Shown piece after piece: positions 1 to 64,000 of a stretch of DNA of 64,000 nt. Positions within the stretch are counted from its first letter, which is position 1, and each line of letters opens with the position of its first letter. This stretch comes from Bifidobacterium actinocoloniiforme DSM 22766 (lineage in GTDB: Bacteria > Actinomycetota > Actinomycetes > Actinomycetales > Bifidobacteriaceae): positions 310,001-374,000 of the forward strand of contig NZ_CP011786.1 in NCBI RefSeq assembly GCF_001263395.1, read 5' to 3'. Position numbers and translations under genes: made by a program. The notes beneath the pieces were generated by a model. That model was not told the DNA's origin, did no database searches, and saw only the letters and a list, made by a program, of their open reading frames with translations.

Positions 1-980
1 ATCTCCTCCAATTCGTCGGTGGGCATGTTCAGGGCGTGCAAGGCCTGGGCGGCGGTCTTCCCTTGGTTGAGCAGGTCGGCCAATGCGCTTGCCGCGCGGA
101 TCCAGGGCGAGCTGCCGAAGCCGCCCTGGTTTTTGCGGCTCAGGTGGTAGGGCTCCAGGAGGGCCTGCACGTGCTCACAGCCTGGAGCGTGCCGGTGGGG
201 TGCCCGAACGTGCCGCTCCGGCATGGGCGTGGGCTTGTCGTCCACGGCGCTCGGATGGCGGGACTGCTCCTGGGCGACCCACAGCCGGTAGCGCTTGTGC
301 CAGTCCTTGAGCCGTCCGCCCTTCGCCTCGGCCCACAGACGGAAGTCCCTGGCGGTACGATCCGCATCCACACCACACTGTCGAGCAAACAGGCGGTCGG
401 CTGAATCCGGAGACCAGTCAGCAGGGAATGGCACGCGCTTGGATTTAGGTTTCGATTTCGCCGGTGCTGCCCCCTTGGGGGCTACAGGGGTGTTTAATAA
501 TGGTTCTTCTAATGGGTTGGGTGAAGGCTGGTTCACCCCGTGGCGACGTGATTCTTCACCCCGTGGAATTTGACGGGATGAACCAGCCTTCACCCCGTCG
601 GTTTCACGGGCTGCACGCTCGTTCACCCCGTCCTGGCCGAGCTCCTCATCGATGGCCCGCTCACGCTCCACGCTCATGCCGGACTCGCCCGCCGGCGTCA
701 TGCATAGATCCCACACCGTGGTGCGCCGGTCCGCGCGGATATGCGACAGAATGCGCTGGTCCCCGGCGCGGATGACCCCAGCCTCCTTCAACCGGGACAG
801 ATGCTGGCGCACGCACCTGGGCGAGACGCGCGCGATCCTGCTTACCGTCTCCACACTGGGATAAGCGCCAGAACCGTCGGGCCGGGCGAAATCGGCCAGG
901 ATCACCAAGATCAGCCTGCCTGTGCTGTCCGCACCCACTGGAGCGTCACGCAACGCCCAACTCATGGCCTGCACACTCAT
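1..980 (-). CDS. Phage-type replication initiator with N-terminal winged helix (3' end off window)
   Basis: An open frame runs from ATG at 980 to the left window edge without a stop. The start has a strong Shine-Dalgarno (AAGGAG, about 7 nt upstream). Residues 1-95 read as a helix-turn-helix/winged-helix replication domain (SVETVSRIARVSPRCVRQHL), of the kind found in phage O-like and DnaD-like initiators. A hydrophilic linker at about residues 110-165 is encoded by the iteron region, and a second conserved-looking domain follows (DWSPDSADRLFARQCGV, DWHKRYRLWV). The gene is last in the leftward operon after ssb. Its likely job is origin recognition for the element. Family assignment rests on domain style and context, not on a search. 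Confidence 0.8.
   Translation of the reverse strand, partial: MSVQAMSWALRDAPVGADSTGRLILVILADFARPDGSGAYPSVETVSRIARVSPRCVRQHLSRLKEAGVIRAGDQRILSHIRADRRTTVWDLCMTPAGESGMSVERERAIDEELGQDGVNERAARETDGVKAGSSRQIPRGEESRRHGVNQPSPNPLEEPLLNTPVAPKGAAPAKSKPKSKRVPFPADWSPDSADRLFARQCGVDADRTARDFRLWAEAKGGRLKDWHKRYRLWVAQEQSRHPSAVDDKPTPMPERHVRAPHRHAPGCEHVQALLEPYHLSRKNQGGFGSSPWIRAASALADLLNQGKTAAQALHALNMPTDELEE
491..631. other. Putative replication origin: iterons plus AT-rich segment inside the initiator gene
   Basis: Four direct copies of TTCACCCCGT lie at 532-541, 555-564, 589-598 and 622-631. A 17-bp perfect inverted repeat (GGGTGAAGGCTGGTTCA at 519-535, its complement at 579-595) overlaps the iterons. An AT-rich stretch (491-516) flanks them on one side. 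This layout, inside the linker-coding part of the initiator gene, resembles the lambda O/ori arrangement. Function is inferred. Confidence 0.65.
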
Positions 981-1023
981 GACCACTCCTTTCCAAGCCC
1001 GCGAGCGCGGGTGGTTGTATCTC

Positions 1024-1104
1024 TTATTGGCCGTGTCTGTTGCTGATCCAGCTGATGGCCGCGGCCGCGATAATCAGCAGGATGGTCGCTATCGTCTGTC
1101 TCAT
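1024..1104 (-). CDS. Small single-span membrane protein, 26 aa
   Basis: The frame encodes MRQTIATILLIIAAAAISW and a short polar tail. Almost the whole chain is one hydrophobic helix. Its ATG overlaps the stop of the preceding gene (ATGA, 1101-1104), which favours translational coupling inside the leftward operon. No family is recognisable; phage genomes often carry such tiny membrane proteins (lysis, superinfection or unknown roles). It lies between the 73-aa gene and the replication initiator. Confidence 0.5.
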   Translation of the reverse strand: MRQTIATILLIIAAAAISWISNRHGQ

Positions 1105-1322
1105 GTCTGCGGCGTGTATGGGTTCGGCGGCAGGATGGATCGTTGGCCGGCCTGGCGGCCTTCCTCCCATGCCTGCTCTCGGACCTGCCGTAGCCAGGTG
1201 TCGAAGGCGTGCCAGGCGCTCATGCTGCGTGGGGCGTCGAACTGGTCATGGACAGCCGTGCGTATCGCATGACGGGTTAGTGGCCTGGCGAGCGCGTCAG
1301 AACTCGGGCTGGTCATCGTCAC
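1101..1322 (-). CDS. Hypothetical protein, 73 aa
   Basis: A charged soluble protein (MTMTSPSSDALARPL...) begins at GTG 1322, 8 nt after an AGGAG motif, inside the 3' end of ssb (26-nt overlap). An ATG two codons later is an alternative start but lies further from the Shine-Dalgarno. The middle part (AWHAFDTWLRQVREQAWEEGRQAG) is predicted helical with many Trp, Arg and Glu residues. Its position between ssb and the initiator suggests a replication-module accessory role, but I do not recognise the family. Confidence 0.55.
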   Translation of the reverse strand: MTMTSPSSDALARPLTRHAIRTAVHDQFDAPRSMSAWHAFDTWLRQVREQAWEEGRQAGQRSILPPNPYTPQT

Positions 1323-1737
1323 CCCCGAACTCCTGGCCAGGCTGGGCGGTATGGCCTTGGAAGCCGGACGCGCCCTGAGTACGGGTGACCTGGGCCGTGG
1401 CCCGGACCAGGCTGGGTCCTATATCGTCCACGGTCAGCTCGGTCACCGTGCGGGTGGAGCCGTCCTTGGCCTGGTAGTCGCGTTGGGAGAGCCTGCCGAC
1501 CGCGAGCGCGGCGGAGCCTTTACGCAGGCTCTGTGAGATGTGCTCGGCCAGGTCGCCCCAGGCGGTGCAGCGTTGGAAGAGCGTTGGCCCGTCCTCCCAC
1601 TCTTTGGATTGCCGGTTGAAGGTCCTGGGCGTGGAGGCGATCGTGAAGTTCGCCACCCGCTTGCCTGACCCTGTGCTTCGCAGTTCCGGGTCGGCGGTCA
1701 GGTTGCCTCGTATCGTCAGTGTCGTCTCGTTACTCAT
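1297..1737 (-). CDS. ssb: Single-stranded DNA-binding protein
   Basis: The 146-aa protein has an N-terminal OB fold (residues 1-110) with the typical SSB pattern: LTIRGNLTADPELR, VANFTIAST, WEDGPTLFQRCTAWGDLAEH, GRLSQRDYQAKDG. It ends in an acidic tail with terminal DDDQPEF, matching the DDDxPF-like tip that recruits replication and repair partners. It binds ssDNA at the element's replication fork and is probably a phage copy distinct from the host gene. Its start overlaps the stop region of the 46-aa gene upstream, and its end overlaps the next gene. Identification is firm. Confidence 0.95.
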   Translation of the reverse strand: MSNETTLTIRGNLTADPELRSTGSGKRVANFTIASTPRTFNRQSKEWEDGPTLFQRCTAWGDLAEHISQSLRKGSAALAVGRLSQRDYQAKDGSTRTVTELTVDDIGPSLVRATAQVTRTQGASGFQGHTAQPGQEFGGDDDQPEF

Positions 1738-1870
1738 TTCCTGGGTCCTCCTCGTGGTCTTGCCGTATCAGGTCCAGTCGCCGCCACATCTCCGGGTCGC
1801 TGTGGTATAAGGCGCGACGGAATGAGGGGTAGCGGCAGAAATAGATGTACAGACGGTCAAATTTGCTCAC
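1730..1870 (-). CDS. Small hypothetical protein, 46 aa
   Basis: GTG at 1870 is preceded by GAAGGAG with good spacing, and the frame runs to TAA at 1730-1732, overlapping the first codons of ssb. The product (VSKFDRLYIYFCRYPSFRRALYHSD...) is short, basic and aromatic in its first half and acidic at the end. It also overlaps the end of the DivIVA-like gene. The chain of overlaps supports it as a real coupled gene. Function unknown. Confidence 0.5.
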   Translation of the reverse strand: MSKFDRLYIYFCRYPSFRRALYHSDPEMWRRLDLIRQDHEEDPGNE

Positions 1871-2144
1871 GCCAGCTCCTTCGCAGCGCCGTGGACAAGC
1901 CTGTGCCTCCTCGGGACCGGCGGCGGGCGCGAGCCACGTAAGCGGCCTTGGCCCTCGCCTCGCGAGCCATGCACCTTGACTCGACGGCTATGCGGGCTGA
2001 GCGTTCGTTCACCCATTCCCGACCAATAGCGGTGATGGTCTCCGCCACCTCATCAAGGAAAGCGTCGACCTGATCCATGTCGTACCCCTCGCATAGGCGA
2101 TGGGTGGTGAACTCCTTGTCATGCACGTCCTTCGGCGTCAACAT
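1857..2144 (-). CDS. Short DivIVA-domain protein
   Basis: Starting from ATG 2144 (preceded by GAAGGAGG), the 95-aa product opens with MLTPKDVHDKEFTTHRL then GYDMDQVDAFLDEV, a close match to the N-terminal membrane-binding and crossover segment of DivIVA/Wag31 (consensus LTPxDVxxxxF...GYDxxxVDxFLDxV). The rest is a short helical, arginine-rich stretch instead of the long coiled coil of host DivIVA. Host DivIVA organises polar growth in actinobacteria. A truncated phage copy could localise a product to poles or interfere with host growth; that role is inference. It lies in the leftward early operon upstream of ssb. Confidence 0.75.
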   Translation of the reverse strand: MLTPKDVHDKEFTTHRLCEGYDMDQVDAFLDEVAETITAIGREWVNERSARIAVESRCMAREARAKAAYVARARRRSRGGTGLSTALRRSWREQI

Positions 2145-2313
2145 CACGCGCCTCCTTCGCCTCATCCAGGCCTACGGCGGTAAGCCGATACCTGGAACAC
2201 CGTCCACCGGCCTCGCTGCGACCTTCCTGGTCCGCCGCTTCCGCACTTGTCACCGGATCACCGGATTGGGGGAGCGCCATCACGTCATCGATCGTCAACG
2301 GTTCCACGCGCAT
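2119..2313 (-). CDS. Hypothetical protein, 64 aa
   Basis: ATG 2313 follows GGGAGG at good distance. An ATG three codons upstream (2322) is possible but less well placed. The product starts MRVEPLTIDDVMALPQSGD and continues polar. The GEAGGRCSRYRLTAVGLDEA-like segment resembles the tail of small winged-helix proteins, but no family can be named. It overlaps the DivIVA-like gene by 26 nt and the membrane protein gene upstream by 19 nt, as expected for a compact phage operon. Confidence 0.45.
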   Translation of the reverse strand: MRVEPLTIDDVMALPQSGDPVTSAEAADQEGRSEAGGRCSRYRLTAVGLDEAKEARDVDAEGRA

Positions 2314-2489
2314 GCTTCCCACCTCCCCAAGCCGTACCTAGCGGCCACCAGGCCGAACGCGGCCGCGGCCAGATGCGTCAGCGACAGCACGCCCCGGCAA
2401 GCGGCCGCAACAACCCAGGCCGAACCCCAGACGGACATGACCACGCCGACCGCACCCAGCAGCAGGCACACCACGCCACGAACGTTCAT
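2295..2489 (-). CDS. Small two-span membrane protein, 64 aa
   Basis: The sequence has two hydrophobic spans (VVCLLLGAVGVVMSVWGSAW and LSLTHLAAAAFGLVAARYGL) separated by a short Cys/Arg loop, so it is probably a helical hairpin in the membrane. ATG 2489 overlaps the TGA of the upstream DNA-binding gene (ATGA) and has a GGGGGG-type ribosome site. Family and function are unknown. Confidence 0.5.
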   Translation of the reverse strand: MNVRGVVCLLLGAVGVVMSVWGSAWVVAAACRGVLSLTHLAAAAFGLVAARYGLGRWEACAWNR

Positions 2490-2830
2490 CGTTGACCCCC
2501 CTTCGGCACGTCACCCATGTACTGGCGGATCGACTGCACGCTCACCAGCTTCGTGCGTTTGCCGCGCTCCTTACGGGCCCGCAGCCGACCGGCCTTGATC
2601 AGGTCCCTGGTGAAACCGTCATCCTGCATCCCCAGCATCCTGGTGGCCGTCCTGACCGGCACCGCGATCTGGTAGGTGTCCTTGGACAGCTCGACCGCCA
2701 CCTCGCGGAAAGCGGCCACCAGGTCGGCCAGACCTATCTGCACCACCACGGTGTCGCCGTTCCCCGGCAAGACGTTATCGCTTGTCTCACTGCGCTCTGT
2801 TGCTTGCGTTGGTATACTGTGATCAGACAT
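2486..2830 (-). CDS. Putative excisionase-like or MerR-like DNA-binding protein
   Basis: Taking ATG 2830, the 114-aa protein has a polar N-terminus (residues 1-30), a helical middle (IGLADLVAAFREVAVELSKD), and a C-terminal segment (ATRMLGMQDDGFTRDLIKAGRLRARKERGKRTKLVSVQSIRQYM) that reads like a helix-turn-helix of the excisionase/MerR type ending in a beta wing. An upstream in-frame ATG at 2872 lies in a hairpin, so I prefer 2830, which has GGAG 9 nt upstream. It is the first gene of the replication operon and may regulate it. The assignment is by eye. Confidence 0.55.
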   Translation of the reverse strand: MSDHSIPTQATERSETSDNVLPGNGDTVVVQIGLADLVAAFREVAVELSKDTYQIAVPVRTATRMLGMQDDGFTRDLIKAGRLRARKERGKRTKLVSVQSIRQYMGDVPKGGQR

Positions 2831-2857
2831 GTAGGTGCTCCAACCTTTCTTGTCTAC

Positions 2858-2890
2858 AAGCCGCTGCTTCACCAGCGGCTTCTTCCTTTT
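2858..2890 (+). terminator. Hairpin with T-rich tail
   Basis: AAGCCGCTG at 2858-2866 pairs with CAGCGGCTT at 2873-2881 across a 6-nt loop, followed on the + strand by tcttcctttt. It could stop rightward transcription. Read leftward it would sit in the leader of the 2830 gene as an attenuator-like stem. Confidence 0.5.
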
Positions 2891-3001
2891 CTGAGTGATG
2901 CCGGGGCGGGGGATAGGGAAGCCCGCCGCCCCGGCCGGTCCCCTAAGATGGATTGCAAAGCCGCATGTAGGGTGCGGCTCCCACCGAAGGGGAAGAACTA
3001 T

Positions 3002-3556
3002 ATGGGGACCTTTGCGAATTGGCTGCTGGACAACTGGGCAGTGATTTGCGGGTGGCTGCTAACAATTGCGCTTACCGTGGCGGGATGGGCCATAACGGCC
3101 GCCAGGACACGGCGACAGAACGAGCGCGAGGCCGCCGCGTCCCGGGAACGGCTGGATGCGTCAAACGCTCGAATCAAGGTTCTGGAAGGGCAACTCGAGG
3201 CGCAGCAACAATCCGCGCTGGCTCTTAGCGAGCAAGTGGACCAGCTCAAAGAAGCGAATCGGCTTTTCGAAGCGGCCAACCCGGCGGATGCCGACCCCTG
3301 GAGTTCCGCGGTCAACGTTCGCGGAATGCAGTACCGTGTCACCAACGAGGGGGCGAGGGATGTAGTGGTCGATACGGTTGGGCCAGACGATGACCGACTC
3401 CCATTCAGGTGCGAGCGCGATGTGCCTTTTGAGTGCGGCGCTGGCGATGGATTCGACTGCTTCGTCCCCGGCACGAACTCAGGGACGGCATCCATTACAA
3501 TCGGCTGGCATTTCGTCGGAAGCGCGGACATAAGGGCCACCCGCCGTCCAGTGTGA
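3002..3556 (+). CDS. Membrane-anchored coiled-coil protein, 184 aa
   Basis: ATG 3002 has GGGGAAG upstream. A longer in-frame reading to the left runs through antisense sequence and is not credible. The protein has one N-terminal membrane span (residues about 8-32, NWAVICGWLLTIALTVAGW), a charged coiled coil (about 35-85) and a C-terminal domain with a beta-rich look (YRVTNEGARDVVVDTVG, ITIGWHFVG). The N-terminus is homologous to the 56-aa product at 4375-4545 (shared GW..T......GW.I...R.RRQ). It points right, against the surrounding leftward genes. Function unknown; the C-terminal domain may be cytoplasmic or external depending on topology. Confidence 0.7.
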   Translation: MGTFANWLLDNWAVICGWLLTIALTVAGWAITAARTRRQNEREAAASRERLDASNARIKVLEGQLEAQQQSALALSEQVDQLKEANRLFEAANPADADPWSSAVNVRGMQYRVTNEGARDVVVDTVGPDDDRLPFRCERDVPFECGAGDGFDCFVPGTNSGTASITIGWHFVGSADIRATRRPV

Positions 3557-3569
3557 AACGTGGAGGTAT

Positions 3570-3779
3570 TCATAGCAGGCCTCCCATGAAACGCCGAGCA
3601 TCGTCCGCGCCGACGAATCTGAATTTCTCGTACTTGATCAGGCATTTGTCGCCCCCGCAGAACTCAATGGTTATGGGGTCGTCAGTCAATCCGGAAGTCG
3701 ACGAGACCGGCGTCTCATGTAATAGGTCGGTGATTTCTGCGGCGTTTTCCTTGTCGGGGATTACCTTCACGTAAGTCAT
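3570..3779 (-). CDS. Hypothetical protein, 69 aa
   Basis: MTYVKVIPDKENAAEITDLL followed by an acidic and beta-like stretch (DDPITIEFCGGDKCLIKYEKFRFVGADDARRFM). The start is preceded by one copy of the repeated ribosome-site leader (CGCTCGCAGGAGAGGAGGAGC) and overlaps the stop of the reading frame upstream (ATGA). The two cysteines (CGGDKC) could bind metal, but the pattern is too short to call. Small phage protein of unknown function. Confidence 0.6.
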   Translation of the reverse strand: MTYVKVIPDKENAAEITDLLHETPVSSTSGLTDDPITIEFCGGDKCLIKYEKFRFVGADDARRFMGGLL

Positions 3780-4270
3780 CGCTCCTCCTCTCCTGCGAGC
3801 GGCAATGCTGCCCTCAGATGTCTAAATGAGACAATGAAGGCACCTACGCAAAGAAGGGAGGTGAAGGTATGCAGCGAGATCCCATTGATTCGGCGAAGGA
3901 TGCCAGGGAAGCAGCGCAGGCGGGGAACACTCAGCTGGCGTTGGCTGCTCTGGCCGATGCCGTGCAGGGCATAGCCGAGTACCAGCGGTACATACGCAGT
4001 GATCAGATGAAGATCAAGAAGGCGCTGAACATTCCCTGATTCATGTTTCCTGTCGTCCGTCGCAGCGAGCTTCATCTCCCGGTGGACGACGTTCTGCACA
4101 GCGCCCAGCAGGCCGGGATTGCGCCTCTCGAACTCCTCTGCCGACATGGGGGCATCCCCAGCTCGGCTGTTTCCCGGCTCATCCCATATGGAATCCCGTA
4201 TACCTTCGAACGGAACGGATGATGTTCCTGTGAACGGACCTGCCGTCGCACCCACATGATTCTGCGTCAT
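3776..4270 (-). CDS. Hypothetical protein; only the N-terminal half looks like coding sequence
   Basis: The start at 4270 has a copy of the repeated leader. Residues 1-75 (VPFEGIRDSIWDEPG, DAPMSAEEFERRNPGLLGAVQNVVHREMK) look like a normal small protein. The second half runs opposite to the well-supported + gene at 3869-4039 and has an irregular, Leu/Arg/Cys-rich composition. The frame may therefore be a shorter gene extended by a lost stop, or an overlap of two real genes. It ends in the next repeated leader, translated as LAGEEER. Confidence 0.45.
   Translation of the reverse strand: MTQNHVGATAGPFTGTSSVPFEGIRDSIWDEPGNSRAGDAPMSAEEFERRNPGLLGAVQNVVHREMKLAATDDRKHESGNVQRLLDLHLITAYVPLVLGYALHGIGQSSQRQLSVPRLRCFPGILRRINGISLHTFTSLLCVGAFIVSFRHLRAALPLAGEEER
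3869..4039 (+). CDS. Small helical protein, 56 aa
   Basis: ATG 3869 follows a very strong ribosome site (GGGAGGTGAAGG). The product (MQRDPIDSAKDAREAAQAGN, LALAALADAVQGIAEYQRYI, then a basic tail) is a coherent amphipathic helical protein. It lies on the opposite strand inside the 3' half of the frame 3776-4270, and this one has the better Shine-Dalgarno and composition. Function unknown. Confidence 0.55.
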   Translation: MQRDPIDSAKDAREAAQAGNTQLALAALADAVQGIAEYQRYIRSDQMKIKKALNIP

Positions 4271-4292
4271 TTCTCCTCCTCTCCTGCGAGCG
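4271..4292 (-). promoter_or_regulatory. Repeated ribosome-binding leader (one of three copies)
   Basis: A 21-22-nt unit, read leftward CGCTCGCAGGAGAGGAGGAGA, sits directly before the start codons at 4270, 3779 (copy at 3781-3801, one change) and 4672 (copy at 4673-4694, two changes). Each unit carries two stacked purine-rich Shine-Dalgarno motifs. Conservation beyond the ribosome site suggests the leaders were duplicated together with gene cassettes, or share a regulator. Confidence 0.7.
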
Positions 4293-4374
4293 CACAGGAA
4301 TTGGCTTTATTTGTGTGGTGGTCGGCGTTGTATAGGATCGTTTGTGGTTGGATCGAGGGTGAGGGTTTTGCTTT

Positions 4375-4545
4375 ATGGGTGTGGTATGGGATTGGGTTGT
4401 CGGTAACGCGGTCACTGTCGGCGGCTGGGTTGTGACCCTGACGGTGGCGATTATCGGTTGGGTGATTAGTGGTGTGCGCATTCGCCGACAGGATGATGCG
4501 AGCATAAAAGCCAAGCAGGGTGAGCTCGATGTCACCGTGAAGTAA
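4375..4545 (+). CDS. Short membrane protein, truncated relative of the 3002 gene
   Basis: ATG 4375 opens a 56-aa protein: MGVVWDWVVGNAVTVGGWVV, then a membrane span and VRIRRQDD with a short polar tail ending at TAA 4543-4545. It aligns without gaps to the first 45 residues of the 3002-3556 product (N, GW, T, GW, R, RRQ conserved), but the coiled coil and C-terminal domain are absent. It lies in the gap between leftward genes, overlapping one by 14 nt. It could be a decayed copy or a functional short paralogue. Confidence 0.6.
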   Translation: MGVVWDWVVGNAVTVGGWVVTLTVAIIGWVISGVRIRRQDDASIKAKQGELDVTVK

Positions 4546-4672
4546 GCGCTTGGACATGGTTCATCTCCTTCCATTTGACGATTCCCTCGTAAGCGGAGAA
4601 AAGCGCGATGCTGATTCCCGCTAATCCAATCGACAAGCAAGACGTGATTACCAAAGCTCTCGGTAGCTTCAT
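4532..4672 (-). CDS. Small membrane protein, 46 aa
   Basis: ATG 4672 lies directly behind the third copy of the repeated leader. An upstream in-frame ATG (4723) would translate the leader itself and is rejected. The product begins MKLPRALVITSCLSIGLAGI and has one strongly hydrophobic span (about residues 5-28), followed by a charged tail (YEGIVKWKEMNHVQALTSR). It could be a signal-anchored peptide. It is the second gene after the divergent promoter, downstream of the Cro-like regulator. Confidence 0.6.
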   Translation of the reverse strand: MKLPRALVITSCLSIGLAGISIALFSAYEGIVKWKEMNHVQALTSR

Positions 4673-4938
4673 TTCTCCTCTTCTCCCGCGAGCGCCGAGG
4701 ATTGAGAGGAGTGCTCGTCGCAATAGCTAAGTGCCGCGCTTGGTTCGACTCCGACTTCCCTGGACAGCTGTATGAATTTACTGAGCATCATGTCGCCAGC
4801 TTCAAATCGGGCATTTAGGGTGGGTCTGGATATATGAAGTGCCGAAGCTAGTTCAGTTTTGGGCTGCTCGTTCATCAGGGCCTTTTTCCGCAAACCGTCA
4901 ATGGCTTGGGCAGCCAGTTTGTAAGAGCTTTCTTTCAT
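4669..4938 (-). CDS. Cro-like helix-turn-helix regulator
   Basis: The 89-aa protein has a single HTH (residues about 28-60: TELASALHISRPTLNARFEAGDMMLSKFIQLSREVG). It is transcribed leftward and divergently from the putative repressor at 5028, from a strong promoter (TTGACA at 4974-4969, 17-bp spacer, TACAGT at 4951-4946) that places the transcription start almost on the ATG. One operator box overlaps its own first codons. By analogy with temperate phages it would be the Cro-type regulator at the head of the early operon. Its C-terminal residues overlap the third leader repeat. Confidence 0.7.
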   Translation of the reverse strand: MKESSYKLAAQAIDGLRKKALMNEQPKTELASALHISRPTLNARFEAGDMMLSKFIQLSREVGVEPSAALSYCDEHSSQSSALAGEEEK

Positions 4939-5017
4939 GTCTGTAACTGTAAGAGCTTTCTATCATTATGTCAAACCTGCATGCTGGTTTGTTAAAAAGC
5001 TTTTACGTGCGTAATCT
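4921..5017. promoter_or_regulatory. Divergent lysogeny-type switch: three operator boxes and two promoters
   Basis: GTAAGAGCTTTCT occurs at 4921-4933 and 4949-4961, and the related inverted box AAAAAGCTTTTAC at 4994-5006; all share a central AAAGCTTT/GAGCTTTC core. Box 2 overlaps the spacer and -10 of the leftward promoter; box 3 fills the spacer of the rightward promoter (TTGTTA 4989-4994, 17-bp spacer, TAATCT 5012-5017). Box 1 is inside the first codons of the leftward gene. The geometry matches a repressor/Cro control region. Confidence 0.75.
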
Positions 5018-5027
5018 GTTGGATATG

Positions 5028-5405
5028 GCAAAGTATGCGAGTGTGTGGACGACTACAGATGTCGGAGTGATGAATCTTATCTCGAAGAAGAGGGATGAGT
5101 CTCCATTCCAGATATCGGATAGAGCGCTTGCTCGTGCCATAGATGTGAGTGCCCCAAGGATTGGCGATCTTTTTGGCCACCGACACGGATCGCCGTCGTT
5201 GCGCGAGTTCATAGCCTTGTGCCAAGTTTTTAATCTCAGCCCCGCGAGCACCCTGGAAAAGGCGATGCGGCTGAGTGAACGTGCGGATGAACTTGAAGAA
5301 CGAAAAGCCAGGCTGGATCGAGTGGCAGCGCACCCTGAGGATTACGATATTGCCGCGAACTACGATCCGAACAAGGAGCTGGAAAGGGAGACCCCACGAG
5401 ATTGA
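5028..5405 (+). CDS. Putative prophage repressor (HTH)
   Basis: From ATG 5028 the product is 125 aa with an HTH around residues 30-75 (SDRALARAIDVSAPRIGDLFGHRHGSPSLREFIALCQVFN) and a charged helical C-terminus. The rightward promoter predicts a transcript starting about 5 nt before this ATG, so the message would be nearly leaderless. ATG 5070 and ATG 4968 are alternatives. It sits immediately upstream of an ImmA-type protease gene, the arrangement seen for ImmR/ImmA repressor-antirepressor pairs in integrative elements. Role as master repressor is inferred from position and operators. Confidence 0.7.
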   Translation, partial: AKYASVWTTTDVGVMNLISKKRDESPFQISDRALARAIDVSAPRIGDLFGHRHGSPSLREFIALCQVFNLSPASTLEKAMRLSERADELEERKARLDRVAAHPEDYDIAANYDPNKELERETPRD

Positions 5406-5426
5406 GCAAGATTGTAGGGGAGGGAA

Positions 5427-5825
5427 ATGATGCGGCCAAGCTATGACGACCTGCTGCTCGAAGCGATGACGCTGGGGGCGACGGTGGAGGAGCGCACTTT
5501 GCAACATGGCCTGTGCGGCTTCTACTGGGACCGCGAGCGCACCATAGTCATAGATGACGGCATGGCGGACTGGCAGAAACGCTGCGTCCTGTGCCATGAG
5601 CTCTCTCACGCCCGGTACCACGACGCCGGCTGTGGCACGAACTGCAGCAAAGCCGAGCGACGTGCACGCAAGGAGACGGCCCTGCGCCTGATAAGCCCAT
5701 TGGAATATGCAAGCGCCGAAGCTGCATATGACGGCGACGCTTTCCTGATAGCATCGGACTTGGGCGTAACCGTCCAGGTCCTTAATGATTACAGGATGTG
5801 GCTCGACAACAACGTCAGGGCCTGA
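5427..5825 (+). CDS. ImmA/IrrE-family metallopeptidase
   Basis: The 132-aa protein carries the zinc-binding HExxH motif in CHELSHARYHDAGC (residues about 56-69), preceded by GFYWDRERTIVIDDGMADWQKRCVL and followed by ERRARKETALRLI, the standard layout of ImmA/IrrE-like domains (DUF955). Such proteins cleave a partner XRE repressor to induce excision. The gene follows the HTH gene by 21 nt, so the 5028 product is the likely substrate. The C-terminal 45 residues are duplicated as a decayed copy at about 6,490-6,617. Confident by motif and context. Confidence 0.85.
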   Translation: MMRPSYDDLLLEAMTLGATVEERTLQHGLCGFYWDRERTIVIDDGMADWQKRCVLCHELSHARYHDAGCGTNCSKAERRARKETALRLISPLEYASAEAAYDGDAFLIASDLGVTVQVLNDYRMWLDNNVRA

Positions 5826-5841
5826 CAGAAGGGAAGAACGA

Positions 5842-6465
5842 ATGACGGCTGGAATACGTGCCCGCGGCATTGTGGCTGTGGTTGGAGCGTTGACGATGAT
5901 TTTGGGCCTATCTGGCTGCGGTGCTCAGAAGACGGTGCCGGACGTGACGGGGAAGAATTTCACCGAGGCCACCTCCGCCCTCGCTAAGGAAGGGTTCGCC
6001 TACGAAGCTCAGGATGGAAGCGGGCAGCCCGCGGTTGATGGAACCGTCACCGAACAGGATCCCAAGGGCGGCACGAAGACTGACGCCACGAAAGTAAAAC
6101 TCACGGTGAGGAGTTCCGCTGACGCGGCGCAGGAGCGGGCCGCGCAGAAGCGGAAAGAGAAGGCTGAGAAAAAGGCGCAGCAGCAAAACTCGCCAGCACC
6201 TGCCGAGAAGTCCACTTCTGGCGGGCTCACCCAGACATATGCGCAGTCAGCCTGCGATCAACGCGGCCAACAGGAATTCCCCTACGGATACAAACCTCAC
6301 TACATGACCGCTGGCGCGGAACCGATGTGGTCGCCCGATAGCGTCATGCTCCAGTACAAAGCGACCGTTAAGAACGGGTACAACGCCAAGCGGGATGTGA
6401 CAGTAACTTGTAACGTACGCGGTTCCAATGATCACCCGGAAGTATTCGGTTGGTTGGCTCAGTAG
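5842..6465 (+). CDS. Lipoprotein with a PASTA domain
   Basis: The 207-aa product has a signal peptide ending in a lipobox (MILGLSGC, Cys at about residue 27), then a PASTA domain (VPDVTGKNFTEATSALAKEG to KVKLTV, residues 31-95), a Lys/Ala/Gln-rich linker and a C-terminal domain (QEFPYGYKPHYM, VMLQYKATVKNGYNAKRDVTVTCNV). PASTA domains bind cell-wall muropeptides. The start at 5842 is 16 nt after the ImmA stop with a GGGAAG site. On a prophage it may be a lysogeny-expressed surface protein, possibly for superinfection exclusion or host-wall interaction; that is inference. Confidence 0.75.
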   Translation: MTAGIRARGIVAVVGALTMILGLSGCGAQKTVPDVTGKNFTEATSALAKEGFAYEAQDGSGQPAVDGTVTEQDPKGGTKTDATKVKLTVRSSADAAQERAAQKRKEKAEKKAQQQNSPAPAEKSTSGGLTQTYAQSACDQRGQQEFPYGYKPHYMTAGAEPMWSPDSVMLQYKATVKNGYNAKRDVTVTCNVRGSNDHPEVFGWLAQ

Positions 6466-6481
6466 AGGATTTACTCTCAGT

Positions 6482-6617
6482 CGTGGCTCCCGTGGAGTGC
6501 GCGAGCGTGGAGCTTGCCTATGAGGGCGATGCGTTCCTCATGGCTTCGGACCTTGGCGTAACCGTCTAGGTCCTGAGTGATTGCAAGATGTGGCTCGACA
6601 ACAACGTCAGGGCCTGA
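6482..6617 (+). pseudogene. Decayed 3' fragment of an ImmA-type protease gene
   Basis: The stretch translates as VECASVELAYEGDAFLMASD then LGVTV-stop-VLSDCKMWLDNNVRA, matching the last about 45 residues of the 5427 gene product (…EGDAFLIASDLGVTVQVLNDYRMWLDNNVRA), with an in-frame TAG in place of the Gln codon. The last 30 nt are identical. It follows the lipoprotein gene just as the intact copy precedes it, so the lipoprotein gene is flanked by direct repeats. Confidence 0.85.
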
Positions 6618-6642
6618 TTGCAGGAGGCGAAGAACGTGAGTG

Positions 6643-8040
6643 CTATTCGGTTTTGCTGCTGTATGGTGTCAGATCGATGGGGTCGTGTGGCCGAGGCATC
6701 TCTAGTCTGAGTTCCAGCGTATCGTTCTTTTTCCGGATGTGTGCGAGGGCTACGGATTGCCCGTTTGGTATCTGCAGGTAGTGGCGTGCCATTTGATAGG
6801 CGGTGATGTATCCGATTTCCTCGCCGTCGAGGCTGACGTAGATGGTGGGGTATCCTTTGTATTTTCCTTTGGGGATGTAGCCTTTGCGAACGGTGAGCCA
6901 TATCCATGCGCCGTCACCGTATTTGCTGAGCAGGGGCATATGGTCTTTTTCGCCGCAGACGCTGATGCTGCCGGCTGCTTCGAGTTCCTGGCCGGAGGGT
7001 TTGATATTTCTGGGTGTGGTGTTTTCGCTGGCAAGATAGCTGGCTCGCAGGAATGATGTAGTTTTTTCGCGGCTACGCCGTCTGGCCCGATCGTTTTGTT
7101 CCTTCATGATGGGGCGTGGACTGGAAGCGCTTTCCATTAGAGTGTAGCAGTGGAAGGTCTGCTTGGCGTCTGCGAGCGCTCGATGCTCTTCCTCTTCGTG
7201 GATGCCCAGCAGATCGAGGAGTGTTTCAAGGGTGAGGTTGGCTGCGTTCGGGAACACATGCTTGCCGATGGTCATGGTGTCCACTATCCGAGGAGCTTCC
7301 AGTGGTTTGATTCCGAGTGATTCGGCGGTGGAGTTGATCAGGTTGATGTCGAAGCTGATGTTGTGCCCCATGATTGGTAGATGGCGTATCGCATCGAGTA
7401 GTGGGGGAAGCACCTGGGAGGCCACTGGGGCTTGCGCAAGCATCTCGTTGGTTATTCCGGTGAGGCTGACGATGGCAGCACTCACCATGGTTTGTGGGCG
7501 TATCAGTTGGGAATAGGTTGCTGTCACCTTACCGTTTTGGACCAACATGACTCCGATGTCGATGATTTCCTTTCCCTTGTGCAAGCCGGTGGTCTCCGTG
7601 TCGATGACCGCGTAGTCGGCGTTCTTGGCCGCATGCGAAAACCCTGTGGCTGGATAAACGAGGTTGGGGGAGAAGGTGGGTTCCTTGTGCGCAAGGGTGG
7701 GGGTTGCCGGTTGAGATGGCTCTGGATGCGCTGGTGGGTGTGGGGGGATTCCCTGTTGTTGCTGATTCGGCTCTTGCCTGCTTGACGCGATCCGGCTAGG
7801 AGTCTGCCCTTGTGCTTTACCCGCCTGGGTATGCTTTCCGCGGCTCCTGCGCTTTCGGCTGCGTCGAAAACGGAGGAGAAGATACATTAGCAGAATCAGG
7901 ATAGCCGCGATAATCAGCGAGAGGATGCTGCCAGACAGATTCTCCGGGTGTTGCGAAAGCCGCGAAATCCCCCAGATGCCCACATAGCCGAACAGTGCGA
8001 CCCCGAGCCCCAGTATGATCAACAGCAGCGTGATGAACAT
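6643..8040 (-). CDS. Membrane-anchored DEDDh 3'-5' exonuclease
   Basis: From ATG 8040 (AAGGAG 6 nt upstream; GTG 8046 possible) the protein is 465 aa. Two membrane spans occupy residues 1-58, then an Arg-rich and Pro/Gln-rich linker to about 125. A DnaQ/PolC-epsilon-type exonuclease domain follows: Exo I YAVIDTETTG, Exo II MGHNISFDINLI, Exo III EHRALADAKQT, with all DEDDh residues visible. A C-terminal domain (about 350-450) contains GAWIWLTVRKGYIPKGKYKG and LDGEEIGYITAYQMA, which I cannot assign. Anchoring such a nuclease in the membrane is unusual for a replication proofreader and would suit attack on incoming DNA. Function inferred. Confidence 0.8.
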   Translation of the reverse strand: MFITLLLIILGLGVALFGYVGIWGISRLSQHPENLSGSILSLIIAAILILLMYLLLRFRRSRKRRSRGKHTQAGKAQGQTPSRIASSRQEPNQQQQGIPPHPPAHPEPSQPATPTLAHKEPTFSPNLVYPATGFSHAAKNADYAVIDTETTGLHKGKEIIDIGVMLVQNGKVTATYSQLIRPQTMVSAAIVSLTGITNEMLAQAPVASQVLPPLLDAIRHLPIMGHNISFDINLINSTAESLGIKPLEAPRIVDTMTIGKHVFPNAANLTLETLLDLLGIHEEEEHRALADAKQTFHCYTLMESASSPRPIMKEQNDRARRRSREKTTSFLRASYLASENTTPRNIKPSGQELEAAGSISVCGEKDHMPLLSKYGDGAWIWLTVRKGYIPKGKYKGYPTIYVSLDGEEIGYITAYQMARHYLQIPNGQSVALAHIRKKNDTLELRLEMPRPHDPIDLTPYSSKTE

Positions 8041-8166
8041 CCTCACTCCTTCGTCGCTCCATGAGCCACTTCACTATGGTTCGTCCCTAAAAGAGATATT
8101 ATCGGAAGCTGCTCTTATACCTGAGTGTCGGATAAGACATGGTGGGTATGCGACGTCGCATAAAGT

Positions 8167-8196
8167 CCCCCGTCCGCATTGCGACGCGGACGGGGG
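8167..8196. terminator. Strong GC hairpin
   Basis: CCCCCGTCCGC (8167-8177) and GCGGACGGGGG (8186-8196) form a perfect 11-bp stem with an 8-nt loop. It lies in the 258-nt gene-free gap between the four-TM gene and the exonuclease gene, so it probably ends the leftward transcript of the two-gene operon. No T-run follows. Confidence 0.55.
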
Positions 8197-8298
8197 AAGG
8201 GTCTGTTTGAACTATTCTGGTCCGGCGGCCTGGGGCGAAAGATGATCGCGATGCGCGGCTTCATGAAGGCCGGGGTGCAGTAAATTGCGACAAAGACG

Positions 8299-8823
8299 TT
8301 ATTTGCTCTGCCCGTATTTTTTGATGGATTCCAGCGCGTCCGCTTGGGTGAATTTAGCCCGTTCCTGTTCGGCGGACCGGGAGTCCATCAGTAGTGTGAA
8401 CCTTACCCAGAAGATGCAGCGTGCGGTTTCGGAAAGAATCAGGGCAACGGAAGCCACCGCCAGAGCCTGACCGAGCGGCTTGTCGACAAGGATCGAGAGA
8501 AGCGGAAGCAGGGCTGCCAGCAATGAGAAGACAATCATCCCAAGCCAATTGTGGGAGAAGTTCTCCCTATAGTTCTTACGCGCAACCTTCATGAGCTCGC
8601 TGTCGGATCCGTACGCGAGCATTATTGTGAATGTAATGGAGGACATGAGGATGCCGGCTAAAGCCGATATGCCTGCGTAGAAAGCCGTCAGATCCTTTTT
8701 TGCTGGAGGGAAAAGGAAGTACACGAGCGTAAATGATGCAAGCATGGGTATGGTATCAAGTGCCGGCGTGCGTTGAACCCACGCTTTCACCTTGAACCAT
8801 GGGCCTCGTGCCATTCTGGTCAT
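8299..8823 (-). CDS. Four-span membrane protein of a two-gene cargo operon
   Basis: The 174-aa protein has four hydrophobic segments (about residues 25-40, 46-70, 92-115 and 120-145) after a basic N-terminus, and a charged cytoplasmic tail (DSRSAEQERAKFTQADALESIKKYG). It starts 8 nt after the stop of the 8832 gene, so the two are co-transcribed. No family is recognised. A small multi-span membrane protein paired with a soluble partner at a prophage end is the layout of several anti-phage modules, where the membrane protein is the effector. That role is a hypothesis. Confidence 0.7.
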   Translation of the reverse strand: MTRMARGPWFKVKAWVQRTPALDTIPMLASFTLVYFLFPPAKKDLTAFYAGISALAGILMSSITFTIMLAYGSDSELMKVARKNYRENFSHNWLGMIVFSLLAALLPLLSILVDKPLGQALAVASVALILSETARCIFWVRFTLLMDSRSAEQERAKFTQADALESIKKYGQSK

Positions 8824-8831
8824 TCTACGCT

Positions 8832-9764
8832 TTACCTTTCTATCAACTTGTATACCTCATCCTCATTCTTGGAGCAGACATCCACGAGGGTATCGACAAG
8901 CTGGGAAAACTGTCGTGGCTCGTCACATTCTGGTATATCGGCCTTCATGATCAACGGGTGGCGGAGGAGGTTGTAATCGATTGCGACCTCATCGATTGTC
9001 GTGCCTTTCACGAAAAGCGTCTGGCGCTGTTCTGAAACAACCGGAGCGATTTCGGTTACAACTTCCTTGAGCTTTCGTCTGGCATCTTTACTTGAAGTAG
9101 GTGGTATTTTAATCGTTACATCAATGCTGACGTCGGTTTGAAGATCATTCGCTAAAGGTTGCGTCATGCTCAGCAATTGGCCGCCGTTACGCTCCAAGTT
9201 GAATAGATTTCGTTGCGTAACAAACTTGGCATGGACCTGGTGCACGCCTCCCATTTTCTCCTTGAATTCACGTAAGCCGTCGGCTGTGTAGACAGGCACG
9301 ACTCTCCACTCGAAGTTCTCCCCATTTTGGTTCAATGTCGCGTTCAGGAACTCCTCGACTAGCTTTTCTTTGGGTCTGCCAGCGCCAGTAATGTACCCGA
9401 TTGCATCGTGTTTAGGGTAGAATACTATGGCTGACATCTGAGCGAGATCTGTCTTTCCTGCCTGTATGTCATCGTCTGCTAAGTCAAGCATCTGATCGTT
9501 TTGATTGTCTATTTTTTGCACGAACTGAGTGCTGAGTCTCTCTCCTATGGTGAGAATCGGGTATTTCTTGCCTTCGAGAGCCAACATTAAGATTCGTTTC
9601 GAGGCGAACCAGTGTTTTTCTCCTGGTAATTCCTGATAGGCGGACAACAACTCGTGCCAATCGAGTGCTGGGACGCTGGGGATGCCATTGGTGATTATGT
9701 TTCCGAATCGTCTTTGGAGTTGGAAGAAATAGACTTTGCGCTCTATCGGATTCTTCTTCGCCAT
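8832..9764 (-). CDS. Soluble protein of unknown function, first gene of cargo operon
   Basis: The preferred start is ATG 9764 (GAAGGGA upstream), giving 310 aa; an in-frame ATG at 9827 is poorly placed. The N-terminus (MAKKNPIERKVYFFQLQRRF) and the layout (an N-terminal region to about 100, a middle alpha/beta region with AIVFYPKHDAIGYITG, and a beta/helix C-terminus with SIDVTIKIPP) recall small phage or defence proteins whose N-terminus reads FYxLQ, but I cannot name a domain. No nuclease or NTPase motif is visible. Its base composition is less GC-rich than the neighbouring chromosome, consistent with recent acquisition. Confidence 0.7.
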   Translation of the reverse strand: MAKKNPIERKVYFFQLQRRFGNIITNGIPSVPALDWHELLSAYQELPGEKHWFASKRILMLALEGKKYPILTIGERLSTQFVQKIDNQNDQMLDLADDDIQAGKTDLAQMSAIVFYPKHDAIGYITGAGRPKEKLVEEFLNATLNQNGENFEWRVVPVYTADGLREFKEKMGGVHQVHAKFVTQRNLFNLERNGGQLLSMTQPLANDLQTDVSIDVTIKIPPTSSKDARRKLKEVVTEIAPVVSEQRQTLFVKGTTIDEVAIDYNLLRHPLIMKADIPECDEPRQFSQLVDTLVDVCSKNEDEVYKLIER

Positions 9765-9828
9765 GCCCAGTCCCTTCTCGTAACGGTCAAGAACTATTCT
9801 GACACGGCAGGAAGCGGAAGACGGCACC

Positions 9829-9850
9829 TAATTGGACATCTAATTGGACA
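9829..9850. repeat. Two tandem TAATTGGACA boxes next to the attachment site
   Basis: TAATTGGACA occurs at 9829-9838 and 9841-9850, a 12-bp period, 56 nt from the ssrA-like tail. Short tandem boxes at this distance from an attachment core are typical of integrase arm-type or excisionase sites. The function is inferred. Confidence 0.5.
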
Positions 9851-9905
9851 AGAAATCTGCTGTACTCTGGAAGGTCCTCTAACCATTGATTTTTGAAGGA
9901 TATAA

Positions 9906-9928
9906 TTCAATTCCCCGCAGCTCCACCA
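9906..9928 (+). other. ssrA: Displaced 3' end of ssrA (tmRNA): putative right attachment site
   Basis: The sequence TTCAATT followed by CCCCGCAGCTCCACCA matches the T-loop and acceptor end of bacterial tmRNA (the E. coli gene ends ...CAACTCCCGCCAGCTCCACCA). The 5' complement needed for the T stem is missing (the flank reads GGATATAA), so this is only a tail. It is followed at once by a strong terminator. The simplest reading is the tail displaced when an element integrated at ssrA, with the restored gene left of the window. A tRNA gene tail is less likely. Confidence 0.7.
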
Positions 9929-9934
9929 ATATCG

Positions 9935-9965
9935 AAGCGCCATCCCGTGAGGGGTGGCGCTTTTT
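9935..9965 (+). terminator. Rho-independent terminator (native ssrA terminator)
   Basis: AAGCGCCA (9935-9942) pairs with TGGCGCTT (9955-9962), with the stem extended by CCC/GGG around a gtga loop, followed by TTTTT. It lies 6 nt after the CCA of the ssrA-like tail, as expected for the original tmRNA terminator. Confidence 0.85.
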
Positions 9966-10123
9966 CGTTGTTGGGAGGGGTTGGGGCTGGGGTGGTGGGG
10001 TTGGCCTTGCATGGCTTCATTTCGGGGGCCTCAAGCCCAGGCGTAAGTGGTAAATGTCTCATAGTGTAGACTATGCAAAGGCGGGGGAATCGCATTAGAG
10101 GGGATAAAAAAGGGGAACGAACC

Positions 10124-11164
10124 ATGGATGCAACAACAGCCGAAACGATGCCCGAGGCTAGCCGCAAGCACCGCAGGCTTTGGATCATCATCGCGGCCGT
10201 CGCTGTCGTGGCGCTCATCATCGCGGGCGCATTCGCCTACCGGCACGTGACCCACTCACGCGCCCTGGCCGACTGCGAGAACGCCCGCAGCCAATACCAG
10301 GCCGCTGTCAAGCGACTGGACAAGACGAGGTCCGCGGCCAGCCAGCAGGTCAAAGCCACCCCGGCCGGGGACGTGTCCGACGCCAAGATCATCCAAGCCG
10401 TCACCAACGCCACAGGGGACGAAGCCGGCAAGGGCAAGGCCAAGCCGGCCAAGGACAGCAAACCGGCCATCCCCTCCTGCCCCGCCGACGCCAACGCCGG
10501 AACCCTGAACGGCAACGCGGCAACCACCCGCCAGGCCACCGGCAAGGCGGGCAAGGACGACAAGGCCATCGCCACCGCTGCGGCGGCCATGAACGCTGAT
10601 GTGAGGAAGACCGTCAAGGCCCATTTGGACAAAGCCATCGGCGACGGCGACCAGCTCCTGGGCTCCACCGACGGGCAAGTCGCCGACAACGCCACCAGGG
10701 ACGCATTGAAGACCGCCCTGAACCAAGCCAAGGCCGTGCAAGCCAACGCCAAAGCCAGCGTGGACGACCAACGCAAGGCCATCCAAGCCATCAATGACCA
10801 AACCAAAGCCGTCAACGACTCCAAAACAGCCAAAGACCAAGCCGACCAAGCAACAGCCGACGCGGCGAACGCCGCGCAAGCGCAATCCGCGCCATCACCC
10901 GGACAGGGCTACTCCGGCGGCGGCTACACCGGACCGCAACACTGGAATGGCGGCGGCGCATACCGACCCAGCAACGGCGGCGGGTACCGGCCCAGCGGCG
11001 GCAGTTCACGCCCCAACCGGGCGCCAGCACCGGCAGCACCGGCGCCAGCTCCGGTGACACCACCGGCATCAGGTGGCGGCGACAGTTTCTGGAATGATCT
11101 TAACAATGGAGCCACCGGCCCTGCAATTGATAGCAATGGTAACTGCTTCGCTCGTTGCTTCTGA
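10124..11164 (+). CDS. Membrane-anchored extracellular coiled-coil protein
   Basis: ATG 10124 (GGGGAACG upstream) opens a 346-aa protein. A single span (about residues 19-40, LWIIIAAVAVVALIIAGAFA) follows a short basic N-terminus. Residues 45-260 are Ala/Lys/Asp-rich helical sequence with FIVAR-like spacing, then a Gly/Tyr/Pro-rich low-complexity region (GGGYRPSGGSSRPNRAPAPA) and a small C-terminal end (NNGATGPAIDSNGNCFARCF) with a Cys pair. It resembles the extracellular part of the zinc-ribbon protein at 15103-17211 (shared SHSRxxALA... start of the helical region). It is probably surface-exposed and wall-spanning. Molecular function unknown. A second copy survives only as a 3' fragment at 11890-12075. 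Confidence 0.7.
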   Translation: MDATTAETMPEASRKHRRLWIIIAAVAVVALIIAGAFAYRHVTHSRALADCENARSQYQAAVKRLDKTRSAASQQVKATPAGDVSDAKIIQAVTNATGDEAGKGKAKPAKDSKPAIPSCPADANAGTLNGNAATTRQATGKAGKDDKAIATAAAAMNADVRKTVKAHLDKAIGDGDQLLGSTDGQVADNATRDALKTALNQAKAVQANAKASVDDQRKAIQAINDQTKAVNDSKTAKDQADQATADAANAAQAQSAPSPGQGYSGGGYTGPQHWNGGGAYRPSNGGGYRPSGGSSRPNRAPAPAAPAPAPVTPPASGGGDSFWNDLNNGATGPAIDSNGNCFARCF

Positions 11165-11203
11165 TTGATTCATATCGTTCACACGGACGGCCAATAATCA
11201 CAA

Positions 11204-11237
11204 TCGCCCGCTGGAATCATGTGATTCCAGCGGGCGA
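11204..11237. terminator. Perfect 16-bp inverted repeat
   Basis: TCGCCCGCTGGAATCA at 11204-11219 and its exact complement at 11222-11237 form a long hairpin 40 nt after the stop of the coiled-coil gene. No T-run follows. Between here and 11457 I see only a 17-codon frame at 11280 with GGAGG before it; no gene is supported. Confidence 0.65.
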
Positions 11238-11456
11238 CCGCGTGACTGATAGTCGAGTCCGCATGAACGGAGGACCACCATGAATGGATCACCAATGTCT
11301 GGACAACTGGTTGGATGTCGGTGCGGTGACTAACGAAGCGACCGTTACCGTGGACTCGTGGACCTTTAGCGTATTATTACGGGGCTTGGTTGTCAACAAC
11401 AGCAGGTCGTCTCGTAATCGGACTTCGCCGCTTATAACGGTGTGTATATGAAACAA

Positions 11457-11495
11457 CCTCTGTTACGGGCTGAGGTAGAAAGCCCGCAACAGAGG
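11457..11495. terminator. Hairpin ending the leftward frame at 11558
   Basis: CCTCTGTT...GGGCT and AGCCC...AACAGAGG form an approximately 15-bp stem with one mismatch and an 8-nt loop. It is downstream of the minus-strand frame 11558-11887 and could end its transcript. Confidence 0.45.
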
Positions 11496-11557
11496 TCGTC
11501 GTTGTGTGTTGTGATTGAGTCGAAAGATTCAACGTCATCAGTACAGCATCATGAAGT

Positions 11558-11887
11558 TCACTCGTCAATGCCGGTGAGTTTAGAGGCCATGGCTTCGGCG
11601 ACGATCGCCAGTTGGCCTTGGGATGCGGAGAGCCACTCCTTATGGGACTTTTGTTCGGCCCGGGCCATTTTCAGCGCGTCCTTGGCATCGTCGATGGCCT
11701 GGCCGGCGGCATGCTTGAGCGCTTCCTTGCGTTGGGCTTTGAGGTCCTTGAGGGCCTCCTTGGAGCGTGTTTGTTCGAGCTCGATCCGCTCGTCGAGGGC
11801 GCGCACGGCGTCGGTGGCGGTCACGTCGTCCACGGTCTCCTTGCGCTCCTTGACGTGCTCCTTGGACGAGTCGATGGCGTCCCGCAA
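11558..11887 (-). pseudogene. 5'-truncated coiled-coil protein gene
   Basis: The frame encodes about 109 aa of highly charged helix (DAIDSSKEHVKERKETVDDV... ELEQTRSKEALKDLKAQRKE...), clearly protein-like. Its only nearby start is a TTG at 11887 with no ribosome site, and its 5' side abuts the fragment 11890-12075, which belongs to another gene in the opposite direction. I read this as a remnant cut off at a recombination junction near 11,888. A very short functional protein cannot be excluded. Confidence 0.5.
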
Positions 11888-11889
11888 CC

Positions 11890-12075
11890 GTTCGATCCGG
11901 TAACAGCGGAGGAGGATGCCGACCCAGCACCGGCGGCTCGCGCCCCAACCGGGCGCCGGCGCGAGCAGCTCCGCCGGCTTCGAGCCATCCCGGAGGAATC
12001 CGGGATGACATAAACAACGGAGCTACCGGTCCCGCGATTAACGACGATGGCGAGTGCGGTGCGCATTGCCACTGA
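11890..12075 (+). pseudogene. 3' fragment of a second copy of the 10124 gene
   Basis: Read to TGA 12073-12075, the frame gives RPSTGGSRPNRAPARAA, then an altered linker, then DDINNGATGPAINDDGECGAHCH. This aligns with the C-terminal 60 residues of the 10124 product (RPSGGSSRPNRAPAPAA ... NDLNNGATGPAIDSNGNCFARCF). Membrane anchor and helical region are gone. The hairpin at 12102 mirrors the hairpin after the intact gene. Confidence 0.8.
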
Positions 12076-12101
12076 GCCTCGCTGTCCAGATTCATGATTG
12101 C

Positions 12102-12155
12102 CTATCAAAGTCGCCTGTCAAAACCCACACGGCAGCAGACAGGCGACTTTGATAG
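12102..12155. repeat. Perfect 18-bp inverted repeat
   Basis: CTATCAAAGTCGCCTGTC (12102-12119) and its exact complement (12138-12155) are separated by 18 nt. It occupies the place of the terminator after the 12075 fragment, parallel to the hairpin at 11204. Confidence 0.7.
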
Positions 12156-13058
12156 CCAACGCAGGCGCGTAGGCCACCCGGGACAAGACGATCGCCCATG
12201 CGGGCGTTATGCCACTTCGATTCCCCAGCTTCAGCCAACGAGCGACCCACCTGCTCGACCGCTTACCCCGTCGAAAGCGGGACCGACGGTCAGGTGGTCC
12301 GTCCCGCCTGTCCGAGGCTTCAAGCAAGGGGTTACGCCAGGCGACGGTCGGGGACCGCTGTTTTAATTGGGGGAACCTACGGGCCCGCACCCGCCAGCAC
12401 AGGAGCGGCGCTGGAACGCAGTGCCTTTTGAAACGAGGAGTAGGAAGACGGGTCCGTCATCCTGGCCAGCACCTGCGGAGGCACTAATCCAAGACTATTC
12501 ATAGTTTAGGTTGCACCAGCTCTTTTTTCTAACCGAATCGGGACTTCTTTAACTATTTTTAATCCTCCCCAAAACCTAGTAGTATCGACGAAAAACTGGA
12601 ATCGGGAGTGCCCTCCCCGCGACAAGTTGCGTTGCACGTCACGCTAAGCTCAACAATTGCCACGGGGGCATTCACAGTCAGAACTAGAACCCCCTGCGGC
12701 CATGCTTAAACCAACCGGGGGCCTTCCCCTCACCTGGGGCCACCGCCGACGGCCTGCCAATCAGCGCCGCCGGCCGGCTAGCAGGCCCACACTTGCATGC
12801 GCACACCCACGCGCCCACGCTTCCGCGCACGCCCACACGCCCACGCCCACGCACGCACGTCACGCCGGCACGCACACGCGCACACCTATCTACCCGCGGG
12901 CAGGCGTACATACGGGCGCACCCTACTGCGGTGGGGGCGGGTAGGGTTGTGGCGTACGGCTGCATGCACGCCCAGCATCGCTACCCCCATCTGATCTGCA
13001 TTGCGACACGACGAAAGAACGGCTTGATACCACCGGGCGCGGCGGCCCATTTGCATGT
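12156..13058. other. Gene-free stretch with a CACGCC-rich simple-sequence tract
   Basis: No frame in these 0.9 kb combines a ribosome site with plausible protein composition. From about 12,785 to 12,885 the + strand is an alternating purine-pyrimidine tract made of CAC, CACGC and CGCACAC units, which gives spurious His/Thr/Arg-rich frames. An AT-richer patch lies at 12,500-12,600. I see no tRNA, rRNA or known structured RNA. Confidence 0.5.
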
Positions 13059-13179
13059 AGTGCCGATCGGTACTATAGCGGTAATCGCCCAACACGGAAC
13101 ACATCAAAGGCTTGGGGCAAATTGAAGGCGACGACAAGCGTGGCCGGGGACTCGCAAAATTAAAGGGCGGATTATTGTA

Positions 13180-13208
13180 TTGACAGTAGTGCTAGACAGT
13201 ACTATTAT
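13180..13208 (+). promoter_or_regulatory. Near-consensus sigma-70 promoter with dyad spacer
   Basis: TTGACA (13180-13185), a 17-bp spacer, then TATTAT (13203-13208). The spacer (GTAGTGCTAGACAGTAC) is an imperfect palindrome, a likely operator for the adjacent XRE protein. After the start, TGCCACCT/AGGTGGCA (13212-13233) forms a stem that contains the ribosome site of the next gene. Confidence 0.75.
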
Positions 13209-13236
13209 CGATGCCACCTGAAGAAAGGTGGCACGC

Positions 13237-13449
13237 ATGGGACTAAGGGAGATGCGTAAGCGCTGAGGCTGGACACAGGTCCAGCTGGCCGATGTGACAG
13301 GAGTACCGCAGACCAATATCAGCGCTTATGAGCGATGGTCGGCCGCCAATCCACGTGGCAAGATAAAAAACCCACATAAGATGGAGCTGACCACCGCCGT
13401 AAAGCTAGCCGACGCGCTGGGCGGAGACGTCCAAGAGCTACTGGCCTAG
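13237..13449 (+). pseudogene. XRE regulator interrupted by TGA at codon 10
   Basis: MGLREMRKR, then TGA, then GWTQVQLADVTGVPQTNISA and a complete HTH to TAG 13447-13449 (70 codons). The intact paralogue at 13955 reads MGLRELRSRKGWTQVQLA, so the TGA replaces the Lys codon. There is no good restart downstream (an ATG lies near codon 50, past the HTH). Because promoter and hairpin are well kept, a recent nonsense mutation or a sequencing error is possible; programmed readthrough is unlikely but not excluded. Confidence 0.75.
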
Positions 13450-13464
13450 AGCGGCGAACGAAAA

Positions 13465-13494
13465 GGGGCCCGACAGTGCTAGCTGTCAGACCCC
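13465..13494 (+). terminator. Terminator-like hairpin of module A
   Basis: GGGGCCCGACAG and CTGTCAGACCCC (13465-13476, 13483-13494) pair with one bulge, 15 nt after the XRE stop. The CCGACAG...CTGTC core is conserved in module B. Confidence 0.6.
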
Positions 13495-13882
13495 TGTGCC
13501 CTTAGTCTCAATCAATCATCCGAATCGACTATCAACGTGGGGCGCTATCTACAGTAGTAGCCTCACAAGGAAGTATGGGTGCGCATGTCGATGGGCACTG
13601 CCTGCGCGGGGACAAGGACATCGGACGCCGCCGCTCTCGCGACCGTCAGCGCGACATGCCGAAGAAACGCTGTCATTGCAGCGTTTTTACCTCCCCTTTT
13701 TCGGTTTTGTAATACACGTTAAATCGTGTATAGCAGTAGCTACCAAGCACGGAACACACGAGCGAAGAGCTTGGGGAGAACTTAAAACGGCAGTCACCGA
13801 GGTGACTCGTGGGAGTGTGAGGAATCAGCCCGATACGGTGCGAGGTACAGCGCGGGGGCGATACAGCCGAGAAGCTTGAAAA

Positions 13883-13929
13883 TTGAAGAGAGACGACCCA
13901 TAACATATTTACACGCTTCGGCGTGTACA
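13883..13929 (+). promoter_or_regulatory. Promoter and palindromic operator of module B regulator
   Basis: TTGAAG (13883-13888), 17-bp spacer, TATTTA (13906-13911), overlapped by the dyad TTTACACGC-ttcg-GCGTGTACA (13908-13929). An AAGGAGG ribosome site follows before the start at 13955. Autorepression is the likely logic. Confidence 0.6.
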
Positions 13930-13954
13930 ATTGGCCTCGCAAGGAGGTCACTAT

Positions 13955-14149
13955 ATGGGACTAAGGGAATTGCGGAGCCGCAAGGGCTGGACGCAAGTCC
14001 AGCTGGCTAACGCCATGTCAATCCCCCAGCAGCGTGTCAGTGAGTACGAGCGTGGGCAGGATATGTCATCATCCAGCGCGAAAAAGTTCGCGCGCATCCT
14101 GGGCGCGACGCTGGAAGAGGTCACTGACTACATCAGGCCGGAGGAATGA
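13955..14149 (+). CDS. Small XRE-family regulator
   Basis: This 64-aa protein is essentially one helix-turn-helix domain: MGLRELRSRKGWTQVQLANA, then SIPQQRVSEYERGQDMSSSSAKKFARILGATLEEVTDY. ATG 13955 follows AAGGAGG. Stand-alone HTH proteins of this size commonly regulate their own promoter and neighbouring genes. The paralogue at 13237 is broken. Targets are not evident apart from the palindrome at its own promoter. Confidence 0.85.
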   Translation: MGLRELRSRKGWTQVQLANAMSIPQQRVSEYERGQDMSSSSAKKFARILGATLEEVTDYIRPEE

Positions 14150-14151
14150 GA

Positions 14152-14181
14152 GAGGTCCGACAGCTGACACTGTCGGATCTC
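14152..14181 (+). terminator. Terminator-like hairpin of module B
   Basis: GAGGTCCGACAG (14152-14163) pairs with CTGTCGGATCTC (14170-14181) with one G-T pair, directly after the XRE stop. Confidence 0.6.
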
Positions 14182-14264
14182 GTGCCCGTAGTCTCAATCG
14201 GTCTCGGGAATCAACGACAATATGGGGCGCTATAGGTAGCAACCTCACAAGGAAGTGGGGAATC

Positions 14265-14591
14265 GTGGGAAGGGCAAGCAAGGCACGGGCGCGCGGGAAG
14301 TTGGTGTATGCTCTACGGGATGTACCAGCCTTAATAGCAGGGATTGTAGATAGTCGCGGCAGGTTGATAAGAGAAGCGCCGGTGCTTGCGAGCAGGGCGA
14401 ATAGCGCTCATGAATCAAGACCGAGCGCTTTGACGGAGACTTCCGGCGGCAGGCGTTTCGTTGCGCTGGGGTGCATGTGGACACGGCTATCGGTTGAACT
14501 GCGGAAAACCACCAGCCAGACCGTGGAAGCATGGCGGGAATACGCTTCGGAGCATGCTGGAGTGCAGCGCCTGCAAGGAGGTGCGGAGTGA
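14265..14591 (+). CDS. Hypothetical basic protein, about 108 aa
   Basis: GTG 14265 follows GGAAGTGGGG; the frame itself is open further upstream, through the terminator and the XRE gene. The product is basic at the start (VGRASKARARGKLVYALRDV) and then mixed (RRFVALGCMWTRLSVELRKT, TVEAWREYASEHAGVQRLQGGAE). The C-terminal 40 residues look most protein-like. It overlaps the next gene's alternative GTG start by 4 nt (GTGA), hinting at coupling. No family recognised. Confidence 0.35.
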   Translation: MGRASKARARGKLVYALRDVPALIAGIVDSRGRLIREAPVLASRANSAHESRPSALTETSGGRRFVALGCMWTRLSVELRKTTSQTVEAWREYASEHAGVQRLQGGAE

Positions 14592-14656
14592 GCACGGTCA
14601 CTGTCCGGCCGGGCTGCGCGGCTAGACTGGAGGGACAACATAGGGGAGGAGACGGC

Positions 14657-14896
14657 ATGGCACGAGTCCACGAAGTCACTGACACAATCTCGCTGAGGCC
14701 TGAGGAAGCCAACGCCGGGGAGAACATCGCCCGACGGGAGGGCGCCACGCTGTCCAGTCGGCTACAAGATCTCGCCGAGGCGTATGTGGCGGGTGACGAC
14801 GCCGACAGCGGCGTCAGCCTCAACAGTCCCGGCGAAGTGAGGGAGTTTTTCGGCAACCTTGTCGAGGAAGCCGCGTCTGAGAGCATGGGGAGTTGA
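14657..14896 (+). CDS. Small acidic protein, 79 aa (102 aa from GTG 14588)
   Basis: ATG 14657 has GGGGAGGAG upstream. GTG 14588 has AAGGAGG at 7 nt and overlaps the stop of the previous frame, so either start is possible. The product, MARVHEVTDTISLRPEEANA then IARREGATLSSRLQDLAEAY and an acidic tail, is helical and acidic, in the size range of antitoxins or small regulators, but no toxin neighbour is visible. I do not recognise it. The 206 nt after it hold no supported gene. Confidence 0.5.
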   Translation: MARVHEVTDTISLRPEEANAGENIARREGATLSSRLQDLAEAYVAGDDADSGVSLNSPGEVREFFGNLVEEAASESMGS

Positions 14897-15102
14897 CCGC
14901 CGGCAGGTTCGGCGCGGATTGGCTCGCCGGCAGATGAGTCGCCGCAAGCATCAACATGGACCGTCTTGGCACGTTGCTCCAAGGCGGTCCATCAGCTCTC
15001 GGTGAAGGCTTTGAAGAAGAGTCAAAGATATCAAGCAAGGCATACAGGAGGGTGCGAAAGCACTTGGGGGTAAGGCAAAGGGCCCTTACGCGCCTTCCTG
15101 CG

Positions 15103-17211
15103 TCAGCGCTTGAGGCGGTAGGCGGTGGAGTTATCGGGCATGGGGTTCATGTGGGTGTGCATCAGGTGGAGGTAGGGCTGGGTGGTGTCCAGGTTGGCCG
15201 CGTCGGGTGAGGAGTTTCCGGGGTCGAAGCTTTGGCATACGTCGTTGTTGGGGCAGGGGGCCACGCCTTTGGGGAAGTAGAGCAGGTCGACCGGCCAGAT
15301 GGACTCGGCCGTGGTGCATTCGCCGTAGACCTTGTACGCCTCGATGCGTTCAGGGCCGTTGAAATCCATCATCTCGAATACGCCGCTCGCGCCCGCGCCG
15401 CGCCCGTCGGCGTTAGCCACCCAGTTGCTGTTGAAGGAGTACGTCAGTTTGCCGTACTGACGGTTGGGTACGGGCGTATAGGAGCCGTCTTTGGCGATGG
15501 TAGTCGTTTTCGGCGTTGCACCAATGGCCGGCGATGGAGGAGAAATCACCATTCCTAATAGCTTGCGTGTCGGCCACCCCGGACGATGTGGGGGGATGAG
15601 AGGCCTCCGGTTCGGCGGTGTCGGACGGGTCGCCATCCGCGTCGGAGGCTTGTTCCGAGCCGCTGACCGTACAGGTCTTGTTCGCCCCGCCGGCCACGTC
15701 CAAGCGGCATTGGAAGCCAGCCTTGGCGTCTTTGGCCCAGGAGTCGTCCAAACCGTCAACCGCCGTTTGCGCCGTGGAGATTTTCTGCTTGAGCTTGTTT
15801 TCGTCCGCCTTGGACAGCTTATGGTCATCGCCGGACCGGTAGTAGGCGCAGTTGGCGTCGGGGCAGGCCGCGCCAGCCCCCTGGCTCCAATCGGTGGTCG
15901 CAATGATGCGGTCCCGGGACTGTTCGGTGGGGTCGTCGCTCACCAGCGGCTCGTAGTAGGCGGTGTTGTAGAGTTTGGCGCCTTTCTGCACGACTAGCAG
16001 GAGGTAGTGTGTGTCGGGGTAACTCCCGTGATGGTTGGCTATCGCTCCATCCTGGGCCAGCTGGTGCTGGGTCGAGGGCATGGAGCGCATGATGCAGTCG
16101 TCCTGCCCCGGCTGGCACTCATGCAGCTGGTAGGGCGGGTTGGTGCCATCCACGGGTGTCTGCGGGCTCAGCTTGCCGTCGGAAATGGTCATCCAGGCGC
16201 CAGCGGGGTTGGTCCAGGTGCCCTCCATGCTGGAGTAGTCGCCCCTGGCGATGGCCTCCAGATTGAGCTGCGGAGGGCCGGACAGCTTGTCATTCTCGGT
16301 TTTCTGCCGTTCGGCGGCGGCCACGGCTTTCTCCACCTCGCTCAAGGCCTTATCGGCGGTGGATTTGGAGTCTGTGACTGCCTGGGCGGCCTTGGTCAGG
16401 CCGGCGGCCGCGTCGGTGCACCGGCTGGCGCTTTCGGTGTTGCTGGCTGCGGCCTCGTTGAGCTCCTGGGCGTCTGCGACGTTCGTGTTCTTGATTAGGC
16501 GCGGTTTGGTGGTCTGCATTCCGGTGGCCGCGGACATGCTCTGGTGGTACGAGGAGATGGTGGAGGCGTCGGTCACCTGGCTTTTGCTTACCTTACCGGC
16601 TGAGCGATCGGCGGACTTGATCGCGGCGGACAGGCCCTTGCGGGCCTCGGTCAATTTGTTGAGCGAGTCGTCATAACGGGCCAGGGCCTGTGGGCGGGAA
16701 TGGGAGGAGTAATACTGGTAGCCGCCGAAACCGCCGGCCCCAATCAGCAGTGCTGCAGCAATCACGAAAGCGGCGATTTTGAAGCCGTGTGACTTGTGCC
16801 GCTCGACCGTTGCCGCAGGGGCAGCGGCTTCCGTGCCGCCAACGCCTGCGGCGACCATGGCGGGTGGGGCAGGGGTCTGGATGACCGTGGTCGGCGCTTC
16901 GGTCTCCTGGAAATCCGCAAACTCCGCTGGCAGCGTTTGCATCCGCGTCCCATCAGCCTCACCTTGGGCGACGGCCGCTTCGCCGTCGTTCTGCTCGGGT
17001 ATGGCATCAGTGTGCGCGGTATCGGCTTCGTTTCCGCTTTCCTGCTCGCTGGACCCTTGAGTTATCGCTTCTTGTGGCGCGTCGCCGGCTGGTTTCCGCT
17101 CGCTTCGGGGCGTCTTTTCGTTCTCTTGCGCAGGCTCCACTTTCGCCCCGCAATTGCTGCAGAACAAGGCCCCGTCGTCTATGCGCCCCCGCAATTACCG
17201 CAGAATCCCAT
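15103..17211 (-). pseudogene. Zinc-ribbon membrane protein with two homopolymer frameshifts
   Basis: ATG 17211 has GAGGAG before it and starts MGFCGNCGG, the first half of a double zinc ribbon. A G5 tract (17186-17190) then throws the frame; with six G the protein continues RIDDGALFCSNCGAKVEPA. Next come a Pro/Glu-rich cytoplasmic linker, one membrane span (IAAFVIAAALLIGAGGFGGY), a helical region, and two copies of a domain beginning GDYSSMEGTWTNP and GDFSSIAGHWCNA (similar to DUF6287-type repeats). In the second copy an A4 tract (15507-15510) shifts the frame again; removing one A joins it to TTTIAKDGSYTPVPN and the natural end ...STAYRLKR at 15103. Full length would be about 700 aa. Phase variation, decay and sequencing error are all possible. 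Confidence 0.8.
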
Positions 17212-17408
17212 CGTCTCTCCTCGTCGATGCTCGCTGCAGGCGCGTCCTGTTTGCGCCCCGCTTTCGCCATTTTATCGGCAGCGCAGAACCGGATAGGGCG
17301 CCCTGGACAGGGGAAGGAGATTCTCCGAGTGTTTGGTGTTCTTGTGAATAAGGTTATCGCTGGTGAAGGAATCTCGAACAAACCAGCATCCGTATGAAGG
17401 GTTTTCAT

Positions 17409-19502
17409 ATGAAACGGACATACGCAAGCCTGTGCGCTGGGCTGGGCGCCCTTGCCTTATCGGTGGGGCTGGTAGCCGTACCGGCGTTGACCGCGCAATC
17501 CGCGCAGGTAGGGGACACCGGGCAAGCGGCGGACGCGCAGGCCCTGGTGGACCAGAGGGCTCCTCGCTACTACGGGGACAATCCGGAGACGATGATTGGC
17601 GTCAGACCCGGCGTTGGAACCCCGGCACCCCAGGCTCGCATCGGCTCCAGGAGTCTGGTCCGATCGGGCACGCCCGAGAACGTGCCGCTCGGACAGCGCA
17701 GCGAAGCACCGGTCGAACCGGCCGCTAAAGGCATCACCTTCTTTGAGAATCCGCAGACTCGGGTGGCCCAGCAGACGCCCGTGTACTCGCCGGATGTAAA
17801 GCCGGTGGTCAGTCCGGCGGGAGAGGTGACCGGCGTGACGATCAATGGTATTGCGCAGAATTATGAAACTTGGATCCCCTATTGGTGCGACGTGAGCAAC
17901 GACGGCGGCAATTCCATGAGCCTGTGCTACCGGGAAACCAACATGTTCCAAGACCAGGCTCAGGGCGCGGCTGTCGGTGAACGGCTATCCATCATTGATG
18001 GGAAACCGCATATCATACTGGACGATGAGAATGTGGACGCGGGCATCGCCCGGTTCCTGGGCGTCGGTGCCCTTCAAAGTTCCATGAAGGATTGGAACAC
18101 GCTACTCGGTCAGGACTTTTTCCTGCTCAAATCCCAGACAACGACCAATGCGTCCAATCCTAGCGGAAAAGCCGTGATTAATCCGGCCCGTGACTATATT
18201 CAATACTTGTTCATCAAGACGGATAATTCGCCCGATTTCGCGGCGGCGGCCGGTACCACCGGACTAAGAATTAACATGAACGAATATAATGAGGGCTATT
18301 CTTCCCTAGCCGATCGTGCGCCCTTAGACTATAGCGATTGGGGTTATTACTTTAGCCGTGAAGAAACCAGAGCTGGTACTTTCAAGCGTCGCAATGTTGT
18401 GACTTGGGATGCAGAAAGCTGCTCTATGGGGAATTATGTTGGCTCGTGTGTGCATGCTCCTAACCGAGCTGCGGCTGAACAGCAATGGCACAGCATACAT
18501 GCCGAAGACTGGAGGAAGCTCCTCGTGCATGAGCTCGGGCATATGCTGGGTTTGGACCATCCCACGGATCCGACCGGTACCACTTTTACCCTCAATAACC
18601 CGGGAGGCGGCTGCGCACCCGGACAGCATTACTACAACAATGGGCCGCTCATCATGCAATACCAGCGCGACAACGGCGACTCGATGCTTGATGGGACCAT
18701 GTCCAGCTCAGTGGAGTACCGGATGGTGAAAGACCTGATCGCAGCGGGCACGAATTATATTAAGCAGGCCATGCAAGACGGTCAGCAGATAAGGCCAGTC
18801 ACCCATCGCAAAATCAGGGTTTCCGTGGTAGATGAGCACGGTGCGCCCTCCCGGGTGGCGGCGCCGATAGCCGACCAGACCCAAACGGTGGACTATTACG
18901 GGGTGTACTCCGATGTGAAAGGGGCTTCGTTCTGTGGCGGCTTCGACACGACGGACATGGACAAGTGGCAGCCCTGGGGACAGGCGCCAGCAGTAAATGT
19001 GCCGGAATTGCAAGGGTACGAGGTTTCCGTGGACGGGGGGAGGACGTGGGCGAGAACCGCCACCATACCGGCGGTGAACATGCCGTCGACGGCGGCCCTG
19101 CAGTGGAATTACTCGCTGACTGGGCGGCGGTGGACCTCGGACGGATCGAACGCGGTGACGAACTTCGGGCTGGCCGATTTGGCTGATGTGAGGGTCATCT
19201 ACCGGGTGCGCACCTTGGCTCCTTCGCCAGGTGACGGCGGCAGCGGGTCTTCTCCTGTGGCGCCCTCGCCGGGTGGCGGCGGCAGCGGGTCCTCGCCTGT
19301 GGCTCCTTCGCCTGGTGGCGGCGGACCAGCCAGCGGGGCGTCAAATTCAGCCGTCTCCCAACAGCGGCAAGTTTACGCTGGCTCCGCCGACTCTCATGAG
19401 TTGGCGGCTACAGGCTCCGATGTGGTCATTGTAGCGGCCGCGGGCGGGGTGTTCCTCCTGCTGGGCGGGGCCATGCTGAGCATCAAGCGCCGCATGCGCT
19501 GA
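17409..19502 (+). CDS. Secreted, wall-anchored zinc metalloprotease
   Basis: The 697-aa precursor has a signal peptide (residues 1-35, ending near AQSAQ), a long propeptide-like region, and a metzincin-type zinc site HELGHMLGLDH at about residues 374-384, followed by a Met-containing turn (LIMQYQ). A C-terminal beta region with a Trp-rich repeat leads into three SPGGGGSGSSPVAP-like linker repeats (about 610-645). The end is a sorting signal: HELAATGSD, a hydrophobic span, and KRRMR. LAATG instead of LPxTG fits class E sortase substrates of actinobacteria. It likely degrades host or environmental proteins at the cell surface. Start chosen at ATG 17409 so that the signal peptide is complete. 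Confidence 0.85.
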   Translation: MKRTYASLCAGLGALALSVGLVAVPALTAQSAQVGDTGQAADAQALVDQRAPRYYGDNPETMIGVRPGVGTPAPQARIGSRSLVRSGTPENVPLGQRSEAPVEPAAKGITFFENPQTRVAQQTPVYSPDVKPVVSPAGEVTGVTINGIAQNYETWIPYWCDVSNDGGNSMSLCYRETNMFQDQAQGAAVGERLSIIDGKPHIILDDENVDAGIARFLGVGALQSSMKDWNTLLGQDFFLLKSQTTTNASNPSGKAVINPARDYIQYLFIKTDNSPDFAAAAGTTGLRINMNEYNEGYSSLADRAPLDYSDWGYYFSREETRAGTFKRRNVVTWDAESCSMGNYVGSCVHAPNRAAAEQQWHSIHAEDWRKLLVHELGHMLGLDHPTDPTGTTFTLNNPGGGCAPGQHYYNNGPLIMQYQRDNGDSMLDGTMSSSVEYRMVKDLIAAGTNYIKQAMQDGQQIRPVTHRKIRVSVVDEHGAPSRVAAPIADQTQTVDYYGVYSDVKGASFCGGFDTTDMDKWQPWGQAPAVNVPELQGYEVSVDGGRTWARTATIPAVNMPSTAALQWNYSLTGRRWTSDGSNAVTNFGLADLADVRVIYRVRTLAPSPGDGGSGSSPVAPSPGGGGSGSSPVAPSPGGGGPASGASNSAVSQQRQVYAGSADSHELAATGSDVVIVAAAGGVFLLLGGAMLSIKRRMR

Positions 19503-19519
19503 TTCTCGAGCCCGGAATG

Positions 19520-19560
19520 CGTTTCGGCCCCCTATCTTCAAGCGCTAGGGGGCCGAAACG
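19520..19560. terminator. 15-bp hairpin terminator
   Basis: CGTTTCGGCCCCCTA (19520-19534) pairs perfectly with TAGGGGGCCGAAACG (19546-19560), 17 nt after the metalloprotease stop. Confidence 0.75.
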
Positions 19561-19704
19561 CGTTGGGGGCTCTTGCAGCCGGCGGCGGGCGGAGGATGCG
19601 GCGTTGGCACGGGCGGCGACCGCAAGTAGGGGCTGTGGGGTAGGAATAGGGTATTGATGATTTCGGTCCGCCGTGCGCGGACGGTGTGGAAAGCGAGCGG
19701 ACGC

Positions 19705-20010
19705 ATGGCGTTGAGCAAGAAGCAGGTCAAGCAGCTACGGGCCCTGGCGAATGGGATCAACCCGACCCTGTGGATCGGCAAGGAGGGTGTGACCGAGGCC
19801 GCCGCCCAGCAGGTTTCGCAAACCCTGGACGCTCACGAGCTGATTAAGTGCGTGGTGCAGGACGGCGCTCCAGTCGACGCTGGCGAGGCAGGCAAGGTCC
19901 TGTCCGAGCGGTTGGGCGCTGACCTGGTCCAGGTGATTGGCCGTCGTTTCGTGCTCTACCGCGCCAGCGACAAAGAGGGGATCAAGCCTATCCAACTGGT
20001 CCGCGGCTAG
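19705..20010 (+). CDS. yhbY: YhbY-type RNA-binding protein (CRM domain)
   Basis: The 101-aa product has the CRM fold signature: SKKQVKQLRALANGINPTLW, IGKEGVTEAAAQQV, ELIKCVVQ and a closing IGRRFVLYR. YhbY associates with pre-50S particles in E. coli. ATG 19705 is chosen over an upstream ATG at 19654 because homologues start near SKKQ. The gene is single and is followed closely by the LOG-family gene on the same strand. Confidence 0.85.
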   Translation: MALSKKQVKQLRALANGINPTLWIGKEGVTEAAAQQVSQTLDAHELIKCVVQDGAPVDAGEAGKVLSERLGADLVQVIGRRFVLYRASDKEGIKPIQLVRG

Positions 20011-20095
20011 GGCTGTGCGAATGGCGGAACCGGAGGGGCGGGTCCGTCGTGGCCTGTGAGGCCGCACGGTTGGGGAATGAATGGAGGGTGGGAAG

Positions 20096-20902
20096 ATGAC
20101 AGGACGCGAGCAGTCAGAGCGGATGGGTGCGGGCTCTGACCCTGAGAAGGCGAAAGCGGACGGGGGGCCGTTTGGGGAGACGTATCATCGCGGGTCGGTG
20201 ATCATGCGGGGGTCGATGATTCCCGAGGATAATTCGAATACGAGTCTGTTGACTCCTGATGCGAATACCGATTGGCTGCATATGGACCCCTGGCGGGTGC
20301 TGAGGATTCAGTCCGAGTTCGTGGACGGGTTCGGGGCCCTGGCCGAGTTGGGGCCGGCGGCGGCGATTTTCGGGTCCGCGCGCATCCCTAGTGACGATCC
20401 GGCCTACCAGGCGGCGCGCAAGATGGGACACGACATAGCCGAACAGGGCATGGCCGTGATCACCGGCGGCGGGCCCGGCATCATGGAAGCCGCCAACCGG
20501 GGCGCGGCCGAAGCCGGCGGCAAGTCGGTGGGGCTGGGCATCGAATTGCCCCACGAGCAGGGGATTAACCAGTGGGTGAACCTGGGCATGACCTTCCGCT
20601 ACTTCTTCGTACGCAAGACCATGTTCGTCAAATACTCCTCAGGCGCGATCGTCTGCCCAGGCGGATTCGGCACCATGGACGAGATGTTCGAACTGCTGAC
20701 CCTGGTGCAAACCCACAAGGTGACTCGAAAGTCGATCGTCTTGTTCGACACGGACTATTGGGAAGGGCTCTTCGACTGGATCGCCGGCACAGTGCGCGAG
20801 CGCGGTATGATCTCCGACCTGGACCCCGACTTGCTGGTACGCACCGACGACCCGGAGGAGGCCGTGCGTGTAATCGTGGACAGTTATAAGAGCGGTCTCT
20901 GA
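20096..20902 (+). CDS. LOG-family (TIGR00730) nucleotide 5'-monophosphate phosphoribohydrolase
   Basis: The 268-aa Rossmann-like protein contains the two hallmark motifs GGGPGIMEAANRGA and PGGFGTMDE, which form the nucleotide site of lysine-decarboxylase-like LOG proteins; these hydrolyse cytokinin ribotides or other purine monophosphates to base and ribose phosphate. ATG 20096 is preceded by GGAGGGTGGG. There is an approximately 60-residue N-terminal extension with polar sequence (GPFGETYHRGSVIMRGSMIP). The in vivo substrate in bacteria is usually unclear, and the old label lysine decarboxylase is misleading. Confidence 0.9.
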   Translation: MTGREQSERMGAGSDPEKAKADGGPFGETYHRGSVIMRGSMIPEDNSNTSLLTPDANTDWLHMDPWRVLRIQSEFVDGFGALAELGPAAAIFGSARIPSDDPAYQAARKMGHDIAEQGMAVITGGGPGIMEAANRGAAEAGGKSVGLGIELPHEQGINQWVNLGMTFRYFFVRKTMFVKYSSGAIVCPGGFGTMDEMFELLTLVQTHKVTRKSIVLFDTDYWEGLFDWIAGTVRERGMISDLDPDLLVRTDDPEEAVRVIVDSYKSGL

Positions 20903-20903
20903 A

Positions 20904-20943
20904 GGAGGGGCTGCCAATCCAAGGATGGTTGGGCCCCGCCTCC
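20904..20943. terminator. Convergent terminator hairpin
   Basis: GGAGGGGC (20904-20911) pairs with GCCCC.CCTCC (20933-20943) with one bulge and an inner CCAATCC/GGATGG stem. It separates the converging LOG and O-methyltransferase genes. Confidence 0.6.
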
Positions 20944-20950
20944 GCTGGGT

Positions 20951-21637
20951 TCAGCGCTTTGAAGCCAGAAGGACGCCGGTGCCGATTGGCAGCAGGCACG
21001 CATCCAACTCGCCGTCCTGATTCTGCTCGCAGCTTTCGGCCAGTTGGCGCAGGAGCACCGCCCGTGGGGACTGGTTGGAGGGGTTCATCACGCCTCCCTC
21101 ATCCTCGTTCTCCAAGAAGCACATGGCATCGGTGAATAGGATCTGCCCCCGGGCCCGCAGGAGCCGCGGGGCCTCCTGCAAGGAGTCGATGTAATTGACA
21201 TCGTCGCCAGCCACCACAATCAGGTCGTAATCCTGGGGGTTCAGCCGGAGGAAGTAAGTCTTGGCGCGGGCGTTCACGGCCCGGAGACGCACCCCGGTTC
21301 GCCCGCTGAGCGAGCGGAAAGCACGCCGAATCAGGTCCGCGCCTTGGGAGGAGGAGTCCACTGCGGTGAACTGTCCAGCGTCTCCGAGCCCCTCGATCAG
21401 ACGGAGGGCCTCAACCACCGAACCGGTGCCTACGAGGATAATCGAGCGCGCCTGGCTGGCCCGGGCCACCACTTCCAGGAAGGCGCCTTGGGCCACGGAC
21501 CCTTGCGTGAAGCCGGCCTGCGTCGCTTGCGCCCGAGCCGCCACCAAGTAGTCCGACTCAGCGTTGAGTCTGCTGCTTTCGGCGTATTGCCAGGCCTTGG
21601 CGTGGTTCGTGTAGAAAGACTTATCCATATCACTCAC
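20951..21637 (-). CDS. SAM-dependent O-methyltransferase
   Basis: The 228-aa protein fits the small catechol/caffeoyl-CoA O-methyltransferase fold: SIILVGTGSVVEALRLIEGL as the SAM loop (degenerate GxGxx), an acidic end of strand 2 (FTAVDSSSQGADLIRRAF), and DYDLIVVAGDDVNYIDSL in place of the usual metal-binding DxxDxxKxxY region, then GQILFTDAMCF. GTG 21637 and ATG 21628 are both possible starts. It lies 15 nt after sdhB in the same direction, so it is likely co-transcribed with it. The substrate is unknown. Confidence 0.8.
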   Translation of the reverse strand: MSDMDKSFYTNHAKAWQYAESSRLNAESDYLVAARAQATQAGFTQGSVAQGAFLEVVARASQARSIILVGTGSVVEALRLIEGLGDAGQFTAVDSSSQGADLIRRAFRSLSGRTGVRLRAVNARAKTYFLRLNPQDYDLIVVAGDDVNYIDSLQEAPRLLRARGQILFTDAMCFLENEDEGGVMNPSNQSPRAVLLRQLAESCEQNQDGELDACLLPIGTGVLLASKR

Positions 21638-21652
21638 TTTAACCAGGCCCCC

Positions 21653-22621
21653 TCACAAGTGACTGGCGGACTCAGTGGATTCAATCAGCTTCCAAATGGT
21701 TTCCCCCACGTCGATGCCCCGGGGGCAGGGTCGGGCGCAGGCGCGGATCGACTGGCAAGCGCCCAGGCCGTCCTCCCTGTCCAAACCATTCAGGCGGTCC
21801 TGGGCGTGATCGTCGCGCGAATCGTTGATGAAGCGGGCCGCTGCTACTAGGGCTGCGGGTCCTATGAAGGCCTCGCCTCCGGCGTAGATAGGGCAGGCGG
21901 CCTCGCACAGGCCGCAGGAGATGCAATCGCTCAGAAGCTCGTAGGCCTTGAGCTGGCTCGGAGTCTGCTTCACCTCGACTGCTGGCGCCCCGGGGGAGGG
22001 CTGGTCGTTCTCTGCGACCGTCCCGGTCCCAAGCCAGGGGTGGACCGCCTTGATTTGGCGGAACATGGCGTCCGTGTCGACCACTAAGTCGCGTAGGACC
22101 GGGAAACCAGGCAGGGGGGCCAGCTCAATCAGCTCGTCGCCGACTTCAAGGGCGTTCTGAGGCGATGGGGGGTTTTCGCCGCTCGTGGCGGGGCCCTGAT
22201 GTTGGGGCAGGAACCTGGTTGTGGGGCGGAAGGGAGCGGTGCCTTGGGGGTCTGACCGCGCGCTTCCGGCGACGGTCGCCTCGCACAGGAGCCCTGGCCT
22301 ACCGTTAATCAACACGCCGTCCGAACCGCACATGCCGTGCCCGCAGGAGTAGCGGAAGGCCAGGCTGGGGTCCTGCTGGCGCTTGATTGACAGCAGACAG
22401 TCCAGGAGCGTGTCTTGGGGTTGGGCGGTGATTCGATAGTCCTGGACCCAGCGTTTGGCGGCGGACCTGCGGGTAGGCGCATTCGAGCCGCTGCTGGCGA
22501 AGGGGTTGCTCCTGCGCGCGCGGCCACCCTGGGCCTGCGCTCGGGGCAGGGGCTTGGACCGGTGGACCCGTATCGTTAAGGTCGTGGGGGCCGCGATGCC
22601 CCGTTGCCGCTTGCCTTCCAT
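21653..22621 (-). CDS. sdhB: Succinate dehydrogenase/fumarate reductase iron-sulfur subunit
   Basis: The 322-aa protein carries the three clusters of SdhB/FrdB: [2Fe-2S] in SCGHGMCGSDG...LLC (Cys 93, 98, 113, with Asp in the fourth position as in E. coli SdhB), [4Fe-4S] in CISCGLCEAACP (233-243) and the third cluster in CQSIRACARPCPRG (289-299). It transfers electrons between SdhA and an electron acceptor. It is 80 residues longer than usual because of a basic N-terminal extension (to about residue 55) and a Pro/Ser-rich insert (about 120-160). Neither membrane-anchor subunit is nearby. Confidence 0.92.
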   Translation of the reverse strand: MEGKRQRGIAAPTTLTIRVHRSKPLPRAQAQGGRARRSNPFASSGSNAPTRRSAAKRWVQDYRITAQPQDTLLDCLLSIKRQQDPSLAFRYSCGHGMCGSDGVLINGRPGLLCEATVAGSARSDPQGTAPFRPTTRFLPQHQGPATSGENPPSPQNALEVGDELIELAPLPGFPVLRDLVVDTDAMFRQIKAVHPWLGTGTVAENDQPSPGAPAVEVKQTPSQLKAYELLSDCISCGLCEAACPIYAGGEAFIGPAALVAAARFINDSRDDHAQDRLNGLDREDGLGACQSIRACARPCPRGIDVGETIWKLIESTESASHL

Positions 22622-22733
22622 GCCGTTCGTCCTCTCTGTGCTCTCTGGTCGCTTGCTGCTCCAGGCCTTGTGATCGCGCCCTCATCCTGTTCGTTGGGAC
22701 GAGCGGTCGTTTCTGGGCTTGCTTGCCTGGGGT

Positions 22734-24632
22734 TCAATAACTGCGCGAGCCAGGTGGAAAGTCCTGTATATGCACCGGTTGCCAGCTGATATGGCCGTCG
22801 GCGTCGATCAGGGAGTGCTGCAGGTAATGCTCATCGTCGCGGCGGGGGAAGTCCAGGCGACTCAAGGAGCCCCGGGACTCTTGACGCTCCAGACTGCTTT
22901 TCAGGACCGCCCGTGCCAGTCCGGTCAGGTTCCTGACTTCGAAGATGGCGACCAGCTCCTGATTGAAATTTGGGGAGGGGTCGTGCAGGCTTAAGTTTTC
23001 GACCTGGCTGGACAAGTCGCCGTCAAGGCGCGCCTGCGCGCTGCTGAGGCTGTCCGAGTCGCAGCGTACAGCGGCTGCCTGATCCATGAGCCGCCCAAGT
23101 GACTCGATGAGCTGGTAGGGGTTGGAATCGGTGGACGCATCGCCGTCGTTCGCGCTCCCAGCTGTGGTTGGGGTGGCGGCCGAGTCGACGGTTTGGGTGG
23201 CGCTGTCGAGTAAACCCGCGGTTTCGCGCCGTCGTTGCGATGCCAGGAGGTCCAAGCGGTCCGATTGGACCGAATCGGGCTGCTGGGCCGGTGCCGCAGC
23301 CGACGAGGACTGTCGCTCAGCCAGAATGTCCTGTGCCGCGCTGCGCCCGGCCCGCCGTCCGAAGAGGCAAGCGTCCAAGAGCGAGTTGCCGCCTAGGCGG
23401 TTGGCCCCGTGCACGCCTACGCAGGCGCATTCGCCCGCCGCGAAGAGCCCGGCTACAGGGAACCTGCGGCCATCGTTCCAGCGGTAGATCCGGCCGTCCA
23501 AATCAATCGGCAGGCCGCCCATCATGTAGTGGGCGGTCGGTTTGACCGGTACCAGGTCGCGGGTCGGATCCAGGCCCGCATACCGGCGGATCGTCTCGTC
23601 CACCTGAGGGAGTTTGTCGCGCATGTCTTGCGCTGGAATCGCACGCAAATCCAACCATACGCAGTCCTTGGGCCCCTGGGGTTCGCGCGGGTCCGCCACC
23701 CCCCGTCCCTGGTCGGTTTCGGCCACAATCGCCCGGCTGACCACGTCGCGGGCAGCCAGGTCCCGGTGCTCGGGCGCGTAGCGGGCCATGAAGGCTTCCC
23801 CCTTCGCGTTGCGCAAGACACCGCCCTCAGCGCGGGAGGCTTCAGACAGGAGGATTCCGGTATGGCCCAGGCCCGTAGGATGGAACTGGACGAACTCCAT
23901 ATCCTCCAGTTGCAGGCCAGCGCGCAAGGCCAGCGACATCCCGTCGCCGGTCAGGTCGTAGGAGTTGGAGCTGGTGTGGAAGAGACGGCCCGCGCCGCCG
24001 GTGCACAGGATGACCTTGCGGGCGCGGATGGCGTGCACCTGCCCAGTGCGCTCGTCCCAAGCGACGAGGCCCAGGGCTTCATCGCCGGAGTCGGATAAGG
24101 CCAGGTCGCACACGTACCACTCTTCAGCGAAAGCGACCCCGTGCTTGAGGCACTGCTGCCAGAGGGAGGATAGGATTCGATGCCCGATGCGGTCGGCCGC
24201 GTAGGCCGCGCGCTTGACCGGACGGCCCCCGTAGTTGGCGGTGTGACCGCCGAACCGCCGCTGGCTGATTCGTCCATCAGCCCGGCGGGAGAAGGCGACG
24301 CCGGCTCGTTCCAGATCGATGAGAGTGGCCTTGGCCTCTTGGGCCAGGAGTTTGGCCGCGTCTTGGTCGACCAGCCAATCGCCGCCTTTGACAGTGTCGT
24401 AATAGTGCCAGCGCCAGTCGTCGGCCTCCTCGTTGCCTAGGCTCGCGGCTATGCCTCCCTCGGCTGATCCTGTATGGGAGCGCAGGGGCTGGAGTTTCGA
24501 GACCACCAGGAGCTTGAGGGGCTCGCCGTTATCGTCGGCCACCTCTAACAGGCCCAGAGCCGCGGAGAGGCCGGCGGCCCCCGCTCCTACGATGACTGCG
24601 TCGTACTCCTGCTCGATGTTCACTGGGCTCAT
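22734..24632 (-). CDS. sdhA: Succinate dehydrogenase/fumarate reductase flavoprotein subunit
   Basis: The 632-aa protein begins with the FAD dinucleotide fold (DAVIVGAGAAGLSAALGLL), and has the flavin-linking SHTGSAEGGIAASL segment, the substrate motif VQFHPTGLG, the catalytic-Arg region ARDVVSRAI, and CVGVHGANRLGGNSLLDACLFGRRAG. It oxidises succinate or reduces fumarate with SdhB. A Ser/Ala/Gln-rich insert sits near residues 445-515. It is separated from sdhB by 112 nt. A bifidobacterium lacks a full TCA cycle, so fumarate reduction or a role in aspartate/NAD metabolism is a reasonable expectation. Confidence 0.92.
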   Translation of the reverse strand: MSPVNIEQEYDAVIVGAGAAGLSAALGLLEVADDNGEPLKLLVVSKLQPLRSHTGSAEGGIAASLGNEEADDWRWHYYDTVKGGDWLVDQDAAKLLAQEAKATLIDLERAGVAFSRRADGRISQRRFGGHTANYGGRPVKRAAYAADRIGHRILSSLWQQCLKHGVAFAEEWYVCDLALSDSGDEALGLVAWDERTGQVHAIRARKVILCTGGAGRLFHTSSNSYDLTGDGMSLALRAGLQLEDMEFVQFHPTGLGHTGILLSEASRAEGGVLRNAKGEAFMARYAPEHRDLAARDVVSRAIVAETDQGRGVADPREPQGPKDCVWLDLRAIPAQDMRDKLPQVDETIRRYAGLDPTRDLVPVKPTAHYMMGGLPIDLDGRIYRWNDGRRFPVAGLFAAGECACVGVHGANRLGGNSLLDACLFGRRAGRSAAQDILAERQSSSAAAPAQQPDSVQSDRLDLLASQRRRETAGLLDSATQTVDSAATPTTAGSANDGDASTDSNPYQLIESLGRLMDQAAAVRCDSDSLSSAQARLDGDLSSQVENLSLHDPSPNFNQELVAIFEVRNLTGLARAVLKSSLERQESRGSLSRLDFPRRDDEHYLQHSLIDADGHISWQPVHIQDFPPGSRSY

Positions 24633-24728
24633 GCCTCCGATTCTCTCACAGGGCCAGGTCTTGGAGGCTATGAAACCCCGTATTCCGGCGGATGAGAGCT
24701 TGTCAGGTCAGCTTGGAAGGATGAAGGC

Positions 24729-25091
24729 ATGGCGGATTCAGCGTCGGGGTCGGAACCCTCTTTCTTCGACCGGGTCTACGCGGTGGTTCAGCGCATTCCC
24801 GAGGGCATGGTGGCCACCTATGGGCAGGTGGCGGCGTTGGCTGGTAGACCACGGTCGGCCCGGTACGTGGGTTACGCCCTCCACTCGAATCCGACCCCAG
24901 GAGAGGTGCCTTGCCACCGGGTGGTTTTCCGCGATGGTTCTCTGGCCCCAGGGTTCGCCTTCGGCGGCCCTGAGCGTCAGCGGGAACTGCTTGAAGGCGA
25001 GGGTGTGGCCTTCAAACCGCCGCGCGCCGGGGAAAATGCCGGAGCGGATGGTTGGGTGGTGGACTTGGAACGGTCCGGTTGGACGAAGTGA
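24729..25091 (+). CDS. MGMT-domain DNA alkyltransferase (short form)
   Basis: The 120-aa protein is just the DNA-binding and active-site domain of O6-alkylguanine-DNA alkyltransferases: FFDRVYAVVQRIPEGMVATYGQVAALAG, RYVGYALHSNP, and the PCHRVV active site. The nucleophilic Cys is present, unlike alkyltransferase-like proteins, which have Trp there. The N-terminal domain of full-length Ogt is missing, so whether it repairs alkylguanine by itself or flags lesions for excision repair is open. It is divergent from sdhA. Confidence 0.85.
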   Translation: MADSASGSEPSFFDRVYAVVQRIPEGMVATYGQVAALAGRPRSARYVGYALHSNPTPGEVPCHRVVFRDGSLAPGFAFGGPERQRELLEGEGVAFKPPRAGENAGADGWVVDLERSGWTK

Positions 25092-25114
25092 ACTGCTCAA
25101 TGGCGTCCACGCTC

Positions 25115-26698
25115 TCATCCCTTGGTTTTGCGTCTGCTGACCGGGGCGAGGACACCGCCGACGATGGTGATGAGACCTAGTAGTTCCATCGAGCCGGCAG
25201 TCTGCATGACCGTCTGGATTGAAGGTGGGCCGTCCGAGCCCTGCCTGTGAGCCAGAAGGGCCGCGATGTTCTCGCAGCTGGCTTCGATTCCCCGAGCTTG
25301 GCATGCTCTGATGGCTTTCACCAACCGCGCCTGGTCGTCTGTGGGCTGTGTCGGCTCCTCCGGGATGGAAGCTTGGGCCCCGCTTCCATCTCCTGTCTGT
25401 TTCCCCGTCCGACTTCGGCTTCCTGCCATTTCGAGAGCGGCTTGGGGTTCCTCCCATCTTTCTTTGCCTTGGGTTCGGTCGCGCTGGTTTGCGGGAGCGG
25501 GCGGTGCAGGCGCTGGAGTGGACTGTCGGTCACGCTTGCCCGGGCTCTCTGGTAGGCAAGGGTCGTGGGCGGCATGGCAGACGTCGCTCAGGTCGGTGGC
25601 CGAGATCAGAATCATGGCCTTGCCCTCGTGAATGAGCCGGTTGCAGCCTGTGTTCTCCGGGTTGTCGATGCTGCCGGGGGCTGCGTAGACCTCGCGTCCC
25701 AGCTCGGCCGCCCAGGATGCGGTGTTCAAGGCTCCGGACCGGTGCCGGGCCTGTGCTACGACGACGCTGTGGGCCAGGGCGGCGATAATCCGATTGCGTA
25801 GCAAGAACCGTCGTGCCTCCGGTATGGTGTCTGGGCACAGCTCGCTGATCAGCGCGCCTCCTTGATTCTCGATCGCCCTGAAGAGGCGCTGATTGCTCCG
25901 AGGGCCCATATGGCCCAAACCGCCAGCGAAGACGGCTACCGTGCGACCAGGTCGTGGGCCGTACGGTCTGGTCGCCGCCAGGGCGCCCCAGTGGGCGTTC
26001 GCGTCCGCTCCCATAGCGCCGCCGGAGACGACGAGGTGGCCGCTCTCCGCTGCTTTCAGACCGACATGCCGAGCCACGAACCGCCCGTAAGCGTTACAGG
26101 AGCGTGAGCCTACGATGGCTATGGGTCTGGGGCAGGAGACCAAAGCCGCCGGGTCCCCCCGTCCCCACAGGCACAGGGGAGGCGCCCAATCCGAGCGCAG
26201 GGCCAGGTCGCCCAGCTGGGCTGGCCAGCAGGGGTGGTCTGGTCCGATGATCCAGTAAGCGCCACCACCGCTGAAGCGTCGTTCCAGCTCGTGGACGCCC
26301 AGGCCAGCCAAATCCGCCAAGCGGGTCCGCCATTGGGCGACGGCCCTGTGGAACTTGCCTACGTCGCGCTGGCTGGCACGGTGCCCCCATCGGGCTGATC
26401 CGGAGATGAACATGCCGTCCAGGTTGCCTTGGGCCCTGGCCGGAGCCGTTTGTCGCGCGCTCATAGCGCCCGTCGCGCTTGTTGCGGTCGTTTCGTTGAC
26501 CGCCCGAGCCGGTGGCGCTTCCAAAGCCTCCAGCAAGGCACAGGCGCTTCCGGCTCCAAGCAGGGCCGCGTAGAGCAGGGCATCCGGACTGTCGATGCAG
26601 TAGGTGAGCATGGCTCTGGCCAGGGTCTCGGCGGAAAGGTTCGGCGCCTGCGCCTCCGGGGCGGCCTGCACGGTCGGGGCAAAAGCGTTCGCGTTCAT
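25115..26698 (-). CDS. dprA: DNA processing protein DprA
   Basis: The 527-aa protein contains the DprA Rossmann core: IAIVGSRSCNAYGRFVARHV, HLVVSGGAMGADANAHWGAL, VAVFAGGLGHMGPRSNQRLF, GALISELCPDTIPEARRFLLRNR and TASWAAELGREVYAAPG. It loads RecA on incoming single-stranded DNA during transformation. ATG 26698 overlaps the comM stop (ATGA). The N-terminal 150 residues are an extended helical region; the C-terminal 120 hold a winged-helix-like segment after a charged linker. Third gene of yraN-comM-dprA. Confidence 0.92.
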   Translation of the reverse strand: MNANAFAPTVQAAPEAQAPNLSAETLARAMLTYCIDSPDALLYAALLGAGSACALLEALEAPPARAVNETTATSATGAMSARQTAPARAQGNLDGMFISGSARWGHRASQRDVGKFHRAVAQWRTRLADLAGLGVHELERRFSGGGAYWIIGPDHPCWPAQLGDLALRSDWAPPLCLWGRGDPAALVSCPRPIAIVGSRSCNAYGRFVARHVGLKAAESGHLVVSGGAMGADANAHWGALAATRPYGPRPGRTVAVFAGGLGHMGPRSNQRLFRAIENQGGALISELCPDTIPEARRFLLRNRIIAALAHSVVVAQARHRSGALNTASWAAELGREVYAAPGSIDNPENTGCNRLIHEGKAMILISATDLSDVCHAAHDPCLPESPGKRDRQSTPAPAPPAPANQRDRTQGKERWEEPQAALEMAGSRSRTGKQTGDGSGAQASIPEEPTQPTDDQARLVKAIRACQARGIEASCENIAALLAHRQGSDGPPSIQTVMQTAGSMELLGLITIVGGVLAPVSRRKTKG

Positions 26699-28236
26699 TG
26701 CAGCCTCGTTCTCATCATGATTCCAGCGTTCACGTCCTCGGCCCTGGGGCTGGTCCGCCCGTCCAGATCGGCAATGGTCCAGGCCAGACGCATGGCCCGA
26801 TCGGCGCCGCGCAGGCTCAGCCGTTTGCCCTCCAGGGCTGCGTTGACCAGGCTGATCGCTTTGGCGGATGTCTCCCGGCGCAGCCACTCGCCGGAGGCTT
26901 GCGCGTTGCAGGTCCAGCCCTGCTTGGCGAACCGGGCTCGCGCCGCCGCCCTGGCTTGGGTGGCCAAAGCGCGGATTTGGGCGCTGGTGCGTCTAGGCTC
27001 GGTCGCACTGGTCAGCAGGGAGGAGACCGGAGGCACCGTCACCTGGATGTCGATTCGATCCAGGATGGGTCCGGAGAGCCGGTTCCAGTAGCGGGTGCGC
27101 TCGCGCGATGAACAGGTGCAGCGCTCGCCGGTACCGTAGCCGTAGCCGCAGGGGCAGGGGTTGGCGGCCATGACCAGCTGGAAACGGGCCGGGTAGGAGG
27201 CCGTACCCTTGGCGCGCGAGAGGAAGACGCGGCCAGTCTCCAGCGGCTCGCGCAGGGTTTGGAGAGCGCGCGGTGAGAATTCGGGGGCTTCATCCATGAA
27301 GAGCACCCCACAGTGAGCCCGGGTGATGGCCCCGGGCAGGGCCACGCCGGAGCCGCCGCCGACTAGGGATGCTGTGGAAGCCGTGTGGTGGGGCGCTTCG
27401 AAGGGAGGCACGTCTGAGATGCCGTATTGCTGCAAATCGCCGCATATGGAGCGGATTGAAGCCACTTCCAACTGCTCTTTTTGCGCCAGTGGAGGCATGA
27501 TCGAGGGCAGGCGGGAGGCCAGCATGGTCTTGCCGGAGCCAGGTGGTCCGGTCATCAGCATGTGGTGGCCGCCAGCGGCTGCTACGGTCAGGGCCCACTT
27601 AGTCTGCTCCTGACCTACGACCTGCGCCATATCGAGTCGCTTGCCTTGGCTGGGGGAATTCCCCGCCCCGGGCTCGCTCGAACCGGTAGGGGTTTGCGGG
27701 CAGTCGGATGGGTGGTATTTCGCCTTGCCGCCCACCTGCTCGATCAACTCGCCCAAGTGACGCACCCCCACTACATCAATGCCGGGCACCATCCGCGCCT
27801 CCTCCAAGTTCCCGTACGGCAGGTAGGCGCGCTTGACTCCCTGCTCCCGGGCGTGCAGGAGGATAGGCAGCAGGCCGTTGACAGGCAGGACCGAGCCGTC
27901 CAGATTCAACTCGCCCAGGGTCAGCGCCCCTTCGAAGGCCTGCCCAGGAATCGTGCCGGCTGCGTCCAGGACGGCGACGGCGATGGCTAGGTCGTGGATG
28001 GAACCGTGTTTGGGCATGGATGCGGGGGAGAGGTTGACGGTCACTCGGGTTTCGGGCCACTTGAAACCGGCCGCCGCGCAGGCCGACTTGACCCGTTCGC
28101 GCGACTCGCTCAAGGAGGCGTCAGGCAGGCCGATGATCGAGAAATAGGGCAGGCCCGGCGAGATGAAGGCTTGGGCTTGGATGGTGAAGGCTTTAAGCCC
28201 CACCAGCCCTACGGACAGGCCGGTTCCGATCCTCAT
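26695..28236 (-). CDS. comM: ComM/YifB-family AAA+ ATPase
   Basis: The 513-aa protein has the N-terminal Lon-substrate-like domain (FSIIGLPDASLSESRERVKSA), Walker A GPPGSGKTMLASRLP, Walker B GVLFMDEAPEF, and the zinc-ribbon-like cysteine cluster NPCPCGYGYGTGERCTC, followed by a sensor region. ComM is a branch-migration helicase in natural transformation. Its start overlaps the yraN stop (TGATG) and its stop overlaps dprA, so the three are translationally coupled. Confidence 0.92.
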   Translation of the reverse strand: MRIGTGLSVGLVGLKAFTIQAQAFISPGLPYFSIIGLPDASLSESRERVKSACAAAGFKWPETRVTVNLSPASMPKHGSIHDLAIAVAVLDAAGTIPGQAFEGALTLGELNLDGSVLPVNGLLPILLHAREQGVKRAYLPYGNLEEARMVPGIDVVGVRHLGELIEQVGGKAKYHPSDCPQTPTGSSEPGAGNSPSQGKRLDMAQVVGQEQTKWALTVAAAGGHHMLMTGPPGSGKTMLASRLPSIMPPLAQKEQLEVASIRSICGDLQQYGISDVPPFEAPHHTASTASLVGGGSGVALPGAITRAHCGVLFMDEAPEFSPRALQTLREPLETGRVFLSRAKGTASYPARFQLVMAANPCPCGYGYGTGERCTCSSRERTRYWNRLSGPILDRIDIQVTVPPVSSLLTSATEPRRTSAQIRALATQARAAARARFAKQGWTCNAQASGEWLRRETSAKAISLVNAALEGKRLSLRGADRAMRLAWTIADLDGRTSPRAEDVNAGIMMRTRLQ

Positions 28237-28718
28237 CAGAAGGCCCCCTTGATCAGGCGGACCCGGGCTTGGGCGCTGCCTCCTGCCGCGCTCGGCCCCA
28301 CGCTCAGGGCGGCCACGTCGAAGCGCACGCCCCGGTGGCGGCAGAGTAGGTCGTCATCGTGCTTATCGAGCCAGAGGATGGCCGCATGACGCAGGTGGGA
28401 GCGCTTGCTGGCGGCGACGGCCTCTTCGGGGAGGCCATAGGCCCGGCTGCGTCTGGTTTTGACCTCCACGATTGCCAGGCGCCGTTCCGGGTCCAAGGCT
28501 ACGATATCGAGCTCTCCGAAGCGGCAGGACCAGTTACGGTCCAGCACCCGCCAGCCCATGCTCTCCAGCCAATAGGCCACGTAGTCCTCGCCGAGGGCGC
28601 CGAGGCGGTGGGGGCTGATGGAGGGCGCGCATAAGGCGGCCTCGGTCTGGGCTAGGTTCGAGCCGGGGTCCGGTGAGTGACGGTCCGGGGTCTGATTCGT
28701 TTCGCGTATGCTATCCAT
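28236..28718 (-). CDS. yraN: YraN-family (UPF0102) endonuclease-like protein
   Basis: The 160-aa product has an approximately 40-residue polar N-terminus and then the UPF0102 core: LGALGEDYVAYWLESMGWRV, RFGELDIVALD, AIVEVKTRRSRAYGLPEEAV and RFDVAALSV. The E, D and ExK residues of the PD-(D/E)xK nuclease fold are present. Its cellular role is unproven; association with comM and dprA suggests DNA uptake or recombination. First gene of the operon. Confidence 0.88.
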   Translation of the reverse strand: MDSIRETNQTPDRHSPDPGSNLAQTEAALCAPSISPHRLGALGEDYVAYWLESMGWRVLDRNWSCRFGELDIVALDPERRLAIVEVKTRRSRAYGLPEEAVAASKRSHLRHAAILWLDKHDDDLLCRHRGVRFDVAALSVGPSAAGGSAQARVRLIKGAF

Positions 28719-28767
28719 GCCCCCAGTCCACCATTGGCGGGGAGGGGGAGCGAGCCGGGGCGGTCAA

Positions 28768-28801
28768 TGTGGTCGAACGTGCCCTAGTGTGGTCGAACGT
28801 G
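28768..28801. promoter_or_regulatory. Pair of TGTGGTCGAACGTG boxes upstream of yraN-comM-dprA
   Basis: The 14-mer occurs at 28768-28781 and 28788-28801, exactly 20 bp (two helical turns) apart, 50-83 nt upstream of the yraN start. It contains a GTCGAAC half-site reminiscent of actinobacterial SOS boxes but lacks the second half. Likely a cooperative activator or repressor site. Confidence 0.5.
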
Positions 28802-28888
28802 GGTGAGCCTTACCCCCGGGAGGTTTCAGCGGGCCCGCCCCAACCCTGGCTGACCGGGCGAATGGGACGGTCATGGGTCATCTCAATC

Positions 28889-29767
28889 TCACGGCTCAAC
28901 CAGGGCAGTCATCTGGTTCAGGTCGAGCTCGAAGCTGACGCCGCGCGCCTCGTAATCAGGCTGAGCCTGCGTATGGGACATGGCTGAGCGGACGAATTCG
29001 CCGGCGATTCGCGCGGCTTCGTCCAGGGCGCGTCCGGCGAACAGGGCTCCGCACAGGGCCGAGGCGAACGCATCGCCGGTCCCGTGGATCATGTAGGGCA
29101 GTTTGGCGTGGACGGACTCCACCTTGCCCTGCGCTCCGCCCTGAGCGGCCGAAGCCACGTAGTTGCGCAGGCCTCCATCCTCCCGATCGATACCTTTGAG
29201 CACCACGTTGCGCGCTCCCATGGCCAGCAGGGCTTCCAAACGCGCGTCCACCTGGGCCTCGGTCAGGTTTTGCCCCTCGTAAGGCAATCCGGTCAGCAAG
29301 GAGGCCTCGGTCAGGTTGGGCATGAGTACGTCCGCGCCGTCCACCAGGCCGGCTGTGGCCAGGCAGAGCTCATCCGTATAGGTGGGGTACATCTGGCCGC
29401 CGTCGCCCATGACCGGGTCCACCAGCCGCAGGGCTTTGGGGTATTGACGGTACATGCGCTGGATGATGCCCACCTGCTCAGCCGATCCCAGGAACCCGGA
29501 GTAGATGCCGTCCAGGTCCACGCCTTCCTGCCGCCAAGCATCCAAGTAGCCAGGCAGCATGTCCGTCGTGTCGTGGAAGGTGTAGTGCTCGAACTTGGTG
29601 TGGGCGGAGAACAGGGCCGTGGGTACGGGGCACACATCGCAGCCGGCCGCTGACAGGATGGGGATCGCCGCGGTCAGTGAGCATTTGCCGTAGCCGCACA
29701 TGTCATGCAGGGCGGCAACGCGCGGAACGTAATAGCGTTGGCGGGTGTACAGGGTGTTCTCGTTCAT
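28889..29767 (-). CDS. pdxY: Pyridoxal/pyridoxamine kinase
   Basis: The 292-aa ribokinase-fold protein has VAALHDMCGYGKCSLTAAIP at the N-terminus, LVDPVMGDGGQMYPTY, VLMPNLTEASLLTG and the anion-hole/catalytic motif IHGTGDAFASALCGAL. It phosphorylates B6 vitamers with ATP. ATG 29767 has GAAGGAAG before it; the upstream frame to 29857 is His/Pro-rich and not conserved-looking. It stands alone, convergent with nothing, and its start faces the ABC exporter genes across 319 nt. Confidence 0.9.
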   Translation of the reverse strand: MNENTLYTRQRYYVPRVAALHDMCGYGKCSLTAAIPILSAAGCDVCPVPTALFSAHTKFEHYTFHDTTDMLPGYLDAWRQEGVDLDGIYSGFLGSAEQVGIIQRMYRQYPKALRLVDPVMGDGGQMYPTYTDELCLATAGLVDGADVLMPNLTEASLLTGLPYEGQNLTEAQVDARLEALLAMGARNVVLKGIDREDGGLRNYVASAAQGGAQGKVESVHAKLPYMIHGTGDAFASALCGALFAGRALDEAARIAGEFVRSAMSHTQAQPDYEARGVSFELDLNQMTALVEP

Positions 29768-30086
29768 GCTGCTTCCTTCGTTCGGCGATGGCATGGGCGC
29801 GGATGACGGTGCCGGGTGATGGTGCTTATGGCTTTCGCCAGCAGATTCTACCGCCAACTGTCGGCAAGGGGGTCGGATGGTTAATAGACGGAAGCGGGCC
29901 CCGCTGTTGGATCACAGACCCCTTGGCGGCTTGTCATCCTTGAGGATGAGACCAGGGGTCGCGTTGGGAGCGCTTATCCGCTGCAAGTTCAGCCCCTGGG
30001 ATGATTCCGGCGGCTGTCGGCGCTGGATAGATTGAGGGCAGGAAGCGCAGGGAGGACTTGCGCGACGCACTATGAAGGGATTGAAG
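29768..30086. other. Divergent intergenic region between pdxY and the ABC exporter
   Basis: These 319 nt must hold the promoters of both genes. I see no clear consensus -10/-35, riboswitch or strong dyad. An AGGGAGGA purine stretch at about 30,050 is too far from the chosen start at 30087 but would suit ATG 30072 only poorly. Confidence 0.4.
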
Positions 30087-31025
30087 ATGACGAATCTGTC
30101 AGGGAACCAGGGCGCGACGCCGACGGAGGCGCAGGGCATGCCGCCGAGGCCAGTGGAGGGCACTGCGGTGCAGGCCATTGGATTGGTCAAGGATTATGGA
30201 AGCGGGGAGAACCTGGTCCATGCCCTACGCGGGGTGGACGTGGCCTTCCAGCGCGGCCGCTTCACCGCGATCATGGGGCCATCCGGCTCGGGCAAGTCCA
30301 CGCTGATGCACACCCTGGCTGGGCTGGATTCCGCCACTTCGGGCCGGGTCCTGCTCTACGGGGTGGGCTCCGGCGGCGAATCCGGCTCACACAGGCGCGC
30401 GACCAAGGGGGGTCGGATCGACGGGCATAGCTTTGTGGACATCACCAAGCTGGGCGACAACCAGCTGACCCTCCTGCGCCGCCACTCGATTGGCTTCATC
30501 TTCCAGTCCTTCAACCTCCTGCCCATGTTCACCGCGGAGCAGAACATCCTGATGCCGCTGACCCTGGAGGGCGTCAAGCCAGACAGGGGGTGGCTCGACC
30601 TTCTGGTGCGGACCCTGGGGTTGGAAGGGCGCTTGAACCACCGGCCCAGCGAGCTTTCCGGTGGCCAGCAGCAGCGGGTGGCCATAGCCCGCGCCCTGAT
30701 CGCCAAACCGGCCATCGTCTTCGCCGACGAGCCCACCGGCAACCTGGATTCCGTCTCCTCGGCCGAGGTCCTGAGCTTCCTCAAGCGTTCGGTGCGTGAG
30801 TTGGGTCAGACCGTCATCATGGTCACGCACGATCCGGTAGCGGCCTCCTACGCGGACCGCGCCATTGTTTTCGCCGACGGACGGATCGTGGCCGATGAGG
30901 GCCAGCCCACCGCCGATCGGATGAGCGAGCTGCTGAACCGACAGGCCGAGATGGTGGCGGCGATCGGTTCGGTTGGGCCGATGGTTCAGCCGCAGGCGCC
31001 CGCCGCCAGCCACCGGGCCAACTGA
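30087..31025 (+). CDS. MacB/LolD-type ABC transporter ATP-binding protein
   Basis: The 312-aa protein has Walker A GPSGSGKSTLMHTLAGLDS, Q-loop FIFQSFNLLPMFTAEQN, signature LSGGQQQRVAIARALI, Walker B IVFADEPTGNLDS and the switch His in VTHDP. This is the family that works with FtsX-like permeases on peptides, lipoproteins or antibiotics. An approximately 25-residue insert follows the Walker A region (GVGSGGESGSHRRATKGGR). ATG 30072 is an alternative start. The permease gene follows 22 nt later. Confidence 0.92.
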   Translation: MTNLSGNQGATPTEAQGMPPRPVEGTAVQAIGLVKDYGSGENLVHALRGVDVAFQRGRFTAIMGPSGSGKSTLMHTLAGLDSATSGRVLLYGVGSGGESGSHRRATKGGRIDGHSFVDITKLGDNQLTLLRRHSIGFIFQSFNLLPMFTAEQNILMPLTLEGVKPDRGWLDLLVRTLGLEGRLNHRPSELSGGQQQRVAIARALIAKPAIVFADEPTGNLDSVSSAEVLSFLKRSVRELGQTVIMVTHDPVAASYADRAIVFADGRIVADEGQPTADRMSELLNRQAEMVAAIGSVGPMVQPQAPAASHRAN

Positions 31026-31047
31026 GCGCGAGAGGAAGGCAAACATC

Positions 31048-33696
31048 ATGTGGTCAGTATCCTGGAAAATGATGAAGCGCGACGGGCGCATGCTGGTTCC
31101 CGCAGGCATCGCCATACTGGTCGGCAGCCTCTTCATCGCCGCCACCTTCCTGTTCGGCAACTCCATGGACGCGTCCGTACGCAAACAGGTGTCCTCGTCA
31201 TTCGGGGAGGCCAACTACGCCATCGCGCCCAATGCCGCTGTCAGCGACGCCGATTCGGGTGGCAAGAAGGTTAAGGACTTCCATCTTAAGGAGATCCTGG
31301 GCCTCAAGGGGGTCGAGGGCGCCAGGGCGGACGTATTCGCGCCCGTAGAGCTTTCTTCCAGCCCTGCCGATAAACACACGAATTCGGCCGGCATCGCCAT
31401 GAGTCATCCTGGTTCAATCATGCCCATGCCGATCGTTGAGGGGCGTTGGCCGCAGGGGGATTCCGAAATCGCCCTGCCTAAGCAAGCCGCCCAGCGTTTG
31501 AATCTTAAGATGGGGGACGTCGTCAGCGTAAGGCCCGCCGCAGGCGGTCCTGGTAATTCCGGCGGCGCCGGCGACCTGCGGCTCAAGCTGGTGGGGCTGA
31601 ATGAGGATACGGATGGTGCGTATTCCTACTATGGAGGCGCGAGCGTCATGGGTGAGGGTACCATGGCCCGTCTCAAGGGAGACCCCAGCCCCGTGGGCGT
31701 CGACGGCTACCAGGCTCCGTACGTCTATCTGTCCATTGATGAAGCCCAAGCGGGGCAGGCCACCCTGGAGCGGATCCGAGGGCAGCTGCCCAAGGGTTTC
31801 CAGCTGCAGACCCGTGCCGCTTTTGAGGATTCCCAAATCAAGCAGTTGAGTGGGCAGACCAATATCATGAAGACCTTCCTGCTGAGTTTCGGCGTCCTGG
31901 CGATGTTCGTGGCAGCGTTGGTCATCGCCAACACCTTCCAGGTAATGGTGGCCCGCCAACGCCGGACCTTGGCGCTCTTGCGCACGATCGGCGCCAAGAA
32001 GGGGCAGGTGAGGGCTTCGGTTCTCATGCAGTCAAGCATTCTGGGGTTGATCGCCTCTACGCTGGGCGCTGTCGGCGCCATCGGAGTCATGGCGGCGGCC
32101 CATGCCCTGGGCCTGAGACTGGGCGCCCTGACCTTGGCTGTGGTCGTGACGCCGGCGGTCATCGTGGTGCCCATCGTGTTCGGCACCGCCATGACCATGC
32201 TCGCTTCCCTCAGTTCCGCGGCGACCGCCACGCGGGTCACGCCCCTTGAGGCCCTGCGCCCGGCCGAGGTGAGTGGGAACGGCAAGAGCCGCGGGAGGAT
32301 CCGCTTCGCCCTGGCAGGCCTCATGATGGTCGTCGGCGCGGCCATGGCCGCTTGGATCGTCTACCAGGCGGTGCAGGATTCGCGTGGGGTCAAGGGCACG
32401 ATGGTGTCCGGCGATAACGCGGATGCGGCGTTGGGCATCGCTGTTGCTGGCGTGGCCTTGTTCTTCATTGGCGTCCTCCTGTGCGCCAACCGGTGGATTC
32501 CATGGATGCTCAAAGGCATTGGCTCTGCCCTGGCGCATGTCGGCCCTTCGTCCAAGGTGGCGGTGGGCAACATCTCGCGCAACCCGGCTCGTGTAGCGGC
32601 CACCGGCACGGCCCTGCTCATAGGCGTCACGCTGGTCGCCTGCCTGGGCACCGGCGCCACTTCGGCCAAGCGGACCATGGCGGCGACCCTGGACTCCCGC
32701 TATAGCGTGGACGTGGAGATCGCCTTGGAAAAGGAGGACCAGGGCAGCCTCGATAAGGTGCGTAAGGTCAAGGGCGTGAAGGCCGCCGACATCGTGCCGG
32801 TCTACCAGGGCGCCCTCGGCTCAGGAAAGACCGCCGAAAGCCATGCGGAGAAGTCGTCCATAGCCATCTTCGGCCTCAAGCCGGGCCAGTCCGAACGCCT
32901 GATGAACGCATCCCAGGAATCGCTGATGGCGGGCGGGGCGAAACTGGTGATGCCCCAGGGCCAAGTCGGAGGCAAGAACGCGCTGAAGGAAGGGGATACC
33001 GTATCGACGGTCCAAGGTAAGGATGGCGCTTACACCGCCAGCGGTCATTCCTTCCAGGTGGTGCCCGGCTCCTTCAACGGCTTGGGTGGCGACTCAGGAA
33101 TCTATGGAATCGCGCTTATCGACCAGCCCGTCGGACTGGGTGCGCCTAGCCAGTATGAGATCTGGGTCAAGGCCGATGGCGGCCAGCCGGTGGGGAGCTT
33201 TATGGAAGACATACGCGAGGCCATGAGCACGACTGCGAACGCGGCGGTCTCGGGCGGCATCGCCATGAAAGCCACCTATGAGCAGATCGTCAACATCTTC
33301 CTGCTCATCATGGTGGCCTTGTTGGCGGTGGCGGTGGTCATCGCGCTGATTGGCGTGGCCAACACGCTCTCCCTCTCGGTCATCGAGCGCACCAAGGAGT
33401 CTGCCACCTTGCGCGCCATCGGCATGACCCGCCGCCAGCTCAAGCGCTCGCTCTCAATCGAGGCCTTGCTCATCGCGGTGGGCTCCACGCTCGCCGGCCT
33501 CGTCTTGGGTACGCTGTTCGGCTGGACCGGCTCGTACATCGTTTTCCAATCCCTGGGCAAGGTCTCCCTACCCTTGGATTGGGGGATGTATGGCATGATC
33601 CTGGTGGTCGCGGTCATCGCGGCCCTGCTGGCGAGCGTCTTGCCGGCCAGGCGCGCCACCAGGACCCCGCCGGTGGAGGCCCTGGTGGAAGCCTAG
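31048..33696 (+). CDS. FtsX-like ABC permease
   Basis: The 882-aa protein has one N-terminal span, a large extracellular region (about residues 50-280), three spans (FLLSFGVLAMFVAALVIANTF onward), a second hydrophobic pair, another extracellular region (about 550-740) and three final spans (IFLLIMVALLAVAVVIALIGVANTL, then ARRATRTPPVEALVEA). This is the duplicated FtsX topology of antimicrobial-peptide or lipid exporters. ATG 31048 has GAGAGGAAGG upstream. The pair sits tail-to-tail with a two-component system, as bacitracin-type or cell-envelope stress exporters often do; a regulatory link is inferred. Confidence 0.9.
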   Translation: MWSVSWKMMKRDGRMLVPAGIAILVGSLFIAATFLFGNSMDASVRKQVSSSFGEANYAIAPNAAVSDADSGGKKVKDFHLKEILGLKGVEGARADVFAPVELSSSPADKHTNSAGIAMSHPGSIMPMPIVEGRWPQGDSEIALPKQAAQRLNLKMGDVVSVRPAAGGPGNSGGAGDLRLKLVGLNEDTDGAYSYYGGASVMGEGTMARLKGDPSPVGVDGYQAPYVYLSIDEAQAGQATLERIRGQLPKGFQLQTRAAFEDSQIKQLSGQTNIMKTFLLSFGVLAMFVAALVIANTFQVMVARQRRTLALLRTIGAKKGQVRASVLMQSSILGLIASTLGAVGAIGVMAAAHALGLRLGALTLAVVVTPAVIVVPIVFGTAMTMLASLSSAATATRVTPLEALRPAEVSGNGKSRGRIRFALAGLMMVVGAAMAAWIVYQAVQDSRGVKGTMVSGDNADAALGIAVAGVALFFIGVLLCANRWIPWMLKGIGSALAHVGPSSKVAVGNISRNPARVAATGTALLIGVTLVACLGTGATSAKRTMAATLDSRYSVDVEIALEKEDQGSLDKVRKVKGVKAADIVPVYQGALGSGKTAESHAEKSSIAIFGLKPGQSERLMNASQESLMAGGAKLVMPQGQVGGKNALKEGDTVSTVQGKDGAYTASGHSFQVVPGSFNGLGGDSGIYGIALIDQPVGLGAPSQYEIWVKADGGQPVGSFMEDIREAMSTTANAAVSGGIAMKATYEQIVNIFLLIMVALLAVAVVIALIGVANTLSLSVIERTKESATLRAIGMTRRQLKRSLSIEALLIAVGSTLAGLVLGTLFGWTGSYIVFQSLGKVSLPLDWGMYGMILVVAVIAALLASVLPARRATRTPPVEALVEA

Positions 33697-33734
33697 GGGA
33701 AGAAGGGGCTGCAAGCTCACTGGAGGTAAGGCTC

Positions 33735-33772
33735 GGGGGCGGTATCCGGCATCAGCATCGGATACCGCCCCC
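33735..33772. terminator. Bidirectional terminator between exporter and response regulator
   Basis: GGGGGCGGTATCCG (33735-33748) and CGGATACCGCCCCC (33759-33772) form a perfect 14-bp stem between convergent genes. Confidence 0.8.
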
Positions 33773-33838
33773 AAGCCCTTACTTGGGTTGGCCGGGCTTA
33801 TTTCCAAGCGCGCCCGGCCCGCTTGCCGCCCGCCGCCC

Positions 33839-34666
33839 TCAGACCAGGTGGTTGTCATAGGCGAAGACCACGGCCTGGACCCGGTCCCGGGCGTGGATCT
33901 TCTGCAGGATGTGCGCCACATGCGTCTTTACCGTGGGCAGGGAGATGAAGAGCTGGTTGGCTATCTCCTGGTTGGATAGGCCATGGGCGATCTCCGCCAA
34001 TACTTCCAGTTCGCGCTCGGTGAGCTCGTTGAGTTCAGGGTCCCGGTAATCGCTGGAGGGAGCGTAGCCGGTCCGGCCAGTGACGGATTGCCTTTTGGGG
34101 CTCTGTGGGTCGAATCCAGCGCTGTCGTACGCGCCCTGGGCCATGCGCTCGATCAAACGTTTTGTGGCTGATGGGGCAATGATGGCGTTGCCCTGGTGGA
34201 CGGTGCGGATGGAGGCCAGCAGGGTCTCAGGCTCGGTGTCCTTGAGCAGGAAGCCTGAGGCGCCCGCCTGGATGGCGGCCATCACGTATTCATCCAAGTC
34301 GAAGGTGGTCAGGATGATCACCCGGGTCAACCTGCGGCAAGGGTCATCGCCCATCGACGCTGGGGACGGCGTCAGTTGGCAGATGCGCTTGGTGGCTTCA
34401 AGGCCGTCCATGCCCGGCATGCGCACGTCCATCAGGACCACGTCCGGTGTGAGGCGCTGGACTAAGTCCACCGCCTGCTCGCCCTGGGACGCCTGCCCCA
34501 CCACTTCCATGTCGTCCTGGGATCCGATGACCATGGCGAAACCGGCCCGCACCAGATCCTGATCGTCGGCTATGGCCACCCGAATCGGTCCGCTTGCCCC
34601 TCGTCCGCCCACGTTCAAGCCCACTTCCACCTTGGTTTCCTCGCTGTCCATGCTAGACGAGCGCAT
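33839..34666 (-). CDS. NarL/LuxR-type response regulator
   Basis: The 275-aa protein has a receiver domain (VAIADDQDLVRAGFAMVIG, phospho-Asp in VVLMDVRMPGMDG, Thr and Lys in ILTTFD and LLKD) and a C-terminal LuxR HTH (LTERELEVLAEIAHGLSNQEIANQLFIS, VKTHVAHILQKIHARDR). An insert (SPASMGDDPCRRL) lies between the receiver helix 3 and strand 4, and a long linker (about 165-210) precedes the HTH. It is preceded by the tandem histidine kinase and probably controls the adjacent exporter. Confidence 0.92.
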   Translation of the reverse strand: MRSSSMDSEETKVEVGLNVGGRGASGPIRVAIADDQDLVRAGFAMVIGSQDDMEVVGQASQGEQAVDLVQRLTPDVVLMDVRMPGMDGLEATKRICQLTPSPASMGDDPCRRLTRVIILTTFDLDEYVMAAIQAGASGFLLKDTEPETLLASIRTVHQGNAIIAPSATKRLIERMAQGAYDSAGFDPQSPKRQSVTGRTGYAPSSDYRDPELNELTERELEVLAEIAHGLSNQEIANQLFISLPTVKTHVAHILQKIHARDRVQAVVFAYDNHLV

Positions 34667-34734
34667 CTACAGCCAGACCCCTCCCACGGCATGATTCACG
34701 CAGCTCCCTGGCCGCCCGCCTCCAGAGTCAGGCC

Positions 34735-37287
34735 TCAGGAGGATTCGACGGGATGGAGTCGGAGGGCGGGCTCATTCTCTTTGGATTCCTGGCTCGCGTC
34801 GGAGCTGCTGGTCTGGCGTAGGATGTCCAAAAGCTGGCGCATGCGGGCCAGAGCGGCCCGGCCCGCACGGCCGATTTCCTCAAAGGCCTGGTCAATGGCT
34901 TCAGGGCTGACACCGGAACCCTGGCCATCCGCTTTTCGGATCATGGCGATACCAGCGTTGGCCCGGCCAATCACCTGGCTCAGGGTGGTGGCCACCTCCG
35001 CTTGGATTTGCGCGCCGATGCGGGCCCGCTCGGCGTTGGCGGCCAGTCTGCGCCGCTGGGCCTCGCCCTGCAGGAGCGCCTCCTGCCGTTCCCGCTGCAA
35101 AATCAGGCTGGAGCCGGACGCCCGCCGCCACAGCCCCAGTACCAGGGCGCAGGCGCAGGTGATCGCAGTGGTCGCGAGCAGCGCCGCCGCCACCTCGCTG
35201 GGCGAGCCGTTGACGGCCGCGCGCGGCCCGGAGCGGTCCCCCAAGACCCAAGCGAGGATGCTGGGGGAGCTGTACCGGACCTCGCAGCGCAGGCGTACGA
35301 ACAGCAGCACCAGGTCGGCTACCAGGGTCGCCGGCACCCACAGCCGCGTCTTGCCTCGCCCATAAGCCGCCACTGAATAGATGGAGACCAGGACCAGTGT
35401 GTTGGCCGTCGCGATCCAAGGCACGGCCAGCAGCTCGAGAGTGGCGACCGAGGCTACCAGCGCGGCGCTCGCATTAGGCAGCCGGCGGCGCACCACTAGC
35501 GGCAGACTGATGCAGACGGTCTCGATGATGGCCGCGGGCAGGGGGATGTACCGGCCCGGGGAGTCCAGATTGGCGTCGAGTGTGAAGTAGGTGGCGTTGG
35601 AGGCGGTCAGCAACAGCAGCAGGGGCAGGATCAGCAGACCGTCCACCAATAGGTAGTGCTCGGCGGTCCAAGCGGACAGCCGTTCGATGCGGTTACGGCT
35701 CTCGCCGGGCCCCCGCTCCAAATCGCCCTTATCCGCGACCAATCCCGTGACTTCCACGGGCTCGTCCGTCCGCCTATCGGTGCCATCGTGAGCGCTCGTG
35801 GCCATGCTTCCGCCTGATCCCAGGGGTATGGTCACGTCCACGCTGAACCCGCCAGCCGGACGGGGGCCGGCCAGCATCCGTCCGCCCAGGGCTTCCACCC
35901 GCTCGCTCATGCCGATTAGGCCATACCCCTGGTGGTCCCCGGTTTCAAGAGCGTCGGCCGCGCCCCGCCCGTCGTCGCGAGCCACGAGCCTCAGGCCGTC
36001 CGAGGACCAATGTTCGCTGATTTGCGCCCGCGCGCGAGGACCGGCGTGCTTTCGGATGTTCGACAGCGCCTCCTGCACGCAGCGGTAGGCCGCTAGCGAT
36101 GCCTTCGCGCCCAGCTTGTCCGGCTCCGGCTTGCCTTCTACGGTCCGTTCCAGGGTCAGACCGGGGCTGGCTTGCCGGGCTTGGCGCACCAAATCGTCAA
36201 TGCCGTCGTAGTACTCAGCGGCATTGATTTCGGACCCGTCCCCGCTTGCCGGCCTTCGATCGTGGGATTGCCCTGCGGTATGGCCGCGCCTGCCACCACC
36301 GGTCGTCGCGGCCGTCCGCGTATGCGCGCCCGTACCCGTGCGGGCATCGCTGTCCGGCGCGGACGGCGTATCCTCTTGCCCGTCGTCGGTGAAACTGCCG
36401 AAGAGTCGATTCATGTCGTGTAAGGCCCGCCCGGCCTCCTGACGGATCGTTCCCATCACCCGCAGGGCTAGTGCAGGATCCCGTGTCCCCGCGTACCGTC
36501 CGGCGTCGGATTGCACAATCACGATTGACAGCGTGTGCGCCACCAGATCGTGCATATCGCGGGCTATGCGCGCCCGCTCGGCTGAGGCCGCCAAGCGCGC
36601 CTGCTCCCGCTGCCGGTACTCTATGGCCGCATTGCGCTCACGCATGGCCGTCAGCGCCTGCTTGCGCGATCGATCCCAAAAAGCCAGGAAAACCACCAGG
36701 AGCAGCAGCAGGGCTAAGGAGAGCAGGCCGAGCCCCAGGTTCAGCGCTATCTGGGGGCCGCAGGCCCAGATGGATTCTCCCGGCTTGGTCTGGCACACGG
36801 GGGTCCGCGCTTGCCCTTCCGCGGGCGAGGCCGGTCGCGAGCCCAACCGGGAGAGCGGCCCCAAGTTGTTGACCGTGGCGTAGAGCACGGATTCCAGGGT
36901 CACCAGCGCCGCGGCCAGGATCACGTACCGTCTGCTGCGCCGCCGGTCCCCGTAGACCAGGGCGGAGTAGAGCATGATGAGTCCGGTCGCGTCGGCTGGG
37001 ATGAGCGTGGGCCCTACTGCCAGCTGCGCCAGGACGATACAGACGAAGATGTTGGCCGCCAGGTCCGGTCGGCTCCGGCGGATGACCAGGGGCAGCACCA
37101 GCAGCAGGCCGAACAGAATCGCTACTGGTCGGCTGGTGGGGGCAAGGAAGCCGTCGCCCATGATTGGTGAGGCCGCGAAGAGTAAGGACAGGAAGATGAC
37201 GGCCAGGGCCAGCAGGCCGTCCCGGGCCAGCAGGTGGGACCGCCACCAGGACACCAAACTGCTGCACCATGCCTTCGCTGTGTTCAT
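34735..37287 (-). CDS. Tandem sensor histidine kinase with a degenerate second half
   Basis: The 850-aa protein is two HisKA_3-type sensors in one chain. The first has several membrane spans (to about residue 215), DHp box ERARIARDMHDLVAHTLSIV with the phospho-His, and an ATPase domain (ALSNIRKHAG, DDGRGA, GYGLIGMSERVEALGG). After a linker the second half repeats membrane spans (about 555-720) and a DHp-like box ERARIGAQIQAEVATTLSQV in which the His-Asp is Gln-Ala and no ATPase domain follows. The second unit thus looks like a sensor or dimerisation module. It pairs with the response regulator 68 nt downstream. Confidence 0.9.
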   Translation of the reverse strand: MNTAKAWCSSLVSWWRSHLLARDGLLALAVIFLSLLFAASPIMGDGFLAPTSRPVAILFGLLLVLPLVIRRSRPDLAANIFVCIVLAQLAVGPTLIPADATGLIMLYSALVYGDRRRSRRYVILAAALVTLESVLYATVNNLGPLSRLGSRPASPAEGQARTPVCQTKPGESIWACGPQIALNLGLGLLSLALLLLLVVFLAFWDRSRKQALTAMRERNAAIEYRQREQARLAASAERARIARDMHDLVAHTLSIVIVQSDAGRYAGTRDPALALRVMGTIRQEAGRALHDMNRLFGSFTDDGQEDTPSAPDSDARTGTGAHTRTAATTGGGRRGHTAGQSHDRRPASGDGSEINAAEYYDGIDDLVRQARQASPGLTLERTVEGKPEPDKLGAKASLAAYRCVQEALSNIRKHAGPRARAQISEHWSSDGLRLVARDDGRGAADALETGDHQGYGLIGMSERVEALGGRMLAGPRPAGGFSVDVTIPLGSGGSMATSAHDGTDRRTDEPVEVTGLVADKGDLERGPGESRNRIERLSAWTAEHYLLVDGLLILPLLLLLTASNATYFTLDANLDSPGRYIPLPAAIIETVCISLPLVVRRRLPNASAALVASVATLELLAVPWIATANTLVLVSIYSVAAYGRGKTRLWVPATLVADLVLLFVRLRCEVRYSSPSILAWVLGDRSGPRAAVNGSPSEVAAALLATTAITCACALVLGLWRRASGSSLILQRERQEALLQGEAQRRRLAANAERARIGAQIQAEVATTLSQVIGRANAGIAMIRKADGQGSGVSPEAIDQAFEEIGRAGRAALARMRQLLDILRQTSSSDASQESKENEPALRLHPVESS

Positions 37288-37468
37288 AGGCCCAGCCTAG
37301 CCTCCTGCGCCACCGCCCACCCTCGGTCCAGAGGATGATTCCAGGACCCGCCGCCGTGGGCGGGAGGCGTAATACTGCGCGAATACTATACGTACTACCC
37401 TGAGGTAGACGGTGCGGGGCATCCGGCAAGGTGCGTACGCGAGACGGGCAAGGCAGTAAAGGGGGGAT

Positions 37469-38815
37469 ATGACACGCTTGGCTTCCTATTACGCGGCCGG
37501 CATGCAGGTCGAGGAGGGCTCGCTCCAGGTGCCGTTGGATTGGACGGGCCACACTCCGGGCGCCGATTTGGGTCCAGGCCCCAGGATCGGCGTCTTCTAT
37601 CGTGTGCTGACCGACCCCGAGCGCACTCACGAGGACCTGCCGCTCCTGGTGTACCTCCAAGGAGGTCCTGGTGCCCCCGCCCCCCGCCCGCTGAGCCAAG
37701 ACGACGACCCGTGGATCGGCGCGGCCCTCAAACGCTTCCGCGTGGTCCTGCCCGACCAGCGGGGGACCGGCCGCTCCAGTCCGGTGGACGCCAGCTCATT
37801 CGCCGCGCTTGGCGGACCGGAGGAACAAGCGGCATACCTGCGCTTGTTCCTGGCCGACTCGATCGTGCGCGACTTCGAGCACATGCGCCTGACCGAGTTT
37901 GGCGGTCGGCGCTGGGTGTCGCTCGGCCAGTCCTATGGCGGTTTCCTGACGCTGGCCTATCTCTCGGCCTTCCCCCAGGGCTTGGCGGCCTGCTTCACCA
38001 CAGGCGGGATACCGCATGTGCCTGCGTCGGCGCGCGAGGTCTACGAGCACACCTTCCCGCGCATGGCGGCCAAAAGCCGGGAGTTCTACGAGCGTTATCC
38101 GCAGGACGTCGAACGGGTGGCGGCTATCGCGGACCGGCTGGCTGACGGTGGCGTGACCCTGCCCAGCGGCGACCCGCTCACGGTCGAGCGCTTCCAGACC
38201 CTGGGCGCCGACTTAGGCAAGAAGCCGGCCTTCGAGCGTCTCCACTGGCTCCTGGACACGGCCTTCCCCGACGGTGACGGCAGCCTATCCGCAGCTCGTT
38301 CGGCCCGCCTGTCTGACACCTTCCTGGCGGGCGTGGAAGAGGCCACTGCCTCAACCCCGCTCTACTGGCCATTGCAGGAGTTCATTTACGCGGACGGCGA
38401 GTGCGGGCCGGTCGGATGGGCCGCCCAGCAGGTGCGCGACCAGAGCCCGGAATTCGGGGTCGGCGCTCGCCCCCTCTTGTTCACAGGCGAGGCCATCTTC
38501 CCCTGGATGTTCGAACAGGAACGGGCGCTGCGCCCCTTCCGCCAGGCGGTCCAGCTGCTGATGGGGGAGGGCTCCTGGCCGAGGGTGTATGACGCCGCTC
38601 AGTTGGAGGTCAACGAGGTGCCTCTCCAGGCGGCGGTCTACTACAACGACATGTATGTGGACCGTGAGCTTCAGCTGGACACCCTTTCACGGCTGGGTAA
38701 TTCGCACGCCTGGATCACTAGCGAGTACGAGCACGACGGCCTGCACCAGTCCGGCATGTTCAGCAAGCTGTTGCGGCTGGCCTTGGAGCGTGGCGACTTG
38801 GAAGGCGTGCTGTAG
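37469..38815 (+). CDS. pip: Prolyl iminopeptidase-like alpha/beta hydrolase
   Basis: The 448-aa protein has the family motifs LVYLQGGPGAPAP (oxyanion HGGPG type), VLPDQRGTGRSSPV, and the nucleophile elbow VSLGQSYGGF, with a late His in EYEHDGLHQSGMF. These fit proline iminopeptidases (peptidase S33), which release N-terminal proline from peptides in the cytoplasm. ATG 37469 follows GGGGG-type spacing (AAAGGGGGGAT). It precedes proC by 102 nt, so peptide-derived proline and proline synthesis genes are neighbours. Confidence 0.85.
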   Translation: MTRLASYYAAGMQVEEGSLQVPLDWTGHTPGADLGPGPRIGVFYRVLTDPERTHEDLPLLVYLQGGPGAPAPRPLSQDDDPWIGAALKRFRVVLPDQRGTGRSSPVDASSFAALGGPEEQAAYLRLFLADSIVRDFEHMRLTEFGGRRWVSLGQSYGGFLTLAYLSAFPQGLAACFTTGGIPHVPASAREVYEHTFPRMAAKSREFYERYPQDVERVAAIADRLADGGVTLPSGDPLTVERFQTLGADLGKKPAFERLHWLLDTAFPDGDGSLSAARSARLSDTFLAGVEEATASTPLYWPLQEFIYADGECGPVGWAAQQVRDQSPEFGVGARPLLFTGEAIFPWMFEQERALRPFRQAVQLLMGEGSWPRVYDAAQLEVNEVPLQAAVYYNDMYVDRELQLDTLSRLGNSHAWITSEYEHDGLHQSGMFSKLLRLALERGDLEGVL

Positions 38816-38917
38816 GCCTCGACGGGCGCTCCTGCGCCGGCGCGTTAGGATTGGACGGGTATGAACGACTGGAGGGCGCGCGGATCAGGCGGGCCCGTTG
38901 AGAGCTGAGGGATGGAT

Positions 38918-39718
38918 ATGGCAAGCTCGAACGTGACGATTGGTTTCATCGGTTATGGCAACATGGCCCAGGCCATCGCCCAGGGGTTGGTCGGCGCCGG
39001 CGTGATTGATGGCTCGCAGGTCGTGGCGACCACCCCGCATTTCGGCAGCCTGCAGGCAGCGGCCGAGCGCATCGGCGCCCGTCCGGTGCGCACCGCCGCT
39101 GAGGTGGTGCAAGCTTCGGATATTGTCGTCGTGGCGGTCAAACCCAAGCAGGTGGAGGACGCGCTGGCCCCGATCGTCGACGACCTGGACGAGGATGGCC
39201 GCTTCGTGCTCTCGATTGTGGGCGGCTACACCTACTCCTGGTATCAGGACGTGCTCAAGGCCGACACCCACTTGATTTGCGCAGTGCCGAACACGCCGAT
39301 AGCCGTGGGTAAGGGCATTCTAGCCACTGAGACCACCCATAGCCTGACCGCCGAACAGTACCGGACGTTCAAGGATGTGTTCGGGCCAGTGGCCTTGATC
39401 GAGGAGGTGCCCACCGATCAGCTGGGCATCGCCACGACCGTTGCCGGTTGCGCGCCCGCCTTCACCGCCATGTACATGGAGGCTCTGGCCGACGCCGGCG
39501 TTAAGCATGGCCTTTCCCGCCTGTCCGCTTACCGGCTGGCCGCCCAGATGGTGGAGGGGACCGGCGCCCTCTACCTGGCCACCGGCACCAATCCCGGCGC
39601 CATGAAAGACCAGGTCACCTCGCCTGGCGGCACCACCATCAAAGGCGTGGCCGCCTTGGAGAAGGACGGTTTCCGGGGCGCGGTCATCGATGCCGTGGAC
39701 GCCATCGAAGGCGAATAA
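38918..39718 (+). CDS. proC: Pyrroline-5-carboxylate reductase
   Basis: The 266-aa enzyme has the NAD(P)H-binding TIGFIGYGNMAQAIAQGL, VVVAVKPKQV, AVPNTPIAVGKG, and the C-terminal dimer domain signature VTSPGGTTIKGVAALEKDGFRGAV. It performs the last step of proline synthesis. ATG 38918 is preferred over ATG 38912 because the GAGGG ribosome site is better spaced. Confidence 0.93.
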   Translation: MASSNVTIGFIGYGNMAQAIAQGLVGAGVIDGSQVVATTPHFGSLQAAAERIGARPVRTAAEVVQASDIVVVAVKPKQVEDALAPIVDDLDEDGRFVLSIVGGYTYSWYQDVLKADTHLICAVPNTPIAVGKGILATETTHSLTAEQYRTFKDVFGPVALIEEVPTDQLGIATTVAGCAPAFTAMYMEALADAGVKHGLSRLSAYRLAAQMVEGTGALYLATGTNPGAMKDQVTSPGGTTIKGVAALEKDGFRGAVIDAVDAIEGE

Positions 39719-39775
39719 GCCGAAACCCGCCCGCCGTGCCCCGTATAAGTCATATGTGCGAATAGACTGGGAGTC

Positions 39776-40864
39776 ATGTCTCTTACCATCGGAATCGTCG
39801 GCCTGCCCAATGTGGGCAAGTCCACGCTCTTTAACGCCCTGACCCGTAACAACGTGCTGGCGGAGAACTACCCCTTCGCCACCATCGAGCCCAACACCGG
39901 CATCGTGCCCCTGCCCGACGCCCGCCTGCCCAAGCTGGCCGAACTGGTGCATTCCAATAAAATCGTGCCCGCGACCGTTACGTTCGTGGACATCGCCGGC
40001 ATCGTCAAGGGGGCCTCAGAGGGCGAGGGCCTGGGTAACCAGTTCCTGGCCAACATCCGCGAGGCGGACGCCATCTGCGAGGTCGTGCGCGCCTTCGAGG
40101 ACGACGACATCGTGCACGTCAACGGCCATGTGGACCCGTCCGACGACATCGAGACCATCAACACCGAGCTCGTCCTGGCCGACATGCAGACCATCGAGAA
40201 CGCCCTGCCCAAGCTGGAGAAGGACCTGCGCGGCGGCAAGATCGAGCAGTCCTACCTGGACGCGGTCAAGCACGCCCAGCAGATCCTAGGCGAGGGCGAG
40301 ACCATCGACCACGCGGCCGCCGCCGGCAAGATCGACAAGGCCGACATCTACGATTTGCATCTGATGACCGCCAAGCCCTTCATCTACGTGTTCAACCTGG
40401 ACGACGACGAGTTGCAGAACACGGACATGCAGGCCAAGCTGGCGGCTTCAGTGGCTCCGGCCCAGGCCATCTTCCTCAACGCCCAGTTCGAGGCCGACCT
40501 GACCGAGCTGGACGAGGCCGACGCCCGCGAAATGCTGACCGACGCCGGCCTCAAGGAGTCCGGCCTGGATCAGCTGGCCCGTGTGGGCTTCGACGTGCTG
40601 GGCCTGCAGACCTTCCTGACCGCCGGTGAGAAGGAAGTGCGCGCCTGGCAGATCCACCAAGGTTGGACAGCCCCCCAGGCCGCTGGCGTCATCCACTCCG
40701 ACTTCGAAAAGGGCTTCATCAAAGCCGACATCGTCTCCTACGACGACTTCGTGGCCGCAGAGGGCTCGATGTCCGCGATCAAGGAGGAAGGCAAGCTGCG
40801 CCAAGAGGGCCGTGATTACGTGATGCAGCCTGGCGACATCGTCGAATTCAAGTTCAATGTGTGA
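39776..40864 (+). CDS. ychF: Ribosome-binding ATPase YchF/OLA1
   Basis: The 362-aa P-loop protein has GIVGLPNVGKSTLFNALT, the switch VDIAGIVKGASEGEGLGNQFL, the NLDD variant in the position of NKxD (typical of YchF, which prefers ATP), the central coiled coil, and the C-terminal TGS domain (FLTAGEKEVRAWQIHQGWTA... DYVMQPGDIVEFKFNV). It binds ribosomes and modulates translation and stress responses. Full-length and canonical. Confidence 0.95.
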   Translation: MSLTIGIVGLPNVGKSTLFNALTRNNVLAENYPFATIEPNTGIVPLPDARLPKLAELVHSNKIVPATVTFVDIAGIVKGASEGEGLGNQFLANIREADAICEVVRAFEDDDIVHVNGHVDPSDDIETINTELVLADMQTIENALPKLEKDLRGGKIEQSYLDAVKHAQQILGEGETIDHAAAAGKIDKADIYDLHLMTAKPFIYVFNLDDDELQNTDMQAKLAASVAPAQAIFLNAQFEADLTELDEADAREMLTDAGLKESGLDQLARVGFDVLGLQTFLTAGEKEVRAWQIHQGWTAPQAAGVIHSDFEKGFIKADIVSYDDFVAAEGSMSAIKEEGKLRQEGRDYVMQPGDIVEFKFNV

Positions 40865-40898
40865 GGTGAGGGGTGCGAACTTCACACTCCGAACCAAA

Positions 40899-40945
40899 AG
40901 GGGTAGGCCCCGTTGTCGGCGTCGCCGGTAGCGGGGCCTACCCTT
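40899..40945. terminator. Bidirectional terminator
   Basis: GGGTAGGCCCCG (40901-40912) and CGGGGCCTACCC (40932-40943) pair perfectly, with flanking AAAAG and CTTAT, between the convergent ychF and SDR-like genes. Confidence 0.8.
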
Positions 40946-40967
40946 ATGCGGATGCCAGTCTGCCTGC

Positions 40968-41606
40968 TCACTGTCCGATCAAGGAGATGCGCTGGAAGGG
41001 GTGGGCGGCCGATTCGGCCTCGTCGACTAAACCAATCGCGTAGTCGGCGTAGGAGATGGAGGATTCGCCGCGTTCGTTGGTGGAGTATTCCTCGCCCCGC
41101 AGGAGGTACTTGCCGGTGCGCGGGCCGTCGGCCCGGAAGTCGGCCGCCGGGCTCAGGTAGGTCCAGGTCACGTCCGAGCGCAGGCGCAGCTGCTCCAGGC
41201 TCTGGCTCATGATCTTGGCCAGCGGGTAGGCCTCGCGCGGGAAGTCGGGGGTGTCCTTGAGCTCCTGGGTGTGCTCTGGATTGAGGTAGAGGCTGCCTGC
41301 CCCACCCACCACCAGCAGGCGGGTGGACAAGCCCGTCAGCGCATCGCACAAGTGCTTGAGCGAGGTCATGTGCTCAGGCAGGTCCTCTAGTTTGAAAACA
41401 CCGAAGGCATCCACAACCACGCCGAAAGGTTTCAAGTCGGCCGCGGTCAGGTCAAACAGATCCTGGCGCAGGGTGTGCTGGGCCTCGGTCGTATTCTTGT
41501 GACGCACCAGCGCTGTCACGTTGATGCCGCGCCTTACGGCCTCGTGTACAATCGCCGAACCCGCCTTACCGTTCGCCGCTACCACTGCCATGTTCAAATC
41601 GCTCAT
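40968..41606 (-). CDS. NAD(P)H-binding atypical SDR
   Basis: The 212-aa protein is a one-domain Rossmann fold: MAVVAANGKAGSAIVHEAVRRG (glycine-rich loop as GKAG rather than GxxGxxG), LVVGGAGSLYLNPE, and TWTYLSPAADFRADGPRTG. This is the pattern of YwnB/NmrA-like NAD(P)H-binding proteins; enzymatic activity and substrate are unknown. It is single, facing ychF, with 146 nt of unannotated sequence upstream. Confidence 0.8.
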   Translation of the reverse strand: MSDLNMAVVAANGKAGSAIVHEAVRRGINVTALVRHKNTTEAQHTLRQDLFDLTAADLKPFGVVVDAFGVFKLEDLPEHMTSLKHLCDALTGLSTRLLVVGGAGSLYLNPEHTQELKDTPDFPREAYPLAKIMSQSLEQLRLRSDVTWTYLSPAADFRADGPRTGKYLLRGEEYSTNERGESSISYADYAIGLVDEAESAAHPFQRISLIGQ

Positions 41607-41752
41607 AACCCTTCATCTTCCTTCTAGGGCGGATGCCTCTGGCTTGCCCGTCGTCTGCCTACACGCACTACCGTACAACCTTGCTGCCGGACCTGCCGTC
41701 GACTCACCGCCGCGAACTCGTCCTCCGCGGGGCGTGGCCGCCGCCCTGTCGC

Positions 41753-42121
41753 TTACAGGGCCATGCCCACAGCGAAACCGCCTGCGACTGCCAGCAGGGG
41801 AGCGATCATCGAGGTGAGCAGAGAGAGGCCGGCCTGCCCAAACCGGTGGGTCCGTGTCAGGGACAGGGTGTCTGCAATCGCGGTGGAGAAGGTGGAAAAG
41901 CCACCCAACAGGCCGGTGGCGAGCAGGAGGTGGGCGGTCGGGTCGAGCAGGAGCCGGGAGCTGAACGCGGCAACCAGGCCGGCGAAGCAGGAGGCGATCA
42001 GGTTGATGACCAGTGTGGACCAGGGGAAGGGGCCGTGGCTCGAGCGCTTGATGGCCGTGTCGAGCAGGTAGCGGGCGCCGGCGCCCACGCCGCCACCTAG
42101 GCAGACCAGCAGAACCGTCAT
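41753..42121 (-). CDS. crcB: Fluoride channel CrcB, second subunit
   Basis: From ATG 42121 the product is 122 aa with four membrane spans and the Fluc motifs: GGGVGAGARYLLDT, STLVINLIASCFAGLV and GLLGGFSTFSTAIADT. It overlaps the first crcB by 4 nt (ATGA). In Gram-positive bacteria two dissimilar CrcB proteins often form a heterodimer that exports fluoride. The upstream in-frame extension is rejected as antisense-like. Confidence 0.9.
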   Translation of the reverse strand: MTVLLVCLGGGVGAGARYLLDTAIKRSSHGPFPWSTLVINLIASCFAGLVAAFSSRLLLDPTAHLLLATGLLGGFSTFSTAIADTLSLTRTHRFGQAGLSLLTSMIAPLLAVAGGFAVGMAL

Positions 42122-42567
42122 TGTCGGACCTGACGCCATGCCGCCAGTCGCGATCCGCAGCGGCCTCCGACCCAGGCCAGGCCCAGGCCAGCGGCGAACG
42201 TGGCCAGTAGGTAAAGGGCCGCGGACCAGAAATGGAGGTCGCGGCCGGTGGTGAAGACCTCCACCATCAACGTGGACATGGTGGACAGCCCGCCGCACAC
42301 CCCCATGCCCAAGGTTCTGCTGATTCGCTCACGCCGTCGCTCACCAATCCATGGGGCGCCGGCCAGGTATGAGCTGAGCAGGCAGTAAGCCAGGCAGGCC
42401 AGCATATTGGCCGCGAACGTGCCGGTGTAGAAATACCAGGAGAATGAGCGTAAGCCGCCCAGGGCGTAACGCAGGCCGGTTCCCGCCGCCCCTCCCGCCG
42501 CCACCAGCAGCAGGCTGGAGGCATGGAAGGAGGAGGGCGAGAAGGGCTTGTCGGTCGTGCTTGTCAT
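42118..42567 (-). CDS. crcB: Fluoride channel CrcB, first subunit
   Basis: The 149-aa product (ATG 42567, GGAAGGGAG upstream) has an approximately 15-residue N-terminal extension and then GGAAGTGLRYALGGL, GTFAANMLACLAYCLL and the pore motif GVCGGLSTMSTLMVE; the Phe-box Phe of the canonical GGxTTFST is Met here, while the partner has Phe. No fluoride riboswitch is recognisable upstream (only 44 nt to the next gene). Confidence 0.9.
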   Translation of the reverse strand: MTSTTDKPFSPSSFHASSLLLVAAGGAAGTGLRYALGGLRSFSWYFYTGTFAANMLACLAYCLLSSYLAGAPWIGERRRERISRTLGMGVCGGLSTMSTLMVEVFTTGRDLHFWSAALYLLATFAAGLGLAWVGGRCGSRLAAWRQVRQ

Positions 42568-42611
42568 GCTCTCCCTTCCGTTGCCGTCGCCTATCATGCT
42601 AGTCCGTGGCG

Positions 42612-43988
42612 TCAGGCCCGGTCATCGCCCTCGCCGACCGTGGCGGGCGCCTTGTTCTCCGGGTCCAGGGTCAGGCGGTCGTCATCCGCGTCGTAGTCGA
42701 AGAGTTCGCCGTAGCGGCCCCAGCTGATCGCGGTCTCGAACTGCTGGACGGCCTCCTTGTCAGAGTGGTGGGAGCGCAGGAGGTCCAGGATCAGCGAACC
42801 ATGCAAGGTCTTGCTCTCCGAATTCTTCAAGGCGCGGTCGATCACGCGTACCAGCGGCACATGCTCCAGAATCATCGAGGAGAACATCTCCTTGGCCTGC
42901 AAGATGTCCGCATGCTGCCAGTCGCGGCCCAGCTTGGTCAGGCTCACATGGCCGTTGTCGGCGTCGAAGATGCCCAGCAGGAGCCCTGCGTCGATCAATG
43001 GGAAGAGGTCGTCCACTTCGAAGTTGAGCTTGGCCGCCAGGTCCGCCATGTCGATGCCGTCAGGATGCTCGGACATTACGTCGACCAGGCCGGCGAGCCC
43101 GCCGGGGGTGGCGTCGGGCAAGACCTTTTTGCCCATCTCTTCCTCGCGCACCGAGTTATTGATCGCCTCCTTGTCGCGGACCTTGGACTGGAGCTTGCGC
43201 CGTATGTCGCCTTTGTCGGAGCGGCCGGTCAGCACGGCGTAGAGGTAGTCGACCGTGGTCTGGAACTCGTCGGACTGCTTGTCACGAGGACGGGGCAGCG
43301 TAATCGGCACCTCGGCGATGATATGGCCCGGGTGGGAGCCCAGTACGACGACCCGGTCGGCCATCTGCACGGCCTCCTCGATGTTGTGGGTCACCATGAG
43401 AACCGACTTGATCGAGTCGGACTCGGAGGACCAGACCTTCAGGACCTCCTGGCGCAGGTTCTCCGCGGTCAGCACGTCGAGGGCGGAGAAGGGCTCGTCC
43501 ATGAAGAGCGCGTCGGGCTTCAAGACCAGGGCGCGCGCGATGCCAACCCGCTGGCGCATGCCGCCCGAGAGCTCCTTGGGGTAGGCGCTTTCGAAGCCGT
43601 CCAGGCCGATTGAGTCGATTGCGGCCAGGGCCAGCTTCTTGCGGGTGTCTCTGGGCACGCCCCGGGCTTGCAAGCCCAGCTCCACGTTGGCCTCGACGGT
43701 CAGCCAAGGCATCAGGGCGAAGGACTGGAAGACCAGGGCCACGCCCGGGTTGGGGCCGTCCAGTTCGTGTCCCCGGTAGGTCACCGAACCTGAGCTGGCC
43801 GGGATCAGTCCCGCCAGGATGCGCAGGAAGGTGGACTTGCCCGCGCCGGAGCGGCCCAGGATGGCTACGACTTCCCCCTCGTGCAGGGTGAAGGACATAT
43901 CGTCTAGGACCTTGAGCTCATTGCCCTGGTCGGACTCGAACTCCTTATTGACATGACGGGCTTCGATGATGTTGGTTATTTTCTCCAT
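42612..43988 (-). CDS. NitT/TauT-type ABC ATP-binding protein with C-terminal AAA-associated domain
   Basis: The 458-aa protein has Walker A LGRSGAGKSTFLRILAGL, Q-loop VFQSFALMPWLTVEANVELG, signature LSGGMRQRVGIARALVLKP, Walker B LFMDEPFSALD and switch VTHNIEEAVQMAD. The family places it with nitrate, sulfonate or aromatic importers. The extra 170 residues (LAGLVDVMSEHPDGIDMADL..., KTLHGSLILDLLRSHHSDKEAV) match the winged-helix-like domain that follows the ATPase in some NitT/TauT systems and may sense substrate or regulate transport. The permease is the next gene upstream (107 nt). Confidence 0.9.
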   Translation of the reverse strand: MEKITNIIEARHVNKEFESDQGNELKVLDDMSFTLHEGEVVAILGRSGAGKSTFLRILAGLIPASSGSVTYRGHELDGPNPGVALVFQSFALMPWLTVEANVELGLQARGVPRDTRKKLALAAIDSIGLDGFESAYPKELSGGMRQRVGIARALVLKPDALFMDEPFSALDVLTAENLRQEVLKVWSSESDSIKSVLMVTHNIEEAVQMADRVVVLGSHPGHIIAEVPITLPRPRDKQSDEFQTTVDYLYAVLTGRSDKGDIRRKLQSKVRDKEAINNSVREEEMGKKVLPDATPGGLAGLVDVMSEHPDGIDMADLAAKLNFEVDDLFPLIDAGLLLGIFDADNGHVSLTKLGRDWQHADILQAKEMFSSMILEHVPLVRVIDRALKNSESKTLHGSLILDLLRSHHSDKEAVQQFETAISWGRYGELFDYDADDDRLTLDPENKAPATVGEGDDRA

Positions 43989-44096
43989 AATGGTGCTCCC
44001 TGCAAGTTCTCATCGGGAATTCAGTCAATATGTCTGTGCGGCTCGTCCGCGTGGGTCGGAGCGCTCAAGTCGCGCGGCTGGCGGCGGCTGCCTGGC

Positions 44097-45866
44097 TTAG
44101 GTGATGGCGTAGCGGCGCTGAGCCAGAGCCTGGATAGGGGACCAGCAGACCTTGTTCAGGGCGACCACGAAAACGCTCATGACGGCTACGCCGGCGATGA
44201 TCCTGGGGGTGTCGCCCACCGCGGTGGCTTCGGCTACGTAAGAGCCCACGCCGGTGGCGGTCAGGGTGTGCTTGGCATAGGAGACCACTTCCGAGACGAT
44301 TGAGGCGTTCCAGGCGCCGCCGGACGCGGTGATGCCTCCGGTGCACCAGGAGTTGAAGACCCCAGGAAGGATCAGGGTCTTCCAGCGCTGCCAGGCTGGC
44401 TGGCGCAAGGAGCGTGACATCTCCCGCAGGTCATCGGGGATGGCCGAGGCGCCGGCGATAACGTTGAACAGGATGTACCACTGGGTGCCTAGGGCCATCA
44501 GCAGGATGGACCCCCAGTTGATGTCGATATGCCAGGCCAGGAACCACATGGTCACGAAGGGGAAGATGAAGTTGGCGGGGAAGGAGGCGCAGATCTGCAC
44601 CACTGGCTGCAGGATGCGGGAGAGCTTGGGGTTCAAGCCGATCATGGCCCCGATTGGCACCCAAATGGCTGAGCTCACGATAATCAGCAGGGTCACTCTG
44701 AGCATGGTGAGGAAGCCCAGGACGAAGACGTGGCCCACCTCCGAGAAGCCTAAGGCCGGTACGACCAGCTGGTAGAGCTTGAACAGGCCCCATGCGCCGA
44801 GGAGACCGAGGACCACGGCATACAGGCCATTGGAGAACAGGGTCCGCCTCCGGTACTGCCCTGTTGACCAGTGGCCTCCCGTGACCCCCAGCGGACGGGT
44901 CAGACGGTCCAGGAATCCGCTGATGGGGCGGCCGATCCGGCCCAGCAGGTCGCTGATCCCTGATAGGCGCAGGACGGTCAGGACGATGCTGCGCTTGGGC
45001 TCGGTCGATTCGCTGTCGGCCATGCGGAACTTCTCCGCCCAAGCGGTCAACGGCTTCCACAGGAGGAAGTCGATCAGGAGCACCACCACGACCATCGTCA
45101 CGATCGCCAAGCCCACCTTTCCCAGCTCCTTCTGGCCGGCGGCCTCCTCTACGTAGGAGCCGATGCCGGGCAGGGCCATAGTGCGGTTATTGACCGAAAT
45201 CATTTCGGAAGCGGTCAGGAAGAACCAGCCCCCGCCCACGCTCATCATGCAGTTCCAAAGCATGGGGATCATCGAATAAGGCACGTCCAGCTTCCAGAAC
45301 CGCTGCCATCGGGTCAGCCGCAGGGAACGCGCCGCCTCGTCCAGCTCGGTGGGCTCGTTCAGCAATGAACCGTAGAAGGAGAAGGTCATGTTCCAAGCCT
45401 GCGAGGTGAAGATGGCGAAAATCGAGGCCGCCTCCACGCCCATGATCGAACCGGGGAAGAGCACCAGCCAGATGGAGATCGTGGCGGATAGGAAACCCAG
45501 GATGGGTACGGACTGAAGGATGTCGAGCAAGGGCATCAGGATCGCGCGCGCCCGCTTGCTCCTGGCAGCCGCCAGCCCGTATATGTAGGAGAAGACCAGG
45601 GAGACGAACAGGGCGAGGAACATGCGCAGGACCGAGCGCATGGCGTAATAGGGCAGGTACTTGGCGTCGGTGGAGATGTGCTCGGGGATGCCCTGGGGGC
45701 CTATGGGCGCGCCTAGAGCGGGCAGGAGGTATCCCAACGCGCCAAAGAAGGCCAGTACGCCGATGGCGACGAGGACGCTGGAGACCAGGCGGCTTCGACG
45801 GGAAGCCTGGCTGCGCTCAGTCGGAGCGGAGGACAGGCCGCGGATGGGATTGGTAAACGGAGTCAT
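44097..45866 (-). CDS. Fused double ABC permease of the NitT/TauT type
   Basis: The 589-aa protein contains two binding-protein-dependent permease domains in one chain. The first (about residues 25-285) and second (about 370-580) each have five to six spans and an EAA-like loop (ELDEAARSLRLTRWQRFWKLDVPYS and DDLREMSRSLRQPAWQRWKTLILPG). A cytoplasmic linker joins them. With the ATPase it would form an importer, but no substrate-binding protein is encoded in either direction. The substrate is unknown. Confidence 0.88.
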   Translation of the reverse strand: MTPFTNPIRGLSSAPTERSQASRRSRLVSSVLVAIGVLAFFGALGYLLPALGAPIGPQGIPEHISTDAKYLPYYAMRSVLRMFLALFVSLVFSYIYGLAAARSKRARAILMPLLDILQSVPILGFLSATISIWLVLFPGSIMGVEAASIFAIFTSQAWNMTFSFYGSLLNEPTELDEAARSLRLTRWQRFWKLDVPYSMIPMLWNCMMSVGGGWFFLTASEMISVNNRTMALPGIGSYVEEAAGQKELGKVGLAIVTMVVVVLLIDFLLWKPLTAWAEKFRMADSESTEPKRSIVLTVLRLSGISDLLGRIGRPISGFLDRLTRPLGVTGGHWSTGQYRRRTLFSNGLYAVVLGLLGAWGLFKLYQLVVPALGFSEVGHVFVLGFLTMLRVTLLIIVSSAIWVPIGAMIGLNPKLSRILQPVVQICASFPANFIFPFVTMWFLAWHIDINWGSILLMALGTQWYILFNVIAGASAIPDDLREMSRSLRQPAWQRWKTLILPGVFNSWCTGGITASGGAWNASIVSEVVSYAKHTLTATGVGSYVAEATAVGDTPRIIAGVAVMSVFVVALNKVCWSPIQALAQRRYAIT

Positions 45867-45947
45867 AAGCAGTCTCTTTCTCGTTCCTGTACGGCCTCAC
45901 GCGACAACCGACCGGCTAAGCTCGCCCAGCCCTTAGGCGGCTCGCTG

Positions 45948-46076
45948 CTACCGGTAGGCCAGGTGCGGGGGAAGAGGGAAGCGCGATAAGGCTTGCGGTT
46001 GATACGGACGAATGCAAGCGCTGGTGCCGACTGATGCCGCCATGCGGCCATTACTGTGATGCGGAACGTCGTCCAT
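45948..46076 (-). CDS. Possible leader peptide of the ABC importer operon, 42 aa
   Basis: ATG 46076 follows AAAGGAGG with 8-nt spacing, a better ribosome site than most genes here. The product is MDDVPHHSNGRMAASVGTSA, then CIRPYQPQALSRFPLPPHLAYR and TAG, ending 81 nt before the permease start. Unusual Pro/Tyr/Arg content near the end could stall ribosomes. It may be a regulatory upstream frame; alternatively it is chance. Confidence 0.3.
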   Translation of the reverse strand: MDDVPHHSNGRMAASVGTSACIRPYQPQALSRFPLPPHLAYR

Positions 46077-46500
46077 ACGCCTCGCCTCCTTTCCGATGCT
46101 GACTGCCTGACGTCTGCGTAGGCTCTTGAGGACGGCATAGGAGGTGGGGCTTTAAGCTCCTTGAGACTCCGGTCGTTCAAGCTTCGGCTTCGCATGGCGT
46201 TCGGGATTGCGTTAGTCCCCGCCTTGATTCGACGGGGACTGCTGACCAGCGCGGAGTGTCTCCATTCCTTTGCGGCAGCAACCCATGTCCATGTGGTAGC
46301 TTCGCCTACCGACTGCACCCCTAAGATAAAGGTCCTGGCTAGGCTTGTCAAATCGTCGTCCGCAGGGTGTAAGGGCGGTCTGCAGGGGCGGCAGGTCTGC
46401 GCCTGAGCGGACAATGGTGCCTGGTACGGGCGGCTGGGCGGATTGCCTGACGGGCCCGCTGGCAGCGTTTTCAGTCCTATTGCGCATAAGGAGGCCCGGC
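46077..46500. other. Intergenic leader region with a hairpin
   Basis: This divergent stretch holds the promoters of the permease (leftward) and flavodoxin-like (rightward) genes. AGTCCCC (46214-46220) pairs with GGGGACT (46234-46240). I looked for TPP, SAM, cobalamin and fluoride riboswitch cores and did not find one. The rest has no supported gene. Confidence 0.4.
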
Positions 46501-47133
46501 ATGAAAGCCGTCGCAATTACCGCCAACCCTGAGCCGAGGAGCCTGACCGAGGCGATGGGCAACGCCTTCCTGGACGGTGCGGCTGAGGCTGGCGCCGACA
46601 CTGATTTAATCGATCTTTACGCTGAGGGCTTCAATCCGGTCTATTCGATGGAGGACCGCCTGCACTACCTGGACCAGGGTCCCCTGCCTGCTGATGTGGC
46701 GGCCATGCAGAACCGGATAGCGGACGCCGATGTGCTGGCTTTTGTTTTTCCCATCTACTGGTTCTCCCTGCCTGCGCTGATGAAGGGCTTCTTCGACCGG
46801 GTGCTTTGCCGCCGGTTCGCCTACCATGCGGACGGTACGCCTGGGGCCTTGGCAGGCAAGAAGGTCAGGCTGATCATGCTGTGCGGGGGAGAGGAGGCCC
46901 GCTTCCGTTCCGACGGGGTGGACGCGGCGATCGACACCCAGCTGGTCCAGCGCACGCTGAACGGCTACTGCGGTGTGGACGACATCGAGAAGGTCTATAT
47001 CGACCGCTTGACCAGCGGTGACGATGACCCGCAGGTGCGTGAGGAAATCAAGCATCGTTTGATTCGTGTCACCCTGATGGGGCGGAAGCTGGCTGTGGAA
47101 GGCGGGGCGTCCAAGGTCGGCGAGCGGGCATGA
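46501..47133 (+). CDS. Flavodoxin-fold NAD(P)H oxidoreductase
   Basis: The 210-aa protein fits the NQO1/MdaB-like family: MKAVAITANPEPRSLTEAMG at the FMN phosphate site, FVFPIYWFSLPALMKGFFDRVL, and GALAGKKVRLIMLCGG. Such enzymes reduce quinones or other electrophiles by two electrons. ATG 46501 follows AAGGAGGCC. Its stop overlaps the start of the glycosyltransferase gene (ATGA), so the two are coupled, although no shared pathway is evident. Confidence 0.88.
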   Translation: MKAVAITANPEPRSLTEAMGNAFLDGAAEAGADTDLIDLYAEGFNPVYSMEDRLHYLDQGPLPADVAAMQNRIADADVLAFVFPIYWFSLPALMKGFFDRVLCRRFAYHADGTPGALAGKKVRLIMLCGGEEARFRSDGVDAAIDTQLVQRTLNGYCGVDDIEKVYIDRLTSGDDDPQVREEIKHRLIRVTLMGRKLAVEGGASKVGERA

Positions 47134-48302
47134 GGCCGCTGAAGGTCGGTTTTGTCTTCGACGACAGCCTGGACGCGTTCGACGGCGTGCAGCAGCACAT
47201 TCTGACCCTGGGGCGTGAACTGGAGCGCCGGGGCCACGAGGTCCATTACTTAGTGGGGCAGACCGAGCATCCACCGGTCAGGCATGTGCATCCGCTGAGC
47301 CGAAATGTGCAGGTCTCCTTTAACGGCAACCGTATGCGTATCCCTCTGTTGGCCCCGGGCGATGCCATTCGCCGTGCCCTGGCGGCGGGCCCCTTCGACA
47401 TCCTCCATGTCCAGGCCCCATACAGCCCCTTGCTTGCGGGTCGGGTGTTGGAGCGGGCCGACCCAAGGACCGGTTTGGTGGCCACTTACCACATCGCGGT
47501 GGATACTCGGGTCCAGCTGGCGGCTGGCAAAGCCCTGGGGGCCATCAACAGCCGCAGCCACCGCTTGATTGACGAGGTCATCGCGGTCTCGCAGGTCGCG
47601 GCCCGCTATGCCCAGCTGACCGCTGGCGTGCGAGGGGTCGTCATACCTAATCCGGTGGACGTGACAGGCCTGCAGGAGCGGGGAAGGTCCGTGGGACGCG
47701 AGCGGGTGGAGCGCCTGCATGGCCAAGGGCCGCACTTGGTCTTCCTGGGGCGGTTCGTGCCACGCAAGGGGGCGAGGGCCCTGCTGGACGCCCTGGCCTG
47801 GGGCGAGGCCGCCGAAGTCTTTCCCCCCGGGCTGCACGTCACGATGGCCGGTAAAGGCCCCCTGCTGGAGGAATGCCGACGGCGGGCAGAGGAGCTCAGG
47901 ACCCCGGTGGAGTTCCCCGGATTCATCGAGGAAGGAGACAAACCGGCCCTGCTGGCTTCAGCTGACCTGGCGGTCTTCCCTTCGACCGGCGGGGAATCCT
48001 TCGGCATTGTCCTGCTGGAGGCCATCGCCTCCGGGGCAGCGCTCTCCTTGGCCGGTGACAACCCGGGATATCGTTCCACGCTCCTGGATGACGAGGACGC
48101 CTTGGTGCCGGTCGGCGACGAGGGTGGTCAACCGGGCCGGGCCCTGGCCGAGCGCATTGCCCGGGCCCTCGCCGAACCCGCCTGGTCCGAGGCCTTGGCC
48201 CGGCGCGAACGTGGCCTGCTGAAACGCTACGACGTCAAGACCGTGGCCGCCCAGGTCGAGGGGGTCTATGCCCGGGCCCTGGCGGACCGGGGGAGGGACT
48301 GA
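47130..48302 (+). CDS. GT4-family glycosyltransferase (PimA/PimB-like)
   Basis: The 390-aa GT-B enzyme begins KVGFVFDDSLDAFDGVQQHI, and has VFLGRFVPRKGARALLDAL, and the acidic EX7E motif in FPSTGGESFGIVLLEAIASG. Its overall layout resembles actinobacterial phosphatidylinositol mannosyltransferases, which transfer mannose from GDP-Man to membrane lipids; bifidobacteria carry glycolipids and a polar lipid polymer that could be the product. The acceptor is inferred. Confidence 0.85.
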   Translation: MRPLKVGFVFDDSLDAFDGVQQHILTLGRELERRGHEVHYLVGQTEHPPVRHVHPLSRNVQVSFNGNRMRIPLLAPGDAIRRALAAGPFDILHVQAPYSPLLAGRVLERADPRTGLVATYHIAVDTRVQLAAGKALGAINSRSHRLIDEVIAVSQVAARYAQLTAGVRGVVIPNPVDVTGLQERGRSVGRERVERLHGQGPHLVFLGRFVPRKGARALLDALAWGEAAEVFPPGLHVTMAGKGPLLEECRRRAEELRTPVEFPGFIEEGDKPALLASADLAVFPSTGGESFGIVLLEAIASGAALSLAGDNPGYRSTLLDDEDALVPVGDEGGQPGRALAERIARALAEPAWSEALARRERGLLKRYDVKTVAAQVEGVYARALADRGRD

Positions 48303-48356
48303 AGACGCCGGTGCCCCGCTTTCGGAAAGGACGTCGCCTGCATGTAAGCTTGGCGT

Positions 48357-51300
48357 ATGTCCTTCTTTGATATGTTCGGCGCCATGTTCGACCCCGATCG
48401 GGACCCTCGGTCTCGCCGGCCGGGCCGCTCGGACGATGATTTCGTCATCCTTAACGTCGAGGAGGACGGTCGCTCCGGTCCGCGAGAGGGGTCAGGCGGT
48501 CGGCGGGGGCCAGGCGGCCCTGGCATGCCTCGCATGCCCCGTCTGAATCGCAGGCCCTCTTCGGGCCCAGGCCTGAGCCGGGGGTCGAAGATCACGATGG
48601 TCGCGGTCGGGGTGGTTGTGGCCTTGGTCATTCTCCTGTTCGCCACCGCCCGCTTCATCACCGATTTGATGTGGTACTCCCAGTTGGGTGCCGCCCGAGT
48701 GATTTGGACCCAGCTGGGGGTTAAAGTCGGCCTCTGGCTGGCCTACGCCCTGGTCCTGGCCTTGGTCACCCTGTGCTCCGCCGCCTTGGCCATCCGAGCC
48801 AGGCCAGACTCGCCGGACGGTTCCACGATCCGCATCAAGGGCGACCTGATCGAAGTGGGCCACGGGGTCTCCTCTAAGCGGGCCCGCAGGATCGCCGGGC
48901 TGGTCTCCCTCGCCGTGGGCGTAATCTTCGGCTTCCAATTCAATGCCGACTGGACCCAGGTCTTGCTCCTGTTCAGCCGCCAGTCCTTCGGCGCAACCGA
49001 CCCCCAGTTCGGCCTGGACAACGGCTTCTATGTCTTCACCCTGCCTGGCTTGGAGCTCCTGGCCTCCGCCCTCTTGCTGATCGTCGTGCTGGCGGGTTTG
49101 TTCTCGCTGATCACCCACTTCCTGATGGGTGGCGTGCGCCTCACCATGCCGGTGCATGGGCGCGGAATCGTCGAGATGACCCGCAAGGCCCGCCACCAGC
49201 TGGCTGCCTGGCTGATCCTGATTATGCTGGTCTGGGCCGGCAATATAGCCCTGGGCGTTTTCGACCGCCTGACCGAGCAGGGCGACCAGGCGGCGGGCGC
49301 CTCCCAGATTACCGGCGCCTCTTACACCTCGGTCAACGCCAACATCCCCGTCACCTTGATCATGGCCGTACTGGTGGCTTTGGTCGGCATCATCCTGGGA
49401 GTGTGGCTGTTGACGGCCAAGACCTTGGGAGAGGGCCGTTCCTCCGCCAACTCGGCGGGTCAGGCCCTTAAGCAGTGGCGCCTGCCGGCCACAGCCATCG
49501 GCGCGCTAGTGGTCGCGGCGATCCTACTGACCGGCGTGTGGCCGATGGTGGTCCAGCGCTTCCGGGTGAGCCCCAACGCCCAGGAGATGGAATCCAAGTT
49601 CATCCAGCGCAACATCGCCGCCACCTCTGAGGCTTATGGGCTCAAACGGCTGAAGACCCAACAGTACCAAGCCACCACCCAGGTGCGTCCGGGAGCACTG
49701 GCTCAGGACGCCGACACCACAGCCCAGATCCGCCTCTTGGACCCGCAGGTGGTGTCGCCCACCTTCCGGCAACTCCAGCAGTCCAAGCAGTATTACACCT
49801 TCGAGGACACCCTCGCCGTCGACAAATATGAGATCGACGGGGTCAGCCAAGACACAGTGATCGGAGCCCGCGAGCTCGACCTGGAGGGCAACGACAACCG
49901 CAACTGGGTCAATGACCACACGGTCTTCACCCACGGCTACGGGGTTGTGGCCGCTTACGGCAATAAGCTCACCGCCGATGGCCAGCCCGAATTCTTCGAG
50001 CAAGACATCCCCACCCATGGCAAGCTGACTGATCAGGAGCACTACGAGCCCCGGATATACTTCTCACCCAACGCGCCCGAATACTCAATCGTCGGCTCGC
50101 CTAACGGCAGCAGGACCAAGGGTTGGGAGTTCGATTATCCGACGGGTTCCAACGGCGCCACGAACACCTTCACCGGCAACGGCGGCCCCTCGGTGGGCAA
50201 TTTCATGACCCGTTTGCTCTACTCGATCCGCTTCGGCTCCGACCAGATTCTCTTCTCCGACCGGGTGACCCCCTCCTCGCAAATCCTGTACGACCGCAGT
50301 CCCAAGGAGCGCGTGGCCAAGGTGGCTCCCTACCTGACCCTGGACGGGCGCGTCTACCCGGCTGTGGTCGGCGGGCGGGTCAAGTGGATCGTGGACGGCT
50401 ACACCACCTCCGACATGTACCCATACTCGCAAAAGGTGGACCTGGGCCCCATCACCCAGGACACCACGACCCTGAGCTCCCAGGCTGTCAAGGGCCTGGG
50501 CTCCCAGAACGCCAACTACATACGCAATTCGGTCAAGGCCACCGTCGACGCCTACGACGGGTCGGTGGACTTGTACGCATGGGATGCCAAAGACCCGGTC
50601 CTGAAGGCCTGGCAGAAAATCTTCCCCAGTCAATACAAGCCCTTGAACGAGATTTCAGGCGACCTGATGAGCCACATGCGCTACCCGGAGAGTCTGTTCA
50701 AGGTCCAGCGCCAGCTTCTCTCCCAGTACCATGTAAACCAGGCCAGCCAGTACTTCTCCGGCGAGGACTTCTGGCAGACCCCTGTGGACCCGACTGGGAC
50801 GGATGACGAACAAAGGAACGGCGTCAAGCAGCCGCCCTACTACCTGACCATGCAGACCCCCGGTACCTCATCGCCCACCTTCTCCCTGACCTCCACCTAC
50901 ATTCCTGCCGGCACATCCACGAGGGAGATTCTGACCGGTTTCCTGTCGGTGGACTCGGACGCAGGTCGGCAGCGGGGGCGGATCGGCCCTGATTACGGGA
51001 CCTTGCGCCTCCTGGAGCTGCCCAAGAACTCGAATGTTCCAGGCCCGGGCCAGGCCCAGAACAACTTCAACTCGGACGCGGCGATTTCCACCGAGCTGAA
51101 CCTCCTGCAATCAGGCTCGACCAAGGTTAAGCGCGGCAACCTGCTGACCTTGCCGGTGGGCAACGGCCTCATCTACATCCAGCCGGTTTATGTGCAGTCC
51201 TCGGGCGCCACCTCGTTCCCCTTGCTCAAGCGGGTGCTGGTGGCCTTCGGAGATAAGGTCAGCTCGGCGGCGACCCTGGACGCGGCTTTGGATAAGACCT

Positions 51301-51614
51301 TCAAAGGCAACTCCGGCGCCTCGGCCGGCGACGCGGCCAATGCCGGCAAGGACGACAGCCAGTCCAGTCCCGACGGCGGCACCGGTCAGAACCAGGAGCA
51401 ACCAGGCCAGCAATCCCAGCAGCCTCAGCAGGGTTCGCCCAAGCAGGGCGCTGGTGGCTCCCAGGCGCTCCAGCAATCCCTGTCGGACGCCGACCAAGCG
51501 ATGAAGGACTCCGACGCCGCCCTGAAGAACGGCGACTTCAGCGCCTATGGCGAAGCCCAGAACCGGCTCAAGGAGGCCCTGAACAAGGCTTTGGAAGCTG
51601 AGAAGCAGGGATGA
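48357..51614 (+). CDS. UPF0182 family membrane protein
   Basis: The 1,085-aa protein has a charged N-terminus, seven membrane spans (to about residue 405), a long extracellular domain and a C-terminal acidic, Gln-rich helical tail. Typical UPF0182 motifs are visible: WYSQLGAARVIWTQLGVKVGL, QRNIAATSEAYGL, VAAYGNKLTADGQPEF, ELDLEGNDNRNWVNDHTVFTHGYG. The function of this actinobacterial family is not established. It is alone between the glycosyltransferase and pth. Confidence 0.92.
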   Translation: MSFFDMFGAMFDPDRDPRSRRPGRSDDDFVILNVEEDGRSGPREGSGGRRGPGGPGMPRMPRLNRRPSSGPGLSRGSKITMVAVGVVVALVILLFATARFITDLMWYSQLGAARVIWTQLGVKVGLWLAYALVLALVTLCSAALAIRARPDSPDGSTIRIKGDLIEVGHGVSSKRARRIAGLVSLAVGVIFGFQFNADWTQVLLLFSRQSFGATDPQFGLDNGFYVFTLPGLELLASALLLIVVLAGLFSLITHFLMGGVRLTMPVHGRGIVEMTRKARHQLAAWLILIMLVWAGNIALGVFDRLTEQGDQAAGASQITGASYTSVNANIPVTLIMAVLVALVGIILGVWLLTAKTLGEGRSSANSAGQALKQWRLPATAIGALVVAAILLTGVWPMVVQRFRVSPNAQEMESKFIQRNIAATSEAYGLKRLKTQQYQATTQVRPGALAQDADTTAQIRLLDPQVVSPTFRQLQQSKQYYTFEDTLAVDKYEIDGVSQDTVIGARELDLEGNDNRNWVNDHTVFTHGYGVVAAYGNKLTADGQPEFFEQDIPTHGKLTDQEHYEPRIYFSPNAPEYSIVGSPNGSRTKGWEFDYPTGSNGATNTFTGNGGPSVGNFMTRLLYSIRFGSDQILFSDRVTPSSQILYDRSPKERVAKVAPYLTLDGRVYPAVVGGRVKWIVDGYTTSDMYPYSQKVDLGPITQDTTTLSSQAVKGLGSQNANYIRNSVKATVDAYDGSVDLYAWDAKDPVLKAWQKIFPSQYKPLNEISGDLMSHMRYPESLFKVQRQLLSQYHVNQASQYFSGEDFWQTPVDPTGTDDEQRNGVKQPPYYLTMQTPGTSSPTFSLTSTYIPAGTSTREILTGFLSVDSDAGRQRGRIGPDYGTLRLLELPKNSNVPGPGQAQNNFNSDAAISTELNLLQSGSTKVKRGNLLTLPVGNGLIYIQPVYVQSSGATSFPLLKRVLVAFGDKVSSAATLDAALDKTFKGNSGASAGDAANAGKDDSQSSPDGGTGQNQEQPGQQSQQPQQGSPKQGAGGSQALQQSLSDADQAMKDSDAALKNGDFSAYGEAQNRLKEALNKALEAEKQG

Positions 51615-51689
51615 AGCCGGCCGGCGCAGGTCAGGCAAGCTGTGTACAATGCTCAAGGTTCGCAGTACCTCGAACGGAAGTGAGCGCGC

Positions 51690-52289
51690 ATGGCTTCGCA
51701 ATTCTGGCTGGTCGCCGGCCTGGGTAATCCAGGCTCCAAATACAAGGGGACCCGTCACAACATGGGCTTCATGTGCGCCGATGTGCTGGCCGAGCGCTGG
51801 TCCGTCCCCTTTACTGACCACAAGGGTTTGGCCCAACTGGGCAAAGGGGTCATGCGCTTGGACGGGCAGGCGGTGAAGTTCTTCCTGGCCAAGCCGCTGA
51901 CCTTCATGAACGATTCGGGCGACGCAGTTTCCTCGATCGCCTCCTACTACGACATAGTCCCAGAGCGGATAGTCGTCATTCACGACGACATGGACTTGGA
52001 CTTCGGCCGCATCAAGGTCAAAGCCGGCGGTTCAGCCGGCGGTCATAACGGCATTCGTTCCATCGACCGGTCCCTGGGGACCAACGCCTATGCGCGCGTG
52101 CGTCTTGGCGTCGGCCACGCCCAGCGGGGGCCCGGAGCCCACGAACGCACGGTCGACTGGGTCCTGGGGCGATTCTCCCCGGCGCAGCGCAGCCTTTTGG
52201 ATGACTTCCTGGCTGATGGGGCTGATGCGGTGGAGACGGTCATGGCCCAGGGCGTGGCCCAGGCTCAGGAGCGCTTCAATGGCCGATGA
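51690..52289 (+). CDS. pth: Peptidyl-tRNA hydrolase
   Basis: The 199-aa enzyme has WLVAGLGNPGSKYKGTRHNMGF (catalytic His), FLAKPLTFMNDSGDAV, VIHDDMDLDFG (catalytic Asp) and GGHNGIRSIDRSLGT. It recycles peptidyl-tRNAs released from stalled ribosomes. It overlaps the mfd start by 11 nt, a conserved actinobacterial neighbourhood. Confidence 0.95.
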   Translation: MASQFWLVAGLGNPGSKYKGTRHNMGFMCADVLAERWSVPFTDHKGLAQLGKGVMRLDGQAVKFFLAKPLTFMNDSGDAVSSIASYYDIVPERIVVIHDDMDLDFGRIKVKAGGSAGGHNGIRSIDRSLGTNAYARVRLGVGHAQRGPGAHERTVDWVLGRFSPAQRSLLDDFLADGADAVETVMAQGVAQAQERFNGR

Positions 52290-55200
52290 TCGCTCCCAGC
52301 GGTTGGATGGCTCCCTGGCCCCCCTATTGGAGGTCTTGCGTGCCGACCCCGCATTCGACCATCTGGCTGGCGGCCGGATTGAAACCGGAGAGGAGCGCCC
52401 CGATGGGAGCATCGTCCTCCAGGCGCCGTCGGGGATTCGTCCAGCCCTGGCGGCTGCGGCAGCGGGGTCTTCCACCGTCATCGTCGTCGTGCCTTCCGGC
52501 CGAGACGCTGAAGAAATGGCATCCGCCCTGCGCTCCTGGTACCCGGGTGACGCTCGTGATATCGCGCTCCTGCAGGCTTGGGAGACCTTGCCCCACGAAA
52601 GGCTCTCCCCTCGGGCCGATACGGTGGCCGGCCGCATGGCCGTCTTCCGCCGCCTGGCCCACCCCCAGGAGGATGACGAGCTTTTCGGCCATATCCGCAT
52701 CCTAGTCATGCCAGTGCGCTCCCTGATCCAACCGGTGGTTCAGGGCCTGGGCGAGGTGGAACCCCTGGTCTTCCGAACGGAGCGTGATTTGCCCCTGGAT
52801 GAAGCCGCCAGCCGTCTCCAGCGCGCCGCCTACACGCGGGCGGACCTGGTCATGAACCGCGGCGAGTACGCGGTGCGCGGCGGCATCCTTGACGTTTTCG
52901 TCCCCACCGCCGCTCATCCGGCGCGCATCGAGTACTTTGGCGATACGGTCGATTCAATTCATTCCTTCCACGCCTCCGACCAGCGCACCTACGGGGACGA
53001 CCTGGGGCAGGTCTGGGCCACCCCCTGCCGGGAGCTGGAGTTGACCGACCAAGTCCGTCAGCGCGCCGCGTCCCTCAAGGGGCGCATCCCCAACGCGGAC
53101 GACATGCTGGAATCCATCGCCGAGGGCATCCCGGTGGAGGGTATGGAATCCCTGCTGCCGGCCCTGGTGGACCAGCTGGCCACGGTCGAATCACTCCTGC
53201 CACGCCGGGCCGTCGTTTTCCTGTCCGACCCTGAGCTCCTGCGCCGATCGGCCCAAGACCTGGCTAAGACCGCCAACGAGTTCCTGGCCGCCTCCTGGCA
53301 CGTGGCCGCCTCCGGCCATGGCGCCGGCGCTCCGATCTGCTTCGACCAGGCTTCCTTCATCGACTACGACGAGGCGGTCGCTTCCTTGGGCTCTGGTGCG
53401 CGGCAGCTCATCGCCCTCACCGACTTCAACGCCGACTCGGTCGTGGGTGAGGGCGAATCCCTGTCCGCGCAGGCGCCGCAGGAGTTCCGCGGTGATGAGG
53501 ACAAGGCTCGTTCAGGCATCGAGGGCCTGTTGAAGACCGGCGATCGTGTGGTGGTCACCGCCGCCGGGCAAGGGACCTTGAGCCGCCTGAAGCGGGCGGT
53601 CGAGGCGACCGGTGCCGCCGGCGTGGACTATGTGCGCTCCCTTGCCACGGACGGTTTCGTCGATGGCGCAGCCCACCTGGCCCTGCTGACCGAGCGGGAT
53701 TTGACCGGTCGTTCCTCGGTGGTCGCGCCCCCTAAGTCAGCCAAGCGTCGAGGCAAGGCCATTGACTTGACCGAGCTCAAGCCCGGCGACTATGTGGTCC
53801 ATGAAGCCCACGGCATCGGTCGCTTCCTGGGTATGCGCCAGCGGCAGGTAGGGCTCAAAGCAAGCAAGGGCACCCGCGAGTACCTGGTCCTGGAGTACGC
53901 GCCATCCAAGCGCGGCGGCCCTGCTGACAAGCTTTTCGTGCCAGCCGACCAGCTGGACCAGGTCAGCAAGTATATAGGCTCGGAGGCCCCCAAGCTCAAC
54001 AAGCTCGGCGGTTCGGACTGGGCGCAGACCAAGGCCAAGGCCAAGAAGCATGTCCACGAGATCGCCGATGACCTGGTCAAGCTCTATTCGGCCCGCCAGC
54101 GGACCCATGGTTTTGCCTTCAGTCCAGACACCCCCTGGCAGAAGGAGCTGGAGGACGCCTTCCCCTACCAGGAGACCCCGGACCAGCTGACCGCCATCGA
54201 TGAGGTCAAGCGGGACATGGAGCGGCCAGTGCCTATGGACCGGCTGATTTGCGGGGATGTAGGCTTCGGTAAGACCGAGATCGCGATACGGGCCGCGTTC
54301 AAAGCCGTTCAGGACGCCAAGCAGGTGGTTGTGCTGGTGCCCACCACTCTGCTGGTCCAGCAGCACTATCAGACCTTCACCGAGCGCTTCGAGGGCTTCC
54401 CGGTCACCGTGGCGCAGATGAGCCGCTTCCAGAGCCCGAAAGAGAACAAGGAGGCTATGGCGGGCCTGGCTGACGGCACTGTGGACGTGGTGATCGGCAC
54501 CCACAAGCTCCTGAATCCGAAGATCCGCTTCAAGGACCTTGGGCTGATGATCATCGACGAGGAGCAGCGTTTCGGCGTCGAAGACAAGGAGACCTTGAAG
54601 GCCATCCGCACGAACGTGGACGTGCTCTCACTGTCAGCCACGCCGATTCCCAGGACTTTGGAAATGGCGGTGACCGGCATCCGGGAGATGTCCACCCTGG
54701 TCACACCGCCCGAGGACCGTCTGCCGGTCCTGACCTACGTGGGCGCCTACGAGGACGCGCAGGTGACGGCCGCGATCCGGCGCGAACTCCTACGCGGAGG
54801 CCAGGTCTTCTACGTCCATAACCGTGTGGAGGACATCGCGAAGGTCTCGGCCAAGGTCCATGAGTTAGTGCCCGAGGCCCGGGTGGCCGTGGCCCACGGC
54901 AAAATGGGGGAGAAGCAGCTGGACGCGGTCATCCGGGACTTCTGGCGCCGGGACGTGGACGTGCTGGTATGCACGACGATCGTTGAGACCGGTCTGGACA
55001 TCCCTAATGCGAACACGCTTCTGGTGGACCGGGCGGACCGTTTCGGCTTGAGTCAGCTCCACCAGCTGCGCGGGCGCGTGGGGCGCGGGCGGGAGCGCGC
55101 TTACGCCTACTTCCTGTATGATCCGGCCAAGCCGATGACACAGGCCGCTCACGACCGCCTGACCACGATCGCTCAGAACACGGCCCTGGGATCGGGCTAC

Positions 55201-55837
55201 GACGTGGCCATGAAGGACCTGGAGCTGCGCGGCACGGGCAACCTGCTGGGTTCAGAGCAGTCCGGCCACATCGAGGGCGTGGGCTTCGACCTGTATGTGC
55301 GCATGGTCTCCCAGGCCGTCGATGAGTATAAGGAGCCTGAACGTGCAGAACCGGTCTCGGTCTCGATCGATCTGCCGCTGGAGGCTTCGATACCCACTGA
55401 CTACATCGACTCGGACAAACTGCGGCTGGAGGCATACCGTAAGCTGGCTTCCGCCCAGGACGAGCAGGATTTGCAAGACCTGTATGAGGAGTTGAGCGAC
55501 CGTTACGGCCCCCCGCCCACCGAGTTCGAGACCCTGTTCGCGGTGGCCCGCTTGCGCTCCAAGGCCCGGGCCCTGGGCATCAGTGAGATCAACGGTCAGT
55601 CCTCGCGTGTGCGCGTCAGCAAGCTTGACATGCCCGAATCCCTTCAGATGCGCATCTCCCGTCTCTACAAGGGCTCGCGCTACCATGCGGTCACACATGT
55701 CCTCCAAGTACCCGCTCCGTTCGCTGGCGGCCTGGGCGCTAAACCCATGGATTCGGAGCAGATCTTGGAGTGGACCGACCGCCTCCTCGATGACTTGGCC
55801 TATAAGCATGAGCCTAAAACGCAAGCGTCAGAAGCAT

Positions 55838-55842
<5 letters not shown>
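52279..55842 (+). CDS. mfd: Transcription-repair coupling factor
   Basis: The 1,187-aa protein has the UvrB-homology N-terminus (QAWETLPHERLSPRADTVAGR), the RNA-polymerase-interacting domain (LKPGDYVVHEAHGIGRFLGM), the translocase core (GDVGFGKTEIAIRAAF, DEEQRFGVEDKE, LSATPIPRTL, VETGLDIPNANTLLVDRAD, QLRGRVGRGRERAYAYFLY) and the C-terminal TRCF domain. It removes stalled RNA polymerase and recruits UvrA. ATG 52279 is inside the end of pth; the upstream open frame is a shadow of pth. Confidence 0.95.
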
Positions 55843-57228
<1,386 letters not shown>

Positions 57229-57237
57229 GCCTTCCGA

Positions 57238-57319
57238 GACCGGTGCCTCACGGTGATGGTGTTGGGGCACCGGTCGTGTTCGCCCGTGGCTCGCCGAGTC
57301 GGCTGCCACGGGTATTTTT
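57238..57319 (+). terminator. Tandem terminators after eno
   Basis: GACCGGTGCC/GGCACCGGTC (57238-57275) is followed by CCCGTGGC/GCCACGGG (57283-57312) and TATTTTT. The second is a good intrinsic terminator that ends just before the ftsB start, so ftsB expression must come from readthrough or an internal promoter. Confidence 0.8.
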
Positions 57320-57904
57320 GTGGGTATGACCAAAGCAAGCCTTCCGCGTTCACAGCGGGCATCAGCGGGCGTCAGCGGTTCTCAAGACCGTAAAGGCGGC
57401 AAGCGGGGGAGAAGCCCAGTCTCCCTGTGCATCAGTCTGATCATCGTCTTCATCGGTGCCATCCAGCTGGTCTCCACTTTCCACACCTATGCGGTGAACC
57501 TCTCCGAGCTTAACGGTCTGAAGAACCAGCAGGCGACCCTGGTTGCGCAGAAGAGCCAGTTGGAGAACGACATAGCCCGATGGAACGACCAGGCTTACGT
57601 CACCGCGCAGGCCAGGGATCGGCTGGGGTTCGTTTTCCCCGGCGAGCAGGCGATACGGGTGCTCAACCCGGAATCCGTCATAGGGGGGAAGGTGCCCAGC
57701 GCCAAGAGCAAGAGCACGAGCCCCTCGGACAAAGGCCAGGTCAGGCCCCCCCTGCCCTGGTACCGTGAGATGGCTTATTCTCTAGGCAAGGCCGACGCAT
57801 CGGCCCAGGCCAAGACTCAAACCCAGTCCCAGTCGGATAGCGGCGGCCAGGGGCGGACCAGTCCGGGGGGAGCCAGCGATAGCGGCCGGGAGGACCAGCG
57901 TTGA
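57320..57904 (+). CDS. ftsB: FtsB/DivIC-family septum protein
   Basis: The 194-aa protein (GTG 57320 or ATG 57326) has a basic cytoplasmic start, one membrane span (VSLCISLIIVFIGAIQLVSTF), a short coiled coil (LNGLKNQQATLVAQKSQLENDIARWND) and the DivIC motif YVTAQARDRLGFVFPGE, then a disordered Ser/Gln-rich tail. It belongs to the FtsQLB-type divisome complex. It overlaps the DUF501 gene. Confidence 0.85.
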   Translation: MGMTKASLPRSQRASAGVSGSQDRKGGKRGRSPVSLCISLIIVFIGAIQLVSTFHTYAVNLSELNGLKNQQATLVAQKSQLENDIARWNDQAYVTAQARDRLGFVFPGEQAIRVLNPESVIGGKVPSAKSKSTSPSDKGQVRPPLPWYREMAYSLGKADASAQAKTQTQSQSDSGGQGRTSPGGASDSGREDQR

Positions 57905-58557
57905 GCGCGAATACGGGGGCGAGCGAAAACACATCGATTGATGGGGTCGAGGTCATGGCCCTGAGCGTCGAGGCGATTGAAGACTTGGTCGGTCGGGCTT
58001 TGAGCCACCGGGCCAGCCCAGAGCAAATCGAGCGCGTGGAAAAGGAGCTGGGTCGCTACCCGCGGGGCATTGTGGCCGTGGGCGCCAGCTGCGTCTGCGG
58101 CAACCCGCTGGCAGTGATTACCAGGCCCCTGCTGCCGGGTGGCATCCCATTTCCGACCACCTGCTATCTGACCGCCCCTGAGGCGGTCAAAGCTGTCTCG
58201 CAGCTTGAGGCCGAGGGCAGGATGGCCGCTTGGAACGAGGCCTTGGCCCAAGACGAGGACCTGCGCGTTGGATACGGGCGTGCCCACCGCACCTACTTGG
58301 CCTTCCGCCGGGCCCTGGCACAAGGCTTGGGCGACGATGAGAGCCATATCGAAGGTGTTTCGGCCGGTGGGATGCCCAGTCGGGTCAAGTGCCTGCATGC
58401 CTTGGTCGCCCAGTCCCTGGTCATGGGGGAGGGGGTCAACCCTGTGGGCGATCAAACGCTGGCGGAGGTCAAGGGGCTCTTCGATCCCGTCGTCTGTCGT
58501 TGTGAGCGTCCCTGGGGATGCGCGGAAGGGCAGGGCGCCGGTCCAGAGGGGCGGTAG
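57901..58557 (+). CDS. DUF501-family protein
   Basis: The 218-aa protein contains the DUF501 features VEKELGRYPRGIVAVGASCVCGNPLAVIT, PTTCYLTAPEAVKAVSQLEAEG and VKCLHALVAQSLVMGEGVNPVGD, with clustered cysteines (CVCG, CRCERPWGC). The start may be TTG 57901 (overlapping ftsB) or ATG 57955. The family is conserved beside ftsB and ppx in actinobacteria; its function is not established. Confidence 0.85.
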   Translation: MSANTGASENTSIDGVEVMALSVEAIEDLVGRALSHRASPEQIERVEKELGRYPRGIVAVGASCVCGNPLAVITRPLLPGGIPFPTTCYLTAPEAVKAVSQLEAEGRMAAWNEALAQDEDLRVGYGRAHRTYLAFRRALAQGLGDDESHIEGVSAGGMPSRVKCLHALVAQSLVMGEGVNPVGDQTLAEVKGLFDPVVCRCERPWGCAEGQGAGPEGR

Positions 58558-58644
58558 ACCGCCTGGCTTGGACAGACTGGACCACAAGGTAAAAGTGTTG
58601 CGGGGCCGGCGTTAGCTGGCTACGAGGAAGGGAGCGCGCCAGGC

Positions 58645-59664
58645 ATGGATGCGGTGACAGTGGCTGGAGTGGACTGCGGGACCAATTCGATCCGGCTCAT
58701 GCTGGCTCAGGTGGATGAGGCGGGCCTGCACCCGCTGCTGCCGAGAACCATGCGGGTGATTCGCTTGGGCGAGGGCGTGGACGAGCACCGCCGGTTCTCC
58801 CAGGAGGCTCTGGAACGCGCTTGGGTCGCAGCCAGGGAGTTCGCGCGGATTCTCGCAGGTCATCAGATGGATGCCATGCGTTTCGTCGCCACCTCCGCGA
58901 GTCGGGACGCTGAGAACCGGTCGGAATTCGAGGACGGCATCCAAGACATCCTGGGGGTCAGGCCGGAGGTGATCGCTGGGTCCGAGGAGGCCAGGCTGAG
59001 TTTCCTGGGCGCGGTGAGCGTGTTGGAGGCCCGTCGGCAGCCAGCTGACATGTCCCCGGCCCCGTATTTGGTCGTCGACCTGGGCGGCGGCTCGACCGAG
59101 CTGGTGGTTGGCGGCGATGGTGGTCAGGCGCCGGCCGACCAGGCCCAGGCCTCCTACTCGATGAACATCGGTTCGGTGCGCATGACCGAGCGCCACTTGA
59201 AATCCGACCCAGCCGCTGCTGGACAGATCCGCGCAGCCCAGGCGGATGTGGACGCCCACATCGACCAGGCCTTCAAGCAAGTGCCGGTGGGAGGGGTACG
59301 CACCTTGATCGGGGTCTCAGGAACTGTTACCACTATGGCCGCCCTGGCCTTGGGCCTCAAAACCTACGACAGCCAAATCGTGGACGGGGCTCAGGTGCGC
59401 ATGGCCGACATTCAGGAGGCGGGCCGCCGGGTCCTGGCCATGAGCCGAAGCCAGCGGGCTGAGCTCAAAGCCATCCACCCTGGGCGCGTCGATGTGATCG
59501 GCGGCGGGGCCCTGATCCTGAATCAGCTCTTGGACCGTCTGCGTCAGGAGGCGCCTGACCTGGGCACGGGCTTCGTCGCCTCCGAGCATGGGCTCCTGGA
59601 TGGGATGGTCTTGGACCTGGGCCGACGGCTGTTGGCTGAACGGGCGCGTTCCTGTTCGGCCTGA
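58645..59664 (+). CDS. ppx: Exopolyphosphatase/pppGpp phosphatase
   Basis: The 339-aa actin-fold protein has GVDCGTNSIRLMLAQV (phosphate 1 loop), FVATSASRDAENR, VVDLGGGSTELVVG and GVSGTVTTMAALALGL. It hydrolyses terminal phosphates of polyphosphate or the 5' phosphate of pppGpp. It is the shorter, two-domain form typical of actinobacteria (Ppx1/Ppx2). ATG 58645. Confidence 0.92.
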   Translation: MDAVTVAGVDCGTNSIRLMLAQVDEAGLHPLLPRTMRVIRLGEGVDEHRRFSQEALERAWVAAREFARILAGHQMDAMRFVATSASRDAENRSEFEDGIQDILGVRPEVIAGSEEARLSFLGAVSVLEARRQPADMSPAPYLVVDLGGGSTELVVGGDGGQAPADQAQASYSMNIGSVRMTERHLKSDPAAAGQIRAAQADVDAHIDQAFKQVPVGGVRTLIGVSGTVTTMAALALGLKTYDSQIVDGAQVRMADIQEAGRRVLAMSRSQRAELKAIHPGRVDVIGGGALILNQLLDRLRQEAPDLGTGFVASEHGLLDGMVLDLGRRLLAERARSCSA

Positions 59665-59690
59665 AGGGTATAGTGGCCAAGGTGAGGCGA

Positions 59691-59773
59691 GCCCCGGTGG
59701 CGAAACGGTAGACGCAGCGGACTTAAAATCCGCCGCCCTCGCGGGTGTGTGGGTTCGATTCCCACCCGGGGCA
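59691..59773 (+). tRNA. tRNA-Leu (UAA)
   Basis: The acceptor stem GCCCCGG/CCGGGGC closes at 59691-59697 and 59766-59772 with discriminator A73. The anticodon loop CTTAAAA (stem CGGA/TCCG) gives anticodon UAA. A long variable arm (CCGCCCTCGCGGG) marks a class II tRNA, and the T arm is GTGGGTTCGATTCCCAC. CCA is not encoded. Confidence 0.95.
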
Positions 59774-59859
59774 CGAGCGGGGTCCTAGCGGGTCCATGAC
59801 TTGTAACTTACACTTAGAGCCGATACCCTAGGGTGAGCTCACTAGTTCGGAGGACAGAC

Positions 59860-60267
59860 ATGACAGCAGAAGGCATGCCGCGGGTTAACGCAGATTTCGG
59901 TGCGTACCCGACGGTCGAATTCGAGGGCGAAGCCCCCGCAGGCCTGAAAGTCGTGGAGCTTGTGGAAGGGGACGGGCCGCTCGTTCGTAAGGGCGATACG
60001 GTCACCGTCAACTACCACGGCCTGGTATGGGGTTCGGACTCGCCGTTCGACTCCTCTTTCGACCGTCATCAGCCCGCCTCCTTCGCCATTGGCGTGGGTC
60101 AGGTGATTAAAGGCTGGGATCAGAGCCTGCCCGGTCACAATGTGGGCTCCCGGATCTTGGTCTCGATTCCTTCCCAGTACGGCTATGGGCCGCAGGGTAT
60201 GCCCCAGGCCGGCATCGGTGGGGGAGACACGCTCGTCTTCGTGATCGACATCATATCGACCCGTTGA
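59860..60267 (+). CDS. FKBP-type peptidyl-prolyl isomerase
   Basis: The 135-aa protein is a single FKBP domain: VRKGDTVTVNYHGLVWGSD, FDSSFDR, FAIGVGQVIKGWDQSLPGHNVGSRILVSIP and YGYGPQGMP. It has no signal peptide, so it acts in the cytoplasm. ATG 59860 follows GGAGGAC. Confidence 0.93.
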   Translation: MTAEGMPRVNADFGAYPTVEFEGEAPAGLKVVELVEGDGPLVRKGDTVTVNYHGLVWGSDSPFDSSFDRHQPASFAIGVGQVIKGWDQSLPGHNVGSRILVSIPSQYGYGPQGMPQAGIGGGDTLVFVIDIISTR

Positions 60268-60280
60268 CGCTCCGACCGTC

Positions 60281-60307
60281 AAGCGCCGGTCAGGGCCGGC
60301 GCTTTTT
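60281..60307 (+). terminator. Intrinsic terminator
   Basis: AAGCGCCGG (60281-60289) and CCGGCGCTT (60296-60304) with a 6-nt loop, followed by TTTCTT, 14 nt after the FKBP stop. Confidence 0.85.
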
Positions 60308-60486
60308 CTTATATGCGCCCGGCTTGTGCACAGCCGCACCTGCCGAGCGTCCAGCGCCAGCGGCACTCGATGAAGCATAGGCCAAGAAGGGAAATCAAGA
60401 TCTACAGCGTTCGCGCCTATGGCGCGGGCGCCGGAGCTCCGCAGGGGGAGGCGCTCACAAAACCGTGAATAGTAAAGGAGAATAAG

Positions 60487-60966
60487 ATGGCTGAGGAAGA
60501 GACGATCCTGCTCACCCAGGAAGCGTACGACAAGCTCCAAGATGAGCTCAAACACCGGCAGGGGGAGTACCGCGATGAGATCACCGAGCGCATCGCCGCC
60601 GCGCGGGCTGAAGGCGATTTGAGCGAAAATGGAGGTTACCAGGCCGCCCGTGAGGAGCAAGGCAAGAACGAGGGGCGCATCAACGAGCTGATCGTCAAGC
60701 TGCGCAACGCGAAGATCCTGAAAGCCCCCAAGGCAGGGATGGTCGGCAACGGTTCGGTTGTCACGCTGGAGCTGGCCGGGTCCGAGCAAATCTATGTGCT
60801 GGGCTCACGCGACATCGCCGTGGCCACCGACTACGACGTGATTAGCCCGGAATCCCCGATTGGCGCGGCCATCATGGGCCATAAGAAGGGCGATAAGGTC
60901 TCTTACAAGGCGCCGAATGGCAAGGAGATCAGCGTGGACATCAAGGATGCCCAGCCGCTCAAGTGA
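60487..60966 (+). CDS. greA: Transcription elongation factor GreA
   Basis: The 159-aa protein has the N-terminal coiled coil with the catalytic tip ARAEGDLSENGGYQAAREEQG and the C-terminal FKBP-like domain (SPIGAAIMGHKKGDKVSYKAPNGK). It stimulates transcript cleavage in backtracked RNA polymerase. ATG 60487 follows AAAGGAGAATAAG. Confidence 0.95.
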   Translation: MAEEETILLTQEAYDKLQDELKHRQGEYRDEITERIAAARAEGDLSENGGYQAAREEQGKNEGRINELIVKLRNAKILKAPKAGMVGNGSVVTLELAGSEQIYVLGSRDIAVATDYDVISPESPIGAAIMGHKKGDKVSYKAPNGKEISVDIKDAQPLK

Positions 60967-61056
60967 GGCACTGAGGTTCCGCCTCCCCCGGCTCCCTTGG
61001 GGCCCCGCGCTGGTGCCGCCTGACCAAGGCGTGAGGCTGGCTCAGGGGCCCCAAGG

Positions 61057-61953
61057 CTACCTGAGCTGGCATACGACAAGGTAGATGGCTACCACATGGC
61101 AGGCGTAGCCGGCTACAGTGCCACTGTGGAAGATCTCATGGAAGCCGAAGACTTTGGGCCAGGGGTCGGGCTTGCACAGGGCGTAGACGACGGCGCCGGC
61201 GATGTAGCACAAGCCGCCGGCGATAAGGAGCCAGACGACCGCAGGGCCTGCGGACGGCGACTTCCAGAAGAGGCCCAGGAAGGCCACGCCCGCAACGCCG
61301 AAAATCACATAAACCGTGGTGTAGAGCCAGCGTGGGGCGGAAATCCAGACCACGTGGATGAACATGACTACTATGGTGGCCGACCAGATGCCAACCAGGA
61401 TGACCCGCCGCCAGAAACCGTCCAGGGCGAAGGCGACCGGCGTGTAGGTCCCGGCGATCAAAAGGAAGATGTTCGCATGGTCCAAGCGTCGCAGGATGTC
61501 GGTGACCCTTGGTGACCAATCGCCCAGGTGGTAAAGGGCGGAATTGCCGAACAGGGCCAGCGAGCAGAGCATGAAGACCACGCAAGCCCACTTGATCCCA
61601 ACACCGGGCGCGATACAAATCAAGACGATGCCCGAGGCCAGAGCTAGTGGACTGGCGGCTGCATGAATCCAGCCGCGCATCAAGGGCTTAGGGCGACCGT
61701 GCACGTCCAGCCGGACCTTACGTGCGATTCCCCGTGCAGGTATGCCTTCGATTTTGGCGGCCTTGAGGTCGCCCGCCTGGATGATCCGTGAGGCTCGGTC
61801 CCGAGCTTTGTCCCTCGCCGCATCCGCATTGGCTTTCATACGGTCCCCCCGGGCCAGATGGGCTTGCTGGCGGGCATCGGGAAGCCCCAACCGGCGCTGC
61901 TCACGCTGGGCCGCAACCCGTTGACCGCCCTGCTCCTGGGGATGATTCGCCAT
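61057..61953 (-). CDS. Hemolysin III/PAQR-family membrane protein
   Basis: The 298-aa protein has an approximately 75-residue charged N-terminal extension and then seven membrane spans with the family motifs GWIHAAASPLAL, SALYHLGDWSPRVTDILRRLDHANIFLLIAGTYTP (PAQR metal-site residues S, D, H) and the final FHEIFHSGTVAGYACHVVA. Members are putative zinc-dependent hydrolases; the hemolysin label is historical. Confidence 0.9.
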   Translation of the reverse strand: MANHPQEQGGQRVAAQREQRRLGLPDARQQAHLARGDRMKANADAARDKARDRASRIIQAGDLKAAKIEGIPARGIARKVRLDVHGRPKPLMRGWIHAAASPLALASGIVLICIAPGVGIKWACVVFMLCSLALFGNSALYHLGDWSPRVTDILRRLDHANIFLLIAGTYTPVAFALDGFWRRVILVGIWSATIVVMFIHVVWISAPRWLYTTVYVIFGVAGVAFLGLFWKSPSAGPAVVWLLIAGGLCYIAGAVVYALCKPDPWPKVFGFHEIFHSGTVAGYACHVVAIYLVVCQLR

Positions 61954-62117
61954 CGCGCTCCTTCAACCATGGCGCACGGCCCCTGAGCCCACGCGCCCGT
62001 CTCCCTCTCCACCAGTCTATCCCGGACCCCGTTCAGCGGGTTCAGACCTTGGCGCGGCTGGCTCACCTGACGGCGAGAGGGTCTGGCAGGCCGGACCCCT
62101 TTCGCTATGATGAAGGT

Positions 62118-63620
62118 ATGGCTGATTTCTCCGAGATTCTCTCCACGTTTCAGGACTTCGACGAAGCCGACCGTGAGTGGCTTCATTTGCTGGTGGCCGA
62201 CTGGCAGGTGATCGCCGACCTGAGCTTTGCGGACCTGCTGCTCCTCCTGCGGCGCAAGGATGGGCGCTATGTAGTCGCTGAGCAGTGCCGACCCTCCACG
62301 GTCATGTCCCTGCTCACCGAGGATGTCGTAGGCGACTTGCTGCCCGAGGACCGCACAGCGGAGTTGGACACGGCCATGAACTCGAAGAAAGTCCTGCGTT
62401 CCAACAAGATGCGCACGATTGGCAAAGTTACGGTCTGCGACGTTTACGCCCCCATCCGCCACCAAGGGAAGACCCTGGGGCTGGTGGCCAGGGAGACGAA
62501 CATGGCCACCCGCGAATCAAACGGCCGCTACGAGGGGGAGAGCATCAACGCCGGCAAGGCCTTGTTCGATATGGTTACCCGGGGGCGGTTCCCCTACTCG
62601 GACTCGGTCTTGAACCAGCGCCATAACGCGCGCGTAGCCGACGGCTTCATCATCCTGACCGCCGATGGGATTGTGCGCTACGCCTCGCCCAACGCCATCT
62701 CCTGCTTCCGCCGCCTCGGATCGGTCGAGACCATGCCCGGTCAGTACCTGAGCGAGATCGGCACTTCGCTGATTCAACAGAACGACCCCCTGCCTGAGTC
62801 ACTGCCATTGGTGCTGACCGGCAAGGCGGCCGTCGATTCTGAACTAGTGGTCAACCGTTCCGCCGTCTCCATGCGCTCCCTGCCCTTGTATGGCAAGGAA
62901 GGGCGTGTGGGAGGCATCGTCCTGTGCAGGGATGTGACCGAGTTAAGAAGGCGGGAGAAGGAATTGCAGACCAAGGACGCCACAATCTCCGAAATCCACC
63001 ACCGGGTCAAGAACAACCTGCAAACAGTCTCCGCCCTTTTACGGCTCCAGAGCCGGCGGACCAAGTCCGAGGAGGTGCGCAAGGAGCTGGAGGAAGCCCA
63101 GCGGCGGGTGCAGACCATAGCGGTTGTGCACGAGGGGCTGAGCCAGACCGCCGACGAGATCGTCGACTTCGACAAGGTGATAGCCAACCTGCTGAAGCTC
63201 AGCGTGGACCTGGCGACCACCTCCGACCAGAAAATCGCCATATCCTACATCGGCAAGTTTGGCATGATGCCGGCCCAGGACGCCACGCCCCTGTCGCTGG
63301 TGCTGACCGAGCTGGTCAACAATGCGGTCGAGCACGGTTTCGAGGGCCGCAAGAGCGGTCACATCACGATTTCCGTAGGTCGCGGAGGCGATAACCTGAA
63401 TGTCGTGGTCGAGGATGACGGCAATGGCTACGACACGGAATCCAAGGCTGGGTTGGCCCGCCCATCCGGTTCGGGACTTGGCACGCAAATCATTAACACG
63501 TTCGTGACTAACGACTTCGGTGGCACGGTGCGCTGGGGGCCTCGCCGCGATGGCGGCACCCGCGTGGTGATTAACATCAAGCTGCGCGTGGCCCAGAAGA
63601 CTGGCGACAAGAGCCTCTGA
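62118..63620 (+). CDS. pdtaS: PdtaS-like sensor histidine kinase
   Basis: The 500-aa cytoplasmic kinase has an N-terminal GAF-like domain (about residues 1-160), a PAS domain (about 170-290), a HisKA_2 dimerisation helix with the phospho-His in EIHHRVKNNLQTVSALLRLQSRR, and an HATPase (VLTELVNNAVEHGFEG, VEDDGNGYD, GSGLGTQIINTFV). It is related to mycobacterial PdtaS, which signals to an RNA-binding ANTAR regulator; no such partner is in the window. ATG 62118 follows GAAGGT. Confidence 0.9.
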   Translation: MADFSEILSTFQDFDEADREWLHLLVADWQVIADLSFADLLLLLRRKDGRYVVAEQCRPSTVMSLLTEDVVGDLLPEDRTAELDTAMNSKKVLRSNKMRTIGKVTVCDVYAPIRHQGKTLGLVARETNMATRESNGRYEGESINAGKALFDMVTRGRFPYSDSVLNQRHNARVADGFIILTADGIVRYASPNAISCFRRLGSVETMPGQYLSEIGTSLIQQNDPLPESLPLVLTGKAAVDSELVVNRSAVSMRSLPLYGKEGRVGGIVLCRDVTELRRREKELQTKDATISEIHHRVKNNLQTVSALLRLQSRRTKSEEVRKELEEAQRRVQTIAVVHEGLSQTADEIVDFDKVIANLLKLSVDLATTSDQKIAISYIGKFGMMPAQDATPLSLVLTELVNNAVEHGFEGRKSGHITISVGRGGDNLNVVVEDDGNGYDTESKAGLARPSGSGLGTQIINTFVTNDFGGTVRWGPRRDGGTRVVINIKLRVAQKTGDKSL

Positions 63621-63658
63621 GCGCGGTCGATTGCTGCGACGGACCAAGACATACGAAA

Positions 63659-63697
63659 TGGAGGGACTTGGCGATGCTCTATCGCCAAGCCCCTCCA
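63659..63697. terminator. Bidirectional terminator
   Basis: TGGAGGGACTTGGCGAT and ATCGCCAAGCCCCTCCA form a 17-bp stem with one mismatch and a 5-nt loop between the convergent pdtaS and whiB genes. Confidence 0.85.
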
Positions 63698-63762
63698 TAA
63701 GGTTGCTTACAAGCGGTCACAGGCTGTAAGGCGAAGCTTCCAGCCTCATGCCTGCGCCAAGC

Positions 63763-64000
63763 TCAGGACTGCTGCATGGCCTGGGTTCGGCGGGCGCGCA
63801 TGGCCCGGCGCTTCAAGGCCCGCCGCTCATCCTCGCTCAAACCGCCCCAGACCCCGTAATCCTGGTTGGTGTCCAGAGCGCACTTCAGGCAAGCGTCGAT
63901 GACCTCGCAGGTCCGGCAGACGGCCTTGGCCTCTTCAATCTGCTGGTAGGCGGCGCCCGTGTTTCCCACCGGGAAGAAGAGCTCCGGATCCTTGTCACGG
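63763..64000 (-). CDS. WhiB-family iron-sulfur regulator (5' end off window)
   Basis: The visible part reads DPELFFPVGNTG then IEEAKAVCRTCEVIDACLKCAL and the WhiB signature GVWGGLSEDERRALKRR, ending in a basic tail. Three of the four cluster Cys are seen; the first should lie just off the window edge. A fourth visible Cys (LKC) is an extra. The frame is open to 64000, so the ATG at 63969 in the middle is not the start. It is probably a WhiB1/WhiB2-type regulator. Confidence 0.92.
   Translation of the reverse strand, partial: RDKDPELFFPVGNTGAAYQQIEEAKAVCRTCEVIDACLKCALDTNQDYGVWGGLSEDERRALKRRAMRARRTQAMQQS

Follow-up and report, generated by a model that had tools for sequence, protein, structure and literature searches.

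A probable prophage replication origin within the gene of its own initiator, and covariation between the initiator and its iterons

Near the left end of the window, by which we mean the whole 64,000-nt stretch of Bifidobacterium actinocoloniiforme DSM 22766 DNA that was analysed, a 10-mer recurs inside a gene for a replication initiator. Origins inside rep genes are known from the Gram-positive phages Tuc2009 and SPP1. The question raised by this locus is whether the repeats are the origin at which the initiator acts, or whether they have another role or none. We find it highly probable that they belong to the replication origin of a prophage, and that this origin lies within the gene for its initiator. 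The gene, the parts of its product that are referred to below, and the gene for the phage single-strand binding protein (SSB) upstream of it are located as follows.

1-986, minus strand: ORF of the replication initiator gene, 330 aa; its final 7 nt lie to the left of the window, with the stop at G000:C1:309994
705-980, minus strand: N-terminal winged helix-turn-helix, residues 1-92 from MSVQ (AlphaFold2 pLDDT 94-98 for residues 1-90)
804-806, minus strand: Gln codon for residue 59, which lies in the recognition helix (modelled at 54-66) and was singled out by covariation
246-443, minus strand: DnaT-like C-terminal domain, about residues 180-245, assigned by structure match
1297-1737, minus strand: phage SSB (Pfam SSB E 4.1e-26, phrog_44 E 5.7e-42)

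The neighbourhood of the locus is a prophage. An IMG/VR contig with the locus spans about positions 1-11887 of the window and 25.8 kb leftward. Downstream of the initiator is an exonuclease gene, and further ORFs appear, by the look of them, to encode a methyltransferase, a terminase and a portal protein. Several other genes in the neighbourhood were noted in passing. A small phage gene beside the SSB (1857-2165) has a DivIVA-type N-terminus (PF05103, E 3.1e-9). At 6643-8046 a DNA polymerase exonuclease-subunit domain (phrog_192, E 9.6e-41) is fused to an N-terminal membrane-like stretch, and a second, smaller phrog_192 protein comes after the initiator (L011:9392-9997). Positions 4968-5825 encode an HTH protein and then an ImmA/IrrE-type metallopeptidase (PF06114, phrog_87), a pair that is likely to be the prophage repressor and anti-repressor. 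On the minus strand, three neighbouring ORFs end in the junction CGCTCGC(A/G)GGAGA(A/G)GAGGAG...ATG, at which in each case the following ORF begins (3770-3795, 4262-4287 and 4665-4690); this repeated junction is a ribosome-binding site and at the same time encodes ALAGEEE. The initiator of Bifidobacterium phage Bbif-1 is directly preceded by a gene with a ParB domain (L050:1610-3007).

The initiator ORF is intact. Its product matches the family profile phrog_1032, 'replication initiation protein', over residues 3-244 (E 2.9e-33), and it also matches phrog_391, 'replication initiation O-like' (E 1e-10), and Pfam HTH_36 (E 1.7e-6). Searching the PDB by sequence with the initiator returned general HTH proteins only. 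The structure matches of the N-terminal domain are winged helices, with VIA-align Z reaching 8.7. The AlphaFold model gives a pLDDT below 50 to most of residues 116-165, in the linker that spans the iterons, and is confident for the C-terminal domain at 185-241. The C-terminal model, which was built from two sequences, matches the ssDNA-binding domain of DnaT (6aeq/4ou6) with a modest VIA-align Z of 5.6/5.5, the next row being at 3.1. DnaT was listed by this second aligner only, as Foldseek gave no match below E 5 for the C-terminal model. The DnaT profile PF17948 has no match in the window initiator and weak matches at the same place in homologues, the best of which (18.7 bits) is under the curated cut-off of 25. 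The modelled C-terminus would resemble the ssDNA-binding domain of the primosomal protein DnaT weakly, and it differs from DnaT in its setting, since DnaT is a separate host protein without a winged helix.

An earlier note on this DNA had described four copies of a 10-mer, a 17-bp perfect inverted repeat and an adjacent AT-rich patch at 491-631, all in the linker-coding part of the initiator, and each of these was recovered. The elements are listed here from the start-codon side of the gene.

622-631, minus strand: iteron copy, ACGGGGTGAA on the coding strand (sequence scan)
606-615, plus strand: degenerate inverted half-site ACGGGCTGCA, 2 mismatches, pairs with 622-631 (scan)
589-598, minus strand: iteron copy, ACGGGGTGAA on the coding strand (sequence scan)
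573-582, plus strand: inverted half-site ACGGGATGAA, 1 mismatch, pairs with 589-598 (scan)
555-564, minus strand: iteron copy, ACGGGGTGAA on the coding strand, in a codon phase unlike that of the other three (scan)
532-541, minus strand: iteron copy, ACGGGGTGAA on the coding strand, closest to the AT-rich block (scan)
516-525, plus strand: degenerate inverted half-site, TTCACCCAAC on the coding strand, pairs with 532-541 (read from the sequence)
519-541, plus strand: inverted repeat, first arm, 23 nt, 17 bp of it perfect (repeat search)
573-595, minus strand: inverted repeat, second arm (repeat search)
482-521, no strand: proposed DNA unwinding element (lowest 40-mer stability, and AT peak in 73 initiators)

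A scan of the window finds TTCACCCCGT exactly four times, at 532-541, 555-564, 589-598 and 622-631. The whole 1.83-Mb genome holds n=8 copies, against n=9 for a reversed control motif, and four of the eight crowd into 100 bp at one place of the genome. The two 23-nt arms of the inverted repeat are 96% complementary (23 bp with one mismatch), and the first 17 bp, read from the arms, are perfect. The block at 482-521, which adjoins the array, is AT-rich, carries two AACC(C)ATTA repeats and is the least stable 40-mer of window positions 1-4000. Iterons, inverted repeat and AT-rich block all lie within the minus-strand initiator ORF, in its disordered linker part (ORF 1-986, PHROG 1032 match, low pLDDT at 116-165), and the iteron copies fall at codons 116-146. 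For the window linker alone, a generic count of short dyads does not reach significance (p=0.19). A degenerate inverted half-site stands opposite three of the four direct copies, and a closing half-site CACCCA/CACCCG like that at 516-525 terminates many homologue arrays. Degeneracy in three of four possible inverted partners might also be read as decay, the layout being that of an origin and the site a relic in a defective prophage. Yet the initiator ORF is intact and the iterons are exact, and we regard a relic as very improbable.

Two kinds of control bear on whether the repeats follow from the encoded protein. None of 4000 synonymous-codon shuffles of the gene had four copies of any 10-mer, and 78 had three; in an 8-mer test with 300 shuffles, two runs gave p 0.010 and 0.023. 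Since the repeats vanish when the codons are shuffled and the peptide is kept, they are not explained by the protein. The second control is codon phase. Two of the copy-to-copy spacings, 23 and 34 nt, are not divisible by three, so that 555-564 falls in another frame, in which it codes PRGEE, while the other copies code HGVN or DGVN.

The same features were followed through the initiator family. Of 189 host-family genomes, 77 carry it, as do phages of Bifidobacterium, Arthrobacter, Gordonia and Pseudomonas, and a Pseudomonas member also matches Vibrio and Acinetobacter phages. Of 438 viral relatives, 80 were sampled. A single-protein search of genome contigs gave no relative, and a 21-row alignment was too diverse for the viral scan. 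Significant 8-mer repeats (p<0.02, synonymous shuffling) occur in 43 of 61 non-redundant initiators, picked by protein only, vs 1 of 54 control ORFs taken from these loci. The linker protein, in turn, aligns poorly across homologues. The comparison that the earlier note had proposed, of iterons kept as DNA against a drifting linker protein, thus came out as it had expected.

About 30% of homologues have no significant exact repeats. The same shuffle test applied to lambda O gives p=0.21, though lambda O has known (imperfect) iterons; the test is therefore conservative, as it misses a known origin. A conserved initiator without repeats, which the earlier note had named as the case that would count against it, is found in part. 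L018 and L020-L024, a close group of about 38% identity, have no significant exact 8-mer repeats, but at the equivalent position L018 retains a single perfect 23-bp dyad, ACGGGTGCAGATCCTGCACCCGT. Other loci (L034, L036, L133, L134 and L276) have iterons without a GGGG core, of the types GTCACYRGTGAC, ACGACCGG, AGCGGCCA and GTAGCTCA, and the half-site variation is therefore wider than the GGGG set analysed here.

We also searched in the opposite direction, scanning viral contigs for three ACGGGGTG spaced 22-23 nt apart, with no protein criterion. At least 120 viral contigs matched. At 75 of 80 loci the array was inside a winged-helix initiator ORF of this family, on the same strand; many of the scanned contigs are closely related, so these are not 75 independent events. 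The 75 arrays lie 95-124 aa after the initiator start, and at the remaining 5 loci the array is at a cut contig end. Copies are distributed 143/79/70 over the codon phases. The use of all three phases means that it is the DNA that is conserved and not the peptide.

These results decide on one alternative, namely that a repetitive linker peptide gives rise to the repeats as a side effect. In the window, three of the four copies do share one frame and code GV(N/K), and protein-driven repeats are shown to exist by L043, which an earlier repeat pattern had picked up and where ten ACGGGGTGAA copies stand at 18-nt multiples (L043:4263-4774). That locus was rejected as an iteron array, since its 18-nt repeat keeps to a single frame and codes a hexapeptide, LGNGVK..., which makes it a protein-driven look-alike. 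Elsewhere in the family the repeats use all three codon phases at a 22-nt spacing, are found inverted as well, and disappear in shuffles that preserve the peptide. The phase and shuffle tests refute the peptide explanation for the family, and we give it practically no weight for the window. The suggestion that selection acts here on the DNA rather than on the protein is borne out by the same two tests.

The anatomy of the arrays is shared as well. In many members the iteron unit is a dyad, GGGGTGNN-N(5-8)-NNCACCC, the second arm of which comes 15-16 nt after the first and is often degenerate except in the last unit. Iterons are mostly spaced 22-23 nt apart, 22 nt being the commonest value in the repeat-scan loci. 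Directly after the last iteron unit follow AT-rich AACCRT repeats with a spacing of 11 bp (n=25) or 12 bp (n=12). Averaged over 73 initiators, the AT content goes from ~0.40 through the array to 0.54-0.60 at +20 to +50 nt past the last iteron, and the equivalent of this peak in the window is 482-521.

The recognition helix was also aligned with the bases that follow GGGG in the iterons. Residue 59 was first picked by eye, and a later scan of alignment columns ranked it top by eight orders of magnitude. The base concerned is the fourth after GGGG, which is C in TGAC and TGTC. Among non-redundant initiators, Arg at residue 59 goes with C in 16 cases and without C in 2 (the exceptions L014 and L285), and other residues go with C in 0 cases and without C in 31 (Fisher 4.6e-11; next best column 2e-3). 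In 11 of 11 independent pairs that differ at residue 59, taken from a tree built without that column, the base agrees. A second position, residue 55, shows a related pattern: the change from Arg to Ser goes with T at base 3 (2.4e-5). For the choice between A and C at base 3, several columns tie, probably through kinship, and this comparison was not used. The covariation had not been foreseen by the earlier note. Its simplest reading is that the initiator probably contacts the iterons in its own gene, although covariation at residue 59 does not by itself prove origin function.

Recognition without replication is what would be expected if the array were an autoregulatory operator, at which the winged-helix protein, bound inside its gene, would repress or adjust expression of its own operon while replication starts elsewhere. 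Winged-helix regulators bind dyads of this kind, the residue-base covariation speaks for recognition and not for replication, and autoregulation could coexist with origin function. However, at 350-450 nt into the gene the sites are remote from a promoter, and the array is followed by a conserved AT-rich block with 11-12-bp repeats. The family is moreover classed as replication initiation proteins, and one relative adjoins loader and helicase genes. We therefore consider an operator without origin function unlikely. Less likely still, in our judgement very much so, is a partition, packaging or recombination site that came to lie in the initiator gene by chance. Dyad arrays occur in such sites too, and Bbif-1 has its parB-like gene directly upstream of the initiator; against this, no such gene is constant beside the initiators examined, and it is the initiator's own winged helix that covaries with the array.

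An origin within the initiator gene thus remains the preferred reading, and the best-known system of this kind is that of lambda. In lambda and its lambdoid relatives (Stx phages P27 and 933W) the iterons are mid-gene and dyad-like, with an AT-rich block directly beside them (PMC5043065, PMC7466680). In lambda, O dimers occupy four dyads, and 40 bp of AT-rich DNA open (PMC5043065). Our sequence check places the start of the lambda iterons at codons 116-138 of O, in several codon phases, compared with codons 116-146 here. The two systems share the mid-gene position, the adjoining AT-rich block and, as read from the sequence, the dyad-like sites, but differ in the iteron sequence, in the AACCRT repeats of 11-12 bp within the AT-rich block here, and in the DnaT-like C-terminus, which is seen here in a prophage where no DnaC/IstB-type loader was found. 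Lambda O scored with the profile of the N-terminal domain gives -4.7 bits, so no sequence homology was detected by this comparison. A weaker structure match to the replication protein O of the Stx phage Min27 (E 4.7e-6) leaves open a remote kinship with the lambda O proteins. The best-supported reading is that the layout works like lambda O/ori, and we do not file the initiator as a lambda O homologue. The proposal of an iteron origin in the lambda O/ori style is supported as a layout, by arrays and AT-rich blocks throughout the family. The GC skew, suggested as a further check, has no clear sign change or inflection at the array (260-350 kb of the genome) and neither supports nor refutes it.

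Comparable systems are found in other phages. Gp56 of Pseudomonas phage MD8 is an O-like protein with repeats within its gene, reported with no iteron analysis (PMC8508860); MD8 differs in having a P-like partner. The PHROG 1032 initiators of Bbif-1, PMBT6, Andrew and CF183a, from phages of Bifidobacterium, Arthrobacter and Pseudomonas, share with the window initiator the winged helix and a linker in which the array is followed by the AT-rich block, but vary in iteron half-site and C-terminal domain. In the Pseudomonas relative CF183a, which has its own loader and DnaB, the initiator is followed by a DnaC/IstB-type ATPase (the loader) and then by DnaB.

What has been computed is that the array exists, that it is conserved as DNA, that it keeps a fixed position after the winged helix and adjoins an AT-rich block, and that residue 59 covaries with one iteron base. 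By analogy with lambda, we infer the following course of initiation. The initiator would bind the dyad-like GGGGTGAA iterons through its N-terminal winged helix, probably as dimers, and the spacing of about two helical turns would stack these dimers on one face of the DNA. Melting would then follow in the AT-rich block that adjoins the last iteron towards the 3′ end of the gene. The likeness of the C-terminal domain to DnaT suggests that this domain may hold the exposed single strand and assist in recruiting the helicase. The latter is likely to be the DnaB of the host, since a domain search of the prophage region found neither DnaB nor IstB/DnaC.

For the family as a whole, across Actinomycetota and Proteobacteria, we think it likely that the origin lies in the linker-coding DNA, that the fourth base is set by residue 59 (C with Arg, A with other residues) and the third is influenced by residue 55, and that protein and origin co-evolve within a single gene, the C-terminal domain being exchanged meanwhile. 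We found no report of iterons in the PHROG 1032 initiator family or of the residue-59 rule in the open-access literature, which omits most subscription journals, and the priority of the finding is uncertain.

Taken together, the analysis provides, from sequence alone, a probable origin for a large phage group, in which most initiators carry no annotation beyond HTH protein. As protein and binding site are in one gene, each sequence is a matched pair, and the iteron type can be predicted from the protein. The residue-59 rule is checkable by one substitution, Gln to Arg, with GGGGTGAA vs GGGGTGAC sites. The lambda arrangement, as a layout, is thus seen outside the lambdoid O family too.
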